The notes below the pieces were generated by a model. It saw only the letters and a list, made by a program, of their open reading frames with translations. It had not been told where the DNA came from and did not search any database. The translations under genes were made by a program, and so were the position numbers. From NCBI GenBank assembly GCA_951799405.1, contig OX637356.1, positions 14,531,229 to 14,595,228 of the forward strand: a DNA stretch of 64,000 bases. The letters run 5' to 3'. Below are positions 1-64,000 of this stretch, piece by piece. Source of the DNA: Agapetus fuscipes. Lineage: Eukaryota > Arthropoda > Insecta > Trichoptera > Glossosomatidae. Position 1 is the first letter of the stretch. Every line of letters begins with the position of its first letter.

Positions 1-483
1 TGTTCAATGTAGATTTTGATTTAAGAAAATTATCAAGTTTGTTACGTTGATAAAATGTATATATTATGTAAGTGCTGATTCACTGATTTCAGAAATCGTG
101 GATAAAAAAAATGTTTTACGTAACTTCTCGTAGTAAGTGAACTTAATTCTAAGGAATTGCTCATGAAAAACTTTTAAACTACAGGATTCTCACACTTTTT
201 CTAAAATTTGAAAAAAAGTTCATTTATCTTAGAGACTTGTGTTAGCTTAATATGTCACTTATTCAGTTTCATTTTGTACGGGTTTTATTCCAAATTCAGA
301 CAAAAGGGTGAGTGTATCTGTGTACTTACATTTAAAATATTCATTATTAATTTAATAAAATAAAATTTAACAAGTTTATTTTTTACTCGAGCTCTTTATA
401 ATTTAATAAGCTCGTGATTATCAAAAGGATATATATAATATTATCAATATATAAAATCTATATTTAGATAACTAATTAATTGC
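1..483. other. AT-rich spacer
   Basis: AT-rich sequence with no convincing ORF, RNA gene or repeat boundary. The last 50 bases may be the decayed 3' tip of the ATTAG-repeat that follows. Confidence 0.5.
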
Positions 484-572
484 CGTTCAAGGCTCATATT
501 TAATGCATGACCAAAAGCAGGCACAATGTCAGTTCGCTCTTACACATGCTACATTATATATTCATACAAAAT
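484..572 (-). repeat. ATTAG-repeat, 3' part, split by a LINE
   Basis: The stretch from CAAGGCTCATATTTAATGCATG to ATACAAAAT matches the 3' half of the ATTAG-repeat seen elsewhere, for example at 39000-39233. The remainder resumes at 3255 after the LINE. The in-frame ATG at 503 therefore lies in the repeat and is not the start of a LINE protein. Confidence 0.7.
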
Positions 573-1306
573 CCCAACATGGTTTCCTCAAAAAAAGATC
601 AGTCGTCTCCAACTTAGCAGTCTTCACAGATTACGTGTTTGATGAGATGGAAAAGGGTGGCCAAATTGACGTAATCTACACGGACTACTCAAAGGCCTTT
701 GACAGGGTAAGCCATAGCATATTATTGGATAAACTACAAACACTTGGCGTGCATGGGAATCTGCTGCGGTGGTTTGCATCATACCTGATAAAAAGATCTC
801 AAGCGGTTGTTCTTGGTGGCTGCAAGTCGGACTTCTTTAGTATTCCGTCTGGTGTCCCCCAGGGCTCTCACCTCGGACCGCTTCTTTACAATGTATATGT
901 CTATGACATTGAACAGTGTTTTAATTTTACAAAATGTTTATTATATGCTGATGATACTAAAATTTACTTAGGAATTAATAGCATTCAGGACTGCATGAAG
1001 CTGCAGGATAATTTGGACAACCTTACACATTATTGTATTAAAAACAAATTAGATCTTAATGTATCTAAGTGCCATAAGATATCTCTTACCCGCAAGACAA
1101 ACCCCTTAAAGTTTAATTATCAACTCAAGGGTGAATACCTTGACACTGTGACTGGGGTGAGGGACCTTGGTGTTTTTATGGATGCTAAATTAATTTTTGA
1201 TGCCCATATTTCCTCTACCACCGTTAAATCTTACAAAATGCTGGGATTTATTTTAAGGACCTGTGAGCCCTTCAGGGGTTCTAATGCCGTTAAGATGGCC
1301 TATTGC
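573..1306 (+). pseudogene. LINE ORF2 fragment: reverse transcriptase core
   Basis: This reading frame encodes the middle of a non-LTR reverse transcriptase. Visible motifs are YTDYSKAFDR (RT motif A), SGVPQGSHLGP (motif B), LYADDTKIY (catalytic YADD, motif C) and a downstream DLGVFMDAKL block. The catalytic aspartates are intact. The endonuclease and N-terminal RT are missing through 5' truncation. The frame is cut at codon TGC (1304-1306) by the hAT-type insertion and continues in the same frame at 2499, so no coding bases appear lost at the junction. It is not functional because it is truncated and split. Confidence 0.85.
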
Positions 1307-2490
1307 TAGGGACTGGAAAATTTCGCGATCGCGATAAAACGAATTTATTCGCGAATTTTGATGTTTTTACGCGAATAACGCGAAATTTGAGGTTTTACGC
1401 AAATATCGCGAATTTTCGTACTTTTGGTAGAAATTGTGCGAAAAAGTTGTCATGTATCGCTTTTGCAACGCAACGATTTTGTTGGAAAGAAAAAAATCCT
1501 GCGAAAACCCTTTGCAAAGTGCAAAGCACAGGAAAATTGGTCGGTGTTATAGCCGAGAGGGCCAAGTGGGCTGATCTTTCAACGTTTAAACACGCTAAAA
1601 CGCTAGACGCGGGGTTCGATCCCCGCCTGGGTCATTTGACCATAAATTTGACCCTGGTTCAACAGATGTAATTGGGTAATTATAAATGAATAATTCATTA
1701 AAATAAACAAGAAGGAATTATTAATTAATGATATTAATACCTGTATCTGGCCAGGCAGAGTAGGTTGGTGAATTGCATTCCTATTCACTAATCTATTTTT
1801 TTTTTAAATTAATGATAAGCAGAACTGTCCTGGATCATCCAAGCAGACTTGAATCGTGACATCAATGAAGGAAAATACTTCAAGAAGTGAAGCTGTTGCT
1901 GGATTAGCCAAGAGCACAACTTGAAGCTTTCATAAAAGCCAACATCCCTTGAAAAATTAGATAACCCTCATCTAGAGACTAAATGCACAAAAATTTAATA
2001 TTTTAAAAGGATATTTGCAGGGTCTTCAGAGTGTCATTGAAATATTACTACTTTTTTCAATCAATGGTTTTTTTTTTGTAAAAAAGGATTATTTTAAAAA
2101 ATAATTTACATTTTTTTTAAGAAACTTAAATTAAAAAACATTGTTTTGTACCTACCACTTGAGTATTTTTTATTGCAAAAACGTTTTCAGTGGGTATTCC
2201 ACCATCTTCGGTTGCAGATACTCGTATTGATTCAGATGTTGTTTATTCATTGTTTTTGAAGGTACATATTGTTGTGTATATAATAAATTGTAAATATTAG
2301 TAGTATATTTTGTTTCGCAATTATAGAAACCTTTATTTTGATCAAATCAACCCTAAAAATTATACTGGATCTCCCCGTTTATCATGAAAAATAACGCGAA
2401 TTTCCCTGTTTTTGATCAAAAATAACGCGAATTTCACAAAAAAATAACGCGAATTTCCTAAAAAATAACACCACTATTTTCCAGTCCCTA
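1307..2490. mobile_element. hAT-type non-autonomous DNA transposon
   Basis: The termini are TAGGGACTGGAAAAT and its inverted complement ATTTTCCAGTCCCTA, flanked by an exact 8-bp duplication CCTATTGC (1299-1306 and 2491-2498). An 8-bp TSD and a TAGNG-type terminus are hallmarks of the hAT superfamily. Both ends carry clustered CGCGAAT/ATTCGCG motifs (1323-1420 and 2395-2455), placed as subterminal transposase sites would be. No transposase is encoded in 1184 bp, so it would need a partner in trans. A SINE-D sits inside it. Confidence 0.88.
1535..1810 (+). repeat. SINE-D (Leu/Ser-type tRNA-like head) inside the hAT-type element
   Basis: The head has an A-box-like TAGCCGAGAGGGCC and a B-box-like GGGGTTCGATCCCCGCC at about 1611-1627, followed by a body containing CCTGGTTCAACAGATG and GGTTGGTGAATTGCATTCC. 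The same head and body occur in reverse at 46433-46652, so this is an interspersed family rather than a tRNA gene. The GCCGAGNGG start is typical of Leu/Ser tRNAs; that ancestry is inferred. Confidence 0.7.
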
Positions 2491-2498
2491 CCTATTGC

Positions 2499-2972
2499 GC
2501 GTATGTTCGCAGTAGGCTTGAATTCGCTTCACCTATTTGGAATCCACAGTACAGTGTTTATAAGGAACAAATAGAAGCTATACAAAAGAAATTTCTAAAG
2601 CATCTAAATTACAGGGAACATTTAACTTTTAATAATTATCATGATGCTTGCCGTCATCACGGTTTTATGTCCCTAGAAGCCCGTCGAACGCTATTAGATA
2701 TGGCTTTTCTGTACGATATAGTACACGGCCATATTGACTCCACCGTTCTTTGTGAGGGGCTCACTTTGCGTGTACCTACAAGGCGCACTAGGTTAAATTC
2801 ACTTTTTTATACGGGAGCGCACACTACAAATTATGCCAGGAACTCGACTTTAACGAGAGCTATGTTTTGTTATAACTCAAATTTTAATCACCTGGACATT
2901 TTTTGTTTGTCCAAAAACGCATTTCTTCAAGGGGTGCGGATGTACTACTTGAGAAAATGCAAAACTGATTGA
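2499..2972 (+). pseudogene. LINE ORF2 fragment: C-terminal part after the hAT insertion
   Basis: Reading from 2499 continues the same frame as 573-1306 through SRLEFASPIWNPQY, the usual post-RT motif of this LINE group, to a stop at 2970-2972. The residues SLEARRTLLDMAFLYDIVHG match SARRSAADMVFLYKLING in the LINE at 58986-62503. A short UTR and the A-rich tail follow. Confidence 0.8.
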
Positions 2973-3254
2973 ATGGCATCCTCTTCCCCTTCCATTGTCC
3001 TTTCTATCCTATTTTCCCAAATCTTCTCTGATAAAAACCTCCGCATTCATATTATTTTTCTTTTGTTCTTTTCGTTTGCTGTTACATTTGCTGTAGACAA
3101 GCTTTTATTGTAATTATTTTTATTTAAGAAAACTATTATTGGCCTTATATGTATTTATTATAAATCTTTACTTGTTTCATGTGTATGTGCTGTTGTTTTC
3201 TGTAATAAATAAAAAAAAATAAAAAAAAAAAAAAAAAATAAAAAAAAAAAAATA

Positions 3255-3525
3255 AACCAAAACTCACATGAACATAAACTTTGCATTTTCTGCTACCTTT
3301 CTTTGAAACCAGTACCCGTAGTACCTACGAGTTGTTTCACAATACTCGAAGAATCGAAAAAAAAATTGCCAGAAGACAAGTTCACATACATTTTTCTCGA
3401 ATACTCGATACTTCGAGTAAAGTGAAAAAACTCGTACTACGGGTACTGGGTGGCATTGGCAAAAGTGAACCAAGTTTTTTCAGCATGGTAAGTCAGCCTC
3501 ATACCAACCTAATAGTGTCGGTAAA
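3255..3525 (-). repeat. ATTAG-repeat, 5' part, with a MITE inserted
   Basis: The continuation of the repeat at 484-572: CTCACATGAACATAAAC to ATACCAACCTA. It is interrupted by the palindromic element at 3315-3443 and then resumes with GGTGGCATTGGCAAAAGTGAACC. Confidence 0.75.
3315..3443. mobile_element. Small Tc1/mariner-like MITE
   Basis: The inverted ends are CCCGTAGTACCTACGAGTT and AACTCGTACTACGGG, flanked by TA on both sides (3313-3314 and 3444-3445). The ends resemble the elements at 16298-16570 and 34085-34320 (CCCTTAGTACGAGTTGCAAA). No coding capacity. Confidence 0.65.
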
Positions 3526-4777
3526 ACAGTATTCTCTAACAAACGCAATTACTCAAGTTAAAGGTTGACGTCTCGCCCAGAAACCTTTTAAGGTTTTTAT
3601 TCCGCAAATACAATAAGTGGCGCATGATAAACGACATCCTCGGTGAGATGGCTGCTCCCTACAACTGACGTCACTATCTATGCTACTACAGGCCGCGGGA
3701 AACATAAGCCAAAGTTAAAATGTTGACGTATAAATACTTGTAAAGGAAATATTTTTTTCAAAACGTAGTTTTTTTTTCACAATAATTTTATCTACCTCAA
3801 GCAATTTCGACCTTCAACATTCAGGTCAAATATAGTGATACTATGATTATCCTTATATTATTACGAACTATGATTTTGTGTGTACATGTACCTAGGCACG
3901 TAGCTTGCTGGTGTGCGTAACTGGAATAGTGTCGAACAGCGAGTATAATGATGAAATAGATGATAGTAGACTGCTCTTGTACAATCCACTATAGAAGAAC
4001 CTGGAATGCACGAGAAACGTTCATGTGAACTGTATAAATATAAGTGTGGAGAGTCAGGTCGCTTGAAACATTGTGACGCAAAGTCGATATAAGCAAAGCA
4101 AGAAAAGTAATCAGTACCTACATTGTATACCGGTAATGTGTAAGTGTAAGCCTTAAATGTCAATATATCTATGGAACTTAGATTGTAGATAAAGTCTTTT
4201 GAATTTTGAAACGGCATGAACGAAAAACGGACAAAACTCGGTTAACACCAAGGCGCGTCCGCGAAGACAACCGCCGCGGCGTTTTGATAACTCGCCTTGA
4301 GGATGCTTTCTGCTCGTGAAAGCGAAACGTCAGCAGATGTAGGAGCTGCAAATAGAACATGTTTACACCCGAAAGAACACAAAAAACGATTTGTTTAGTA
4401 TTAACACTAGCCATTAAAGTGAAAGTTTTAAACTTTATTGAATTTAAGCACTATATCTTAAATTGTAAATGCATAATTCTGACTCATAGCACCATTTAGA
4501 ACAGTGAGAGAATTCAGGCAAGCAAGACATTTCCATTGTAGACTTGTGTAGCGACTGGGTTTCGGTTAGGGGTGGCCAGAGGCAGTATAAATCAATTATA
4601 AGTACGGCGATACGGAGAGCGCTGATAGTATCTGTACAGGACATAACTGAGTTATGGAGCTGAAGTACGGTAAACAGCGCAACCCACCTAAGCGCGAACA
4701 TACACGTCCTAGTGAGAGACCTTATACGCTGGATGGAATAGTGAATCCAGAAACTTCCAATGAAAATTTCACTAGCT
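3526..4777. other. Unassigned spacer
   Basis: No recognisable protein or repeat boundary. The only structured signal is the hammerhead-like fold at 4297-4328, near a locally GC-rich patch (4235-4300). Confidence 0.4.
4297..4328 (+). ncRNA. Hammerhead-like motif, probably degenerate
   Basis: TTGAGGA is followed by a stem GCTTTC/GAAAGC (4305-4310 with 4318-4323) and then GAAAC (4324-4328). This is the order of the hammerhead core CUGANGA - stem II - GAAA. The first C of the core is T here, so activity is doubtful. Such motifs occur in Penelope-like and other retroelements; no Penelope protein is visible nearby. Confidence 0.25.
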
Positions 4778-5489
4778 CCTTGACTAAAAGTTTGGTATGA
4801 CACTGACCCTCCATGCTGTAAAAACTTGGTTATTAATTTTACCACCCTGGTTTTAGGAAAGGCAGGAGTTGAAAAAGTGTATGTTCATGTGAGGTTTGGT
4901 TTATTTTGTATTTACACATGCAGTATGTGTAAGTGTGAACTTGCATGCGTCTGCTGGTGGGCATGCATTAAAAATGTGCAACGCAACGCAAACGCAACTA
5001 AGCTACACATATAGTGTAACTTCTTGCCGCGTTATCCCCGAAGGGGTCGCATGTGGCGAGTTGAACCTATTTATTTTTACAGGTAAGGGGGCCGGCCTTA
5101 CGCCAACCACTTCAGTTGCTCTGCCGGGGTCCGAATCCATAACCTTCCATTTACGAGTCCGAAGTGTTGCCACTGGACTACGGACCAATCCATGATTATT
5201 TTTAAAGATAAGTGAGCCAGCCTTACGGCAACCACTTCAGTTGAAGTGGGGGTTTCCCAGCTCCCGAGGGGGCTGGTACTCATTTCTTGTGAAGGCTGAG
5301 TAAACCTTGCCGGTATTTTTATTATGGGGTTTGAAATAAACACCGAAATAGGAAATCATTTCTGACATCCTCCTCGGTGGGATTCGAACCCGAGCTCACG
5401 GGGTAGAATGCAAGCACTCTACCAACTGAGCTATCGACCGGACCAGTGCCTTAAATGTTATTATATCTTTGCAACTTAGATTTGATTAG
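4778..5489 (+). repeat. ATTAG-repeat interrupted by SINE-A
   Basis: The 5' end CTCCTTGACTAAAAGTTTGG starts at about 4775. The body runs to about 4979 and resumes at 5445-5489 (CCTTAAATGTTATTATATC, then TTTGCAACTTAGATTTG). Between lies the reverse-oriented SINE-A of 4980-5444. Confidence 0.75.
4980..5444 (-). repeat. SINE-A with an internal SINE-B-derived segment
   Basis: Reverse SINE-A: the tail CTAAGCTACACATATAGTG is on the left and the tRNA-like head is on the right, with B box GGGATTCGAACCC and A box TACCAACTGAGCTATCGACC read in reverse. At about 5118-5197 it contains the head of SINE-B in reverse (CCTTCCATTTACGAGTCC, then GTTGCCACTGGACTACGGACC), after which part of SINE-A is repeated. 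The copy is therefore a mosaic. Confidence 0.8.
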
Positions 5490-5557
5490 TGCAGTATGTG
5501 TAAGTGTGAACTTGCATGCGTCTGCTTGTGAGCATCCATTAAAAATGTGCCTTAAGG
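5490..5557 (+). repeat. ATTAG-repeat fragment
   Basis: GCAGTATGTGTAAGTGTGAA to CCTTAAGGG repeats the 3' half of the neighbouring copy (4920-4979) as a second, adjacent fragment. Confidence 0.65.
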
Positions 5558-6402
5558 GTATACGAGAGCTTAAGAAGATTATTAATATCGGGACTAAAGA
5601 ACCTCTATGGAAGTATTTTTGTGATTTTCCTAATTTTACAGCGAAAAAACTTTGATTGTCCCTGGCCAGATGTCGTTACTGAAGTACATAACTTTATGTT
5701 TTAACTCAAGCATTACGTTTCACAAAAAAATAATGTAAATTATCTTGACGCTCTTAGCGAGCGTTTAAGTTTTTTAAACTTTTGCTTAAACGCTATGTTT
5801 GAGTATTAACGGCTGCGAATCTGACACAGAAAGACAATTACGTACAATTACGAAAGAAAATATTCTGCACAAGTATCTTACATTTGTAAAATAACTTAAA
5901 CATTTTTTTGCGTTTTACAGACAAACACGTTGTGTGTGCAGATCTTTTTTTTAAATATAACAAAAACATTCTGTTTCGTCTGTCCCGCTGTATCACACAC
6001 GGCGTGTATTTTTTATAAAATTATCTATGTGGAAGTCTCAGTGGTAGCAAACGATTGTATTAAAACAAATTATGCCAAAAAAATATTTTTTCTTTTTATA
6101 TTTCATTTTTTATCTTGACTTATAGGTTGATATGAGGCTGACCACCCAAGGCACGGCTTTCTCAGCTTTCACAAGAAATGAGTAGATATACATAACTCTT
6201 CGACTTAGATTGTAGATTGTGGTTATCACGCACAAAATGATTCATTTTAATACGATTGTGTGGTGTAAATTTTATTTATTGATTTGTCTACGAATGAATA
6301 AAAACACAAACGTGGAATGACAGAGATGCTATCGATGTAAAATAAAGGATACAGATACGGATATTGCAATAATATTATTTCGATTTCGGCAAAAGGATAT
6401 CT
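5558..6402. other. Unassigned AT-rich spacer
   Basis: No supported gene or repeat boundary. A short GGCTGACCACCCAAGG followed by a fragment like the SINE-A middle (TTTCACAAGAAATGAGTA) at about 6133-6183 is the only repeat-derived trace. Confidence 0.4.
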
Positions 6403-6540
6403 CCTTGACTGATAGATTGGTATGAGGCTGACCCTCCGTGCTGTAAAAATCGGTTCACTTTTGCCAATGCCACCCTGGTTTCAGGGACAGGCGACAGGAG
6501 TTGCAAGGTTTATGTTCATGTGAGGTTTTGTTTATTTGTT
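6403..6540 (+). repeat. ATTAG-repeat, 5' half
   Basis: CCTTGACTGATAGATTGGTA at the start and GTTTATGTTCATGTGAGG near the end match the 5' half of the family. The 3' half is missing. Confidence 0.75.
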
Positions 6541-7402
6541 ACACAGTATAATAACATGTTTTATTTAAACTCCGTCTACACCCCTATCCGACATTATCCG
6601 AAACTTTTGTTTCGGTTGCGAACACGTTTTAATTTTTATTTCGGATACTTGAAAGTTTCAATTACGGGTAAAATAATATCCACAACATATCTAGTTATAC
6701 TTATGAAGGCAGGACAAACGAAGAACAAAATAAAAAATGTATCTTAATAATAAACGTTTTATAAAATGTTTCACATTTCTGCACAGTCTCCAAATTTGTC
6801 GGGAATGGAAACGGTATTATTTCGGATATCCGCTAGTTTTGAAGGGTTTCCTCACGGATATTAGATTTTTAAGAAAATTTTAAAATAAAATACCTACAAA
6901 CAAGAACATTGATTGGATGGCAATATTTCAAGGCTATCATTTAGTTTTTTATCAGTCACACAAGTATACGTGATTATTACTAAAGCTTTGTATTCACTGA
7001 AAAATGAAAATCATAATGAAACGATGTAACAGATGTCATTTTTATTATATTTTTTAATCTATTTTGGATAGATACGGATACGATTTTTTTATTAACGAGT
7101 ATCCGATAGTTTCAGTGATGGATACGGATGCCCATTTATTACTCCATTTTTCAAAATCTTCATGGGAATTATTACAAAAAAAACTTTAAAAGTATGAAGA
7201 CATAATTCAAGCAAGACATAAACAACATCTAAACACGAATATGAGATTATCATACAGATACAAATCAGTACGGCCTTGTCAAAGTTGTTAAAAAAACAAT
7301 ATATAAAAAAATATTATATATTAACAGCCGAACATACAAATTTCCATAGAGCCTTTCAAATTTCTTCAAATACAGTAAAAAACGTATGCAAGTTCTAAAA
7401 TA
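6541..7402. other. Unassigned AT-rich spacer
   Basis: Contains scattered GGATA/TATCCG motifs (GATACGGATA, TATCCGATAG) but no clear tandem period, gene or element ends. Confidence 0.4.
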
Positions 7403-7651
7403 ATCTGTAATCTATAGTGCAAAGATATATAAACATTAAAAACTCATATCAAATGCATGCCCACAAACAAACACTTGTAAAGTTCGCACATACAAATGCT
7501 GAGTGCTTACTAACAATTAAAAATCCAAACCTCAAATGAACATCAACCTTGCAATACTTGCCGACCTTCTCTGGAACAGGGGTCACATTGGCAAAGTGAA
7601 CCATTTTTTACAGTATGTGTGGTCTGCCGCATACCAACCTATAAGTCAAGG
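7403..7651 (-). repeat. ATTAG-repeat, full-length
   Basis: The whole repeat in reverse, from TAATCTGTAATCTATAGTGC to ACCAACCTATAAGTCAAGG. Confidence 0.8.
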
Positions 7652-7682
7652 TTTGCATGTAATAAATAACGTTCTAATCTAA

Positions 7683-7809
7683 TCTAAGTCGCAAAGATAT
7701 GCCACATTGGGGTTTCACATTACATGCATTTTCACAAGCAGACACGTTTTACACGCAGAACCAATTTATACAGCATGGGTGGTCAGCCGCATACCAACCT
7801 ATAAGTCAA
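7683..7809 (-). repeat. ATTAG-repeat, internally deleted
   Basis: The 3' tip (CTAATCTAATCTAAGTCGC) and the 5' end (GCATGGGTGGTCAGCCGC to CCTATAAGTCAAG) are both present, but about 120 bp of the middle is missing. Confidence 0.75.
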
Positions 7810-8875
7810 GAAATGTACACAACAAATTACATTTCAGAAATAAACGATCTTGATAAAAAAAATCTTAATATTTACAATTTACAAAAAATGTTTTTAACTT
7901 CTGGAAGACTTTGGACTTAACACCCGCATTGAAAGCGGGCAGGCGAATTTAAACTCCAAGTATGAAAGTCAACGTTATAACTGAGCCGCGGCGCATACAA
8001 ATAATGTATCAGGATGTAAAGCAGCACCTCTCACGAGCGTCTCAATTTCTATATATTATAATAAAACTCTGTGGTTGAGTATAAAAAATGATTTTGTACG
8101 TTAATTCTTACGCACGCTAAAATACGTACATGCCTCGAGTATAACATTGGACGTTTAAAAACAAACACGGAGAAAACAAAAAATATAAAACGATTTTAAA
8201 CAGCGCCGTGTGGCCGTCTTAATTTTGATGCATTTTTACAAAACGATAACTCCGAGTTACAACGTAAAAAAATATTTGCTTCTGGGGAAATATGAACACC
8301 GAAAATGTGTCAGAATTTTTGTCTCTCGGAAATATAATTGTTTGAATAGTTCAAAAAACCGACACAATGGCGCACTAGGGTGGATCGCGTTTAGTATGAA
8401 AATCATTCTTTTTCCATTATTAAATATAAATTGGAAGAGGAAAAATAAAATAAGAATTACATTAAATACATAAAAAATATCACTTTAAATCCTAAAAAGA
8501 AAATATACAATTAAAATGCAATTTTAGCTACACGAAGATATGCAAAATTTGGGTACTTTTTAAATAATTATAAAGAACCAATGAAAAGTTTAAAAAAATA
8601 ATTTTCATCTAGAAAAAATACAACTAATCAAAGTTAATGTTTTGAAATAAAAAAAAATTAGGATTTATTCATAAGAACACTGGAAATCTCCATTTAAGGT
8701 ATCTCCGTAAATAAAATTATTTTGAATTTGTATTTTATGGGAAAAAATACCTAATTTTATGTGTTAATTTAATCTGGAGAAAAAATACTACCTTACCACT
8801 TACAAAATGGGTCATTTTGGTCATCAAAGTTGGGCGCGCTGACCTCTCGATCACCCTTAAATGTTAATAAATTAA
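7810..8875. other. Unassigned AT-rich spacer
   Basis: No gene supported. The open frames are short, AT-rich and without recognisable motifs. Confidence 0.4.
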
Positions 8876-9972
8876 ACAGTCATCGATGGTAGTAAATCAG
8901 CCCTGCTACCAATCAATTCCGGTGTCCCCCAAGGATCCGTCTTGTCTCCGACACTTTTTCTTATGCACATCAATGATTTACTATCCTGTGCTCCTATCCA
9001 CTGCTATGCCGATGACAGTACAATACATGACGGTTTCTCTTTTACAAAGCCCCCAAATAGTTCAGCGATATCTATTGCTCGTGAATCATTAGCTTCAAAG
9101 ATCAATACAGATCTCAGGGCTGTCAGCCGTTGGGGCACTGACAACCTTGTAGAGTTCAACGTCAAAAAGACTCAAGCATGTCTGATATCCTTAAAGAGGA
9201 TTCCAAACAACTATCTCCCAACTTTCGACAATGTCTCCCTCTCTAACCATGAACACTTAAATCTTCTTGGTGTTTCTCTGTCATCAGAGTTAAAATACCA
9301 TGATGCTATTGAGTCTCGCACAACTTCCGCTTTCCGGCGACTCGGCATATTATACAGAGCCCGTAGGTTTTTTACTTCAGCCCAGTTATTGACTCAGTAT
9401 AAATCCCAAATCCGCCCCATTATCGAGTATGGCAGCCATCTCTGGTGTGGTATGTCCAAGAAGTTGAGTGACCAACTTGATTCTGTGCAAAGGAGGGCAG
9501 TGAGGTTGATCAATGATCCTTCTCTGACATCCGATCTGCAGCCGCTCCAGCACAGAAGAAAAGTTGGAATGCTCAGTCTTTTTTATCGATATTACCACGG
9601 AGCTTGTTCTAATGAGCTCCATTCATTAATCCCTCCCCCTCGCATTTCAGAAAGGGAAACTCGTAGTACGACTCTCATTCATCCCTTTGCAGTCGATCTC
9701 AAAACTATGAGAACTTGGCGTTTTCATGACTCATTCCTTTGCCAAACTGCCCGTTTATGGAATGGTCTACCAGTATCTGTGTTCCCTTCCCAATTTAATC
9801 CGGTTTTATTCAAAACCAACATCAATCACCACTTCCTTGCAGCGCCTCACGACAGAACCAAGAACTCAAGCAACACCTCTGCGGCACCCTTCCAGGGTGA
9901 CATAGACCCCCAAGACTCACAAGAATTGGGGAGCCTCCCGCACAGGATTCCTTAAAAAAAAAAAAAAAAAAA
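8876..9972 (+). mobile_element. 5'-truncated LINE with poly(A); tail shared with SINE-B1
   Basis: The frame opens inside the RT just upstream of SGVPQGSVLSP (motif B) and includes CYADDSTIH (catalytic YADD), then the post-RT region (IRPIIEYGSHLWCG, then VQRRAVRLINDP, then CQTARLWNGLP), ending at a TAA in the CCTTAA before a poly(A) run at 9953-9972. The open frame of more than 330 codons has no stop, so the copy may be fairly young. Its last 90 bp closely match the tail of SINE-B1 (for example 37300-37390), which points to this LINE lineage as the machinery that mobilised SINE-B1. Confidence 0.88.
8882..9955 (+). pseudogene. LINE ORF2 C-terminal half (reverse transcriptase)
   Basis: About 355 uninterrupted codons of a non-LTR reverse transcriptase from RT motif B to the natural C-terminus. 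The catalytic YADD is present. The endonuclease domain, RT motifs 1-A and ORF1 are absent through 5' truncation, so it cannot move by itself. The sequence style (INDLLS, YADDST) is that of Jockey-like insect LINEs and is distinct from the LINE at 58986-62503. Confidence 0.85.
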
Positions 9973-10190
9973 TCATTGCAACTTAGATTTGATTAGATTA
10001 GATTTTATTTTTCAAAGGTCTGTCACAACGTTTATCCAACCTGACAAAAACTGTGTATTTTCAAGAAATTGGCGCATTCTACCGTTTTTCTGCCTAGGTT
10101 TTGTTTAGTGAGTGTACTATATATGCAGCATGTTTAAGCGCAAACTTACACGTGTCTTCTTAAATATATGTGCTTAATAAAAACAAGATT
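9973..10190 (+). repeat. ATTAG-repeat fragments
   Basis: CATTGCAACTTAGATTTGAT with a GATTAGATTAGAT tail (9975-10008) is the 3' tip of one copy. GCAGCATGTTTAAGCGCAAA with ACTTACACGTGTCTTC (about 10123-10165) is an internal piece of another. Confidence 0.6.
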
Positions 10191-10224
10191 AACTACACAA
10201 AAAAACAATGGTAAAGAGCAATGA

Positions 10225-10443
10225 TTTTTACTTTAAAATCTAATCTAATCTAGTCTAATCTAACTTGCAAATTACATGTAACATTAAAGAATCACATTAT
10301 ATGCACTTTCACAAACAGGCATGCACAAGTTCGCGCTTAAATATGCCGCATGTGGTAAAAACCCGAATCTCACCCTGCCTGCAGACATACACCCTGCAAC
10401 TCTTGCCGACCTTCCCTGAAAACAGGGGTGACATTGACATACA
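10225..10443 (-). repeat. ATTAG-repeat, lacking its 5' end
   Basis: Begins with AATCTAATCTAATCTAGTC and runs to GAAAACAGGGGTGACATTGA. The 5' terminal 50 bp are missing. Confidence 0.75.
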
Positions 10444-10451
10444 AACAAAAA

Positions 10452-10735
10452 AATACAAGTCACACTGTAAACTGTAACTCTTCCGCTTTTGCGCTAGGGG
10501 TGGTCGGACCTTCTATAAATCTGCCTCCATTTTTTCCTATCCTTACATACCTCTTTTGATTGATTCATAACCATCACCTTTTTCATACATTTTCTTCTTT
10601 TACACCCACTTTGTACATACAATTCTGTAACAATCCCCACAATCTGATCACACCATACAGGTACATTTCTTTGTCTTCCTTTACCTCTTTTGCTTGCAAG
10701 TCATTTTTTATTGTATTCGAAAGCTGCAATTTATT
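10452..10735 (-). repeat. WFGH-LINE 3' end
   Basis: On the minus strand this is the C-terminal coding end and tail of the WFGH-LINE: the tail GTTACAGTTTACAGT and GACCACCCCTAGCG, preceded by decayed coding sequence. It matches 17198-17518 and 63850-64000. Confidence 0.65.
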
Positions 10736-11124
10736 CATCATACATGAATGAATGGAAAGAATAGATGGGGTAGGCTGGGGAAAATGTGTGTTGGGTGGAA
10801 GGAAAATGTGATGAACCCCTAAAGCGGAAATTACCTAATGGGAAATATAATGTATGTACTGCAAAAAGCGACAGGCGGCGGGCTTTGAAAGCTTTATAAT
10901 GTCTTTAGTGCAAAAAAAATCCCAACTCTTTTTTTTTTTGAAGTCGGGAAATTTTCATACAGCCACGATAAAAGCACTGTGAACAAAAATATTTCACGTA
11001 AAAGCAAGTTAAAGTGATTTCGCTGTTTTTTATTTTTATTTTTTTACGAGTGTTTGAGCGATTTATTTTATTTTTATGTCTGAACAAAGAATCAAGCTTT
11101 CATGTATCTAAATATATAATTTAA
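10736..11124. other. Unassigned spacer
   Basis: No supported feature. Confidence 0.4.
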
Positions 11125-11190
11125 GTTTCGAACGGATATGTAAACATTTAAGGGTCATATTAAATGCATGCCCAAAAAAAACAAGCATAC
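11125..11190 (-). repeat. ATTAG-repeat fragment
   Basis: TTTAAGGGTCATATTAAATG and CATGCCC match the 3' third of the repeat in reverse. Confidence 0.5.
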
Positions 11191-11198
11191 AAGTTTAA

Positions 11199-11470
11199 AG
11201 GGGTGTATACCCTAAATCTGCCGTTTTAGTTTTTTACACTTTATGGTCTTAGCAAAAGAGTGACAGTAATGAAAAAAATCAAGCGTGTTTATTATTTTTG
11301 TGTGTACGATGGTTTTCACATTATATATTGTAATTATGTATTCATTCGCATATTCATCGACCACGATTCCCGGTGGAGCAACTACGAATTCATTTTTGAT
11401 TGTTTTTGCACTACCCATAATCTATATTGCATGCCCACAATGAAAGTTAAAAGGATATAGGGCATACCTA
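11199..11470. mobile_element. Decayed MITE related to the CCCTTAGTACGAG family
   Basis: The internal segment AATCTGCCGTTTTAGTTTTT, then TTACACTTTATGGTCTTAGC, then AAAAGAGTGACAGT matches the core of the MITE at 34085-34320 in reverse. The ends GTATACCCTA and TAGGGCATAC are only roughly inverted, so boundaries are approximate. Confidence 0.45.
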
Positions 11471-11504
11471 AGCGACGTTTTGATCAAAAATGAGTTATGA
11501 AGGC

Positions 11505-11783
11505 TATCCTATCTATAATCTATAATCTAAGTTGCAAGGATATAGTATTCATTCAAAGCTCTCAAATGTATGCCCACAAACAAAAACGAGTAGTTCGCGC
11601 TCACAAACGCTGCATGTGTAATTACAAATTAAAATCCAAACCTCAAATGAACATAGACCCTGAAATTACACCCTGAAACTTTTACTAACCTTCCCTAAAA
11701 TCAGAGGTGACATTGGAAAAGTGAACCATATTTTAAAGTACCTATAGGTGATCAGCTTTATACCAACCTATAAGTCAGGGAAT
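11505..11783 (-). repeat. ATTAG-repeat, full-length
   Basis: Starts AATCTATAATCTAAGTTGC and ends ACCAACCTATAAGTCAGGG. A reverse SINE-B2 follows immediately. Confidence 0.78.
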
Positions 11784-11796
11784 TTGTAATTATATA

Positions 11797-12090
11797 TTAG
11801 GATGATTTATTTGGTGAACGCTGTTTTTGTGTGTATCACATCTCAAGAGCCCTCTGCGAGCTTGGTCATCGCTGTAGAAAGTGCTAATTCTCAAGCAAGA
11901 CACGTTGCTGTAAGGTTGGATGGACCTTTCAGTGACCGGTCTTTGGGAAAGGTTTATGAATTTTTCAACACAGCGAAGAGCAAATTTTAAAACATAAATG
12001 GTATATTTTTTGTGCTCCGCCGGGATTTGAACCCACAACCTTCCATTCAGAGTCCAAAGTGTTGCCACTGGACTTTGGACCGGTCCAATA
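11797..12090 (-). repeat. SINE-B2
   Basis: Reverse copy. The tail variant GATTTATTTGGTGAACGC with CTCAAGAGCCCTCTGCGAGC is at the left and the tRNA-like head at the right (GCCGGGATTTGAACCC as reverse B box; GTTGCCACTGGACTTTGGACC as reverse A box region). The tail differs from the A-rich SINE-B1 tail. The same B2 tail is at 19880-19947 and 50463-50527. Confidence 0.8.
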
Positions 12091-12692
12091 ATAATGATAA
12101 TTTCATATTTGCCCTTTATAGGTACTCATATTATAATTGCCAAAAAAAAATCGAAGTAGTTTTTTTTAGTTTTTCCCGTTGTTTTTGTATAGAATGTAAT
12201 TCTTACGTATTTACAGATCATATATTTAGTTCACATAACTTCCCCGTCATACCACATCCTATTTAATTTGACGTCAGTTTTATACATAAATTACCTTCTA
12301 AAATAATTAGAAACAAACACTAAATTTTCCCTATCAATATGACGTACTTATTTCATTATTTCATTAATAAAATTATATTTTTCAATTTCACACGTGTACT
12401 TCATCATTACTTTATCAACAAACAAAAAAACGACTTCATTTTACGTCTCTCCACTACTTGTTTGGCTTATACACCATATCGATACCTTAAAGATAAAAAT
12501 GAATAAGGTCTATATTAAATTCACATAGGTTCCTTAAATAAATGCACCCTTTTTTCCTATTTTCTACTAGATAAAACACTATAAAAGTGCGAATATTTTA
12601 TAGTTTTGACGTTTTTCATGAGAACTGCCTTAAAATCGGTTCACTTACATAAGTATTATAATTTGTTGATTTTAAAAATGTAATTTGTTGTG
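12091..12692. other. Unassigned AT-rich spacer
   Basis: No gene. The segment AAATAAATGCACCC to AAAGTGCGAATATT (about 12537-12598) resembles 34653-34712, which hints at an old unclassified repeat. Confidence 0.4.
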
Positions 12693-13262
12693 ATTGTTCC
12701 TTGATTTATAGGTTGATATAATAATAATAATTAAACAAATTTATATGCGCCTTTTTGTGATTTATATTACTGCAAAGGCGAATGTGGGTGGTATGCGGCT
12801 AACCACCCATGCTGTAGAAAATGGTTCACTTTGACAATGTCACCGCTGGTTCAGGGAAGGTCGGCAGGAGTTGCAGGGTCTATGTTCATTTGAGATTCGG
12901 GTTTTTATATTGTAGGTTCACATGCGGCATGTTTAATCGCGAACTTATACGTGTGAATCTTTTTAATGTTACATATCGCACCCTGAGAATGAAAGTGACC
13001 TATTTTAAAAAAAATGTAAAATGACTTTAATACACAGAATGACTCAAAGGTACAATCTATATCACTTTTATTAAAAGACAAAGAGACCGAAGTAGGCCTC
13101 TATCACTATTTGACCATAAATAATCTGTTTTTAAATATAGGTGTAATAGAGTGTACCTTTTTGAGTCATTCTGAGTATTTAACTCATTTTACCAAAATTT
13201 TGGAATAGGTCACTTTCATTCTCAAGGTGCGATATATTTGCAACTAAGATTAGATTAGATGG
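12693..13262 (+). repeat. ATTAG-repeat interrupted by a MITE
   Basis: The 5' end CCTTGATTTATAGGTTGATA is followed by about 70 foreign bases (12720-12786). The repeat then resumes as GTGGTATGCGGCTAACCACC, runs to 12976, is broken by a MITE and finishes at 13232-13262 with TTTGCAACTAAGATTAG. Confidence 0.78.
12977..13231. mobile_element. MITE with about 28-bp inverted repeats
   Basis: The ends CGCACCCTGAGAATGAAAGT and the complement of ACTTTCATTCTCAAGGTGCG are near-perfect inverted repeats, flanked by ATAT on each side (12973-12976 and 13232-13235). A second inverted pair lies inside: GAATGACTCAAAGGTACA with TGTACCTTTTTGAGTCATTC. No ORF. The superfamily is not clear from the ends. Confidence 0.75.
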
Positions 13263-13311
13263 TGATTTTATTCAAAGATGAAAATTGAATGAAAAATTAT
13301 TCTGCATTTAC

Positions 13312-13440
13312 CAGAATTCCGGTCACCAAAAATTTATACAGCCCTACAACAACTGGGTGTTGCTTGAATAATAGCGACAACCAAGGTTACAACAGGCTCT
13401 TCAGGTGTGATTCACATAAATCTAGAACTCACCAATTAAA
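13312..13440 (+). repeat. SINE-B2 3' part, degenerate
   Basis: CCGGTCACCAAAAATTTATA, then CAACAACTGGGTGTTGCTTG, then CTCACCAATTAAACCATT matches the 3' half of the SINE-B2 at 19643-19947. Confidence 0.6.
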
Positions 13441-13849
13441 CCATTTCTACATTTTTTTCAATCCAAAAAAATGTTCTCTAGAAAACCAAAAATTATGCTC
13501 TAAAAACATGCATAGAAAACGACTGAAAAAAAAACAAAAAGATGTTTATTTTAGTGGACACATTCAAAGGTAAAAATATAAGGTCTGAAGTGAACAAAAA
13601 AGAAAGGTTCTCAAGACTCTTAAAAAACCTTGAAGATCTGGTTTCCATTTTGAACCCTTGTCTTCTCGATAGAAAGCAACATATTTTTATGAACAGCCTT
13701 TCTCCACTAAAACTCTGTCACAATGACAGGTGCTGTAACTGGATACGGTCACGTATTGCACTTAAGCGTTTTGAAAATACTGAAAAAGTGAAATCTTTTG
13801 TGGGAAAGGTTTACGGCATTTTTCTTTTTTTGTTATTTCTTAAATTATA
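13441..13849. other. Unassigned spacer
   Basis: Open frames of 90-100 codons exist on the plus strand, but they show no recognisable domain or repeat signature. Not called as genes. Confidence 0.35.
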
Positions 13850-14090
13850 GTTTGGTATGAGGCTGACCTCCCATAGGTACTGTAAAAAATGGTTCACTTT
13901 TCCAATGTCAACCTGTTTCAGGGCAGGTCGGCAAAATTTTAAAGGTTTATGTTCATTTGAGGCTTAGATTTTAATTTGTAAGTACATATGCAGTATTTGT
14001 ATGCGCAAACTTTTACGTGTCTGTTTGTGGGCATGCATTTAATATGAATTGGAAATATTTATACATTTTTGCAACTTATATTATAGATGA
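13850..14090 (+). repeat. ATTAG-repeat, diverged
   Basis: TTTGGTATGAGGCTGACC to TTTTTGCAACTTATATTATAG, with the usual order of internal blocks. Confidence 0.7.
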
Positions 14091-14104
14091 TAGTCTTACA
14101 TCTT

Positions 14105-14310
14105 CTTCTTTTGCCTCTTTAGTGAAGGTTGGCGATCATCATAGCGAATTGTAACTTCAATACTGCGGCACGAAAGAGGGATTTTGTGCTTCTGCCAAAC
14201 CACTGTCTCAGGTTCTTCAACCAAGATGTGGTCCATTGACCAGGAGCTCGTATTTCCTCAATTCTTCCCAGTAAGATGGCATGCAGCAGTGAATAGGTAC
14301 TTCTCATAAT
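14105..14310 (-). repeat. LINE ORF2 C-terminus with GAAGAAG tail
   Basis: The minus strand encodes a LINE end: APGQWTTSWLKNLRQWFG followed by LFRAAVLKLQFAMMIANLH and a stop, then a GAAGAAG tail. The SWLKNLRQW-LFRxA-ANLH pattern is a common C-terminus of insect non-LTR elements. It is a 5'-truncated copy. Confidence 0.6.
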
Positions 14311-14359
14311 GAGAACATTATGTGATAGAAATCATCAGTCTTGGAACACAGTGTCGCAA

Positions 14360-14641
14360 CTCGCAACTAAGCTACACATTTAGTGTAACTTCTTGCGTGT
14401 CTTCGCCGAAGGGGTCGCATGTGGCGATTCGGGACCAATTTATTTTTACAGGTCAGGGGGCCGGCCTCACACCAACCACTTCAGTTGATGGGGGGGTTTC
14501 CCAGCTCCCGAGGTGGTTGGTTCTCATTTCTTGTGAAGGCTGAGTAAGCTCTGCCTGTATTTATTTTGGGTTGGAAATCAACACTGAAACGCGAAATCAT
14601 TTCTGACACCCTCGGTAGGGATCGAACCCGTTCTCTCAGCT
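14360..14641 (-). repeat. SINE-A, truncated at the head
   Basis: Reverse SINE-A from CAACTAAGCTACACATTTAG to the reverse B box (GTAGGGATCGAACCCG). The A-box end is missing. Confidence 0.75.
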
Positions 14642-14742
14642 TGTTATAAAGTAAAAAAAAAAAAAAAGTTGTTAAAAAAAACAATACCTTTAATCTACAC
14701 ATTATTTCTAATTAGAAAACTAACTAAATAACAACAAAAACT

Positions 14743-15072
14743 TGGACCGGTCCGTATTCCAGTGGCAACACTTCGGACTCGTAAATGGAAGGTTGTGGAA
14801 TCGGATCCCGGCGGAGCACAAAAATATACCATTTATATTTCGAATGTGCTCTTCGCTGGGTTGAAAAATTCATAAAACCTTTACCAATGACCGGTCACCA
14901 AAGGTCCATCCTTGCTTGAGTATTGGCGCTTTGTAGCGACGACCAAGCTCGTACACTTCTGCGGCACTACAAAAAGTGTCATAGACCCCTAGAGTCTTTA
15001 GAATCTAGGGAGTCTCCCGCACAGGATTTCTTAAAAAAAAAATATAAAAAAAAAAAAATAAAAAAAAAAAAC
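14743..15072 (+). repeat. SINE-B1, nearly full-length
   Basis: The head is TTGGACCGGTCCGTATTCC, with a B-box-like GGAATCGGATCCCGGC. The body is GCTCTTCGCTGGGTTGAAAA, and the LINE-derived tail is AGTCTCCCGCACAGGATTTC followed by an A-rich run. An internal deletion around 14905 removes about 20 bp relative to 37072-37392. Confidence 0.85.
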
Positions 15073-15344
15073 AGATTTTTACTTGTATCCTTATTGTGTA
15101 AGAGTATTTGATAACAATTAGATTACGAAAAATACAGGACAAAAAGCCATTTCGCTTTGTGTATTCTAACTACAAAATATTTATGCGTTATTCGGCTAAA
15201 TGCAGTCTCAGTTGTCCACAAAGACATCATGTGAATACTACATGATATTATAAAGTATATTGTATACATCACAAACAGTATATAATATATTGTGTATGCG
15301 GCATACAGAGCATACAAAATGTGTGTGTTACCGGAAATGTGGCT
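15073..15344. other. Unassigned AT-rich spacer
   Basis: TATA-rich tract (15230-15300) with no identifiable element. Confidence 0.4.
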
Positions 15345-15829
15345 AGCTTGTCATTTATGGAATTCCTAGGAAGTTTTTAATTCCTAGGAATTCTACAGAA
15401 TATGCGTGTATCAATGTGTGCATACATTGTACAGATTAGATGTAAAATATATGGTATAGCGAATGAAGGTAGTTGGTTATTCATAGAATTCCTAGGAAGT
15501 TTATAATTCCTAAGAATTCTAAGAATATGTATGTATCAATGTGTGCATAGGTACATTGTACATATGAGATGCAAAATATATGTTACAGCGAATGTAGGTA
15601 GTCGGTTATTCATAGAATTCCTAGGAAGTTTATAATTCCTAGGAGAGCGAATATGTATGTCTCAATGTGTACATGATATACATACATTATATAATTATAT
15701 AAGATGCAAAATATATGTAACAGCGAATGTAGGTAGTTGGTTATTCATAGAATTCCTAGGAAGTTTATAATTCCTAGGAAAACGAATATGTATGTATCAA
15801 TGTGTACATGATATACATACATTATATAC

Positions 15830-15892
15830 ACTGTAACTCTGTCGCCATTCCGCTAGGGGTGGCCAGAGCCTCTGCTGAGTTGCTTATTATTC
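15830..15892 (-). repeat. WFGH-LINE 3' tip
   Basis: ACTGTAACTCTGTCGCCATT, then CCGCTAGGGGTGGCCAGAGC is the tail of the WFGH-LINE in reverse, here only about 60 bp. Confidence 0.65.
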
Positions 15893-16297
15893 ATGGCTTA
15901 TTCATTTATTATTATTAAAACAAACTGAAAACAAACAATCTACGAAAAAATCCTATGAAATCCCATTATCAGGCTAGCATATGCTGAGTTAAACTACATA
16001 TTCTAGAATAAAATTAAACATGATATAATTTAAATGACCAAAAAACTTAAATTAAACATGATCAAAATTAAACTGTCATTTATTTGCTCTGAACAACATG
16101 TATGAATTATCTTAGAGTTTGAATACATTTTCTAAAGAATTTCTAGAATTTTTTTAGACCATTTCAAATATTCACAATTCCAAAAAATATGTAAATTATG
16201 CCAGAATTTTTATGCCATTTCTAGGAATAATATAAAGTTCCATACAAAATCTAGGAATTCCCTGCGAACATTTCAAACATTCACATTTATACCAGTA

Positions 16298-16570
16298 CAC
16301 TGAGTACAACTTGCAAAACTTGAGTAAAATAAAGTGTACGGAAAGTATTAAAGAGTTGTTTTTCCCAAAATCTGCGGTTTTTTGTTTGTTTTAACTTGAT
16401 TTTTTCATCACTGTAACTCTTTTGCGAAAATCATAAAGTGTAAGAAACAAAAACGGCAGATTTTGGGGAAAAGCACTCTTTAATCTATAATAATCTAATC
16501 TCTAATCTAAAATACTTTAATACTTTCCATAAATTTTACTTTACTCAAGTTTTGCAACTCGTACTAAGGG
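16298..16570. mobile_element. Tc1/mariner-like MITE (CCCTTAGTACGAG family)
   Basis: A near-palindromic element. The right end is TTTTGCAACTCGTACTAAGGG with TA flank at 16571-16572; the left end is a diverged copy after TA at 16296-16297. It shares its core (CAAAATCTGCGG, CATCACTGTAACTCTTTTGC) with 34085-34320. A short ATCTAATCTCTAATC tract is inserted near 16490. Confidence 0.75.
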
Positions 16571-16790
16571 TACAATACATTAATCATCGTAAAATTTATT
16601 TACATTTCCTAGGAATGATATTAACTTTCTAAGAATTCCCAGGAATTTCCTAAAAGCATTTCAAACATTCAAGAGTAGTGAATAAATTAATTATCCTACA
16701 ATTCCTAGGAATGATATAAACTTCCTAAGAATTCCTAGGACAATTTGAAACATTCACAGTAGCAGCGAATACATTTTCATCACATACGAG

Positions 16791-17090
16791 ATTCTTTTTG
16801 TGTATTTTTGTCATGAATTATTTATGAAAACATTCGCAACTAAAAATATTGCTCTCATTTTGTACTCTAGCCCAGGAAATGGTTTGTAACTCAGTTGTTG
16901 TGTACAGAGCCGACTGTTTATGTTGTGCTCTCATTCAAAACAACATTCCTTTTTAGTTTGCCGTAAAGATCTGCACACATTATTTATGACGTTCAATAGT
17001 GAATTTGTTTACTTTCTTTCCTAGGATTTATTTTATTTTTAGGATAATCTTAGGATAATTATATGGAATAAAATAGAGCATTCGCATAAG
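16791..17090. other. Unassigned spacer
   Basis: No supported feature. Confidence 0.4.
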
Positions 17091-17625
17091 TCCTGTCGAT
17101 AGTTTATTTGGTAAAGCAGTTGCATTCAATGCCAAAGAGTTAGGGTTCGTACCACACCAAGGGTGTCAGAAATGATTTCCTTATTTGGTGCTTATTTACT
17201 GTAACTGTAACTCTGTCGCCATTCCGCTAGGGGTGGCCAGAGCCTCTGCAGAGTTGCCTCCATTTTTTCCTATCCTGACATACCTCTTTCAATTTCTTCA
17301 TATCCATCACCTTTTTCAGGCATTTTTGTATATCCCATTCTTTCACAATCTCCTCAATCTAATCACACTTTACTTTTCTCGGTCGTCCCTTCCCTCTTTT
17401 TCCTTTCACACTTTCTTTGTATACATACTTTGTCAGTCTATCATCATTCATTCTTTTCACATGCCCAAACCATCTCATCACATTCTTTTGTTCTTTAACT
17501 TTCACATCCTCACATCCTTCAAACCCAAAATACCAGCAAGGTGTACCTACTCAGCGTTTACAAGAAATGAGTACCAGCCCCTTCGGGACCTAAAAAGCCC
17601 CACTTCAACTGAAGTGGAAACCGGC
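17091..17625 (+). repeat. SINE-A split by a WFGH-LINE insertion
   Basis: The head part (17091-17197) begins GTCCTGTCGATAGTTTATTT with B-box remnant AGGGTTCGTACC. The body resumes at about 17519 (CAAACCCAAAATACCAGC) and continues through ACAAGAAATGAGTACCAGCC to ACTTCAACTGAAGTGG. The break falls within the TTTATTTCAAACC stretch of intact copies. The tail is lost. Confidence 0.75.
17198..17518 (-). repeat. WFGH-LINE 3' end inserted in SINE-A
   Basis: Reverse LINE tail starting ACTGTAACTGTAACTCTGTC. The minus strand codes a decayed C-terminus with WFGHVKRMN and RKKWRQLC blocks. It interrupts the SINE-A cleanly. Confidence 0.75.
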
Positions 17626-17689
17626 CTTTTCAGATGTACAGACTATTTTTTATCATAAAAACTAGGAAAGCAATGATATCAAATGGAAA

Positions 17690-18335
17690 ATACAACACAG
17701 AAAATGTGACAGGATAAAACGGCACATGACATAACAACACATGTCATAAAACATCACAATGACAGTACATTTCATGACAAAACATCACTATGACGAAACA
17801 ACACCGAAAATACATCACTAAAAAAACGCAACGCAACTAAGCTACACATATAGTGTAATTTCTTGCCACGTTATCCCCGAAGGGGTCGCATGTGGCGAGT
17901 TGAACCTATTTATTTTTACAGTTAAGGGGGCCGGCCTTACGCCAACCAATTCAGTTGAAGTGGAGGTTTCCCAGCTCCCGAGAGTGCTGGTACTCATTTC
18001 TTGTGAAGGCTGAGTAAACCTTGCCGGTATTTTATTTTGGGGTTTGAAATAAACACCGAAACGGGAAATCATTTCTGACACCGTCGGTGGGATTCGAACC
18101 CGAGCTTTCGGCATGGAATGCAAGCACTCTACCACCTGAGCTATCGACCGGACTAACTAAGACAATGATTTTTCATGTGCAATTTATAGTATATTCTGTT
18201 TAAGGAATGTGATGTTTTGTCATATGATTTACTGTCATTGTGATGTTTTGTCATGGAATGTTCTGTCATGTGTCATTCTGTCATGTGTCGTTATGTCATA
18301 TTCCGTTTTATCATTGTGTTGTTCTATTATGGAAC
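17690..18335. repeat. Second fold-back repeat, with SINE-A at its centre
   Basis: The left arm (17690-17825) has repeated ATGACAAAACATCAC-like motifs (GATAAAACGGCACATGACAT, CATGACAAAACATCACTATG). The right arm (18190-18335) is its inverse (GTGATGTTTTGTCATGG, then CATGTGTCGTTATGTCATA, then CCGTTTTATC). The arms pair in matching order, so this is a palindrome into whose middle a SINE-A inserted. Confidence 0.6.
17828..18155 (-). repeat. SINE-A, full-length
   Basis: Reverse copy from CGCAACTAAGCTACACATAT to the head with reverse B box GGGATTCGAACCC and A box CTACCACCTGAGCTATCGACC. One of the best-preserved copies. Confidence 0.87.
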
Positions 18336-18537
18336 CAAAGAAAAAATAGCTGAATTATAAATAAGTCCCATTACACTCGACGTTCTACGTTTAGCTTTAC
18401 ATCCGAGACGATTGGACCCGAACCAAAAGCTCGCAGCGGAGCTTTCAACCTCACGGCGACCGGAAATTAACCATATCAGGGGATCTTCACGGGGGGGGGG
18501 GGGGCGGCAAAGTTTCATAGAGGTATAATATAAGTGA
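18336..18537. other. Spacer with poly-G run
   Basis: A 14-G tract at about 18491-18504; otherwise nothing recognised. Confidence 0.4.
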
Positions 18538-18602
18538 AGATGAAAGAAGTGTGTAAAGACAGAAAGAAATGGCGGTTAATCTGTGATGTTGGCGGCTAGG
18601 GT
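18538..18602 (+). repeat. WFGH-LINE 3' fragment
   Basis: AGATGAAAGAAGTGTGTAAAG and AAAGAAATGGCGGTTAATCT match the end of the WFGH-LINE coding region at 58328-58375. Confidence 0.65.
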
Positions 18603-18691
18603 TTTTTAAATTAAAATTTGTTTTCTGTTAGTTTTTGATGTCCATACAAAATATTATAATTTAGTGATTTTAAAAATGTAATTTGTCATGT

Positions 18692-18957
18692 ATGTTCCTT
18701 GACTTACAGGTTGGTATGCGGCTGACCACCCATACTGTGAAAAAATGGTTCACTTTGCCAATGTCACCCCTGTCTCAGGGAAGGACGGCAAGAATTGCAG
18801 GGCTTATGTTCATTTGAGATGGGTTTTTATAATGTACATAGGTCCACATGCGGCATGTGTTAGCGCAAAATTATACATGTCTGCTTGTGGGAATGCATTT
18901 AATATAAATCATAAATTATATATATATCCTTGCAGCTTAGATTAGATTAGATTAGAA
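18692..18957 (+). repeat. ATTAG-repeat, full-length with clear tail
   Basis: Starts CCTTGACTTACAGGTTGG and ends GCAGCTTAGATTAGATTAGA. It shows the whole family structure. Confidence 0.85.
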
Positions 18958-19218
18958 GATGGAACTAGCTTACGCCATTGAATTACTTCGTTTTCTTCTT
19001 TCTTTGCGTATGGCCGGCAAGCGCAACAAATTTCTTGGCCATCGGGCCGCATCAAATGCGAAGATCCAAGCCCTATATTCACTTCACTGCTCCTGGCGTG
19101 GCTTCGTGGAGGTCTTTCAGGCCAGGAGGGTGTCTTCTGATGGGGCACTCCTCCACTATGTGCCGGACAGTCTGGTTCTCCGCCCCACAGTCACACCCTG
19201 GAGATACTTACTTTGCGC
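18958..19218 (-). repeat. LINE ORF2 C-terminal fragment with Cys/His motif
   Basis: The minus strand encodes CDCGAENQTVRHIVEECP, the Cys-rich end common to several insect LINE ORF2 proteins, followed by RRHPPGLKDLHEATPGAVK and a stop. 5'-truncated; the A-rich 3' end is at about 18960. Confidence 0.65.
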
Positions 19219-19242
19219 CTTATAATAATTTTAAAAAAGCCG

Positions 19243-19442
19243 AAGAGGTTGCATGTCGTGATTTGGGACCTATTTATTTTTACGGGTAAAAGGGCCGGCA
19301 CACCAACCACTTATAGTTGAAGTGGGGGTTTTTCAGCTCCCTAGGGGGCTGGTTCACATTTCTCGTGAAGCCTGAGTACCTACACCTTGCCGTTATTTAT
19401 TTTGGGCTTGAAATAAGCGCCTTAACGGGAAATCATTTCTGG
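19243..19442 (-). repeat. SINE-A, middle part
   Basis: Reverse fragment (TTTATTTTTACGGGTAAAAG to AACGGGAAATCATTTCTGG) lacking both the tRNA-like head and the tail. It abuts a SINE-B fragment at 19443. Confidence 0.7.
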
Positions 19443-19640
19443 TAAGCTTGGTCGTCGCTACAAATCACCAATTCTCAAACAAGACCCAATTGCTGTAAGG
19501 TTGGATGGACTTGTGGTGACCGGACTTGGTAAAGGCAGATTAATTTTTCAGCCTATCTAAGAGAATTTCAAAAATTTTTTTTTTTTTGTAATCCGCCGTC
19601 AATCCAACCCTCAACCTTCATGTTAGCCACTAAACTTCTT
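19443..19640 (-). repeat. SINE-B fragment, diverged
   Basis: AAGCTTGGTCGTCGCTACAA, then GGTTGGATGGACTTGTGGTG is the SINE-B body in reverse. The head is heavily mutated. It lies head-to-head with the SINE-B2 at 19643. Confidence 0.65.
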
Positions 19641-19642
19641 GG

Positions 19643-19947
19643 GCCGGTCCGTAGTCCAGTGGCAATACTTCGGACTCGTAAATGGACGGTTGTGGATTCG
19701 AATCCTAGCGGAGCACAAAAATATACCATTTATATATCCAAACGTGCTCTTCGCTGGGTTGAAAAATTCATAAACCTTTACCAAAGACCGGTCACTGCAA
19801 AAGGTCCATCCAACCTTACAACAACTGTGTCTTGCTTGAGAATTGGCGCTTTCTACAGCGATGACCAAGCTCGCAAAGGGCTCTTGAGGTGGGATACACA
19901 CAAAAACAGCGCTCACCAAATAAATCATTCTAATATTATTAAACTAT
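19643..19947 (+). repeat. SINE-B2, full-length
   Basis: The head is GGCCGGTCCGTAGTCCAGTGG with B box GTGGATTCGAATCCTAGC. The body contains CTCTTCGCTGGGTTGAAAA. The B2 tail is GGGCTCTTGAGGTGGGATAC, then GCTCACCAAATAAATCATTC, ending near an ATTATTA stretch. The anticodon-loop-like CTCGTAA recalls a Thr(CGT)-type tRNA; this is inference. Confidence 0.83.
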
Positions 19948-20540
19948 ACAGACCGGTCCCTTGTTATATGCTTAGAGTTTTTTTTGTTGCCTATACTCCT
20001 AAATTGTTTTGGGTCCCTTAAATTATAAGTCAATGTAGAATTTCAAAGGGTGGGGAACTTCAGGTGGCATAAAGAACTTCTCGGGGTGTGGACGGAGAGA
20101 GCTTCAGGGGGCGCAGAGAACTACAGTGGGTGGAGGGGGGCGGGGGGAAGTATTATTGCCAAGATCTTCCCGGCACATTCGGGATATCGGAAAATTATAA
20201 ATAGCTACAATATCTGTGAATGTGAAAATAGAAATATCTCACTAAAGAAATGTGTGGGTGTGAAAGGTTTTCCATTTCCAAAAAAATATATATTATTATT
20301 ATGAAATGCTCCCAAGGCATTTCTTTTCTTTTTATAGGTATCTTTTTTTAGATTGATCCTTTAACTTATAGGATTATATGGTTGTTAGATGTTGTATTTT
20401 ATTTTATTTTTTTAATAAAATCCTGAAGAGAAAATCAATTTACAATATAATTTTTGCTGGGCCAGAAATAGGAAAAAACATTTGAAATTGATATGTTTGT
20501 TTTAATGAGTTTTAAATTTATAAAAACCCAATTAGATCAA
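19948..20540. other. Unassigned spacer
   Basis: Includes a G-rich tract (20095-20160). No gene, RNA or repeat recognised. Confidence 0.4.
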
Positions 20541-20864
20541 GTCCGGTCGATAGCTCAGGTGGTAGAGTGATTGCATTCCATGCCGAAAGCTCGGGTTCGA
20601 ATCCCACCGAGGGTGTCAGAAATAATTTCCCGTTTCGGTGTTTATTTCAAACCCCAAAATAAAATACCGGCAAGGTTTACTCAGCCTTCACAAGAAATGA
20701 GTACCAGCACTCTCGGGAGCTGGGAAACCTCCACTTCAACTGAAGTGGTTGGCGTAAGGCCGGCTTCCTTACCTGTAATAATCAATAGGTTCAACTTGCC
20801 ACATGCGACCCCTTCGGGGATAACGCGGCAAGAAGTTACACTATATGTGTAGCTTAGTTGCGTT
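20541..20864 (+). repeat. SINE-A, full-length reference copy
   Basis: The head is GTCCGGTCGATAGCTCAGGT (A box) followed by B box GGGTTCGAATCCCACC. The body is CAAGAAATGAGTACCAGC, then ACTTCAACTGAAGTGGTTGG, and the tail is ACACTATATGTGTAGCTTAG, then TTGCG and a run of Ts. Intact A and B boxes fit RNA polymerase III promotion, and the T-run would terminate it. Confidence 0.9.
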
Positions 20865-20879
20865 TTTTTTTTTTTTTTT

Positions 20880-21184
20880 AGATCTGCTGACACAGGGCCA
20901 AAGTCACCGTCAAACAAAAACGCTACTATAAGTGGCCTGAAGGTATTTGAACCAGCGTTGTTTTAATTCAAAAACGCTAGTCAAAATTTAAAAAAAAACT
21001 GTAATAAAGGCTACAACTACAAGCCTATAATTACTGAGACTTTATTCAATTTCTTCGTTTTTCCTAGAGGGCAAGCGTCATAAGTCTATGTAACTGTAGC
21101 CCTTAGCAACCAATAACAAATAAACAAATATTCCAGCAGACTCAAAACAAATTAATTCGTAGTCCTAGAACACCCATTTTTTGC
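20880..21184. other. Unassigned spacer
   Basis: No supported feature. Confidence 0.4.
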
Positions 21185-21345
21185 TGTAGGGCTGGATGGA
21201 CCGTAGGCGACCGGATTTTTTTTTAACGGCAATTGAATTTTTCAACCCAGCGTAGAGCAAAATTTATACATACATTGCTTAGTGCTCCTGTGGGAATCGA
21301 TCTCATGACCTTTGGATTACGAGTCTATAGCATTACCCAATAGAC
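21185..21345 (-). repeat. SINE-B, old diverged copy
   Basis: GTAGGGCTGGATGGACCGTA, TTTTTCAACCCAGCGTAGAG and a tRNA-like reverse head (GGGAATCGATCTCATGACC). Confidence 0.55.
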
Positions 21346-21390
21346 TACATAAAGGTAAAATCTTCTGTACATTTTTGGATTCCCATGATA

Positions 21391-21425
21391 CGCAACTAAG
21401 CTACACATATAGTGTAGCTTAGTTG
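21391..21425. repeat. SINE-A tail palindrome
   Basis: ACTAAGCTACAC, ATATA, then GTGTAGCTTAGT: the last bases of SINE-A joined to their own inverse, giving 12-bp perfect arms. Confidence 0.6.
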
Positions 21426-21532
21426 ATATCATCCCACTAAAGAACCAAAGTATGTCGTTTGGCAAAAGTACCTGAATTATTTTCCATGTCACCGAACTCA
21501 AACTACAAATCATCACGGTGATATGAACGTTT

Positions 21533-21581
21533 CTAAGCTACAAATATAGTGTAACTTCTTGCCGCGTTATCCCCAAAGGGG
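21533..21581 (-). repeat. SINE-A tail piece, left of the gypsy insertion
   Basis: CTAAGCTACAAATATAGTG to CCCCAAAGGGG is the reverse SINE-A tail. The same copy resumes at 27315 with GGGGTCGCATGTGGC. Confidence 0.8.
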
Positions 21582-21842
21582 TGTGAGGGTTTTTCCTCTC
21601 TGTCCTGCTGATTGACACAATTAATAATATAACAGCCACTTTAATATGTTTACTTTTATTCCTTTCACAATGTATACACAATAAACCACAGCACAATAAT
21701 ATTAATTATTCTTAATTACACAGGCTTGTGGCTATCCCGCCTGGCAAGCTTCTCCTTCTTTCTGCCTTCCTTTGTTTTCCTTTTCATTCAAATTCAAATC
21801 TCATGTTCCATTTTACCTAACAAACAAATCCATCTCGTTACA
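21582..21842 (-). repeat. 3' LTR of the gypsy element
   Basis: 261 bp, identical to 27054-27314 by visual comparison. Contains AATAAA-type signals on the minus strand. Confidence 0.92.
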
Positions 21843-21862
21843 ATACACCTCCTTCCTCTCAT
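21843..21862 (-). promoter_or_regulatory. Polypurine tract
   Basis: On the minus strand GAGAGGAAGGAGGTGTAT lies directly before the 3' LTR, the position where plus-strand DNA synthesis is primed. Confidence 0.7.
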
Positions 21863-22499
21863 AAAAAAAAAACATTCCCAATTTTTTTTTTTTTCTTTTA
21901 CAATGAGTAAATAATGTATCATAATGCTCAGCCGGCGCCACATATTTTGTTTTATTTTAAGGATAAATTTCAAAAATATGAAAATTAAAAAAAAAACCTG
22001 TTTCTGATACATTATTCAGTCATTAATACCTTTTTTAACAATACCAATTATTTTCATACTAAAATTAATATAATTTTTTTTTAACACAAATTTCATATTC
22101 AATATTATAAACAAATATTTGTTTTTTTTTTTTTTTAATACTTAATTCAACAATTCAAAATAATCAAATAACAATACATAATAAACATTCACCAGTTTAT
22201 TAATCAATTCATTAAAATAACTTTTTTTTTTTAAACATGTATCACATCTTTCCCAATATTTAAATTTATTTCAAATTTATTTTTCATTAATAAATTTATC
22301 AGTCCATCAATTTTTTTTTAAAAAAAAACTTTACCTTCATATGTAATACTTTGTTTAATTAATGTTTCATACCTTCATTCATGCAATATTTCATAATTCA
22401 TTCTTTCACTGATCACTTTTATATCAACTTTCACCGTATCATTCATCACCTCAAATTTTTCATACACATGAAAATATGTTTTTTTTTTTTTTTTTTTTG
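21863..22499 (-). other. Gypsy element 3' untranslated region
   Basis: AT-rich, with long A/T runs; no ORF. It lies between the pol stop and the purine tract, where some relatives carry a third ORF. Confidence 0.6.
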
Positions 22500-24425
22500 T
22501 TAATCTAATTTGATTATGTCCTTGATGTGATATTTATTTATAACATTTGTGTCTATATCTTTTAATACATAGACTATCTTGCTAACTTTCTTTTCTATTC
22601 TGGCTTTGACAAATTTTGGAGCCAACTTTGTACAGAAGTATTTCCCTGCATTTGATTGTATGAAATTTTTACGCCATACAATATCCCCTTGATCATAGAC
22701 ACGATTTGATCTACCTTTATTATAATAATTTGCATTTTTATTATATGCATCCCATAAATTTTCTGTTACAATTTTGTATAATGTGTTTAATTCCTTCATT
22801 TTATCTTTATACATATCTCTATATTTATCTAAATCTTCCTTTGATTCTATTTCATCATTTACTATTTCACCATGAATTTCACCATTTAGTACAATCTCCC
22901 TACCTCTTGCTAATACATTAGGTGTGTATCCTGTTGCTAAATTGACTGTATTATTTATTATGCTTTGTACTGAATCTAAAAAAGTATCCCATTTTCTTTG
23001 TTCATTTTCAACAAAAATAGCTAATGTGTATCCTATTGTTCTATTATATGTCTCTACATTATTGCACATGGGAGTATATAAAGTTGTATAAAATATTTTC
23101 TGTACTCCATATGAGTACATAAAATCTTTAAATGCATTAGACTTTAAATTCTTTCCATTATCTGTTATTATCGTTTGCGGTACTCCTTCTGTTAAAAATA
23201 TTTTATTTTCTATTAATTTTACTATTTCTTCTGTAGTAGCTCTTCTTAAAGGAAATAACCAACAATATTTGGTAAAAACATCTATTATTGATAATATATG
23301 TATATAACCTGTACTTGATTTTGGTAATGGTCCTATCAAATCAATACTCAACATTTTTAACGGTCTATCCACTCTTTTTCTATTTTCCATTTTTCCTGCT
23401 GGAGGTAAATTATTCGGCTTATACATTTTACATTTTTGACATTTATTTATAAAACTTTTTATATCTGCATACATATTTTTCCAATAGTAACATCTTGATA
23501 TGTATTTATAAGTTTTAAAAATACCTACATGTCCATTATCATGATGATTCTGTATTATAGTTAATCTATTGTCTATAATAGGTATCTCTTTCCAATTATA
23601 TTCCTCTGTGAAAGGATTATCATCATTTATTAGTTTAAATAATTTATTATCTACCATTTTGAATTTTTTGTATTTGTGTGGTGTTTTTGTACATCCTTCT
23701 GCGATATTATTATACCAAGGATCTGCAATATTTGAATTTATTACTTCCATTTCTTTAGTACCAGGAATCCTAGATAATACATCTGGCACTGTATGTTCTT
23801 TCCCTTTTCTATGCTCAATCTCAAATTCATACTGTGAAAGTCTCATGGCCCATCTTGCTAATCTACCTGTTGGATTTGATATTTTATTCAAGAATTTTAA
23901 TGCCATATGATCAGTTATTACCTTGAATTTCATCCCATCTAGATAAGATCGAAAATGTTCAATTGACTCTACAATGGCAAGAAGCTCACGTTCTGATGTC
24001 GAATAGTTTTGTTCTCTAACTGTCAAACTTCTTGAAAAATATGCTATTGGCTTTTCGGACCCATTGATATTTTGGTTTAATACTGAAGCTACTTGATTTT
24101 TACTGGCATCAGTGTGTAAAAAAAAATCTTTTGTGAAATCCGGACATATTAATACAGGGGCTGTGCTTAAGGCTAATTTTAAATTATTAAATGCATCCTC
24201 AGATTCTTTTGACCAATTAAAATTGTTCTGACCTTTTTTACCTCTCAATAATTTATTTAGTGGATATGATATCTCACTGCAGTTTCGTATAACTTTTCTA
24301 TAAAATCCTACCAAACCTAAAAACATTCGTAGTTGTTTTAAATTTTTCGGTGAAGGATAGTCCTCTATAATCTTGACTTTATTTGAATCTGGCCTTAATC
24401 CATTTTCATCAATAATGTATCCCAA
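22500..24425 (-). pseudogene. Gypsy pol, second part: RT end, RNase H, integrase
   Basis: This is the downstream portion of the polyprotein, in the same frame as 24489-26591 and separated from it only by a stop. Counting from the Met at 24425: RT thumb/connection at residues 1-90; RNase H at about 98-216, with acidic residues near D106, E146 and D172; integrase zinc domain with H295, H299, C329 and C332; integrase core with D362, D422 and E458 (a 35-residue D-E spacing, as expected). The C-terminal part has no recognisable chromodomain. As part of a split frame it would be produced only by stop readthrough. Confidence 0.9.
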
Positions 24426-24488
24426 ATATTTTAAACTCTCTTTGCAAAATTCACATTTTGAAAATTTTACCGTTAACCCTGCTTCTTG

Positions 24489-26591
24489 TTATATATTTTT
24501 AACTTGTTTTAATAAATTTAAATGTGAATTGAAATCTTCGTTAATAATAATTAAGTCATCGATATAACAAAATATGTTAGTATCAAATTTAGGTCCAAAT
24601 AACTTGTCTAATAAACGCTGTGTTTCAGAACTTGAATTTTTTAAACCGAACGGCATTTTTGTGAATTGAAACAACCCTCTATTTGGTACGACGAAGGCAG
24701 TTTTTTCTTTGGACGATTCTTCTAGTGGAATTTGCCAAAACGCCTTGCTTAAATCTATTGAAGAGATATATTTGGCATTTCGTAAATTTGCTAAAACTTG
24801 ATTTAAATTTGGAATGGGATAGTTATCTCGTTTTGTTACTTCATTGAGTCTTCTAGAGTCCAAACAAAATCTAGGCGTTCCATCCTTTTTAATTACAATC
24901 ACAACAGGACTGGACCACGAAGATTTGGATTGTTCAACTATACCTTCTTTTAACATTTTATCTAACTCTGTGTTAACCTGTCTCTGTCTTGCTGGACTGA
25001 GTGGATAATACTTTTGTTTTATTGGAGGACCTTCTGTCTGAATTCTGTGTTCAATGAGGTTTGTGCATCCTAAGCCTATTTTTTCATAAGAGATGTCCTT
25101 GAAATCATTTTCTATTGTTTTTAATTGCTGTAATTGGTTATCTGTTAATTTAGTTCTATTTGTAATTTTACCTAATTCACTAATATTTTTGCTATTTGAA
25201 TATGTAATTTTACTTATTAAACTCGGTTCTAATTCAAATTTTATCCAAAAATCTATTCCAAAAATTATGTCTTGTTGTAAACCTTGTAAAACATAAAAAT
25301 CTACATGTTTTATTTGATTGTCACATTTTACCTCTAAATTTATTTTACCAAGTATTTTTATATTTTTACCATTTGCCAACGAGATATTTTCATGGGTTTT
25401 TATAATTTTGTAATTTCTTTGTAAAAAATAATCAAATGTTTTTTCATTGATTGCAGAAATAGATGCACCTGAATCTAGTAAACCTGTAAAATTTTTGTTC
25501 TCAATATTTACTGTTAAAAATGGTCTTTTATCAAATTGTTTAGCAAAAATGAGTGGTGCAATTTGATAATTTTTATTAAAAATTTGAATGAAATTAAGCC
25601 AGCTCTTCATTTCTGATTTTTGTGTTTGTACTGAAGGCCGACTATCTACAAGTTTTTTTGAATTACTATTGTATGTCATATTTGTTCTGTTTTGTATATT
25701 TATATTTCTGTTCATTTTTGTTTTGTCTGTATAATCACTTTTTTTATTTTTAACAAAACAATCTTTTTGTACATGTCCTGTACGTTTACATGAGTAACAG
25801 ATTACTGTGTGTTTTTTAAAATTTCCATTTTTTATAAAACAATTTCTTTCCACATGTCCTCTTTTATTACAAAAGTGGCATACTATATTATTTGTGAAAC
25901 TTCTACATTTATTCTGTATGTAATCGAATTTTCTATTTTTAGTCCAACAATGTATTTCATCATGTCCTAATTTATTACAAAAATTGCATTTTTGCATTAC
26001 ATTTTTCTCTTTTATGTCATTCATTACATTTAAATTTTTACATTCATTAAATTTTATAAATGATTCAAACTTGCTACATATTGTAGATAATTCCTCTGTA
26101 TTTTTAATTTCAAATGTTGTCAGTAAAGTTGCATATTTTTCTGACAATCCATGAATTATTATGTCCATAAGTTCTTTATCATGCATTCTTTTATTTAATA
26201 AATTATTTTTTGATTTTACCTTTAAAATATAAACAGATGCATTATCATGACCTTGTACCATATTTAAAATTTCTAACTTAAGATTCCTTTGAAAGTCATA
26301 TTTTTCAAATTGTTGTAAGAATTTGGTTTTAAAAATTTTCCAATCAAATTCACAGTTAATTGCTCTGTACCAAGTCAACGGAAAATCTGTTAAAAATATA
26401 GGCATACACTCTACCAAATAATCTAATTTTAATTTGTAGACTTTGGCTAATTCTTCTAATCTTATTATAAATTCATTTGGTTCACTTTCACCATTAAAAG
26501 ATATTTTTAATTTGAGAGGATCAAAATTTATGGACTCCATTGTGTTACTTTCTAAATCCTTTTTATTATTTATTTTTTTTGATTTCGTCAT
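24489..26591 (-). pseudogene. Gypsy gag-protease-RT, first part, ending at a premature stop
   Basis: 700 codons. Gag-like residues 20-195 precede three CCHC zinc knuckles of the C-X2-C-X4-H-X4-C type (about 202-215, 238-251 and 265-278). An aspartic protease has active site DSGA at 373-376. The RT includes the LDSRRLNEV block and the catalytic YIDD near residue 678. A TAA at 24489-24491 stops the frame shortly after YIDD, inside the RT domain. The reading frame beyond it is open to 22500. A regulated stop normally falls between gag and pol, so a stop inside RT is more likely a mutation or a sequencing error. Confidence 0.9.
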
Positions 26592-27037
26592 TTGCTGTAT
26601 ATTTTCAATTTATGCAATTAAAAAAAATCATTTCATTGAAAAAAAAATTTTCATACAAATTAAATATAACACCATCTATATATATTTATCTAAACTGATT
26701 TGAAACAAACTGGTTCATATCCATTCTTCATTCTCCCGCGACGTTCGATTTTTGAATTTCCATTCTTCTGAACGTAATGTAGGTAGTTCGAATTCTCTCA
26801 CCTTCAATATTTTCAAACAGCGTTTCAAATCTTGTAATTTCTTGTTGTTAATTGTATAAGTCGATGTCTTCACTAGCTTTTAAACGTGTTGATGCTTTCA
26901 CAACCATAAATCTGTCCAATTTTAATCATTTCATATATTGTATTGTTTTCAATGTCATTTGTTGAAATTGACTGTCATTTGTTTTTGTTTGTGAAAAATT
27001 TTCTTCATAGGAATTTCATGTACAGATTTTTTCTTTT

Positions 27038-27050
27038 ACGTTGGGCGCCA
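27038..27050 (-). promoter_or_regulatory. Primer binding site, lysine-tRNA type
   Basis: The minus strand reads TGGCGCCCAACGT just downstream of the 5' LTR. It is complementary to the 3' end of insect tRNA-Lys (ending ACGTTGGGCG plus CCA), as known for several gypsy elements. Confidence 0.85.
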
Positions 27051-27053
27051 AAA

Positions 27054-27314
27054 TGTGAGGGTTTTTCCTCTCTGTCCTGCTGATTGACACAATTAATAAT
27101 ATAACAGCCACTTTAATATGTTTACTTTTATTCCTTTCACAATGTATACACAATAAACCACAGCACAATAATATTAATTATTCTTAATTACACAGGCTTG
27201 TGGCTATCCCGCCTGGCAAGCTTCTCCTTCTTTCTGCCTTCCTTTGTTTTCCTTTTCATTCAAATTCAAATCTCATGTTCCATTTTACCTAACAAACAAA
27301 TCCATCTCGTTACA
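27054..27314 (-). repeat. 5' LTR of the gypsy element
   Basis: 261 bp, TG to CA, identical by eye to the other LTR. Promoter and polyadenylation functions are expected here. Confidence 0.92.
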
Positions 27315-27796
27315 GGGGTCGCATGTGGCAAGTTGAACTTATTTATTTTTACAGGTAAGGGATGCCGGCCTTACGCCAACCATTTCAGATGAAGTGGGGG
27401 TTTCCCAGCTCCCGACGGGGCTGGTACTCATTTCTTGTGAAGGCTGAATAAGCCTTTTTTTTTTTTTTTTTCTTCAGCCTGTATTGATCGTCCACTCCTG
27501 GACGTAGGCCTCCTCTCGCATTTTCCATTCATTTCTATCCTGAGCGATCCGCATCCAGGCAAGTCCTGCACTTCTCTGAACATCATCGCGCCAACGCAAC
27601 TGTGAGCGCCCAACTCCACGCTTTGCCGTCCTTGGGCACCAGCACAGCAGCACAGAATAAGCCTTGCCGGTACTTTATTTTGAGGTTTGAAATAAACACC
27701 GAAACGGGAAGTCCTTTCTGACCCCCTCGGTGGGATTCGAACCCGAGCTCACGGCATGGAACGCAAGCACTCTACCAACTGAGCTATCGACCGGAC
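27315..27796 (-). repeat. SINE-A remainder, split again by a LINE tail
   Basis: Continues the SINE-A from 21581: GGGGTCGCATGTGGCAAG, then the body, the LINE piece at 27455-27654, then TTGCCGGTACTTTATTTTG and the head with reverse B box GGGATTCGAACCC and A box CAACTGAGCTATCGACC. One SINE-A has taken two independent insertions. Confidence 0.85.
27455..27654 (-). mobile_element. 5'-truncated RTE-like LINE tail in SINE-A
   Basis: 200 bp with its poly(A) (poly-T on this strand) at 27455-27471 and an exact 9-bp TSD, GAATAAGCC (27446-27454 and 27655-27663). The minus strand encodes the LINE C-terminus, including GLAWMRIAQDRNEWK and EEAYVQEWT followed by a stop. This ending is typical of RTE-like elements of animals. 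The coding end is uninterrupted, so the insertion is fairly young. Confidence 0.85.
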
Positions 27797-28119
27797 TATA
27801 TATCCGGACACGATCAAGGGAAATTTACTCTTTTTTTACACTCGGCGAACTTTTTCTCTTTTTCTGATGGTTCTGAATATTTAAAGCTTTTAAATTTTGA
27901 ATTGAATGACATGGACACACGACGTCAGTAAATAGGCATGATTGTATTCATGTCTGTTTGTATATACATTTCGTTTGAATGATAAATCATGACGGCGGTA
28001 TGGCATTTTAATTAGAGAAAAAGCGAGAACCATTTCTGATTTTAAAGCGGCGATACCTGATGACATGCGCTACGCGTTTTACTACATCCGCTACGAGCTT
28101 TAAGGTCTGATAAAATGCA
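27797..28119. other. Unassigned spacer
   Basis: No supported feature. Confidence 0.4.
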
Positions 28120-28398
28120 AATAAGCTACACATTTAGTGTACCCTCTTGCCGCGTTATCGCTGAAGGATCGCTGAAGGGTTTTGCATGTGGCGAGTGGAA
28201 CCTATAAATTCAATTGAAGGGGGGGTTTTGCAGCTCCTGAGAAGGCCAGTACTCATTTTTTGTAAAGGCTGAGTAAACCTTGCCGGTATTTTATTTTGGG
28301 TTTTTTAAATAAACACCGAAACGGGAAATCATTTTTGACACCCTTCAGCTCTCGGCATGGAATGCAGGCACTCTGCCAACTGACCTATAGACCGGACA
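28120..28398 (-). repeat. SINE-A, diverged
   Basis: Reverse copy from AATAAGCTACACATTTAGTG to a degraded head (CACTCTGCCAACTGACCTAT). It carries a GATCGCTGAAGG duplication near 28160 and has lost its B box. Confidence 0.75.
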
Positions 28399-28651
28399 TA
28401 TTATTTCAAGTATAACTAGTTGTCCCGGCAGACTTTGTCCTGCCTCTATTTATATAAATTAGATAAAATACATTTTGTGAATTTGTAAATTTGGTAACGG
28501 CTGTTAAAAAATGGAAACGATGAAAAGAAAACTTATTTCGAAGTAGGTAATCATTGTAACTATTTTAGTGAGACGGTATAGCGCAATAATTTGAAACAAT
28601 AGAGCGTGCATACGTTCATGGCAAATATATAAAAAGAAATTGGACTATAAT

Positions 28652-28895
28652 ATAATCTATAATCTAAGTTGCAAGGATATATTCATTTAAAGCTCTCAGA
28701 TGTATGCCCACAAACCAACAAGTGTAGTTCGCGCTTACAAATGCTGAATGTGTACTTACAAATAAAATCCAAACCTCAAATGAACATAAGCCCCACAACT
28801 TTTGCCGACCTTCCCTGAAACAGGGGTGACATTGGCAAAGTGAACCATTTTTTACAGTATGGGTGGTCAGCCTCATACCAACCTATAAGTCAAGG
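28652..28895 (-). repeat. ATTAG-repeat, full-length
   Basis: AATCTATAATCTAAGTTGCA to ACCAACCTATAAGTCAAGG. Confidence 0.8.
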
Positions 28896-28984
28896 AATAT
28901 GAATAATAAATTACATTTAAATATAAAAAAGAACAAAACCTTACAAATAAATCTATACAAAAAAAGTCAAAAATTTCCTATGCA

Positions 28985-29493
28985 AAAAATGTAGCAAATG
29001 AATACACCAACATTAGAAATCAACATTGCAGATTAGCCGCCACTTCTTCCTGTCCTTGCATACTTCTTTCATTTCATCCAGAGTCATAACCTTTTTCATA
29101 CAAGTCCTCCTTTTATTATGACTCTGGATATCCCAGTCATTCGCTATTTCAGAGATTTGATCCTTCCATACTTTTCTCGGTCTTCCTCTACCACGACATC
29201 CATCTATTCTAGCAACATATACTTTCTTCGTCAATCTTTCATCACTCATTCTCTCCAAATGCCCGAACCATCTTAACATACTTCTTTTAATCTTCACTTT
29301 CACACTTTCCCTTACACCACATTCTTCTCTTACAAAATCATTTCTCACCCTGTCACTTCGTTTTTTCCCAATCATACTTCTTAGATAGTCCATTTCTACT
29401 GTATGGACTTTACTAATTTCCCTTTCACTCACCGTCCAGGCTTCACTTCCATACATCAAGGTTGGCACTAGTATACCACCGTGCACCGCCGAC
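28985..29493 (-). mobile_element. WFGH-LINE, 5'-truncated, intact C-terminal frame
   Basis: The minus strand from 29486 to 29013 codes 157 residues with LVPTLMYGSEAWTV, MDYLRSMIGKKRSDRVR, MLRWFGHLERM, GRGRPRKVW and a CKDRKKWRLICN end. This is the region downstream of the RT in RTE/L2-like insect LINEs. It is about 90% identical in protein to 57915-58394. It lacks all catalytic domains, so it is a dead copy. The stop and 3' end lie at about 28985-29013. Confidence 0.82.
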
Positions 29494-29999
29494 TCATTTT
29501 ATTATAACTTATTGCTTTTGATTCTTGATTTGAAACTTTGAAATACTAGTGATATTTCTCTTGTTCCTCCTTTAGGTTGATCTGTTCCTTCAGAGAGCTC
29601 CTCTTTATCTTCTTCGGAGAACAAGGACAAAAAAAAGTGAGGACGCATCTGTCGGGGTACCGGCCACCCCTAGTGGAACATGGTAGGATACAATAGTAAT
29701 GGTATCTTCATATTTCAGTAAAGCACTTTCACAGTGACTAAATTTCAATTTTATTTTATTATTCGAGTCGAGACCCCCCTTAAAAGAGAAAGAGAGAGGG
29801 CATCAATTAATCAAAATTATCCAAATTCTTACCCTTTCATCACAAATCACACTCCCAGGCAAGCGGATCAGCATTCAGCCGGCAAACATTTAAAATTATT
29901 CAAAATTCGCGAATAAAACGCGAAAATGATCGAGTTATGGAGGGTCTGGCATTAGCTGGATACTTAACAAGCAGAAATATGAATCCTCGATCTGAATTT
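29494..29999. other. Spacer with a WFGH-LINE tip
   Basis: GGGGTACCGGCCACCCCTAG and GATACAATAG at 29655-29695 match the 3' tip of the WFGH-LINE (35010-35060). The rest is unassigned. Confidence 0.45.
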
Positions 30000-30480
30000 T
30001 GATTCATTAACGCAAAAATATAGGGAAAAACGCAGTGAGAACTCTCAATATCTCGTACAAATCGCGAAATAGTATAAAAGATCGCATGAATCCACTCGCG
30101 AGATTCCGTAAGTACACATAACAATATCTCGCACAGATCGCAAACTCTTGGAAAAGATTACATGATCTTGTACATAGTGTGTTCACTAGCGAGATTTTGT
30201 AAGTAAATCTAGCGAAATCTCACGCAGATCGCAAAATCTTTGAAAATATCGTATGATCTTGAACAGGATGAGTTCACTCGCGAGATTTCGTAATTACATC
30301 AAGCAAGATCTCGCACAAATCACAAATCTTGGAAAAGATCGTATGATCTTGAACAAGATGAGTTCACTCGCGAGATTACGTAATTACATCAAGCAAGATC
30401 GTATTATCTCGTACACCGTGAGACCTCTCGTGAAATCTTGTTCAAATTAAAATGAATATCATGATCTCGTGCAAACTTCT
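30000..30480. repeat. About 90-bp tandem repeat, GATC/CGCGAGAT-rich
   Basis: TTCACTCGCGAGATT-type blocks recur at about 30092, 30182, 30272 and 30362, a regular 90-bp period, with a partial unit near 30424. Each unit also holds AGATCGCAAA/TTGGAAAAGATC and TATGATCTTGAACA. Units three and four are the most alike. Short CTCGCGAGAT palindromes lie in each unit. Confidence 0.8.
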
Positions 30481-31135
30481 CGTGCAAAAATTCTAACTCA
30501 CATTCTTCTCACAAATCCTCTTTTTTTACTCCTGATTGGGATTGGCGTTAAAACTTAAGTTGGAAGTAAAAATAAAATTTAATTATAGAATCTCTATAAG
30601 CTTCATATGTTTTAAAAAAGTGTTTCTTTCATTTCAAAAGCGTTATTTTACGAACAATATAATTTCTATCATCTCGCGAGTTTTTATTATATTTTTTACA
30701 ATATTTGAAGACCCTTGTCACAGATGAATTTCTGCGCCGCCATTTTGGGTATATTCTCGTGCCGTTTGCATAATGAAAAGGGGCCCAATATTTGCTTTTA
30801 TTAGCAGATACAACGACGTTAACTTTAACAGACGAATTTATTTTAAGTGCGCAAAGAACGACCCAAGGAGAGAGCGCGGCTTATCTTGAATATGTGAAAT
30901 AACAAGAGTATATTTTACGCACGCGTTTGCTATAATCTCCCCAGTAGAGCATAATTATGTAATGTTGACCCTGTAAATGTGTGAGAAAATTAAACCTTAG
31001 GCATTTTCTTACCATGGTTTTAGAGTAATGGTTATGACTTTGGACTAGTAATTAAATAATGTCAAGTTCCAATCCCTGACAGAGCTAAAAAAGCTCATGG
31101 GTGGAAAGTCGTTTTGAAACCAAAAAAGTCAACTA
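30481..31135. other. Unassigned spacer
   Basis: At 31017-31085 there is a weak tRNA-like string (TGGTTATGACTTTGGACTAG, CCAATCCCTGAC) that may be an old SINE head. Nothing else is recognised. Confidence 0.35.
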
Positions 31136-31395
31136 AAATCTAATCTAATTAATCAAATCTAAGTTTCAAAATTGTGTTACATTGGAGATTCAGATAACAT
31201 GCATTTTCACAAGCAGACACGTACACGTTCGCGCTTGCACATGCCGCATGTGAACCTACAACATAAAAACCAAATCTCAAATGGACATACACCCTACAAC
31301 TCTTGCTGTCCTACCCTGAAACAGGGGTGACATTGACAAAGTGAACCATTTTTTATAGCATGGGTGGTCAGTTGCATACCAACCTATAAGTCAAG
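31136..31395 (-). repeat. ATTAG-repeat, full-length
   Basis: From the CTAATCTAATTAATC tail to ACCAACCTATAAGTCAAGG. Confidence 0.8.
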
Positions 31396-31485
31396 GTACC
31401 ATTTGCTATTTTATACGATACTCGTATATAAGGTTGCTAAGGATTATTTTATTGGATGTCATTCAAAACAGAAATAAGAGATTGT

Positions 31486-31560
31486 CACTGTAACTTAGTC
31501 ACCATTCTGCTACGGGTGGCCACAGCCTCTACAGAGTTGTATTATTAATTCCTATCATTG
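31486..31560 (-). repeat. WFGH-LINE 3' tip
   Basis: ACTGTAACTTAGTCACCATT, then GGGTGGCCACAGCCTCTAC. Confidence 0.6.
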
Positions 31561-31613
31561 CATACTTCTTCGATTCGAAAACATTTCCATCTCATTTTTC
31601 ATACGCAAAAAAA

Positions 31614-31939
31614 AAACAAAACTAAGCTTCACATACAGTGTAACTTCTTGCCGCGTTATCCCCGAAGGGGTCGCATGTGGCGAGTTGAACCTATTTATTT
31701 TTACAGGTAAGGGGGCCGGCGTTACGCCAACCACTTCAGTTGAAGTGGAGGTTTCCCAGCTCCCGAGAGTGCTGGTACTCATTTCTTGTGAAGGCTGAGT
31801 AAACCTTGCCGGTATTTTATTTTGGGATTTGAAATAAACACCGAAACGGGAAATCATTTCTGACACCCTCGGTGGGATTCGAACCCGAGCTTTCGGCATG
31901 GAATGCAAGCACTCTACCACCTGAGCTATCGACCGGACT
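31614..31939 (-). repeat. SINE-A, full-length
   Basis: Reverse copy from AAAACTAAGCTTCACATAC to the head CACCTGAGCTATCGACCGGA. The B box GGGATTCGAACCC is intact. Confidence 0.86.
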
Positions 31940-31982
31940 TTCCTATACATTTCCTTAAAAAGAAATAATAATATGAGGATAG

Positions 31983-32262
31983 TATGGTGAGCGTTGTTTT
32001 TGTATGAAACACACTATAAGAGCCATCTGCAAGCTTGGTCGTCGCTATAGAAAGCTCCACTTCTCAAGCAAAACCCAGTTTCTGTAAGGCTGGATGAAAC
32101 TTTGGTAACCGGTCTTTGTATGTTCACAGAATTTTTCAAACCAGCAAAGAGAAAATTTTGAAAACTGATTGATATTTTGTTATTACTCCACGGGGAATCA
32201 AACTCGGGTCTTTTGAATTATTTGGTGAGTCCATAGCGTTAACCACTACACTAAAGACCGGT
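31983..32262 (-). repeat. SINE-B2-like, diverged
   Basis: The B2-type tail (ATGGTGAGCGTTGTTTTTG) is at the left. The body is CTGTAAGGCTGGATGAAAC, then TTTTTCAAACCAGCAAAGAG. The head has reverse B box GGGAATCAAACTCGGG. Confidence 0.7.
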
Positions 32263-32289
32263 CTTTCTTTTATATTCACTCTGTATATA

Positions 32290-32775
32290 TGAATACTTAT
32301 ATTTAGACATTTAAGGCTCATATTGAATGCATGCCCGCAAGCAGGCACATGCAAGTTTGCACTTGCACATGCTGCATGTGCACATAGGGGCTGTCCATAT
32401 ATTACGTCATTCGCATTAAGGGGGGGGGGGGGGAGTCTGGTCTGCGGATGATGGTAAATGATGTACGAGTAGGTACCAAAAGTGACGTCGTTCTTGTAAA
32501 TACCAATTTCTACAAAATATACAAAATATTATGTAAGTAATATAACATTATTTTCTATTAAGCTCATCCATGATTACAGCAAGAGGGGGGAGGGGGTCAT
32601 TAGATAATGACTATAGGATGATTGTAAGGGGGGGGGGGGGTCGAAAATCGGCCAAAATCGATGACGTAATTTATGGACGGCCCCATACAAAATAAAACAA
32701 ATCTCACAAGAACATAAACCTTTCAGCTCCTGCCGCCTTTCCCTAAACGGGGGTGGCATTGGCAAAAGTGAAACA
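32290..32775 (-). repeat. ATTAG-repeat split by a TIR element
   Basis: 32290-32386 (AAGGCTCATATTGAATGC to GCATGTGCACATA) and 32685-32775 (TACAAAATAAAACAAATCTC to GCATTGGCAAAAGTGAAAC) are the two parts of one copy. Confidence 0.75.
32387..32684. mobile_element. 298-bp TIR element with long G runs
   Basis: The ends GGGGCTGTCCATATATTACG and the complement of ATGACGTAATTTATGGACGG plus CCCC form a 24-bp inverted repeat with two mismatches, flanked by ATA on both sides (32384-32386 and 32685-32687). Poly-G tracts lie near both ends (32420-32434 and 32628-32641). No ORF. A 3-bp TSD would suit PIF/Harbinger, but the superfamily is uncertain. Confidence 0.78.
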
Positions 32776-32889
32776 TGGTTTATTAAAATGTAAAACTAAA
32801 CTCATATCCTTTGTTCGAACTTCTAAACGCTTTTATTAGACTAGTGTGAGGACTCATACAAAATATTGTCTAGTCATACGTATCGTCCC

Positions 32890-33310
32890 CTTAGTGTTTG
32901 TTTGCCTTATGTCCATAATTTCACATGAGCAATGTGTGCATGTGCAGTGGACCAATGTGTCTCACTACACCTATAGTGAAACTTCTTGCCGAAGGATTTC
33001 GCGTGTGGTGAGTGGAACCAATTCATTTTTACGCAAGGGGCTGGTACTCATCTATTGTGAGGGCTTAGAAAACCTTGCTGGTATTTTATTTTGGGTTTTT
33101 GAAATACTGAAGCAGGAAATCATTTCTTGACTTCCTCGCAAGGATTCGAACCCGAACTCTTGGCATGGAATGCCAGCACTTTACAAACCAAGTCGACCGG
33201 ATTCTTATGAAGACTTGAAGTTGATTTTAAAGATATATAAAACAACTCACATTAATATGTTGTACGTTTTTTTCTTAGCTCAGATTGTGTAGAATGTGAT
33301 TCTTAAGACA
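32890..33310. repeat. Old unclassified repeat, split by SINE-A
   Basis: 32915-32962 (AATTTCACATGAGCAATGTG to CCAATGTGTCT) and 33203-33310 (AAACAACTCACATTAATATG, then TCTTAGCTCAGATTGTGTAG) match the uninterrupted stretch at 57655-57805. Confidence 0.65.
32963..33203 (-). repeat. SINE-A, internally shortened
   Basis: Reverse copy: the tail is CACTACACCTATAGTGAAAC and the head has AGGATTCGAACCCGAAC and CAAGTCGACCGGA. The paralogous unfilled site at 57655-57805 defines its edges. Confidence 0.75.
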
Positions 33311-33346
33311 ATTTCATTGAAACTTCATCATTGAATTTAATGGTTA

Positions 33347-33462
33347 AGGTTTACTCAGCCTTCACAAGAAATGAGTACCAGCACCCCCGAAAACTGGGGC
33401 GCTCCCACTTCAATTGAAGTGGTTGGCGTAAGTCCGATCCCCTTATCTGTAAAAATAATAAA
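33347..33462 (+). repeat. SINE-A body fragment
   Basis: AAGGTTTACTCAGCCTTCAC to CCCCTTATCTGTAAAAATAA. A SINE-B1 starts directly after it. Confidence 0.7.
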
Positions 33463-33770
33463 ACCGGTCGGTAGTCCAGTGGTAACACTTCGGAAAGATT
33501 GTGGGTTTGAATCCCGGCGGAGCACAAAAAATATACCATTCATATTTTCAAATTTTCTCTTCGCTGGGTTGAAAAATTCATAAATCTTTACCAAAGACCG
33601 GTCACTAAAAGGTCCATCCAGCCTTACAGCAACTAGGTTTTGCTTGAGTATTGGCGCTTTGTAGCAACAACCAATCTCGTAAACACCTCTGCGGCACTAC
33701 AACAAATGTCATAGACCCCTAGAGTCTCTGAAATCTAGAGAGTCTCCCGCACAGGATTTCTTAAAAAAAT
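33463..33770 (+). repeat. SINE-B1
   Basis: The head is ACCGGTCGGTAGTCCAGTGG with B box GGGTTTGAATCCCGGC. The LINE-derived tail is CACCTCTGCGGCACTACAAC, then GTCTCCCGCACAGGATTTC and a short A-run. Confidence 0.82.
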
Positions 33771-33782
33771 TAAACTTTAGTC

Positions 33783-33872
33783 ACGACCTTTCAAACAGGT
33801 GCGTCTTCAGCTTCCTCCTGGAGCTTGCCATGTCCCGTTCTTTACTCACCTCAACCGGCAATTCCCACGTCC
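33783..33872 (-). repeat. L2-like LINE C-terminal fragment
   Basis: The minus strand reads RRKLKTHLFERS and a stop, the ending typical of L2/CR1-type ORF2 proteins. About 30 codons only. Confidence 0.5.
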
Positions 33873-33886
33873 CACGCGCCACATAC

Positions 33887-33926
33887 GGAATAACGCGGCA
33901 AGACGTTGCACTATATGTGTAGCTTA
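33887..33926 (+). repeat. SINE-A tail fragment
   Basis: AATAACGCGGCAAGACGTTG, then CACTATATGTGTAGCTTA. Confidence 0.6.
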
Positions 33927-34084
33927 TTTTTGGCAGATAAGCCAAACAAGCACTGGGGTGACGTATCGCGTAGCTGGAAGCGTAACTTCATACGGTTTCC
34001 TCATTTCCTGCGAGTCATGTTTTGCGGGAAAGGTTTTTGCACACATACTAGCGTTTCCCTCCAACTTTTCGCACACAGCCAGTA

Positions 34085-34320
34085 CCCTTAGTACGAGTTG
34101 CAAAACTTGAGTAATGTAAAGTTTGCGGCAATTATTAAAGAGTGATTTCCCTCAAAATCTGCCGTTTTTGTTTGTTTGAAGTTGATTTTCTTCATCACTG
34201 TACCTCTTTTGCTAAGACCACAAAGTGTAAGAAACAAAAACGACAGATTTTGGGAGAAATCACGCTTTAATATTTTCCGTAAACTTTACTTTTCTCAAGT
34301 TTTGCAACTCGTACTAAGGG
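34085..34320. mobile_element. Tc1/mariner-like MITE, best copy
   Basis: The ends CCCTTAGTACGAGTTGCAAA and TTTGCAACTCGTACTAAGGG are perfect inverted repeats flanked by TA (34083-34084 and 34321-34322). The inversion extends inward (AACTTGAGTAATGTAAAGTT with AACTTTACTTTTCTCAAGTT; AAAATCTGCCGTTTTTGTTT with AAACAAAAACGACAGATTTT), so nearly the whole 236 bp can fold into a hairpin. No ORF. Confidence 0.85.
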
Positions 34321-34322
34321 TA

Positions 34323-34740
34323 CAGTACGCTCTCACAAATACGATCAAAGCTGTGAAATAAAAAGTTTATAATTTAATTTAAGTATAGTAAAGCTGTCCG
34401 TTTAAGGCTCTGACGGAAAGAAATATAGTTTTTCATGTTTAAATTGTTTATAAATTGTTTAGGGTTTCTCATGAATTGTTTCTCTATTACAAAAAAAAAT
34501 CTATGACTACAGTATAAACTATAGTACAAGACATCCACCTAGTTACAGATGACAGGTCCGTAGTCTGATACAGAAAGTTATGCAGGCAAAAATTACAAAA
34601 TCAAATGATTTGACCTGAATCAGTGGCATATGAAGCTAACATGGGTTTCTCAGATAAATGCAACCTTTTTCTTATTTGTTACGAGAGAAAGCAGTACAAA
34701 AGTGTGAAAATTCCGTAGTTCAGAAGTTTATTATGAGCAC
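34323..34740. other. Unassigned spacer
   Basis: Shares weak similarity with 5815-5850 and 12537-12598, suggesting an old repeat; boundaries not definable. Confidence 0.35.
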
Positions 34741-35066
34741 TGCTCTGTGATGTGATGTGATGCGATGGTTTGGACATATTGAAAGGATGAATGAAGACCG
34801 ACTGATAAAAAGAGTGTATAAAGGGAATGTTATAGGTAAGCGTGGAAGGGCAAGACCTAGGAAACAATGGATTGATCAGATAAATGAGATTGCGAATGAA
34901 TGGGGTTTGCAGAGTGGAAACAAGAGAAGAGCATGCATGAAAAGAGTGATGAAATTAGATGAGATGAAAGAAGTATGCAAGGACAGAGTCAAGTGGAGGC
35001 ACTTGTGTGGAGGTACCGGCCACCTCTAGAGGAATGGCGGCAGGATACAAGACAAGACAAGACTGT
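34741..35066 (+). mobile_element. WFGH-LINE, short 5'-truncated copy
   Basis: Codes MMRWFGHIERMNEDR, GKRGRARPRKQW and CKDRVKWRHLCGG to a stop in GGCCACCTCTAG, then the 3' tip with a GACAAGACAAGA tail. The 90-codon frame is uninterrupted. Confidence 0.78.
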
Positions 35067-36892
35067 TCTATAATTAGTTCACTTACTATGAAAAGTTTCA
35101 CTCAATGAAAGGTTCAACCCATGATTTCTCAAATCAGTGTATCAGTACTTATTTAGTTTTACTTTTAATGCAGCGTTATATAAGATACTTTATAGAAATA
35201 GCAGTAATATATTTAACGTATACCTTGTACAGGACGCAATAATATTGTTTATTAGCAGAAGGGTTGGTCGTTTTAAGGGGACACCGCGCTATCTCAGATT
35301 CTGATATGTTAATAAGGCCATTTCCTCCATAGACACGTCCTCCTGATGGTGGAAGTGGCCTCTGGAGTACAAATAGAGGTCCAGCTCTCTTAGTGTAAAA
35401 CGTTACATTTAAACTCAAACAATTTGTATACCAAATAATGTATCAGCGCCTCGAGTGGGTTTTCTAAGTTTCCGTACATTCTTGGCTAAACGCCAGGGTA
35501 AAGTTTATACGTATGATTTTGTAGTTGGAGTACCTGTATATAGCACACTTAAGTGGCAAAAAACAATACAAAAACTGTCATAGGAAGGGTGTGTGTAGAA
35601 ATTTAGAAATTGGGGAATATAATATATTGTAACAATTTTACTGGGGTTCTCTTTTGATGAAACTCATTTTTTTTTTTTAACATAATTTATTTTACACGGT
35701 TTGATTCACAATTTACAATAATTGTTAATCTCTGGGAATAATATGGTATTCACGTCCAAATTATTAATGCAACTAATCCCTTTGTAGTCCGTATATATAG
35801 GTACAAAAGGGATTATTCTTGCATATTCCAGAACATTAGATCTCTCGCTCATACCAGACCACCGTTTTATGTACCACATTAGAGCCAGATTTAAAACCTA
35901 AATTAAATGATACAAGTATATACTGAAACAATTCTTTTAATGCACATTCAAATTTGAAAACCTTAACATAACCTTTTCTATCGATATAATATATTATGTA
36001 CTAACATCTATTCTAGCAAAAACAGTTTAAATGTAAGTTAACGACAGCTGTAGGCCGCTTCGGAAGCTGTGGGGATATAAAACCGGCGATTCATTACACC
36101 CTGGCGATAGTGGGGAGAGAAATAGCGATAAGCAGGCGCTAGACAATAGGAGAGCTCCTGCAATAGACCCCAGGCAGACCTTCAAACATATTGGGGACTA
36201 TAAAAAGCAATGGTGAATAACAGTTACTTTAATTAATTGGGAATATAATTGAAATGCTAATGCTAGAAATTGAGATTTATGGTTTATGAAGTTCGTTGAC
36301 TTAGGCCCGGTAAATTAAAGTGTAGTAATATTTTAGGTAACTATTACTTGAACTTTTATTCAAAATACTCAAGTTCGAGTTAAGTTAAACCGAAAATTAC
36401 CGAAGTATGAAGCCCCGCCCCCAAATCTTGGAAATAACAACTATTCATAAAAATCATATGCCTAACCTTCATTAAGCTAGAAAACGACACAAAAAATGTT
36501 CAGTTTGCAACAATTCTGATGTATCCTTACATTAAAAAAGAACAGCTGCTGTCAGTGAAACGACGCCATCTTGAAAATCGTAAGTTAAAATTACTAAATA
36601 TTTACTGGCGAAATTCGGTATATTAAAGTTAACTAAAATTGCATTTTAGTTAACTTTAATAAACTTCAAAATACCAGTCCTTAGAGGTTGGAAGGGGCGT
36701 GCATTCCATACAGGCACATGCGCCAAATAGTTAGGCAATATATGGTAAAATAAAACGCATATTTAGATTCAAAAATTAAATTTGTTGGAGCCATCGTAAC
36801 ACTTGCAGTCAATTTCAAATGAGTTCTTTTACAGGAATGGGAGAAAATATTTATTATGAAATGTATTTCACTATATCCGTTGCACGCGCCTG
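35067..36892. other. Long unassigned spacer
   Basis: 1.8 kb without a supported gene or named repeat. It contains an exact hairpin at 36622-36660 and a moderately GC-rich patch at 36040-36200 with no recognisable product. Confidence 0.4.
36622..36660. other. Perfect 18-bp inverted repeat with TGC loop
   Basis: ATTAAAGTTAACTAAAAT and ATTTTAGTTAACTTTAAT are exact inverse complements separated by three bases. Confidence 0.85.
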
Positions 36893-36954
36893 GAGGTTGG
36901 TATGAGGCTGACCACCCATCCTGGAAAATCAGTTCACTTTATCAATGTCAAAGA
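36893..36954 (+). repeat. ATTAG-repeat 5' fragment
   Basis: GGTTGGTATGAGGCTGACC to TTTATCAATGTCAAAGA. It ends exactly at the target-site duplication of the next element and may resume at 37503. Confidence 0.7.
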
Positions 36955-37065
36955 CGTTAGCCATGTTGAAAGCACCGGTTCCCATAGATCACCGAAGTTA
37001 AGCAACATTGGGCGTGGTCAGTGCTTGGATGGGTAACCGCTCAGGTACACCGCGTGTCGTTGGCA
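36955..37065 (+). pseudogene. 5S rRNA-like sequence
   Basis: The core GATCACCGAAGTTAAGCA, then GGGCGTGGTCAGTGCTTGGA, then TGGGTAACCGC and ACACCGCGTGTCGTTGGC matches animal 5S rRNA over about 85 nt, including the internal promoter boxes (AAGTTAAGCA and GGATGGGTAACCGC). The first 25 nt are diverged, and no T-run terminator follows. It is retroposed, so it is a 5S-derived segment rather than a ribosomal gene. Confidence 0.85.
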
Positions 37066-37392
37066 TCTTGGACCGATCCGTAGTCCGTAGTGGCAACACT
37101 TCGGACTCGTAAATGGAAGGTTGTGGATTCGGATCCCGGCGGAGCACAAAAATATACCATTTATATTTCGAATGTGCTCTTCGCTGGGTTGAAAAATTCA
37201 TAAACCTTTACCAATGACCGGTCACCAAAGGTCCATCCAGCCTTACAGCAACTGGGTCTTGCTTGAGTATTGGCGCTTTGTAGCGACGACCAAGCTCGTA
37301 CACCTCTGCGGCACTACAACAAGTGTCATAGACCCCTAGAGTCTTTAGAATCTAGGGAGTCTCCCGCACAGGATTTCTTAAAAAAAAAAAAA
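37066..37392 (+). repeat. SINE-B1 part of the chimera
   Basis: The head TTGGACCGATCCGTAGTCCG contains a small duplication (CCGTAGTCCGTAGTGG). The B box is GTGGATTCGGATCCCGG. The LINE-derived tail starts ACACCTCTGCGGCACTACAA and ends CCGCACAGGATTTCTTAAAA. Confidence 0.87.
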
Positions 37393-37502
37393 GTCAAAGA
37401 ATCACTTTGTACAAATTTGAATCAAGAACTTTGTTCTCGCCGAGAAAACGTAACAAAATAAGACAATTGAATATAAGAAACATTTTAAAAACATCGACAA
37501 TT

Positions 37503-37708
37503 TTGGTTCACTTTGCCAATGTCACCCCTGTTTCAGGGAAGATCAGCAAAAGTTGTTCTTTGTTATGTTCTGTTGAGATTAGGTTTTAATTTGTAAGTAC
37601 ACATTCAGCATTTGTAAGCGCGAACTTACACGCGTCTGTTTGTTGGCATGCATTTGATATGAGTTTGGAATTTTAAAAGGTAGATCTTTGCAACTTTGAT
37701 TATAGATA
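37503..37708 (+). repeat. ATTAG-repeat lacking its 5' end
   Basis: TTGGTTCACTTTGCCAATGT to TTTGCAACTTTGATTATAG. Confidence 0.72.
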
Positions 37709-38002
37709 GTAAAAATTAAAAAGAAAACAGGAAATTGACAAGCAATGCAATTGAAATAATTCAAACCACATCAACCACATCGTTACAGATAATGGTGGAT
37801 TTTTTGCGGCTAAATCTGCAGATTAGAGAAACGGCAATATTTTTGTTTATGCTTGGGTTGAGGTTTATATCCCCCTAATCCTGCTGCAGACGGTCACTAA
37901 CGACTGCCATATTTACGTGCACTCAAAATCCTGACTGGTATAAAACTACGCCAGTTGATAAAAGACACAATATAATAATATTTTGAAAACACATTACAAA
38001 GC

Positions 38003-38045
38003 TAATATAATAATCTATAATCTAAGTTGCAAGGATATATTCATT
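38003..38045 (-). repeat. ATTAG-repeat 3' tip, left of a LINE insertion
   Basis: AATCTATAATCTAAGTTGCA and AGGATATATTCATT. Resumes at 38671. Confidence 0.7.
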
Positions 38046-38670
38046 CATTCACTTAAACCTAATTAGTCTTGACAATCGGCGTTTATTATTGAGTGCGTTA
38101 ACTTTGAGGAGTATTTGTCTATCTGAAACGGATTGCCCTGGTCTTCTATGTCAGATTAATTTTCGCATACCAAGAAGTGCATCCCGTTCGTTACAAATAT
38201 TTTCTCTGCCCAAATGTCGAACAAACTCAGGTCAAAGAGCTCCTATGTATAGAATGTGCAGTGATTTTAATATATATTTTAGTGATTTAGATATATTTAA
38301 TAAAGTGAAGTACTCCTTTAGATCTGACCTATTAAAAAGTATTTATAAAATGTCCGTGCTATCCATTATATCTTGAATGGGTTTTCTTTTTATCATTTTT
38401 TGTATATTTTTTGTTTATTCTTAGTTTCTCTTTTCAATTTTTTTTTTTTTTCTTCTTTCCTCTTATTTTTATTTCTGTTGTTAATTTGATTTACTTTTTA
38501 CCTCATCGATTTCTTTTATGTTTTTATTTTTCGTCAGCTATTTTATTGTTTTTACATATCTGTGGGAATTCTTTAGGATTAAGGCACACTACTGTTTATG
38601 TTTACATTTTTCTTGTATTTGTTTTTGTGTCTGTATCTGTTTTTTCTCCTTAAAAATAAAATAAAATAAA
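38046..38670 (+). mobile_element. 5'-truncated LINE tail inserted in an ATTAG-repeat
   Basis: Codes the last 100 residues of ORF2 (LCQINFRIPRSASRS, then LPKCRTNSGQRAPMYRMC) to a stop at 38374-38376. A T-rich 3'UTR and an AAAATAAAATAAAATAAA tail follow. KINFRVPIRNTRN in the LINE at 58986-62503 is homologous, so it is the same clade. Confidence 0.8.
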
Positions 38671-38832
38671 ATAAAGCTCTCAGATGTATGCCCACAAACA
38701 AACACGTGTAGTTCGCGCTTACAAATGCTGATTGTGTACTTACAAATAAAATTCAAACTCAAATGAACATAAGCCCCACAACTTTTGCCGACCTTCCCTG
38801 AAACAGGGGTGACACTGGCAAAGTGAACCAGA
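38671..38832 (-). repeat. ATTAG-repeat, right of the LINE insertion
   Basis: GCTCTCAGATGTATGCCCAC to CACTGGCAAAGTGAACC; the 5' tip is missing. The same junction is uninterrupted at 28675-28700. Confidence 0.75.
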
Positions 38833-38999
38833 TAATATGATAATAAAATATATTTTTTATAATGACAAATAGAAAATATGCGCAGCTTTATTCTGTGAAT
38901 TTATCAGAATCTCTATCACTATAAAATATGTTTATAACTTTTTTTCAACAACGAGTTAACGTCACAATTTTGAGACTACGATCCTTATATAATCAATAA

Positions 39000-39233
39000 T
39001 CTAAGCTGCAAAGATATTCTAACATTCAAGGCTCAAATTAAATGTATGCTCACAGACAGGCACATGTAGGTTCGTACCTATACATTCTGCATGCGTGCAT
39101 ACAAATCAACAAAACCTCACATGAACATAAACCTTTCCTGCCGCTTTTTCCTGAAACGGAGTGGCACTGGCAAAAGTGAACCGATTTGTACAGCACGGGG
39201 GGTCAGCCTCATATCTACCTATCAGTCAAGGAG
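39000..39233 (-). repeat. ATTAG-repeat, full-length
   Basis: AATCAATAATCTAAGCTGCA to ATCTACCTATCAGTCAAGG. Confidence 0.78.
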
Positions 39234-39365
39234 CACCTTAGCAACCAGTAACTAAATATTTGAATGCCTAGTATATGTTAACCTAGCAACTCGGCCGTGT
39301 GACGTCAGAATTTAGTCTATGTTTTTGATAAGAATGTTTGCTTGTCTCACCTAATAAATATGTAG

Positions 39366-39400
39366 GTCTGGTCGATAGCGCAGTCGGTAGAGCGCTTAGA
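39366..39400 (+). repeat. SINE-A head fragment
   Basis: GTCTGGTCGATAGCGCAGTC, then GGTAGAGCGCTTAG has the A box only; the B box half is absent, so it is not a tRNA gene. Confidence 0.55.
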
Positions 39401-39479
39401 ATATCAGAGCATATCAGAAAATATGATGTTATGTTAAGGGAAAAGAAAAGTCGACCTAAAACAAAAAAAAAATGGAGAG

Positions 39480-39740
39480 ACTTCAATAAATGTGGATTTG
39501 AAATATTCTGTACCGAAAGGAATGTCAAAGGAAAGCCGAGGAAAGAACGCATTGATCAACTAATAGATCCCAAATGACTAATCTGAGGATTAAAAAAAAT
39601 TAATACCATTCATGAAAACAGAGATAAATCTCGAGGAGATGAAAGCAGTGTGCAAGGACAGAACAAAATGGTGAAATATATTCGGAGGTACTGGCTACCC
39701 AAGTAGAATCACGAATGGATACAAGTAGGAAGGTACAAGA
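39480..39740 (+). repeat. WFGH-LINE 3' end, decayed
   Basis: GAGGAAAGAACGCATTGATC, GAGGAGATGAAAGCAGTGTG, CAAGGACAGAACAAAATGG and GGAGGTACTGGCTACCCAAG match the WFGH-LINE end with many gaps. Confidence 0.6.
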
Positions 39741-40132
39741 TGTGTAAATTTCTTATGAAATGAATGAGCGTGCCAAAATGGCACTCAAAAATGATTGCAT
39801 GTAGCCCGCATAGAAGCACAACCCTCCAAAGAGGAGCTCATTAACTAAAGTACCCCCAGTTAAACTAAGTATGTCGCTATTAATACAGCACTAATCGCCC
39901 ACCCCTGACCCGCAACTGGCGGCAAAAGTTGCAAACTTTTCATATTAGTGCGTGGCCTAGCTCACACACGACTTTCCAACTTGTATTTCTAATATCTTGG
40001 ATTTCTCTCCAGTCGAAATTTCTGTTGAGATGAAATCTTAATAAGCGAACTATGCTTTGGCGGAAGCTCAATTTTAAAATCAACTTAGCTGCAAAATAGT
40101 GTAATTTTTTGCTGCATTTTCTTTATTATAAT
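39741..40132. other. Unassigned spacer
   Basis: No supported feature. Confidence 0.4.
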
Positions 40133-40345
40133 TAGGCTGACCACCCATACTGTAAAAAATGTTTCACTTTGCCAATGTCACCCCTGTTTCAGGGTCGGCA
40201 GGAGTTGCAGGGCTTATGTTAATTTGAGATTGCGTTTTTATGTTGTAAGTCTACATGCGATCCATTATACATATCTGCTTATGAGAATACATTTAATATG
40301 AACCTTAAATGTTATATATCTTTGCAACTGACATTATAGATTATG
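40133..40345 (+). repeat. ATTAG-repeat
   Basis: AGGCTGACCACCCATACTG to ATCTTTGCAACTGACATTATAG; short internal deletions. Confidence 0.75.
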
Positions 40346-40396
40346 GATCATAGACAGATCTAAGAATCTAAATCAAGAAAAAGAAGAAGAAGCTCC

Positions 40397-40580
40397 AAAC
40401 AGAATCCAGGTGGTGTAAGGCTGGTTGGATCTTAGTGATTGTGCTGTGATACAAAAACATAAATTGTCCAAACCAGCGAAAAGCGGCTTTCAAAATTTAT
40501 TGTTAATTTTTGTGTTCCGCTGGGAATCGAACCCTCTAACTTTCGATTACAAATCTGAAGCGCTAAACACAAGACTACAA
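40397..40580 (-). repeat. SINE-B, old diverged copy
   Basis: GTAAGGCTGGTTGGATCTTAG, AAACCAGCGAAAAGCGG and reverse tRNA-like head CGCTGGGAATCGAACCCTC. Confidence 0.6.
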
Positions 40581-40794
40581 CCAGGCAAATATTTTTTTAT
40601 AACAATTTATTATCTTTGTGCGTACAGCTTTATTTTAATCTAATATAATAAAAAACGGCAATATAGGGGTTTTTCGAAAATTAAATAAATATATGGAAAT
40701 ATTGTGAAAACGAGTCCTCTTTTTCCATATATTTATATCATATTCCAAACAAGATCCTAGATTGCCGGGTTCGATTCTATAAGACTTATTTAAT

Positions 40795-41060
40795 CTTATC
40801 TAATCTAATCTAAGCTGCAAGGATATATATCATTTAAGATTTTTATTAAATGCATTCCCACAAACAGACATGTATAATTTCGCGCTAACACATGCCGCAT
40901 GTGGACCTACAATATAAAAACCCAATCTCAAATGAACATAAACCCTGCTCTCTTGCCTCTTGAACTCTTGCCGTCCTTCCCTGAAAAAGGGATGATATTG
41001 GCAAAGTGAACCATTTTTTACAGTATGGGTGGTCAGCCGCATACCAACCTATAAGTCAAT
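40795..41060 (-). repeat. ATTAG-repeat, full-length
   Basis: AATCTTATCTAATCTAATCT to ACCAACCTATAAGTCAA. It carries a small duplication near CTCTTGCCTCTTGAACTCTT. Confidence 0.8.
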
Positions 41061-41068
41061 ATTCGAAT

Positions 41069-41383
41069 TTTTTTTTTTTTTTTTTTTAAGAAATCCTGTG
41101 CGGGAGACTCCCTAGATTCTAAAGACTCTAGGGGTCTATGACACTTGTTGTTGTGCCGCAGAGGTGTACGAGCTTGGTCGTCGCTACAAAGCGCCAATAC
41201 TCAAGCAAGACCCAATTGCTGTAAGGCTGGATGGACCTTTGGTGACCGGTCATTGGTAAAGGTTTATGAATTTTTCAACCCAGCGAAGAGCACATTCGAA
41301 ATATAAATGGTATATTTTTGTGCTCCGCCAGGATTAGAATCCACAACCTTCCATTTACGAGTCCGAAGTGTTGCCACTACGGA
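41069..41383 (-). mobile_element. SINE-B1 with 8-bp TSD
   Basis: Reverse copy. Poly(A) appears as poly-T at 41069-41088, then the LINE-derived tail (GAAATCCTGTGCGGGAGACT), the body and a truncated head ending GTTGCCACTACGG. It is flanked by ATTCGAAT at 41061-41068 and 41384-41391. The TSD and poly(A) show LINE-mediated retroposition. Confidence 0.87.
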
Positions 41384-41391
41384 ATTCGAAT

Positions 41392-41834
41392 GTAGCGAAT
41401 ATTCGATATTCGTCCGCATAACAAAGCAAGTATGTAGTGGTAGACACTATGCAGTAGCCGCCAATACTTCGGGCAAAGTCGTTAATCATCGGGAAATATT
41501 GCTCAAGTTATTCATGAAAAAAGTTCCCCCAACTTTGTCATTGGTTAATGAAGCAGAAATTAATGTATCCATCCTCCGAGTACAAACTTCAAGTGAAAGC
41601 CCAGCCGTGGACTTAAACAAAAAATGTATGTAAATCAATACAGCGCATCTGGAGAGTGTTAAATTTTCCATACTTTTTTGTTAAAACGTAATTTTTGTAG
41701 CAGTAATCAATAGGTAAATACTCGACTAAAGTTATTAACGTATTTTTCATTGAACGGTGACAGTAAGTATTGGTTCTAATTTATCGATGGCCCGTATTTT
41801 TTTTTTGCAACATTAACTACGATCTTTCTCGGTT
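41392..41834. other. Unassigned spacer
   Basis: No gene supported; the 108-codon plus-strand frame begins inside the SINE. Confidence 0.4.
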
Positions 41835-42187
41835 TTTATTTTGTTTTTAATTTCTTTCTCTGCTTCTATATTCTTTCTCTGCTTCTATATTCTTTCTCTG
41901 CTTTTATATTCTTTCTCTGCTTCTATATTCTTTCTCTGCTTCTATATTCTTTCTCTGCTTCTGTATTCTTTCTCTGCTTCTATATTCTTTCTCTGCTTCT
42001 ATATTCTTTCTCTGCTTCTATATTATTTCTCTGCTTTAATATTCTTTCTCTGCTTTTATATTCTTGCTCTGCTTCTATATTCTTTCTCTGCTTTTATATT
42101 CTTTCTCTGCTTCTATATTCTTTCTCTGCTTCTATATTATTTTCCTGTTTCTATTTTCTTTCCCTGTTTCTATTTTCTTTCTCTCTT
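41835..42187. repeat. 19-bp minisatellite
   Basis: About 18 copies of TATTCTTTCTCTGCTTCTA with few substitutions. Because 19 x 3 = 57, the repeat leaves all frames open and gives a spurious 119-codon hydrophobic frame with a 19-residue period. Confidence 0.92.
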
Positions 42188-42439
42188 TCGGAGAGAATAG
42201 GATAATTTCACAACAACAACAAAATATTTCATAAAATGATAGACTACATTTTTAAAAATTCATCAGCGTTTTTAAAAAATATATATATTTGACTTGGTTT
42301 TTAAATTATAGCTCTTTAAAATTCGCGCATTTTCGATTTCCGGTAAAACAGGTCATTTTTTATTTAAGCGGATATGACGTCGATGGATCTTCGGATCTTC
42401 GGAGTGTAGGTATCGACGGGCACAGGTAGTCAGTAAAGT
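42188..42439. other. Unassigned spacer
   Basis: No supported feature. Confidence 0.4.
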
Positions 42440-42585
42440 TATAGGTCGCGTCACGTAAAAAGAACGCTAGCAGCAAGCTGCGCAGCGATTTATCGGACTT
42501 TTTGGTACTTGCGCGACTGTAGCCCATGCGCAAACACACCCCCTCCACTTCTTCTCAGCGTTCTTTTTACATGACGCGACCTGTA
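42440..42585. mobile_element. 146-bp MITE, TA-flanked
   Basis: AGGTCGCGTCACGTAAAAAG followed by AACGCT and the inverse AGCGTTCTTTTTACATGACG followed by CGACCT form 26-bp inverted repeats with one mismatch, next to TA at each side. No ORF. Confidence 0.75.
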
Positions 42586-43727
42586 GCTAGCCGGCCGCGC
42601 CGCGTTTTGGCGGGACCGCATTTTATTTTTGAAAATTATCAATGATATTGTTACGAAATTAGGGTTCAAAAGTCTTTCAAATTAAAATACACAGGTCTTC
42701 TTATACAGTTGTTTATTTTACACTTTTAAATAATTTATTTTCACAAAGCTTTCTCGACTATTCCACTTGGTTTCTGTTCACTGATCAAGTTAGTTCTATG
42801 TGATTGTAAATCTCGTATGATACTTCTGGCCCTGCAAGCCACTGGCACCCTTCTTATACTCTTTAAAACAGTACAATCTAGACCTATATTTGCTAGACAG
42901 TTCCAGAAAGGCATAGTAATTATTATTTCTCGATGCTGCACGTATTTTATTCAATGATTCCTACCCACACAATACAATACAGAATTCCTATAACTAATAC
43001 CTACTTATTTTAAATATTTATATTTCATATTTACATAAAAATATCTTTATTTTTACTGCTTAAAAAATAAATGGTTGTTATCCTTGAAATGTACTCTACA
43101 CAACCATATTATTTTCAACCGTTTTCCCTACCACTGCAATTACCCAATTGGTCCGTAGGAACTTGGGTGTGCACAAGAAGAATTTCAATGTTCTGACTTT
43201 ATTATATTCCTAACATATTTATACCCCCATTGCAACACTAACCTCAAAACGTATGCGTTCAATTCCAAGCAATAATATACGTTTAGTGGACTAGGTATAA
43301 CGTAAAGCCAAATACTAATAGTAGTTTATACCCCTAACCAGAACCACTCTACGTTTAACTCAACAAAAGCGTTTTACAAATATATATATAAACTAAAACG
43401 TTCGCTACTCATGCTACTTTAGTTTTTATACATTTTTTGGTAAACGATATGCCTGAGTTGGAATGTAGAGATTGTTAGTGTGGAGCGTTGTAGGTGATAC
43501 TGCTAACAGGGGATTAGCAAATGAAACTCTGGTGTAATTTGAAATATGCAGCAAACATAATGGAAAACTACGCGTAGTACAGATGTTATGACATTCTCAG
43601 AGAAATATTCGATGTGGCTTGTATTTTCTGCTGTAAAGCGGTTTTGAATAAAAACTTAAGTGTAAAATTATGAAAAACTGATTCTGTTGTCTAGATATTG
43701 TCATGTTTTATTCTGGTTCTACTGGTG
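42586..43727. other. Unassigned spacer
   Basis: 1.1 kb of AT-rich sequence; no gene, RNA or repeat recognised. Confidence 0.4.
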
Positions 43728-43858
43728 GTTGGTGTGAGGCCGGCCCCCTTACCTGTAAAAATAAATAGGTCCCGAAGCGCCACATGTGACCCCTTCGGAG
43801 ATAACGCAGGCAAGAAGTTACACTATATGTGTAGCTTAGTTGCGGTTTTTTTTTTTTG
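43728..43858 (+). repeat. SINE-A 3' part
   Basis: GTGGTTGGTGTGAGGCCGGC to ACACTATATGTGTAGCTTAG, TTGCGG and a T-run. Confidence 0.78.
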
Positions 43859-44696
43859 CGGTGATTTCTTGTAAACAATTTATTTCAGATATGGTTCGGA
43901 TACCGAGTCACTTTATACTTGAACAATAAAACGGTAAGTAGATTGTTCCAGCTACAGAGAGCTTTTTTTCCTTAATTTATAATAAGCATAATATGTAGAT
44001 CAGTTTCGAAACATGGAGAATTGATACTGGCTAGATTTTACGAGAAAATTCTAAAGACAACTGAAGGTGGTAAGAACGCTTAAAATTCTAACACGACTAT
44101 TCACAAAACCTTTAATCCATAGCTAATCCATGGATCGTTGATTTTTTATATGGAACATTGGACTTAGGTGGAGGATGAGCCATAGATTTAATGTGTGTCA
44201 ATAGCACCGTCAGAAATCAGAAAGAATAAGAAGAAGAAAAACTGTAAAATTATTTTAGGAGGCAAGACCTGAAGCGCTATTCTGCAAAATTCCTTACGAC
44301 CTTAAGGCGACGAGATAGCGATTCGTGTCCAAAAAAAAGGTGTACCGTGATTTTTTTATCAATGGAGTTCTTTCGCAAGCGCTAGCAAGCTCCTACTTAG
44401 ATTGATATCCAAAGTGTAAGGGCCTGTTGCACCAAACTCCAATCAGACAATAATCAAAATTAAGTGTGATCTCTCCCAACAAATTAAAATTTTGGTTGCA
44501 TACACGTAAATTTGCTGATGTACATCATCTTTCCTGTTCAATTTCATCATATTATTACCCACTTCCGAGAAATATTTAACTGAGGACCTTATCAGAACTA
44601 AGCTATCAAATTTGATGTGTCAATCAAATATTCATTGGAGGCTGGTGCTACAGGCCCTAAGGAATTTAGCAGAATAACGCTTCTGGCCGGGTTTTT
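43859..44696. other. Unassigned spacer
   Basis: No supported gene. Confidence 0.4.
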
Positions 44697-45150
44697 GTAC
44701 CTAGATCTAAATCTAAATCTAAGTTGCAAAGATATATATCTAATCTAAGCTGCAAAGATATATATCATTTAAGATTTATATTAAATGCATTCCCACAAGC
44801 AGACAAGTATAATTTCGCGCAAACACATGCCGCATGTGGACCTACAATATAAAACCCAATCTCAAATAAACATAAGCCCTGCAACTCTTGCCGTCCTTCC
44901 CTGAAACAGGGGTGACATTGGCAAAGTGAACCATTTTTTACAGTATGGGTCGTCAGCCTCATACCAACCTAAAAGTCAAGGAACATCATTTGAGGTATAT
45001 CATTTGAGATTTATATTAAATGCATTCTCACAAGCAGACACGCATAATTTTGCGCTAACACACGCCGCATGTGGACCTAAAATATAATAAAACCCAATCT
45101 GAAATGAATATAAAACCTGCAACTCTTGCCGACCTTCTCTGAAACAGGGG
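44697..45150 (-). repeat. Two adjacent ATTAG-repeats, same orientation
   Basis: A full copy (44697-44990, ending CCAACCTAAAAGTCAAGG) is followed by a 3'-side partial copy (44991-45150, from TATCATTTGAGATTTATATT to GAAACAGGGG). The two are about 90% alike. Confidence 0.8.
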
Positions 45151-45535
45151 TTTTTGTATCAATATCCAATATGTAATTCATAACGTTAGTGTTATTGAGT
45201 TACCGAGTAATAACTGTCAAATGGTTTTGCCATCATTAGTTATAATCTGTTCTCGGTGTGGGGCTGAATCTCTACTCGGCATTCAAGTAAGTCATTGTTG
45301 TTTGCTGATGGAGATTAATGCTCCACAATCCGGGAAACGCGGCTCCACCAGATAAAACGGCGTCCGATAGTTCAGCATCTACAGAACCACAGCAATATTA
45401 AATCAGCTAATTGATGGCACATCTCATGAAACACTGAAATAGACTACTTAATTGCAGTGTTAGGGAATAGGGTTGAAAACAATTGTGTAGAGTACATAAC
45501 CAGGATCAAAACCATTCATTTTTTAATTAGTAAAA
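45151..45535. other. Unassigned spacer
   Basis: No supported feature. Confidence 0.4.
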
Positions 45536-45725
45536 TTCAAGATCCATGGAGCAGGAAGAGGAGACGGTTCTGGAGGGACTATATAAACCGCATGAACGAA
45601 GGAAAGAAAGCTCGAGTCGTGGCATAAGAGATACAGGACGGCCAGCGTCTACCAGGTCGCCCTCCCAAAAGATGTAAGAGCAACTGGTCTTCTGCATCGC
45701 AGGAGGGAGTTCCGCAATAAACAGA
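45536..45725 (+). repeat. RTE-like LINE C-terminal fragment, decayed
   Basis: Plus-strand codons give RRFWRDYINRMNEGKKARV, then LPGRPPKRCKSNWSSASQE, close to the GRPPxRWxxSW-SSSQE ending of RTE-like LINEs, with stops. Confidence 0.5.
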
Positions 45726-46361
45726 TCCTAGATCAATAACAAGAGAAAGAAGAATAAGACAATATCCATCAAAGATCAACTGTTCTTGATCCTCGGACAT
45801 CTGATGGTATTGGGGTCAGCCACTGCAAACGCACGGTCTCCAAAGACTAGCTGTGTTGGTCTTCCTTATAGACTGACTCACAAGGGTCTTTGCTCTGTTT
45901 TCTCCAGATCGGAGTGCACGATCCCTTTTTTTGAGCACCTAATCCACACCTCAAATGCTTTGATGAAGTTACGATTGTAAACTGAAAACAGGACTTTCTT
46001 TACGGTCCTTCGAACCTGCAAGAAATTACAAATACCCACATAAATTGGCTTTTTAAATAGGATCTTAATCCAAACCTTCGTTATCAATAAAAGCTATCTG
46101 GATAAAAGTTTTTCAAGGTTGTCTACAGGTTCGCTCATAAAAATAATGGAATTTACAATTTCGTGGTCTTAAATTTTCGTTCAGACGCCAGACTTTGAAA
46201 AAAGAAGTTTATAGCTTTTCACATATAAAATAAAAAAGTTCAGAGTTTAATATATATTTTTTTACTAATGCATTTGATGTCAAAGAACGTCTTTGTTTCA
46301 TGTAGGTACATAAAAAAATACCCGAATAAAAATGATTGCGTATGTACTCACTCATATATTT
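45726..46361. other. Unassigned spacer
   Basis: AACAGGACTTTCTTTACGG, TCCTTCGAACCTGCAAGAAA (about 45985-46025) resembles 52660-52700, so an old unnamed repeat may be present. Confidence 0.4.
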
Positions 46362-46432
46362 ATCCATAATCTAAGCTGCAAAGGTATATTAAGGTATTTA
46401 TATTTGGTGCTTATTCACAAGCAAACACGTGT
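46362..46432 (-). repeat. ATTAG-repeat 3' fragment
   Basis: ATCCATAATCTAAGCTGCAA to ACAAGCAAACACGTG, cut by SINE-D. Confidence 0.6.
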
Positions 46433-46652
46433 TTTTTCTTTAAATAGATTATTGAAAAGGAATGCAATTCACCAACTTATTTTGCCTGGCCACTTGTCTT
46501 CATGCAAAAGCAGAAGCTCAATACAATGGCATCTGTTGAACCAGTGTCGAAGTTATGGTCAAAGGACCAGGCGTGATTCGAACCAGCGATATTCTGTTCC
46601 AAATAACAGTCAAGAACAGCGTCTTGAACCCCTCGGCCATGACACCTACGTG
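46433..46652 (-). repeat. SINE-D
   Basis: Reverse copy of the family at 1535-1810: body AGGAATGCAATTCACCAAC and ATCTGTTGAACCAGTGTCG; reverse B box GTGATTCGAACCAGCG; reverse head CCCCTCGGCCATGACACC. Confidence 0.7.
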
Positions 46653-46659
46653 TTATTAT

Positions 46660-46963
46660 GCAACGCAACTCAGCTGCACATATAGCGTAACTTTTCACAT
46701 ACGTTATCTCCAAAGGGGTCACACATTTTTACGGGTAAGGGTGCCAGCCTCGTGCCAACCACTTCAGTTGAAGTGAAGATTTCCCTGCTCCCGAGGCGGT
46801 TCGTTCTCATTTCTTGTGAAGGCTGAGTACGACTTTCCTGAATTCATTTCGGGTATTAAATAAACACCAAAATGGGAAATCATTTCTGTGACCCTCGGTA
46901 GGGCTCTAACCCTTGCTCTCGGCATGGAATGCAAGCATTCTACCCTTACACTATCGACCGGAC
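46660..46963 (-). repeat. SINE-A, diverged
   Basis: CGCAACTCAGCTGCACATAT to the degraded head CATTCTACCCTTACACTATC and GACCGGA. Confidence 0.75.
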
Positions 46964-46971
46964 ATTTAACG

Positions 46972-47196
46972 AGCTCGGTCGTCGCTACAAAGTACCAATT
47001 CTCAAGCAAAAAACCCAGTTGGTGTAAGGCTGGATGGACCTTTTTGGTGACCGGTCTTTAGTAAAGGTTTTATGAATTTTTCAACCCAGCGAAGAATTCG
47101 AAAATATAAATGGTATTTTTTTGTGCTCCGCCGGGATTCAAGTCCACAACCTTCCATTTACGAGTCCGAAGTGTTGCCACTGGATTACGGACCGGT
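46972..47196 (-). repeat. SINE-B, tail missing
   Basis: GAGCTCGGTCGTCGCTACAA to the head (CCGGGATTCAAGTCCAC and GTTGCCACTGGATTACGGAC). Confidence 0.75.
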
Positions 47197-47527
47197 CACC
47201 AGTTGCTGTATGGGTGCCATTTGATGTCATGTACGAGTATGATAAATCTAAAAGTGTCGAAGAATCGATATACGCAACTAAGATAATGTATAACAGTAAA
47301 GGGGGAGACTCGTTTAGCAAATACGTCTGCAGATTATGTCTCGGCAAACGCAATTTATCTCAACAGTCATTCGCGAGAAGCTCTCAGCACAAAGTTTAGC
47401 TGAAATCAAGCAGAAAGTTATACAGAGGAGTCGTAGCGTTGTTTTAAGGCGCGATTGATGGCTCAGGCATCTTCAGGCAGACTGTCCACAATGAGCTATA
47501 CACTCTCTTTCCTATTTTTCAATGATG
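47197..47527. other. Unassigned spacer
   Basis: No supported feature. Confidence 0.4.
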
Positions 47528-47772
47528 TAAACTAATCTATGTTTAAAATATGTTACATAAGAGATTCACATTACATGTACTTTCACAACCAGACACGCAC
47601 AAGTTCGCAATTGCACATGCCGCATGTGAACCTACAACACAAAAACCAAATCTCAAATGGACAGACACCCTGCAACTCTTGCCGTCCTTCCCTGAGACAG
47701 GGGTGTCATTGGCAAAGTGAACCATTTTTACAGCATGGGTGGTCAGCCTCATACCAACCTATAAGTCAAGGA
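47528..47772 (-). repeat. ATTAG-repeat, full-length
   Basis: From ACTAATCTATGTTTAAAATA to ACCAACCTATAAGTCAAGG. Confidence 0.78.
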
Positions 47773-47916
47773 AGGTCCACAATCAGCTATAACTCTATTT
47801 TATATTTTTCAATGATGCTTTTGTAAAATATCGCAGAAAGGGGGCTTAGCAGGGATTTTATCGAGTAAAATTTGTTTCAATACAAATAACACGAGCATGC
47901 AACTGTGTTTAAAAAA

Positions 47917-48203
47917 ACGCAACTTAGCTACACATATAGTGTAACTTCTTGCCGCGTTATCCCCGAAGGGGTCGCATATGGCGAGTTGAACCTATTTATT
48001 TTTGCAGGTCAGGGATGCCAGCCTTACGCCAACCACTTCAGTTGAAGTGGGGGTTTTCCAGCTCATGTCTTGTGAAGGCTGAGTAAACCTTGCCGGTATT
48101 TTATTTTTCGGTTTGAAATAAACACCGAAACGGGAAATTGTTTCTGACACCCTCGGTGGGATTAGATTCCGAGCTCTCTACCAACTGAGCTATCGAACGG
48201 ACA
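47917..48203 (-). repeat. SINE-A with short deletion
   Basis: CGCAACTTAGCTACACATAT to CAACTGAGCTATCGAACGGA. About 20 bp are missing around the CCAGCTC block and part of the head is lost. Confidence 0.82.
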
Positions 48204-48315
48204 ACTTTACTTCAAAATAAATTATTTTTTTACAGATGAGTGCACATCTCTTTACAGCACAAAAGAAGATTGTGTATCTATAGTAAAGCTATTAAGGCTT
48301 TAAGCTATAGTAAAC

Positions 48316-48617
48316 AATAATTAAGAATCATATTAACTGTAATCCCACAAGCAGACAAGTACAAGTTCACGCTTACACATGCCGGATGTGGACCTACAAC
48401 ATAAAAACTCTATCTCATATGAATTTAAGCCCTGCAACTCTTGTCGACCTTCCCTGAAACAGACGTGACGCGAGGAAAGTAACATGGGCAAAGTTTTGCA
48501 GTATGAGTGGTCAGCCTCATACCAAGCGAACTTATACATGTCTGCTTGTGGGAATGCGTTTAATATGAATCTTAATTGATACATATCTTTGCAGTTTATA
48601 TTTAGATTAGATTAAGA
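48316..48617. repeat. Two ATTAG-repeat pieces joined 5'-to-3' in inverse orientation
   Basis: A reverse copy (48316-48530, ending GGTCAGCCTCATACCAA) is joined directly to the 3' half of a forward copy (48531-48617, GCGAACTTATACATGTCTGC to the ATTTAGATTAGATTA tail). Confidence 0.72.
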
Positions 48618-49267
48618 TAAGAATTTGAACAATTTCGCCGTTTCGAAAAAACATATGTATGTAAATGAAATATTTATATTTCCTTGTGGAATACCTGCCG
48701 AATTTTAAACCTGAATCTTACAGCATTTGTATTAATTAAAATTGTTATCTTGAGCCGAGTTGAGACGCGACCTACTCGATTCGGATCGCTCCATAGAAAA
48801 CCGTACCCAAATGTATTTATTCTTTTACGTTTTAACTCAAGCAAAAAGTTTATGGAAGCTTAAAAACTCACAGGAGATGCTACTTTGGTTTCTATATATT
48901 TCCTGTAAATCGTTATGGAGGTGTTACTTTTAATGTTGTAAACTCGCTTCTAGTTGTCTTCAGTCTGTTTGTTTTGGTTTTCTATCAGAACCGTCAAACA
49001 ATAAATAAACTGACACGTCTCAACGAATTTTCTTCCAAATTAGACAAAATCATGGTTAAAAATTTCATTTCAAGGAAATTAGACATTTTTCGAAAGCAAA
49101 ATCAAAAGTAACATCAAGGTTTACTCAGCCTTTAGAAGAAAAGAAGAATCCACCAACTCGGAGCTAGTGAAGTATTGTCGTAAGATACTGTAGTGTTACG
49201 AATATGCAATTGTGTGTTTTGTTTGTCCGTGTGAGTTAATATAAAGTCTGTCAAGTCTCTCTAGAAA
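48618..49267. other. Unassigned spacer
   Basis: Only a short SINE-A-like trace (AAGGTTTACTCAGCCTTTAG at 49118). Confidence 0.4.
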
Positions 49268-49640
49268 TAAATACATAGATGTAAGGCACTTTCGAGATGT
49301 GGTCGTATAGAAGACTACTAGGAATTTCCTGGAGAGACCACACTACAAATGAGGAGGTTCTCCAAAGAATCGAAGGAGGAAGGCATCTGCTCAGGACCTT
49401 GTCCGAAAGCGTGCAAGATGGATCGGCCATGTAATACGACAAGAAGGTCTCTTGCTTGCCATAATGGAGAGGATGACCGAGAGGACCGACTCTAGGGGAC
49501 GCCCACGCCAAGAATACCTGGAGGACCTGTTGGTGGACGTGCGCTGCTCATCATATGCAGACCTAAAAAGAGCCGCACAAGACAGGGAAGAATGGAGGAG
49601 AAGAGTAAAAGAAATTGCTGCAAGCCAATCCTAGGATTGA
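49268..49640 (+). repeat. L2/RTE-like LINE C-terminal fragment
   Basis: Plus-strand codons show EMWSYRRLLGISWRDHTTN and EEVLQRI, then (after shifts) LADLKRAAQDREEWRR-like residues at 49575-49612. This order is the post-RT end of several insect LINEs. Frameshifts mark it as dead. Confidence 0.65.
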
Positions 49641-50199
49641 AACTGGAGAAAAAGAAGGCACTTATAAAGATAATGGTTTGTTCGAGAGTACCTACTTGAG
49701 TGTCAGGTATAATGTTCTGGCAAAATCTAGCAAGTAGCAATTCTCCATGTTTCGAGAATGATCTTTATTCTTACTATAAAAAAAAGACCAAAGCTCTCTG
49801 TAGCGGGATACGTATCCGAACCAAATCTAAAATGAACCTGCGTTAAAAACATAACAGTATTATGAAAATAAATAGATTCCTCTCATCACTTGCGTGTGGA
49901 AGTTGCACTTTGCATGCAGCTTAGTTACGTTTCTTGCGTTGCGACTACGAAAATTAACTTAAAACTAACTTGATTTAGAATTCCATTTTTTTAATTTTAT
50001 GTAGAAGATTTTCGTCCGCAAAAAATAATGGAAATGGTATATTTTCCTGTTACGGGATTTATTTTCTAGGTACAAACTTCACGGGGCCTTCATTACTTAA
50101 CATGTTTCCAATATGGGAAATACAAGAGAAACAGCGCCCGGGAAAGCAACCCTTAAAGTTGCTTCAGACCAGGACGTCACGGATTTGGTGAGTGGTAAG
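49641..50199. other. Unassigned spacer
   Basis: No supported feature. Confidence 0.4.
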
Positions 50200-50770
50200 T
50201 GGCATGTATGAAGTGGTAAGTGGTATGTATTAAGTGATAAGTGGTATGTATGCAATAGTAAGTGGTATTTATCAAATGTAAAGTGGTATGTATTAAGCTG
50301 TAAGTGGTATGTATTAAGCTGTAAGTGGTATGTATTAAGTGGTCTGTATCAAAAATTAAGTGGTATTATAAAGTGATAAGAGGTATGTATTGAGTGGTAA
50401 GTGGCATTCGATAGGTAACTTGTACGAAGTGGCAAGTGTCATTTATAAATAGGTAATAATAATAATATTAGGATGATTTATTTGGTGAGCGCTGTTTTTG
50501 TGTGTATCACACCTCAAGAGCCCTCGTGGCGTGTATTAAGTGATAAGTGGCATTCGTTAGGTGACATGTACGAAGTGGCAAATGTCATTTATAAAGTGGT
50601 AAGTGGCGTGTATTAAGTGATAAGTGGCATTCGATAGGTGACATGTACAAGTGGCAAGTGTCATTTATTAAGAGGTAAGTGGCGTGTATTAAGTGATAAG
50701 TGGCATTCGATAGGTGACATGTACGTAATAGGAAGTGTAATTTATAAAGTGGTAAGTGACGTGTATTAAT
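50200..50770. repeat. GTGGTAAGTGG complex minisatellite
   Basis: Degenerate short units (AAGTGGTATGTATTAAGTGG) in the first half grade into a longer unit of about 75-115 bp in the second half (GTGTATTAAGTGATAAGTGG, CATTCGATAGGTGACATGTAC, AGTGTCATTTATAAAGTGG). A SINE-B2 tail interrupts it. Confidence 0.85.
50463..50527 (-). repeat. SINE-B2 tail fragment in the minisatellite
   Basis: TAATATTAGGATGATTTATT, then TGGTGAGCGCTGTTTTTGTG, then CACCTCAAGAGCCCTC is the B2 tail in reverse. Confidence 0.7.
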
Positions 50771-51027
50771 ACTTTGCTTCAACTTGCGTTGGAGAAAAAA
50801 AACAAGTTTAAAATAAGGGTGAAAAGAAGCAGCTTCTCTGGCATCAAAATGTTTCAATAATAGACCAAAATCACAACTATTGAAAAGCTTTGCAGCTCTA
50901 GATAAAGAAACTTTTTTACAGTGGCAACGTTGGCGTCGGGGAAATCTAGCAAGACCCATGGAATAGGAAAATAAAAACGTGATCAAATCAGGGCAATACA
51001 TACCTACATCTTTTCAAATACTAACCA
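50771..51027. other. Unassigned spacer
   Basis: No supported feature. Confidence 0.4.
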
Positions 51028-51480
51028 TTGCACTGCATTTACGGAAGTGGCATTTCATCACAGCAGCGCCTGAAGTCGAGACACAGCTTCCTTAGTTCCG
51101 TGCAGCCCTTGTCTTCGGATCCAGTGGCGGAGAGATTGCAAATGTGGAAAGAAGAATGCCCGGAGAGCTTTGTGCAGCCTGTAGAGAGCCTACCTCCAGG
51201 AAAGAACCTCGAGTGGCCCGTGTGGAAATCTATGAACAGATTGAGGACCAATGTTGGAAGAGCCCGGGCCAACATGTTGACCTGGGGATTTCTGGGACGG
51301 GAGGACTCTACACTATGTGAGTGTGGAGCTCAGCAAACAATGGAGCACCTGCGGTGTTGTCCTTCCTGTCCGACAAGCTGCTCAATGGATGATCTCTTTG
51401 CGGGAAACCAAAGAGCTGTAGACATTGCTCGTTACTGGGCCAATACGGTGTGAAGACGACACGAAGAAGAAGAAATACTA
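51028..51480 (+). mobile_element. 5'-truncated LINE, Cys-rich ORF2 C-terminus, GAA-type tail
   Basis: An open frame of 141 codons ends at 51453 and includes MNRLRTNVGRARANMLTWGF and CECGAQQTMEHLRCCPSCP, the Cys/His C-terminal motif of several insect LINEs, then RAVDIARYW. The 3' tail is GAAGAAGAAGAAATA. No catalytic domain remains. Confidence 0.78.
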
Positions 51481-51895
51481 GCTATCGCATACTTGCTTGA
51501 TAGCATTTACTGTCCTAGTGTGAGCAGGGCCATACTAATGCGTGTCACACAAATACTCTCCACTGTCCCGGTGTGGACGTGCCCTTATCGCCGCGCAACA
51601 AAGTTGGCAATAAGCAAAATACGACGTTTTGTTGTGAGCGGCAATAAATTAGTTTTATTCGGGAAAAATAAAAAAAGTTTCCGCCCCGCTTCGGGAGATT
51701 CCGCCTGGAAGCCGACGCGGGTGGAGTGCTTACACGAAAGTGAACACATCTCATCTCGTGCGACCGAACCAAGTTCGAGAAAGTTCGACGACAGCATTTC
51801 CACGAACCAGATTGTTGTTTATAAAATACTCTAGTAGAATAAAGTACTACAAGGAGTAGGGAGTAGTGTATTTGATACACTTCTCTTGAAAGGGC
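51481..51895. other. Unassigned spacer
   Basis: Frames of about 110 codons lie on both strands with no motif; not called. Confidence 0.4.
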
Positions 51896-52155
51896 TGATA
51901 GGCAATAGCTCAGTTGGTAAAGTGCTTGGATTCCATGCCGAGATGTCGCGCTCGAATCCCAGCAAGGTTATGAGAAATTATTTTACGTTTTGGTGTTTAT
52001 TTTAAACGCAAAATAAAATACCGGCTAGGTTTACTTAGACTTCACAAGAAATGAGCACCAGCCCTCTCGGAAGCTGAGAAACTCCCGCTTCAACTAAAGT
52101 GGTTGGCGTGAGGCCGGCTTCCTTACCTGTGAAAATAATTAGGTTCTACTCGCTA
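51896..52155 (+). repeat. SINE-A, tail truncated
   Basis: Head GCAATAGCTCAGTTGGTAAA (A box) and CGCTCGAATCCCAGC (mutated B box); body to CTTCCTTACCTGTGAAAATA. Confidence 0.8.
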
Positions 52156-52297
52156 AAGTTAAAAAAACATTTTTTTAATTCAAAATTGCTTTCTTATTAT
52201 TTACTCGAAACGTATTTGGTATGGATATTCCAAATAAGATTTTTTCTCCGCAGGGGGAATGTAGGAGTTCTATGTGAAAATCAGTCATAAAATATTA

Positions 52298-52532
52298 ATA
52301 CGTTTGACCACCCATGCTGTAAAAATGGTCCACTTTGCCAATGTCACCTCTGTTTCAGGGAAGGACGGCAAGAGTTGCAGGGTGTATGTCCATTTGAGAT
52401 TTGGTTTTTATGTTGTAGGTTTACATGCGGCATATGCAAGCGCGCACTTGTACGTGTCTGCTTGTGAAAATGCATGTAATGTGAATGTCCAATGAAACAT
52501 ATCTTTGCAACTTAGATTAGAGTAAATTAGAC
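52298..52532 (+). repeat. ATTAG-repeat lacking the 5' tip
   Basis: TTGACCACCCATGCTGTAAA to TTTGCAACTTAGATTAGAG. Confidence 0.78.
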
Positions 52533-52783
52533 TGTGTGACGTCACAACTTTTTTGGGTGCGTAAAAAATGTGGGCAGGCAACCTTCGTTTCTTTTGATTT
52601 TTTTCATCACCTTCTGAATGAAGAATGGTGCACCCTATACACAGATTTTTCACAATGCAAAAACAAGACTTTCCTTTTTGCCCTTCGTGCCTGCAAGAAA
52701 ATAAAGACACAAAATAAGGTTAACTTTTAAACGTAAAAAATTGTACATACCTATTTGTTTCAAATTTCTAAGATTAATAATAC

Positions 52784-53239
52784 TGTTACGTTTTACCTGG
52801 GGGTTCTTTTAATTAAAACACAAGTTTAACACAAGTTAGCTATACAGTTTATTTACACAGACTTTCTTACAATAGATTTATTTTTAACAGACTTATTCTA
52901 ACAGATTTATTTTAACACACTTATTTATTTCGTACAGATTACATTTATTTTACACCATATTGGTCGCCCTAGTAACTAGATATTCCACTGTGTGAGTGCT
53001 TCGAAGACTGACTCGCTTCAGCCGATTGTCGCCCTTCTTATAGCGGAACCTAGGGGCCATTCCAGCCTGCCCTAGAAGGTTCCACTACCACAGTTGTATA
53101 GACGGTTCTGGACATATTTATTTCATGAAGAGTCCATTTCCTACCTACATACACACCTTACAATTACAATCGTCTGGGCCAGAACATTCTCTCAAAACAC
53201 ACGCACACCAACAAGCATCTACCAGTGTATTTCGTTACA
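52784..53239 (-). repeat. 3' LTR of the DEK-carrying element
   Basis: 456 bp, identical by eye to 55324-55779. On the minus strand a TATAAG lies at 53042-53037, followed by several AATAAA signals, so promoter and poly(A) functions are plausible. Confidence 0.92.
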
Positions 53240-54958
53240 TTATCCCCCCCTTAGGCTGTTCCGCCCCGGAACAGTCTTTACTTTAAGAAGGTACGGGCAG
53301 TTTGACCCACAGTTGCATCCAGTGGTCAGGAAAAATGACGTTCCACGGAATTTTCCCCTTAGGGTTTTGCCCGTCATTGCTGGCTGGTGTGGGGGGGGGT
53401 GCTTTCCTCTTGGCGGCCGGCATGGGCGCCTTTCCTTGGTTGGGGGCGCCGCCTTGCGTCCCCGGTCAGCCACCGCTCCTCGGCTCCGCTTGCTCGCCGG
53501 CTCCTGCGTCAAAGGATCAGAATCCTTGGTTGTCGGAGCCGCTCTCCTGCTCGGAAGCGGAGTTCTCACTCTTGCTCTCGTCCTCTGACTCGCTGAGTGG
53601 CTTCCTGCCGCGCCATGCTTGGGTCGTCCCTTCTGCTTGCTCTGCTTGGCTGAGCCCCTGCGGGCGGGGGCGCGGCGCCTGCGGGAGGGAGCGCCCCCTT
53701 CCCCCACTGACGGGTCAAAGTCAGAGTCCGCCTCCTGTCCGGAGCCACTCGGGTTGTACGAGCCATCTGAATCCCCTAATTCATCCCTGCTGACTTTGGG
53801 TCCCCGCACTTTGGTTTCCGGATCTGTTTCATACTCCTCGTTAGAGTAACCTCTCTTGACAATAGCAGCAGCGGACCTTCTGGGCCTGCCTCCCGTGGCC
53901 TCGCCGCGGTCAGTCACCGGCCTCTCCTTCATCAGCCCCCTGGCGTGCGAGGAGACCTGCTTTGGCAGCAGCAGGAAGCCCACCACCCTGCTGACCAGCT
54001 CCGTGGGCGCGCCCCTCTTGTCCAAGCCCAGCTTCTCGCACAGCGTCCGCAGCTGCTTGGGCTCCAGCTTCTGCACCTCCTCCAGCTTGGCCTTGTGCTC
54101 AGGCGTGTCCTTCTCAAACTCGTAGCCCTTGAACTTCTTTTTGTTGCGCTTGATGAGGTTCGTGCGGCACAATTGATTGTACCGGAACTTGAGGTCCTCC
54201 ATCTTGAACCTGGAGATGGCCACCTCCACGTCGGGGATGTAGTCGATGGGGATGCCCCGGCCCGCGGGCACGGGCACCGGCGGCTCCACGGCCTTCTTCT
54301 TCTTGAGAGCCTCCTCCACGGCCTCCGCCGCCTTCTTCTTGGGCGCGGGCTTCTTCTTCACACTGTTGGCCTTCTTGGCCTTGCCCTTCTTGTCCTTGGC
54401 GTCCTCATCCTCCTCCTTGGCGTCCGTCTCCTCCTTCGCATCCTTGTCAGCCTTCACCTCGGCCGAGTCACTCTTGCCGTTTTCAGCCGACTTGACATCT
54501 TTGCCATCTTTGTCATCTTTGCTGTCAGCTGCGTCCTCAGCCTTGAGCTGGCCGTTGTTTTTGGCCTTCAGGTCTCCCTTCCCCAACTTCTGAGACAACT
54601 CATCCTCAGTTGACATATCGGCCTTTTTGTCATCCTGATTATCACTTAATTTTACACTATCAGTGTCCACCGACATTTTTAAGGCTAGGTTTTTAGCCCT
54701 CTCCTCCTTCCAACCAGCTAGGTCTTCCCTCAAGCTCTTGAAGTTGGCAGCCATCTTTGTTTTAAACTCTTCCACGGCTCGCTCGCGGTCCCCTCCAGAC
54801 GCCATGACAAAATATGCCGGGTCTTCGCCTGACTGTTCCAAGGCCTCCATGAGGCGTGCTTGTAAGGCCGCCTTCCCTCCTGAGGTCTCCAGGTCCCTCT
54901 CCAGAAGCTCATTCTTAAGCTCATAGGCTTTGAGGTCCTTGATGTTCACCTTAGCCAT
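53240..54958 (-). CDS. Retrotransposon ORF: SAP gag-like N-terminus fused to a DEK-like chromatin protein
   Basis: 572 codons from an ATG at 54958 to a TAA one base short of the 3' LTR. Residues 6-40 form a SAP motif (LKAYELKNELLERDLETSGG, then KAALQARL), a DNA-binding helix pair that also occurs at the N-terminus of many arthropod LTR-element gag proteins. Residues 60-95 are helical and gag-like. Residues 130-225 are Asp/Glu/Lys-rich and lead to KKKPAPKKK. Residues 236-335 resemble the DEK domain: IPDVEVAISRFKMEDLK, FKGYEFEKDTPEHKAKL and LCEKLGLDKRGAPTELVSR. Residues 355-445 mix acidic SDSD stretches with basic RRRRAP. The last 40 or so (CNCGSNCPYLL to NSLRGG) overlap the purine tract. DEK proteins are nuclear chromatin architectural factors; whether this copy acts so is inference. 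Base composition turns GC-rich from about codon 120. Confidence 0.85.
   Translation of the reverse strand: MAKVNIKDLKAYELKNELLERDLETSGGKAALQARLMEALEQSGEDPAYFVMASGGDRERAVEEFKTKMAANFKSLREDLAGWKEERAKNLALKMSVDTDSVKLSDNQDDKKADMSTEDELSQKLGKGDLKAKNNGQLKAEDAADSKDDKDGKDVKSAENGKSDSAEVKADKDAKEETDAKEEDEDAKDKKGKAKKANSVKKKPAPKKKAAEAVEEALKKKKAVEPPVPVPAGRGIPIDYIPDVEVAISRFKMEDLKFRYNQLCRTNLIKRNKKKFKGYEFEKDTPEHKAKLEEVQKLEPKQLRTLCEKLGLDKRGAPTELVSRVVGFLLLPKQVSSHARGLMKERPVTDRGEATGGRPRRSAAAIVKRGYSNEEYETDPETKVRGPKVSRDELGDSDGSYNPSGSGQEADSDFDPSVGEGGAPSRRRRAPARRGSAKQSKQKGRPKHGAAGSHSASQRTRARVRTPLPSRRAAPTTKDSDPLTQEPASKRSRGAVADRGRKAAPPTKERRPCRPPRGKHPPPHQPAMTGKTLRGKFRGTSFFLTTGCNCGSNCPYLLKVKTVPGRNSLRGG
53243..53253 (-). promoter_or_regulatory. 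Polypurine tract
   Basis: The minus strand reads AAGGGGGGGAT next to the 3' LTR, the expected plus-strand primer. The ORF runs through it and stops at TAA (53242-53240). Confidence 0.7.
53256..53274. other. Short hairpin before the purine tract
   Basis: CTGTTCCG, CCC, CGGAACAG: perfect 8-bp arms within the ORF end. Confidence 0.8.
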
Positions 54959-55307
54959 TTTTTATTTTAACAAAAATTTAAATTTACTTCAAAATAATTT
55001 ACTTCAAAACAAATTATTTTACAAAAAAAATATTTTTAAATTTCAAATAATGATATTAGATAATGATTATTTACTTTGCTTCGTCAGATCGGCTAGCTTT
55101 ACTAACACTAGCACAATATTATTAACACGTTATCTATGCACACTTCAATCAAATTTTTAGCGGGTAACCACACGATCGTTTTTAATTCAAGTTTAATCAG
55201 TTTTATTTAAAACTTTTTTTTTTTTTATTCATTAGTTTTTATTATGTTGTCCAGAAATATTTTTCAATAGTCTTAAGCACAGATTTTTTTGGTACTTGGT
55301 TTTAAAT
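54959..55307 (-). other. 5' leader of the DEK-carrying element
   Basis: AT-rich leader of about 350 bases between primer site and ATG. No upstream ORF of note. It would hold any packaging signal. Confidence 0.6.
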
Positions 55308-55322
55308 CTCACACCGACACCA
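55308..55322 (-). promoter_or_regulatory. Candidate primer binding site
   Basis: The minus strand TGGTGTCGGTGTGAG starts one base after the 5' LTR. The complement ends CACCGACACCA, like a tRNA acceptor end with CCA, and is preceded by a T-arm-like AAATCTCAC. I cannot assign the tRNA with confidence; a Leu type is possible. Confidence 0.65.
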
Positions 55323-55323
55323 T

Positions 55324-55779
55324 TGTTACGTTTTACCTGGGGGTTCTTTTAATTAAAACACAAGTTTAACACAAGTTAGCTATACAGTTTATTTACACAG
55401 ACTTTCTTACAATAGATTTATTTTTAACAGACTTATTCTAACAGATTTATTTTAACACACTTATTTATTTCGTACAGATTACATTTATTTTACACCATAT
55501 TGGTCGCCCTAGTAACTAGATATTCCACTGTGTGAGTGCTTCGAAGACTGACTCGCTTCAGCCGATTGTCGCCCTTCTTATAGCGGAACCTAGGGGCCAT
55601 TCCAGCCTGCCCTAGAAGGTTCCACTACCACAGTTGTATAGACGGTTCTGGACATATTTATTTCATGAAGAGTCCATTTCCTACCTACATACACACCTTA
55701 CAATTACAATCGTCTGGGCCAGAACATTCTCTCAAAACACACGCACACCAACAAGCATCTACCAGTGTATTTCGTTACA
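55324..55779 (-). repeat. 5' LTR of the DEK-carrying element
   Basis: 456 bp, identical by eye to the other LTR. Confidence 0.92.
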
Positions 55780-55888
55780 ATACCTTGTGTATTATATTCT
55801 TGAATTTTTTGTGATATTATTCTTGGAACAAAATTAAAACAAAAGAAGACATGTTTTCAGGGAAGAGTGTTACAAATATTACAAAAAC

Positions 55889-56170
55889 GTGTTACGCCCG
55901 CTAATGACGGGCACTCATGAGTGTCACTTTCGCATGTGCAGATATATAATACTGGGTTTTACCAAATACCAAAAAGAACGGACAAAAAGGTTTTTTAGGC
56001 AAACCTCAACCACTCTTTATAGGGAAGCACCAAGCGCCTTTGAGGTGACTGAGATTTTCGTCAACAAAGTAAAGGAGCAATTGCAGAACTACCTGTTGAC
56101 GTGTAGCGCCAAGCGCTTTTGAGGTGACTGCGGTCATAAAAAGGCGCTATGGAAAAGTGTTTTATTATTA
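55889..56170 (+). repeat. L2-like LINE 3' end, decayed
   Basis: AGCGCTTTTGAGGTGACTGC, then GGCGCTATGGAAAAGTGTTT and TTATTATTA, resembles the coding end and tail of L2-type elements. CACCAAGCGCCTTTGAGGTG at 56027 is a second copy of part of it. Confidence 0.5.
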
Positions 56171-56489
56171 CTATTTTTATCATTTTCAATTCCCATCTCA
56201 ATGGCTACAAGGTCAAAAGAGACAAATTGCTATCAGTAAAAGGCACTACGGTTACCAGACGATAAAGACCTCTTAAAAATGCAGACTATTCATATAAACT
56301 TATAAGACAATCTTTCTTAGAAACACATTTTAATGAAAAACTTATGAAGAGTAAAAACAGGTCACCCAAGAAATTTATACTTCTAGGGTTTGAAGAGGCT
56401 CATGGATGTCTTTGCGTATTCGCAGGTCAAAAGGATAGCAATCAACATGGACAAATGGCTAGTAGAACAAGGATCCACGTTTACAAAAA

Positions 56490-56664
56490 GAACGGTGTAT
56501 TTTTTGATGAAATATCTTCATTGATACCTCTTCTTCTCGTCTCAACAATAACATCTCTTAGAGCGACTCACATTCATCCCATTGCAGTTGATATCAAAAC
56601 AATGACAACTTGTTTGCACGCCTGATTCCAATGCCAAACTGTCGGTTTATTGAACGAGAAATCG
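56490..56664 (+). repeat. Fragment of the LINE family at 8876-9972
   Basis: Codons for RATHIHPIAVDIKTMTT match STTLIHPFAVDLKTMRT of the LINE at 8876-9972; a decayed internal piece. Confidence 0.6.
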
Positions 56665-57085
56665 AAATATGTGTTCTCACGTCAAGAGTTGTCACATTTC
56701 GCCATTGCTGAGAGAACTGCACTGGCTGAGGGTCCGAGAGAGGGTAGAATTTAAGTTGTGTCTCTGTCTACATCATGTCTCGCTGAGCTATGTTCTGTCG
56801 ACAAACCTTAAAAGCGACCTTTACGCTCTGCCCTCATTGCTGTCAACAATATCATAGTGCTCAAAAGAACGAACACATCAAATTTTGCAGACAGAAGCTT
56901 TGCAGTGGCCGGGCCGGTTGCCTGGAACAATTTGCCCGTCGGTGTTCGCGCGGGCCAGCCTACCACCACCTTCAGAAATGCACTGAAGACACTGCTTTTC
57001 TCCAGAAGCCATGGCGCCCTTGAGATGGTCCTGGACCATTAAATGGCGCCACAGGAAAGAAATCATCCATCATCATCATCACCCC
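56665..57085 (+). mobile_element. L2-clade LINE C-terminus with ATC tail
   Basis: In two frames: SPLLRELHWLRVRERVEFKL (56690-56760), then, after a frameshift near 56850, DRSFAVAGPVAWNNLPVGVR and TTFRNALKTLLF (56885-57005). This order is diagnostic of the L2/CR1 ORF2 C-terminus. The 3' end is an ATC-rich tail (57065-57085). Confidence 0.75.
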
Positions 57086-57099
57086 AATTTAATGTTCAG

Positions 57100-57230
57100 A
57101 TAATACAACGAAAAGAGACAGATGGCTAGCACAACAAGGTACTGCCTTTACAAGAGGATGGCGACCAAAAGAGACAGATGGCTAGCACAACAAAGCACTG
57201 CCTTAACAAGAGGATGGCAATTCTTAGAAT
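57100..57230 (+). repeat. Tandem duplication of about 57 bp
   Basis: AAAGAGACAGATGGCTAGCA, CAACAAGGTACTGCC, ACAAGAGGATGGC occurs twice in a row (57111 and 57168), with a related piece at 56449-56480. Confidence 0.75.
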
Positions 57231-57640
57231 CAAATGTTTGGCACTGCAAGGCACGTCTTCAAAAATGATCATTCAAAAACGGCACTCAAATATCAACGTT
57301 TGTGTTGACTGTTACATAGGTGTTTTAGATAAATCATGCTAGCTGGATGCGAACAAATTTTTACGTTAGCAAGTAAATTGTGGAGTTGAGAAAGCGCTCC
57401 ATACTAAATCTCGACAATGGAAGTGAAACGAATAAGGTCAGGTGGGAAGCTCGATCGCTGTGTATGCGGTGAAAATATTTTATTGAAGGTGTTCCGCGTA
57501 CCTTACTGGAATATTGTCATGTTATTTGTGTTCAATAGTTTTTAGATAGAAAAACGTTTATTTATTTTGAAATATTGTAGATAAAACACTATTTATTACA
57601 TCCCATAGAGTTTTAAGACTTTTAAAAATTGACAACTCGT
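57231..57640. other. Unassigned spacer
   Basis: No supported feature. Confidence 0.4.
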
Positions 57641-57654
57641 CAGTGCTTGTTTGG

Positions 57655-57805
57655 AATTTCACATGAGCAATGTTTGCACGTGTAGGTACTGGATCGATGT
57701 GTCTTATGAAAACTGGAAATTGATTTAAAAAATGCTTAAAACAACTCTCACATTATCGTGTTTTGCGTTTTTTCTTAGCTCAGATTATGTAGAATGTGAC
57801 TAATT
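57655..57805. repeat. Old unclassified repeat, unbroken copy
   Basis: AATTTCACATGAGCAATGTT to TTAGCTCAGATTATGTAGAA matches 32915-33310 after removal of the SINE-A found there. Confidence 0.65.
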
Positions 57806-57834
57806 TAAAAGTATTGGTGAATTTGAAAGAAGAA

Positions 57835-58410
57835 TAATTAAAGGCAGGTGCGTACTGGGTGCTACCGCTAGCATCGCCAAGAACCAGAATCTTTCAAAAA
57901 TTGTTCGACTGGCGGTGCACGGTGGTATACTAGTGCCCACTCTGATGTATGGAAGTGAAGCCTGGACGGTGAAGGAAAGTGAGATTAGTAAAGTCCATGC
58001 AGTAAAAATGGACTACTTAAGAAGTATGATTGGGAAAAGACGGAGTGATAGGGTGAGGAATGATTTTGTTAGAGAGGAATGTGGTGTAAGAGAAAGTGTG
58101 AAAGTAAAGATTAAAAGAAGTATACTTAGATGGTTTGGACATTTAGAGAGAATGAATGAGGAAAGACTGACGAAGAAAGTATATGCTGCGAGAATTGGTG
58201 GATGTCGTGGAAGAGGAAGACCGAGAAAGGTATGGATGGACCAAATTTTCAAAATAGCGAATGAATGGGGTATCCAGAGTCATAATAAAAGGAGAGCTTG
58301 TATGAAAAAGGTTATGGCTCTGGATGAAATGAAAGAAGTATGCAAGGATCGAAAGAAATGGCAGTTGATCTGTAATGCTGGCGGTCAAAGCTGAGGCTTT
58401 TAATTTTTTT
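57835..58410 (+). mobile_element. WFGH-LINE, longest copy in the window
   Basis: The coding sequence enters upstream of the first Met (GRCVLGATASIAKNQNLS, about 57845-57900) and then runs 57915-58394: LVPTLMYGSEAWTVKE, MDYLRSMIGKRRSDRVR, ILRWFGHLERM, GRGRPRKVW, CKDRKKWQLICN. It is the post-RT C-terminus of an RTE/L2-like LINE with no stop, but all catalytic domains are lost. The 3' end is a short UTR with a T-rich stretch. About 90% identical in protein to 28985-29493. Confidence 0.83.
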
Positions 58411-58985
58411 TTTTTTTTTAAATATGTTTTGTAGTTATTTTAATTTTTTACTGTTTAATTGTTTAGAGTTTATTTGTTTTATATATTTTAATGTATATGT
58501 CATACTTGAATGATATCATAAGTAGTGCACTCCAAATTTTTGCTTGCTAATAAATAATTATAAATATCTGTAATAACTGAATTGCGTGAAGTGTATTGGT
58601 GTTTACAGTGTAAAGCTAACTCAATTTTTTATCACAAATTGTTCGCGGTTCTCTCTGACTGCTGCTTATGTGTTTTTTTTTCAAATTAAAAATAAATGTT
58701 TCATCGCTTGTAATATCAATAAGGACTATTTTTGCAAATCTGTCCAATAAATTGCAGCCAATAAACATAATTGCTTATATTATTGCTGAAGACTTTGTAG
58801 CAGGGCTGTCACTGCAATTGGGATAAATAAAAATAAACACAATAATCAAATAAATTGTACCTGTGACATAAAACAATAATATTATACTTAAATAATATAA
58901 AACTTAAATAACCCGTGAGAAAAAAAATATATATTATAATTACAAGTAACTTCTTTTTTTTCCTCTTGTCCAACGATTTTTAACA
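58411..58985. other. Spacer, probably including the 5'UTR of the following LINE
   Basis: AT-rich; no motif marks the LINE's transcription start. Confidence 0.4.
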
Positions 58986-59732
58986 ATGGAATCAAACGTT
59001 GTTCAACTAATAACGGAGGCATCAAACCTTTTGAATACCATGCAACTGGCGCTAATAAATGGCAATAATTCTGCAGTGAAGGCAGTTAAGGAGTTGACTT
59101 CTAAATTGCTACCCACGACGGCGGGACTGGCAAGAACGATGTCCCTGATTGGAGTTTTAACCGGCAAAATGGAAGGGGAATTGCAGACATTCAAGAGTAA
59201 GCCCATTTCAATGGGCGAGTCGGAGGACTCAAAGCATAATTCTATCTTCGATGCGATTAGCGAACTCGAGGAACGACGTGAAAAATCTAAGAATGTAATG
59301 TTGATGAATATTCCAGAAAGCGCGGCCTCTACCCAGGTGCAGCGACTGAATGATGACCGCAACACTGTCATGAATATCGTCAGTAAGTTCGATGAAGTCA
59401 AAACGGATTGTATCAAGGTATCCAGAGTTGGAAGAGTGGCGGCTGACAAAGTAAGGCCTGTTAAAGTTTCCTTTGCTGATTCTTCGGAGGCCAGATATGT
59501 GCTGCGTAATAATAGGCTTCTTGGCGATGGTGTGCGAGCTAAAGCTGATCTGACTCTCTCACAGAGGGAACATCTACGGGGTCTATGGAATGAAGTCGAG
59601 GAGAGGCGAATGGCTGGTGAGGAGGAGCTGACGGTGAAATTTTTCGATTCAATTCCAAAGATTGTAAAGCTCCGAAAAAACTTACCAGGAGAATCGGCGC
59701 AACTGCCTACTATCAGAACGTCCGTGGAGTAA
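58986..59732 (+). CDS. LINE ORF1 protein (RNA-binding, chaperone-like)
   Basis: 248 residues from ATG, preceded by ACAATGG context. The N-terminal 90 residues are helical. Residues about 95-180 look like the RRM of CR1/L1-type ORF1 proteins (KNVMLMNIPES, CIKVSRVGRV, RPVKVSFADSSEARYVL), followed by a C-terminal domain with LTLSQREHLRGLW. No CCHC knuckle is present. Such proteins coat LINE RNA and help target-primed reverse transcription. The stop at 59730-59732 lies inside the start of the ORF2 frame. Confidence 0.78.
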   Translation: MESNVVQLITEASNLLNTMQLALINGNNSAVKAVKELTSKLLPTTAGLARTMSLIGVLTGKMEGELQTFKSKPISMGESEDSKHNSIFDAISELEERREKSKNVMLMNIPESAASTQVQRLNDDRNTVMNIVSKFDEVKTDCIKVSRVGRVAADKVRPVKVSFADSSEARYVLRNNRLLGDGVRAKADLTLSQREHLRGLWNEVEERRMAGEEELTVKFFDSIPKIVKLRKNLPGESAQLPTIRTSVE

Positions 59733-62503
59733 ACACAAAACTATCTGAATTATCTATTAGTGCATCTTTAACTTCATATGATATATTGTTTTTTACAGAA
59801 ACCTGGTTGAATGAAGGTGTGCGTGACGGAGAGCTTGGTTTTGACCGTTACTGTGTGTATAGGAGAGATCGTGATCGTAAAGATAGTGGCAAGTCCAGGG
59901 GAGGAGGTGTTATGATCTGCGTTGCCAAAAGGTTCAGGTCCTGTATAATAAAATGTCTGAACACTTCATTGGAGCAAATATTTGTTAAAATCATTCTCCC
60001 GATTGGAATTTTAATTGTGGCTTGCGTATATATTCCGCCAGGTTCAGACTCTGAATCCTACTCCAATCATTGTAAAGATATGGAAAGAATCCGTTTTAAA
60101 TATCCAGACGCTAAAATCTTGGTTGCTGGGGACTACAATTTGCCGGGTGCCAAATGGTGTGAGTGTGAGGCCAATGCGGTGATAGATGATGAGTGTACCG
60201 CCGAAATTAAAAACATGTCCTCGTTCCTTGGTTTGGTTCAGTGTAATCTGGTACGTAACAGTTTAAACCGATTACTGGACTTAATATTTACAGATATTGA
60301 TGGTCTTAATGTTTCCACAGCCGCGGAGATCATCCTGCCGGCTGATGCCCATCACCCCCCATTAGAGATAGATTTTATTGTGAATTATGAAAGGGAGTCC
60401 TTGCCGGAAAGAATTACAAAAAACTTCAAAACTTGTGACTACGACGTCATAAATAACCATCTTAATGAGGTTGATTGGTCTTTCCTTGATACAAATACCG
60501 ACGTAAATGAAATTGTGTCACAATTTTACAACGTTATAAATAGTTCCGTTCACGATTTTGTGCCTATCAAACGGCCACCATGGGGGAACTACCCCAAATG
60601 GTTCACACGCGAACTTGTTGATAAGATTAGTTTGAAAAAAAGATTGCATGCCCAGTATAAGGCAACTGGGGACCCCAGTGACTACGAAGCATTCAGTAGG
60701 GTAAGAAAGGAGTGCCAGGTGCTTTCAGCAGCGCTAAAACGTGAATTTTATAGAAACATAGAGAGTCAGTTACCAGGAACCTCCGTGAATTTGTATAAAC
60801 TTGCCAAATCTTTAAAAGACGATCATAGCGATTACCCGAAAATAATGTATTTCAATGACAGGTCTGCCAATAGCGTGAGTGATGTAGTGGACTTATTTAG
60901 AAAATATTTCCTGTCAATCTACGAGGACGTTCTCATGGGTGTCAACACTCCGGCGCTCCCGCTGACTGATCGAGTTCATATCGCGCGTGTGATATTTTCC
61001 GTGTCGGACGTGCAGCGTGGTATTGATTCGCTGGATACTAATAAATCTGCAGGTCCTGATCAACTGCCGCCTGTTTTTATTAAGAATTGTTCAAATGTTA
61101 TGTGTTGGATTTTACAAAAAATATTTAATAAATCTATTGAATCGGGAATTTTTCCAACAGCTTGGAAATCTAGCAACATTATTCCAATTTTCAAAAAGGG
61201 AGATAAATCTGATGTCACTAGCTATCGCCCAATATGTATACAATCCTGCATACCGAAGTTGTTCGAATGTATTCTTCTCAGTAAGATTAAGAGTGACTTA
61301 GCACTCGTTATATCGGACCAACAGCATGGTTTTATGCAAAACCGATCGACCTTGACAAACCTTTTGGAATTTCATTGTGATATCATGGATGCTTTTGTTA
61401 CCAGGAGTCAGACGGACTGTGTATATACAGACTACTCCAAGGCGTTTGACCGCGTCTCCCATACAATATTGTTGGCAAAGCTTCTTTCTCTTGGTATTGA
61501 TGGTGCACTCCTTGCGTGGTTTTCGAGCTATCTTGCTGAAAGGGAACTTAGGGTTTGTGTGTCGGGCGTTGTTTCATCTCCTTTTTTGGCGAAGAGCGGT
61601 GTGCCGCAGGGCTCACATCTCGGACCCATTTTGTTTAATATATTTGTCAATGATCTCCTGAGCGGGTTTGACGGGGTGAGATTTGTCATGTTTGCTGATG
61701 ACTTGAAAATTTACAGAGTGGTTAACTGTATTGGTGACTGCGAGATATTACAAAGAAATATTGACGTGCTTTATGACTGGTGTGTGAAGAATGATTTAAC
61801 TTTAAACATAGAAAAATGTCAAGTAATGCGTTTCCACAAAATTAAGAATCCCACGGTGTACCCTTACTCGATTGATGGTACACAGCTTATGTCGGTTGCG
61901 CAAATCAAAGATTTGGGAGTATTGTTGGACGCGGGATTAACATTTGTACCACACATAAAGGCAACTGTGGATAGGGCACTCAGAACATTAGGATTTTCCT
62001 TACGACTGTGTGAAAAATTTTATAACGTGCACACCTTTATTTATATTTTTACAAGTTTGGTGAGGCCATTGCTGGAGTATAACTCCGTGTTGTGGTCTCC
62101 TCACTACCAGGTACATATACGTAGTATAGAAAAGGTACAAAACAAACTACTTCGCTTTATCAACTTCAAACTCGGAATACCCATCTCGGATATCAATTAT
62201 AACCAACTCCGAGAATCGTATAAACTTGCACCGCTCTCGGCTCGGAGAAGTGCTGCTGACATGGTTTTTCTATACAAACTCATTAATGGCTTGACCGACG
62301 CGCCCCAACTCCTATCAAAAATTAATTTCCGTGTCCCAATAAGGAACACGCGTAACGTGGATACTTTTGATGTGGCAGACTGTGCCGTGAACTACCAGTA
62401 TTACTCGCCTTTTCAGCGACTGCCCAGGGAGGCGAACAAGCTGGAGGTTGATATTTTCTCCACGGGATTCTATACATTTAAAAAAAAAATAAAAAGTATG
62501 TAG
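59690..62503 (+). CDS. LINE ORF2: AP-type endonuclease and reverse transcriptase
   Basis: The endonuclease frame begins inside ORF1, in the -1 frame, with AYYQNVRGVNTKLSELS at about 59700; the first ATG (59786) is already within the endonuclease, so translation probably uses a frameshift or reinitiation. Endonuclease motifs: FFTETWL (catalytic Glu), VAGDYNLPGAKW and LDLIFTD. The usual SDH near the end reads ADAHHPP, a possible weak point. RT motifs: YTDYSKAFDR (about 61424), SGVPQGSHLGP (about 61597) and FADDLKIY (61691) in place of the common YADD. The post-RT region has RPLLEYNSVLWSP. About 935 residues, normal for the group. No RNase H is seen. Confidence 0.87.
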   Translation, partial: RIGATAYYQNVRGVNTKLSELSISASLTSYDILFFTETWLNEGVRDGELGFDRYCVYRRDRDRKDSGKSRGGGVMICVAKRFRSCIIKCLNTSLEQIFVKIILPIGILIVACVYIPPGSDSESYSNHCKDMERIRFKYPDAKILVAGDYNLPGAKWCECEANAVIDDECTAEIKNMSSFLGLVQCNLVRNSLNRLLDLIFTDIDGLNVSTAAEIILPADAHHPPLEIDFIVNYERESLPERITKNFKTCDYDVINNHLNEVDWSFLDTNTDVNEIVSQFYNVINSSVHDFVPIKRPPWGNYPKWFTRELVDKISLKKRLHAQYKATGDPSDYEAFSRVRKECQVLSAALKREFYRNIESQLPGTSVNLYKLAKSLKDDHSDYPKIMYFNDRSANSVSDVVDLFRKYFLSIYEDVLMGVNTPALPLTDRVHIARVIFSVSDVQRGIDSLDTNKSAGPDQLPPVFIKNCSNVMCWILQKIFNKSIESGIFPTAWKSSNIIPIFKKGDKSDVTSYRPICIQSCIPKLFECILLSKIKSDLALVISDQQHGFMQNRSTLTNLLEFHCDIMDAFVTRSQTDCVYTDYSKAFDRVSHTILLAKLLSLGIDGALLAWFSSYLAERELRVCVSGVVSSPFLAKSGVPQGSHLGPILFNIFVNDLLSGFDGVRFVMFADDLKIYRVVNCIGDCEILQRNIDVLYDWCVKNDLTLNIEKCQVMRFHKIKNPTVYPYSIDGTQLMSVAQIKDLGVLLDAGLTFVPHIKATVDRALRTLGFSLRLCEKFYNVHTFIYIFTSLVRPLLEYNSVLWSPHYQVHIRSIEKVQNKLLRFINFKLGIPISDINYNQLRESYKLAPLSARRSAADMVFLYKLINGLTDAPQLLSKINFRVPIRNTRNVDTFDVADCAVNYQYYSPFQRLPREANKLEVDIFSTGFYTFKKKIKSM

Positions 62504-62504
62504 G

Positions 62505-62640
62505 TATCCGCATTTTGTCGGTCTCTCATTATCCATTCTTTCCACAGGCCCAAGCCATCTCAACACATTTTTTTTTGTACCTTTAGTTTCACATCTTCTT
62601 TCTTTCTTTGCACAACACATTGTAAATTGTATGTTGTATT
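62505..62640 (-). repeat. WFGH-LINE fragment
   Basis: The minus strand encodes VLRWLGPVERMDNERPTK, a mutated WFGHxxRM block. It abuts the stop of the preceding LINE. Confidence 0.65.
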
Positions 62641-63082
62641 GCATTGTATGAAATTTTTTTATAAAAAAATCCTTGAAATTTTAAATGATCTTTTGTTTAT
62701 TCTATTAATTTTAGCAAATTTTACACCTGATTTAGTATATTATGTTTGTGACAACCCTGATCAAATAATGAAGATTTGTTGTTATTACAACAATTTTTGT
62801 ATACAACAATTGCTTACACTGGTTTATGGTTTTTGCATTATTATTTTTAAAGTTTATTGTTATTATTTTTAAATTGTTAGTTCTATTGCTTTATAACCAT
62901 CGTATATTTACATCTTTGTATATTATTTATGTGTCATTTATTTGTGTTATATTTTAAGATATTAGTTTTATACCTATAGATACAGTACCTACTTATGTAC
63001 CTACATATTTATATTTATCGCAATGTTGTAAAAGGCTATATAGCCGTTTATTCTTCTTAAATAAATGTATTAATTGCTTGTA
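62641..63082. other. AT-rich spacer, possible LINE 3'UTR
   Basis: TTAAATAAATGT at 63057 could be the poly(A) signal of the preceding LINE; no tail is evident. Confidence 0.4.
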
Positions 63083-63335
63083 TTCCTTGACTGATAGGTT
63101 GGTATGCGGCTGACCACCCATACTGTAAAAAATGGTTCACTTTGCCAATGTCACCCCTGCTTCAGGGAAGGTCGGCAAGAGTTGCAGGGCTTATGTTCAT
63201 TTGAGATTGGGTTTTTTATATTGTAGGTCCACATGCGGCATGTCTAAGCGCGAAATTATGCATGTCTGCTTGTGGGAGTGAATTTAATATGAATCTCAAA
63301 TGATACATATCTTTGCAGCTTAGATTTAGATCAAA
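63083..63335 (+). repeat. ATTAG-repeat, full-length reference copy
   Basis: CCTTGACTGATAGGTTGGTA, then AATGGTTCACTTTGCCAATG, CACCCCTGCTTCAGGGAAGG, GTCCACATGCGGCATGTC and TTTGCAGCTTAGATTTAGA. No tRNA-type A/B boxes and no ORF. Confidence 0.85.
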
Positions 63336-63849
63336 TAGTATTTGAAACTTGCTAATAAACTTAAACTAATAATATAACTGTTCTCGTGATTTACAAAGTA
63401 TAACAATTAAAACAAGCATCAAATTTAGAAGCATTAGCCGCCAACATTGCCGATCAACCGCCATTTCTTATTTCACACCATGATAGAATATTTACGGAAT
63501 GTTTTATAGTTTATACTGGAAGAATTCATCCCGAAGAGTTAATGTAAAATACGAAAGTGTGTCACTGGAATTCTGTTAGATTAAAATCATGAAAGACAAA
63601 CTTTTGCTGCGGTAAAACGACAGAATAATTAACTTTAGCCGAGCTCAACTTGCGCTGAGCCTTGCTCAACAAACGGCTCAAGCCAACCCAAGTCGGGGCA
63701 GTGGCGGCAATAATTGCATTTGGGAGAGGGGACGCTTCAAAAAGGTGAGAAATTTCACATTTACACACAGCAACATTGAAAACCCTTCATTTCAAAAGGT
63801 TACAACTCTAAACAGAGACTCTCAACATTTAAGGCATGAGTATTTTGTG
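63336..63849. other. Spacer with a WFGH-LINE tip
   Basis: GCATTAGCCGCCAACATTG and GATCAACCGCCATTTCT at 63431-63470 are a reverse WFGH-LINE end. The rest is unassigned. Confidence 0.45.
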
Positions 63850-64000
63850 TCTGTAACTCTGTCGCAATTTCGCTAGGATTGGCCAGAGCCTCTGCAAATT
63901 TGCCTCCATTTTCTCCTATCCTTGCATACCTCTTTCAATTCATTCATACTTATCACATTTTCTTTAACATTTGCTTTGTATACCCCATTCTTTCACAGTC
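63850..64000 (-). mobile_element. WFGH-LINE 3' end, running off the window
   Basis: CTGTAACTCTGTCGCAATTT, GGCCAGAGCCTCTGC and GCATACCTCTTTCAATTC are the tail and coding end in reverse, continuing past 64000. Confidence 0.72.

Follow-up and report, generated by a model that had tools for sequence, protein, structure and literature searches.

A non-autonomous LTR retrotransposon family of Agapetus fuscipes carrying a DEK cDNA captured from its host

The element and its fusion reading frame

The 64,000-nucleotide stretch of Agapetus fuscipes DNA analysed here (the window) contains an LTR element of 2,996 bp in total, read on the minus strand (Table 1). An earlier note, made from the sequence of this DNA, had described identical 456-bp LTRs, an ATAC duplication, a primer-site candidate, a purine tract and a single ORF without retroviral enzymes; all are indeed present at the positions it had given, and the two LTRs agree at 456/456 positions. 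The paired TG..CA LTRs with a short target duplication, and the primer-binding site (PBS) and polypurine tract adjoining them, are those of a Ty3/gypsy-type element. A tRNA scan of the window found none.

Table 1. Positions of the element and its parts within the window
Feature	Positions	Strand	Details
5′ LTR, TGTAACG...CGTAACA	55324..55779	-	456 bp
3′ LTR	52784..53239	-	456 bp
Target-site duplication ATAC, left	52780..52783	.	exact 4-bp repeat
Target-site duplication ATAC, right	55780..55783	.	exact 4-bp repeat
Putative PBS TGGTGTCGGTGTGAGAT	55306..55322	-	starts one base inside 5′ LTR
Polypurine tract AAGGGGGGGATAA	53240..53252	-	adjoins 3′ LTR, overlaps ORF stop
Sole ORF of 572 aa, fusing gag N-terminus, DEK and pol relic	53240..54958	-	
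N-terminal gag segment with SAP (residues 6-41) and coiled coil	54684..54958	-	Pfam, autonomous-gag identity
Captured host DEK cDNA	53384..54683	-	7 nt before DEK ATG to 3′ end of exon 9 (ninth coding exon found; number used in this analysis)
DEK pseudo-SAP/SAP domain (residues 232-335)	53954..54265	-	PDB 2jx3, 8kcy, 9l1x
pol C-terminal relic, broken CCCH finger, runs into purine tract	53240..53383	-	first 25 nt (53359-53383) assigned from comparison with L033 only

Pfam detects no reverse transcriptase (RT), protease or integrase in the 572-aa ORF, and since RT and integrase of its own are missing we class the element as non-autonomous. The only Pfam domain above the cut-off is the SAP domain (4.2e-9); two rows, SAP_new25 and Rio2_N, lie below threshold. 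The reading of residues 236-335 as DEK-like is borne out by the match to PDB 2jx3 (2.8e-11, residues 232-335), and the nearest database proteins to the fusion are lepidopteran DEK proteins. Pfam gives no DEK row for the ORF because the DEK model of that database describes the C-terminal domain, DEK_C, which is missing from the ORF; DEK_C occurs at three places in the genome, none among the listed element copies. The fusion thus shares with animal DEK an acidic N-terminus and the SAP-like DEK domain, but it lacks DEK_C, carries an additional Gag SAP and shows a 4-residue deletion in the DEK domain when aligned with host DEK. This deletion is seen in the window type and in the copy L036, not in L033 or L035. 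Among the protein database candidates scored, which were those sharing short words, no second gag-DEK fusion was found, and a phage collection gave no match. AlphaFold, given 7 sequences, modelled the DEK domain poorly (mean pLDDT 57), and the model was not used.

Sources of the chimera

An intron-containing DEK gene lies in the same genome at G000:C11 (L048, L051 and L063), where we found it through its DEK_C exon and then the exons upstream, with GT-AG borders. The element is 93-96% identical to it at the nucleotide level in 8 of the 9 matched pieces; in the ninth, which is acidic, a 48-nt gap lowers the figure to 76%. All of the introns spanned by the captured segment (8/8) are absent from the element, and five exon joins in the element match 20-24 of 24 nt. 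As in transducing gag-host fusions, a spliced host cDNA is joined in frame to gag. The earlier note had proposed such a capture and a search for the parent gene, and this comparison of sequences shows the element's DEK to be a captured cDNA of the insect's own DEK gene.

The flanking parts come from an autonomous type of element. The first ~58 codons of the ORF are 87-94% identical in nucleotides to autonomous gag in 30/30 autonomous-type copies compared, in keeping with the gag-like character previously ascribed to the SAP segment. From 53358 down, the pol relic is 76% identical in nucleotides to the pol end of the autonomous copy L062 (one and the same copy as L058), and the fusion ORF ends at the same place as L062 pol. 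The diverged DEK copy L033 retains more of both gag and pol, including a 234-nt stretch of pol that is 73% identical. The gag of L062 encodes SAP, Retrotrans_gag and CCHC domains, and its pol encodes protease, RT, RNase H and integrase, ending in a TARG1-like macro domain; the order of RT before integrase places this source, and the gag N-terminus and pol end that match it, in the Ty3/gypsy type. The window element and L062 resemble each other in the SAP/coiled-coil gag start, the pol end, the 4-bp duplication (ATAT in L062) and the LTR terminus CGTAACA. Of the two, L062 alone has the capsid, CCHC, all pol enzymes and the macro domain, and its LTR and PBS are different. Elsewhere in the genome, pol frames open over 1,422 aa number in the dozens.

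How were these parts joined? The left capture end in L033 coincides with the host border cccacag/AGCTCTTAAAAATG (L035 and L036 differ by one base), and the right capture end is the host exon end CACACCAG/gtacaa. Ends lying at a predicted splice acceptor and at an exon end in diverged copies suggest either splicing or template switching. By splicing, an element inserted in the DEK 5′ intron would have given a read-through RNA, with splices joining its gag part to the exon that bears the DEK start codon and the ninth exon to pol. The location of both capture ends at host exon borders favors this origin, to which we give an even chance: each end shows 3-4 nt of microhomology, which suits template switching too, the 5′ border is a prediction from sequence, and the 3.0 kb upstream of the border gave no match to the window element or to L062 at 1e-3. 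The L033 locus and this 3.0-kb stretch share one common 141-bp repeat, in opposite direction. By either route the DEK segment would be a capture; that it is instead a domain native to the element is next to impossible, as we found no point in its favor, an intron-containing parent facing an intron-free copy is decisive, and DEK is absent from the SAP-gag protein P0006 and from the gag and pol of L062, the one autonomous copy read whole and the kind of relative in which the earlier note had proposed to look for it.

Copies and mobilisation

The search for sister copies revealed an open DEK frame at no fewer than 122 genomic loci (at least 122). Independently of the frame, we scored 40 LTR places, falling in the window and 24 other loci; these 25 loci comprise 18 LTR pairs, 6 solo LTRs and one locus (L012) with a span too short to class. 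Exact 4-bp duplications flank 16/18 pairs (all but L013 and L026) and 6/6 solos. Over its first 14 nt the PBS is identical in 16/18 pairs (variant in L022 and L026), and L034-L036 have the same 14 nt as well. With up to 1 mismatch allowed, the genome contains 208 junctions of LTR end and PBS, against 0 for the reversed control. This recurrence of the structure across loci is not due to chance. Of the 18 LTR-paired copies, 17 have kept the DEK frame open, over 528-667 aa, and all 572 residues are open in 76/76 best-scoring copies. LTR pairs are mostly identical (12/15 measured), which indicates recent movement. The gag starts vary among DEK subfamilies, whereas DEK is retained.

Helpers sharing the LTR were first sought next to SAP-gag copies, but this idea failed: the whole window LTR is absent from the 1.0-1.5 kb of flank covered upstream of gag in 30/30 autonomous-type copies. 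Candidates came from 100 LTR-end matches, which gave 26 same-strand pairs: 23 at 2.4-2.9 kb, one at 4.5 kb and two at 6.4 kb. The 6.4-kb pair on C21 has an LTR end agreeing with that of the DEK element at 27/29 nt and an identical LTR-end and PBS junction, the comparison covering the ends only. On C26, a pol end lies within each of two pairs, one of 6.4 kb and one of 4.5 kb. L084 has coding sequence at a place that a 456-bp LTR would already occupy; the C26 element therefore agrees in its LTR end but not in LTR length.

We consider it very probable that these copies form a helper-dependent Ty3/gypsy-type family, derived from one capture of spliced DEK and mobilised by autonomous gypsy proteins. 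In such a capture, spliced mRNA from the insect's own DEK gene would have taken the place of the gag capsid, the nucleocapsid and almost the whole of pol, the product being a Gag(SAP/coiled coil)-DEK-pol-tail fusion. Autonomous gypsy proteins would most likely package, reverse transcribe and integrate the element RNA, acting on its LTR ends, PBS and leader. We infer the single capture and the packaging and mobilisation in trans, helper mobilisation following from the copy number together with the absent enzymes.

Possible roles of the fusion protein

Does the captured protein do anything for the element? On element branches, replacement and silent changes number 82:35, an omega of about 1.1 (P 0.72; 12 copies, 4 of them chosen by protein score), so that purifying selection at the protein level is not seen. 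When the host comparison is polarised, 17 replacements fall on the element side, 3 on the host side and 8 are undecided, and omega becomes 1.37, 0.82 or 0.59 (P 0.84, 0.33 and 0.05) when 30, 50 or 70% of silent changes are assigned to the element. Within the family, distinct variants in codons 1-420 are 33 replacement and 15 silent, a replacement fraction of 0.69 against a neutral expectation of 0.67-0.68. Pairwise host-element dN/dS is 0.20-0.25 (n=10 copies), but a claim of purifying selection from these values was dropped, because they mix in the host branch and no estimate of omega lies clearly below neutral. The dN/dS among copies that the earlier note had called for thus lends no support so far to a DEK retained as a working protein.

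The reading frame behaves differently from the sequence. Frame-breaking gap runs number 0 in codons 1-420 (where 3/3 runs are in frame), against 4 in the 456-bp LTR and 23 in the leader, and variants are sparser there than in the LTR (3.7 vs 7.5 per 100 bp, Fisher P 0.003). No stop was observed among 117 element-branch changes, against 4.2 expected. The C-terminal part of the ORF, partly read out of frame with respect to DEK, is variable (10.4 variants per 100 bp), and 2/6 of its gap runs are not multiples of three. What is kept appears to be the frame and not the sequence.

It may be, with chances that we regard as balanced, that DEK is pure cargo, with the LTRs, the leader and packaging signals at the start of gag driving the spread, and the frame open through youth only. 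The omega near 1, the young LTRs and the loose C-terminal part agree with this; the in-frame gap runs of codons 1-420, beside an LTR and leader that gain frame-breaking ones, and the missing stops (with 4/12 copies chosen by protein score) do not. Rather unlikely, in our estimate, is a chromatin tether kept by selection, in which the Gag SAP and a nucleosome-binding DEK would hold RNA or pre-integration complexes at chromatin. Human DEK binds the nucleosome dyad and linker DNA through its SAP domain, according to PMC12263440, and by-eye alignment shows the element residues that align with K124, K125, K158 and R168 to be still basic. The largely open frames of the LTR-sampled copies, the sparse variants and intact frame of codons 1-420, and the retention of DEK across differing gag starts point the same way. 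Against a tether stand the omega values, the position of the 4-residue deletion at human R107-H110, in the dyad-contacting region, and the positions aligned by eye to R153 and K144, non-basic in host and element alike. So do the target duplications, which are mostly NTAN, like the ATAT of the autonomous L062; on the same ground the suggestion that DEK changes integration choice is unsupported so far. We hold it doubtful that the family owes its success to a stolen DEK which tethers RNA or integration complexes to nucleosomes and passes between gypsy backbones that differ in their gag starts, in a clade whose pol end already carries another host-like module, the TARG1-like macro domain. Our guess is that the fusion protein is either tolerated as a passenger with an open frame, or a basic/acidic Gag that binds chromatin and is loosely constrained.

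Capture of host genes by LTR elements is already known. Acute transforming retroviruses fuse a truncated Gag to a host gene, have lost pol and need a helper. The DEK element similarly joins a gag N-terminus to a host cDNA without pol and would need a helper, but it is germline, from an insect, of Ty3/gypsy type and carries a chromatin protein, and neither it nor L062 has an envelope gene. Bs1 of maize has kept a gag part and lost its enzymes. As described in PMC13317346, it is an LTR element with segments of a host ATPase and other genes in a hybrid ORF, like the DEK element; Bs1 holds partial segments of three genes, whereas the DEK element holds one gene from its start codon and has at least 122 open loci and a recent spread. 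LTR-mediated retroposition in metazoans (Tan et al. 2016, as cited in PMC8232201) also uses LTR machinery to copy host mRNA, but here the chimera itself has become a prolific mobile family. Our literature search returned no DEK-carrying retroelement among the matches listed.

In conclusion, the captured gene and its intron-containing parent occur in one genome, together with the capture ends, a diverged copy retaining more gag and pol, many copies with open frames, and candidate helpers. This makes it directly testable whether DEK is cargo or tool, and whether splicing or template switching joined it to gag and pol. The more than 100 extra DEK-like frames in the germline could, if expressed, affect insect chromatin.

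The host DEK gene and the captured sequence

The earlier note had read the element as carrying a captured host DEK-family gene, and the genome search it called for has located an intron-containing parent on contig C11. The DEK_C domain, absent from the element, was found at three places in the genome, one of them the C-terminal DEK exon on C11, and the upstream DEK exons sit in the adjoining 17 kb. The two other DEK_C domains lie elsewhere (loci L049 and L050). Coding exons are numbered here with the start-codon exon as the first; in the host, exons 3 and 4 may be separated by an additional acidic exon, and the start of exon 4 is provisional because the nearest acceptor would give an out-of-frame exon. 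Element and host are 93-96% identical across eight matched pieces, and the ninth, acidic piece is 76% identical owing to a 48-nt gap inside it. The captured part runs from the host 5′ UTR, 7 nt before the ATG in the window copy, to the 3′ end of host exon 9, and spans eight GT-AG introns (154-4078 bp as bounded here), all absent from the element. Five of the eight exon joins match the host at 20-24 of 24 nt, while those at introns 2, 3 and 7 are blurred by small insertions or deletions. With its introns missing and its exons joined, the captured sequence is that of a spliced mRNA of the host gene. Host exon 8 is in a different frame in the element.

Architecture and relatives of the element

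The identical LTRs, target duplication, primer site and purine tract first noticed around an ORF devoid of enzymes were all seen (Table). Domain search of this ORF found a SAP domain and no retroviral enzymes. Its DEK-like segment was recovered as well, residues 232-335 matching the solved structure 2jx3 (2.8e-11), and the closest named proteins are DEK of Eumeta, Scirpophaga, Phthorimaea, Pieris and Danaus (55-57% over residues 226-420). Judged by its DEK gene, the host insect would belong to Lepidoptera or a group close to it.

Table. Features of the window element and of related loci
Feature	Location	Strand	Size	Description
LTR element	52784-55779	minus	2,996 bp	identical 456-bp LTRs, ATAC duplications
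PBS	one base inside 5′ LTR	minus (element)		
Purine tract	overlaps stop of sole long sense ORF			G-rich
C-terminal end	53240-53450			differs by frame among copies (FLTTGCN type, IPWNVIFPDHW type or early end), so not kept
Repeated motif	56030-56130, just outside element			like CAAGCGC(T/C)TTTGAGGTGACTG, twice, ~80 bp apart
L033 leader repeat	L033:529-669		141 bp	matches host DEK 5′ intron at 96%, opposite direction; second match 81%
L062 LTRs			483 bp	99.6% alike
L062 gag			488 aa	SAP, Retrotrans_gag, CCHC
L062 pol			1358 aa	protease, RT, RNase H, integrase
L062 pol C-terminus	L062:7100-7705			TARG1/OARD1-like macro domain (PDB 2eee, 4j5r, ~6e-11)

The N-terminal SAP segment does derive from gag, as had been proposed. 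Indeed, its first 58 codons or so have 87-94% DNA identity to SAP-gag ORFs of autonomous-type elements in 30/30 copies, drawn from 116 candidates scored (10 loci and 20 loci from two comparisons; L058, among the first 10, and L062 are a shorter and a longer stretch of one copy, counted once). DEK could instead have been native to the gag of autonomous relatives, the refutation named in the earlier note, but domain reading of the whole of L062, an autonomous gypsy relative, found no DEK in gag or pol. The DEK ORF and L062 pol finish in the same residues (...KTVPGRNSL.GG), with 76% DNA identity.

After its macro domain, L062 pol shows a CCCH-like finger at Pfam 0.0038, and a Pfam Macro match at 0.025 occurs in L084, which belongs to another family; both values are below cut-off. 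A literature search found nothing relevant.

As for candidate helpers, 100 LTR-end matches gave 26 same-strand pairs, 23 at 2.4-2.9 kb, one at 4.5 kb and two at 6.4 kb. The 6.4-kb pair on C21 has an LTR-end and PBS junction identical to that of the DEK elements and contains none of the pol-end matches listed. On C26 the 6.4-kb and 4.5-kb pairs each enclose a pol end; among 150 copies scored, its family accounts for 50 that reach 98-100% across the 133 residues searched. Some 5 kb from three of these there are gag ORFs (~440 aa) that begin with sequence 70-84% identical to the gag start of the diverged DEK copy L036.

Origin of the chimera

In three diverged DEK copies (L033, L035 and L036) the gag part extends further (...VAKGTELL) than in the window type. 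At the left junction GGAACAG is followed by AGCTCTTAAAAATG in L033 and by AACTCTTAAAAATG in L035 and L036, and the host splice acceptor cccacag stands exactly before AGCTCTTAAAAATG. On the right, CACACCAG, with which host exon 9 ends, is followed in L033 by pol sequence, of which 234 nt are kept (73% identity to L062). As both DEK ends are the same in L033-L036 and the window type, a single capture is the simplest reading of these sequences. After it, the coiled coil and pol tail would have been lost and the gag start exchanged. Compared with the window element, L035 and L036 are 82-84% identical from LTR to gag and 92-94% in DEK.

Splicing is the favoured route to the chimera, given that both capture ends fall on host exon borders; with 3-4 nt of microhomology at these ends, template switching may have made it instead. 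Upstream of the host 5′ border, a 3.0-kb stretch gave no hits at 1e-3 with either the window element or L062. A 141-bp inverted repeat that occurs both there and in the L033 locus is probably dispersed and unrelated.

Host-sequence capture is known in transforming retroviruses too. For LTR elements it is known from maize Bs1 and metazoan LTR retroposition (PMC13317346, PMC8232201). No capture of DEK appeared among the matches listed in the literature searches.

Age of the family and constraint on the fusion

We scored 40 of 1,089 LTR candidates, all within the window or 24 fetched loci; these 25 places hold 18 LTR pairs, six solo LTRs and one sequence too short. Among 15 LTR pairs measured, 12 are identical, two differ by one and one differs in length. 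The solo LTRs (L009, L011, L015, L018, L021, L029) have intact 4-bp duplications, so copies have also been lost through LTR recombination. In 17/18 pairs an open frame of 528-667 aa is present; the exception, L016, has an internal deletion. All 76 scored copies are open over the full 572 residues, a sample biased to intact copies as the best 76 of 2,738 first-look candidates; a second ORF listing has a stop in 5/67. Together with the copies of this second listing that have at least 500 aa and no stop, open DEK frames occupy at least 122 distinct loci on 33 contigs, and the LTR-end and PBS junction occurs 208 times in the genome. L022 and L026 have a PBS variant, TGGTGTCAGGTGTGG, unlike the other 16 DEK copies. 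In L024 and L030 the basic C-terminal part of the ORF contains an in-frame duplication of ~93-95 residues.

Across the 17 copies other than L016, three gap runs occur in codons 1-420, all multiples of three, and frame-breaking runs make up 23/27 in the leader and 4/4 in the 5′ LTR (P 0.005 for their absence from codons 1-420, with the LTR as yardstick). In codons 421-523, 2/6 runs are not multiples of three, both from one duplication. Element branches of 12 copies carry 82 replacement and 35 silent changes, with gapped codons and 33 columns where the host differs from every copy left out, and 0 stops against 4.2 expected under spectrum-matched neutrality. The dN/dS comparison suggested earlier thus counts against sequence constraint (omega 1.1, P 0.72). 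With gaps in frame and omega near one, the DEK frame seems to be kept while its residues drift.

In human DEK the SAP domain contacts dyad and linker DNA (PMC12263440). Of those basic positions the element keeps four and not two, in an alignment read by eye. The window type and L036, unlike L033 and L035, lack four residues of the DEK domain, those aligned to human 107-110.

The leading view of the role of DEK is that of a passenger in a young family; possibly, the fusion acts as a loosely constrained chromatin-binding Gag.
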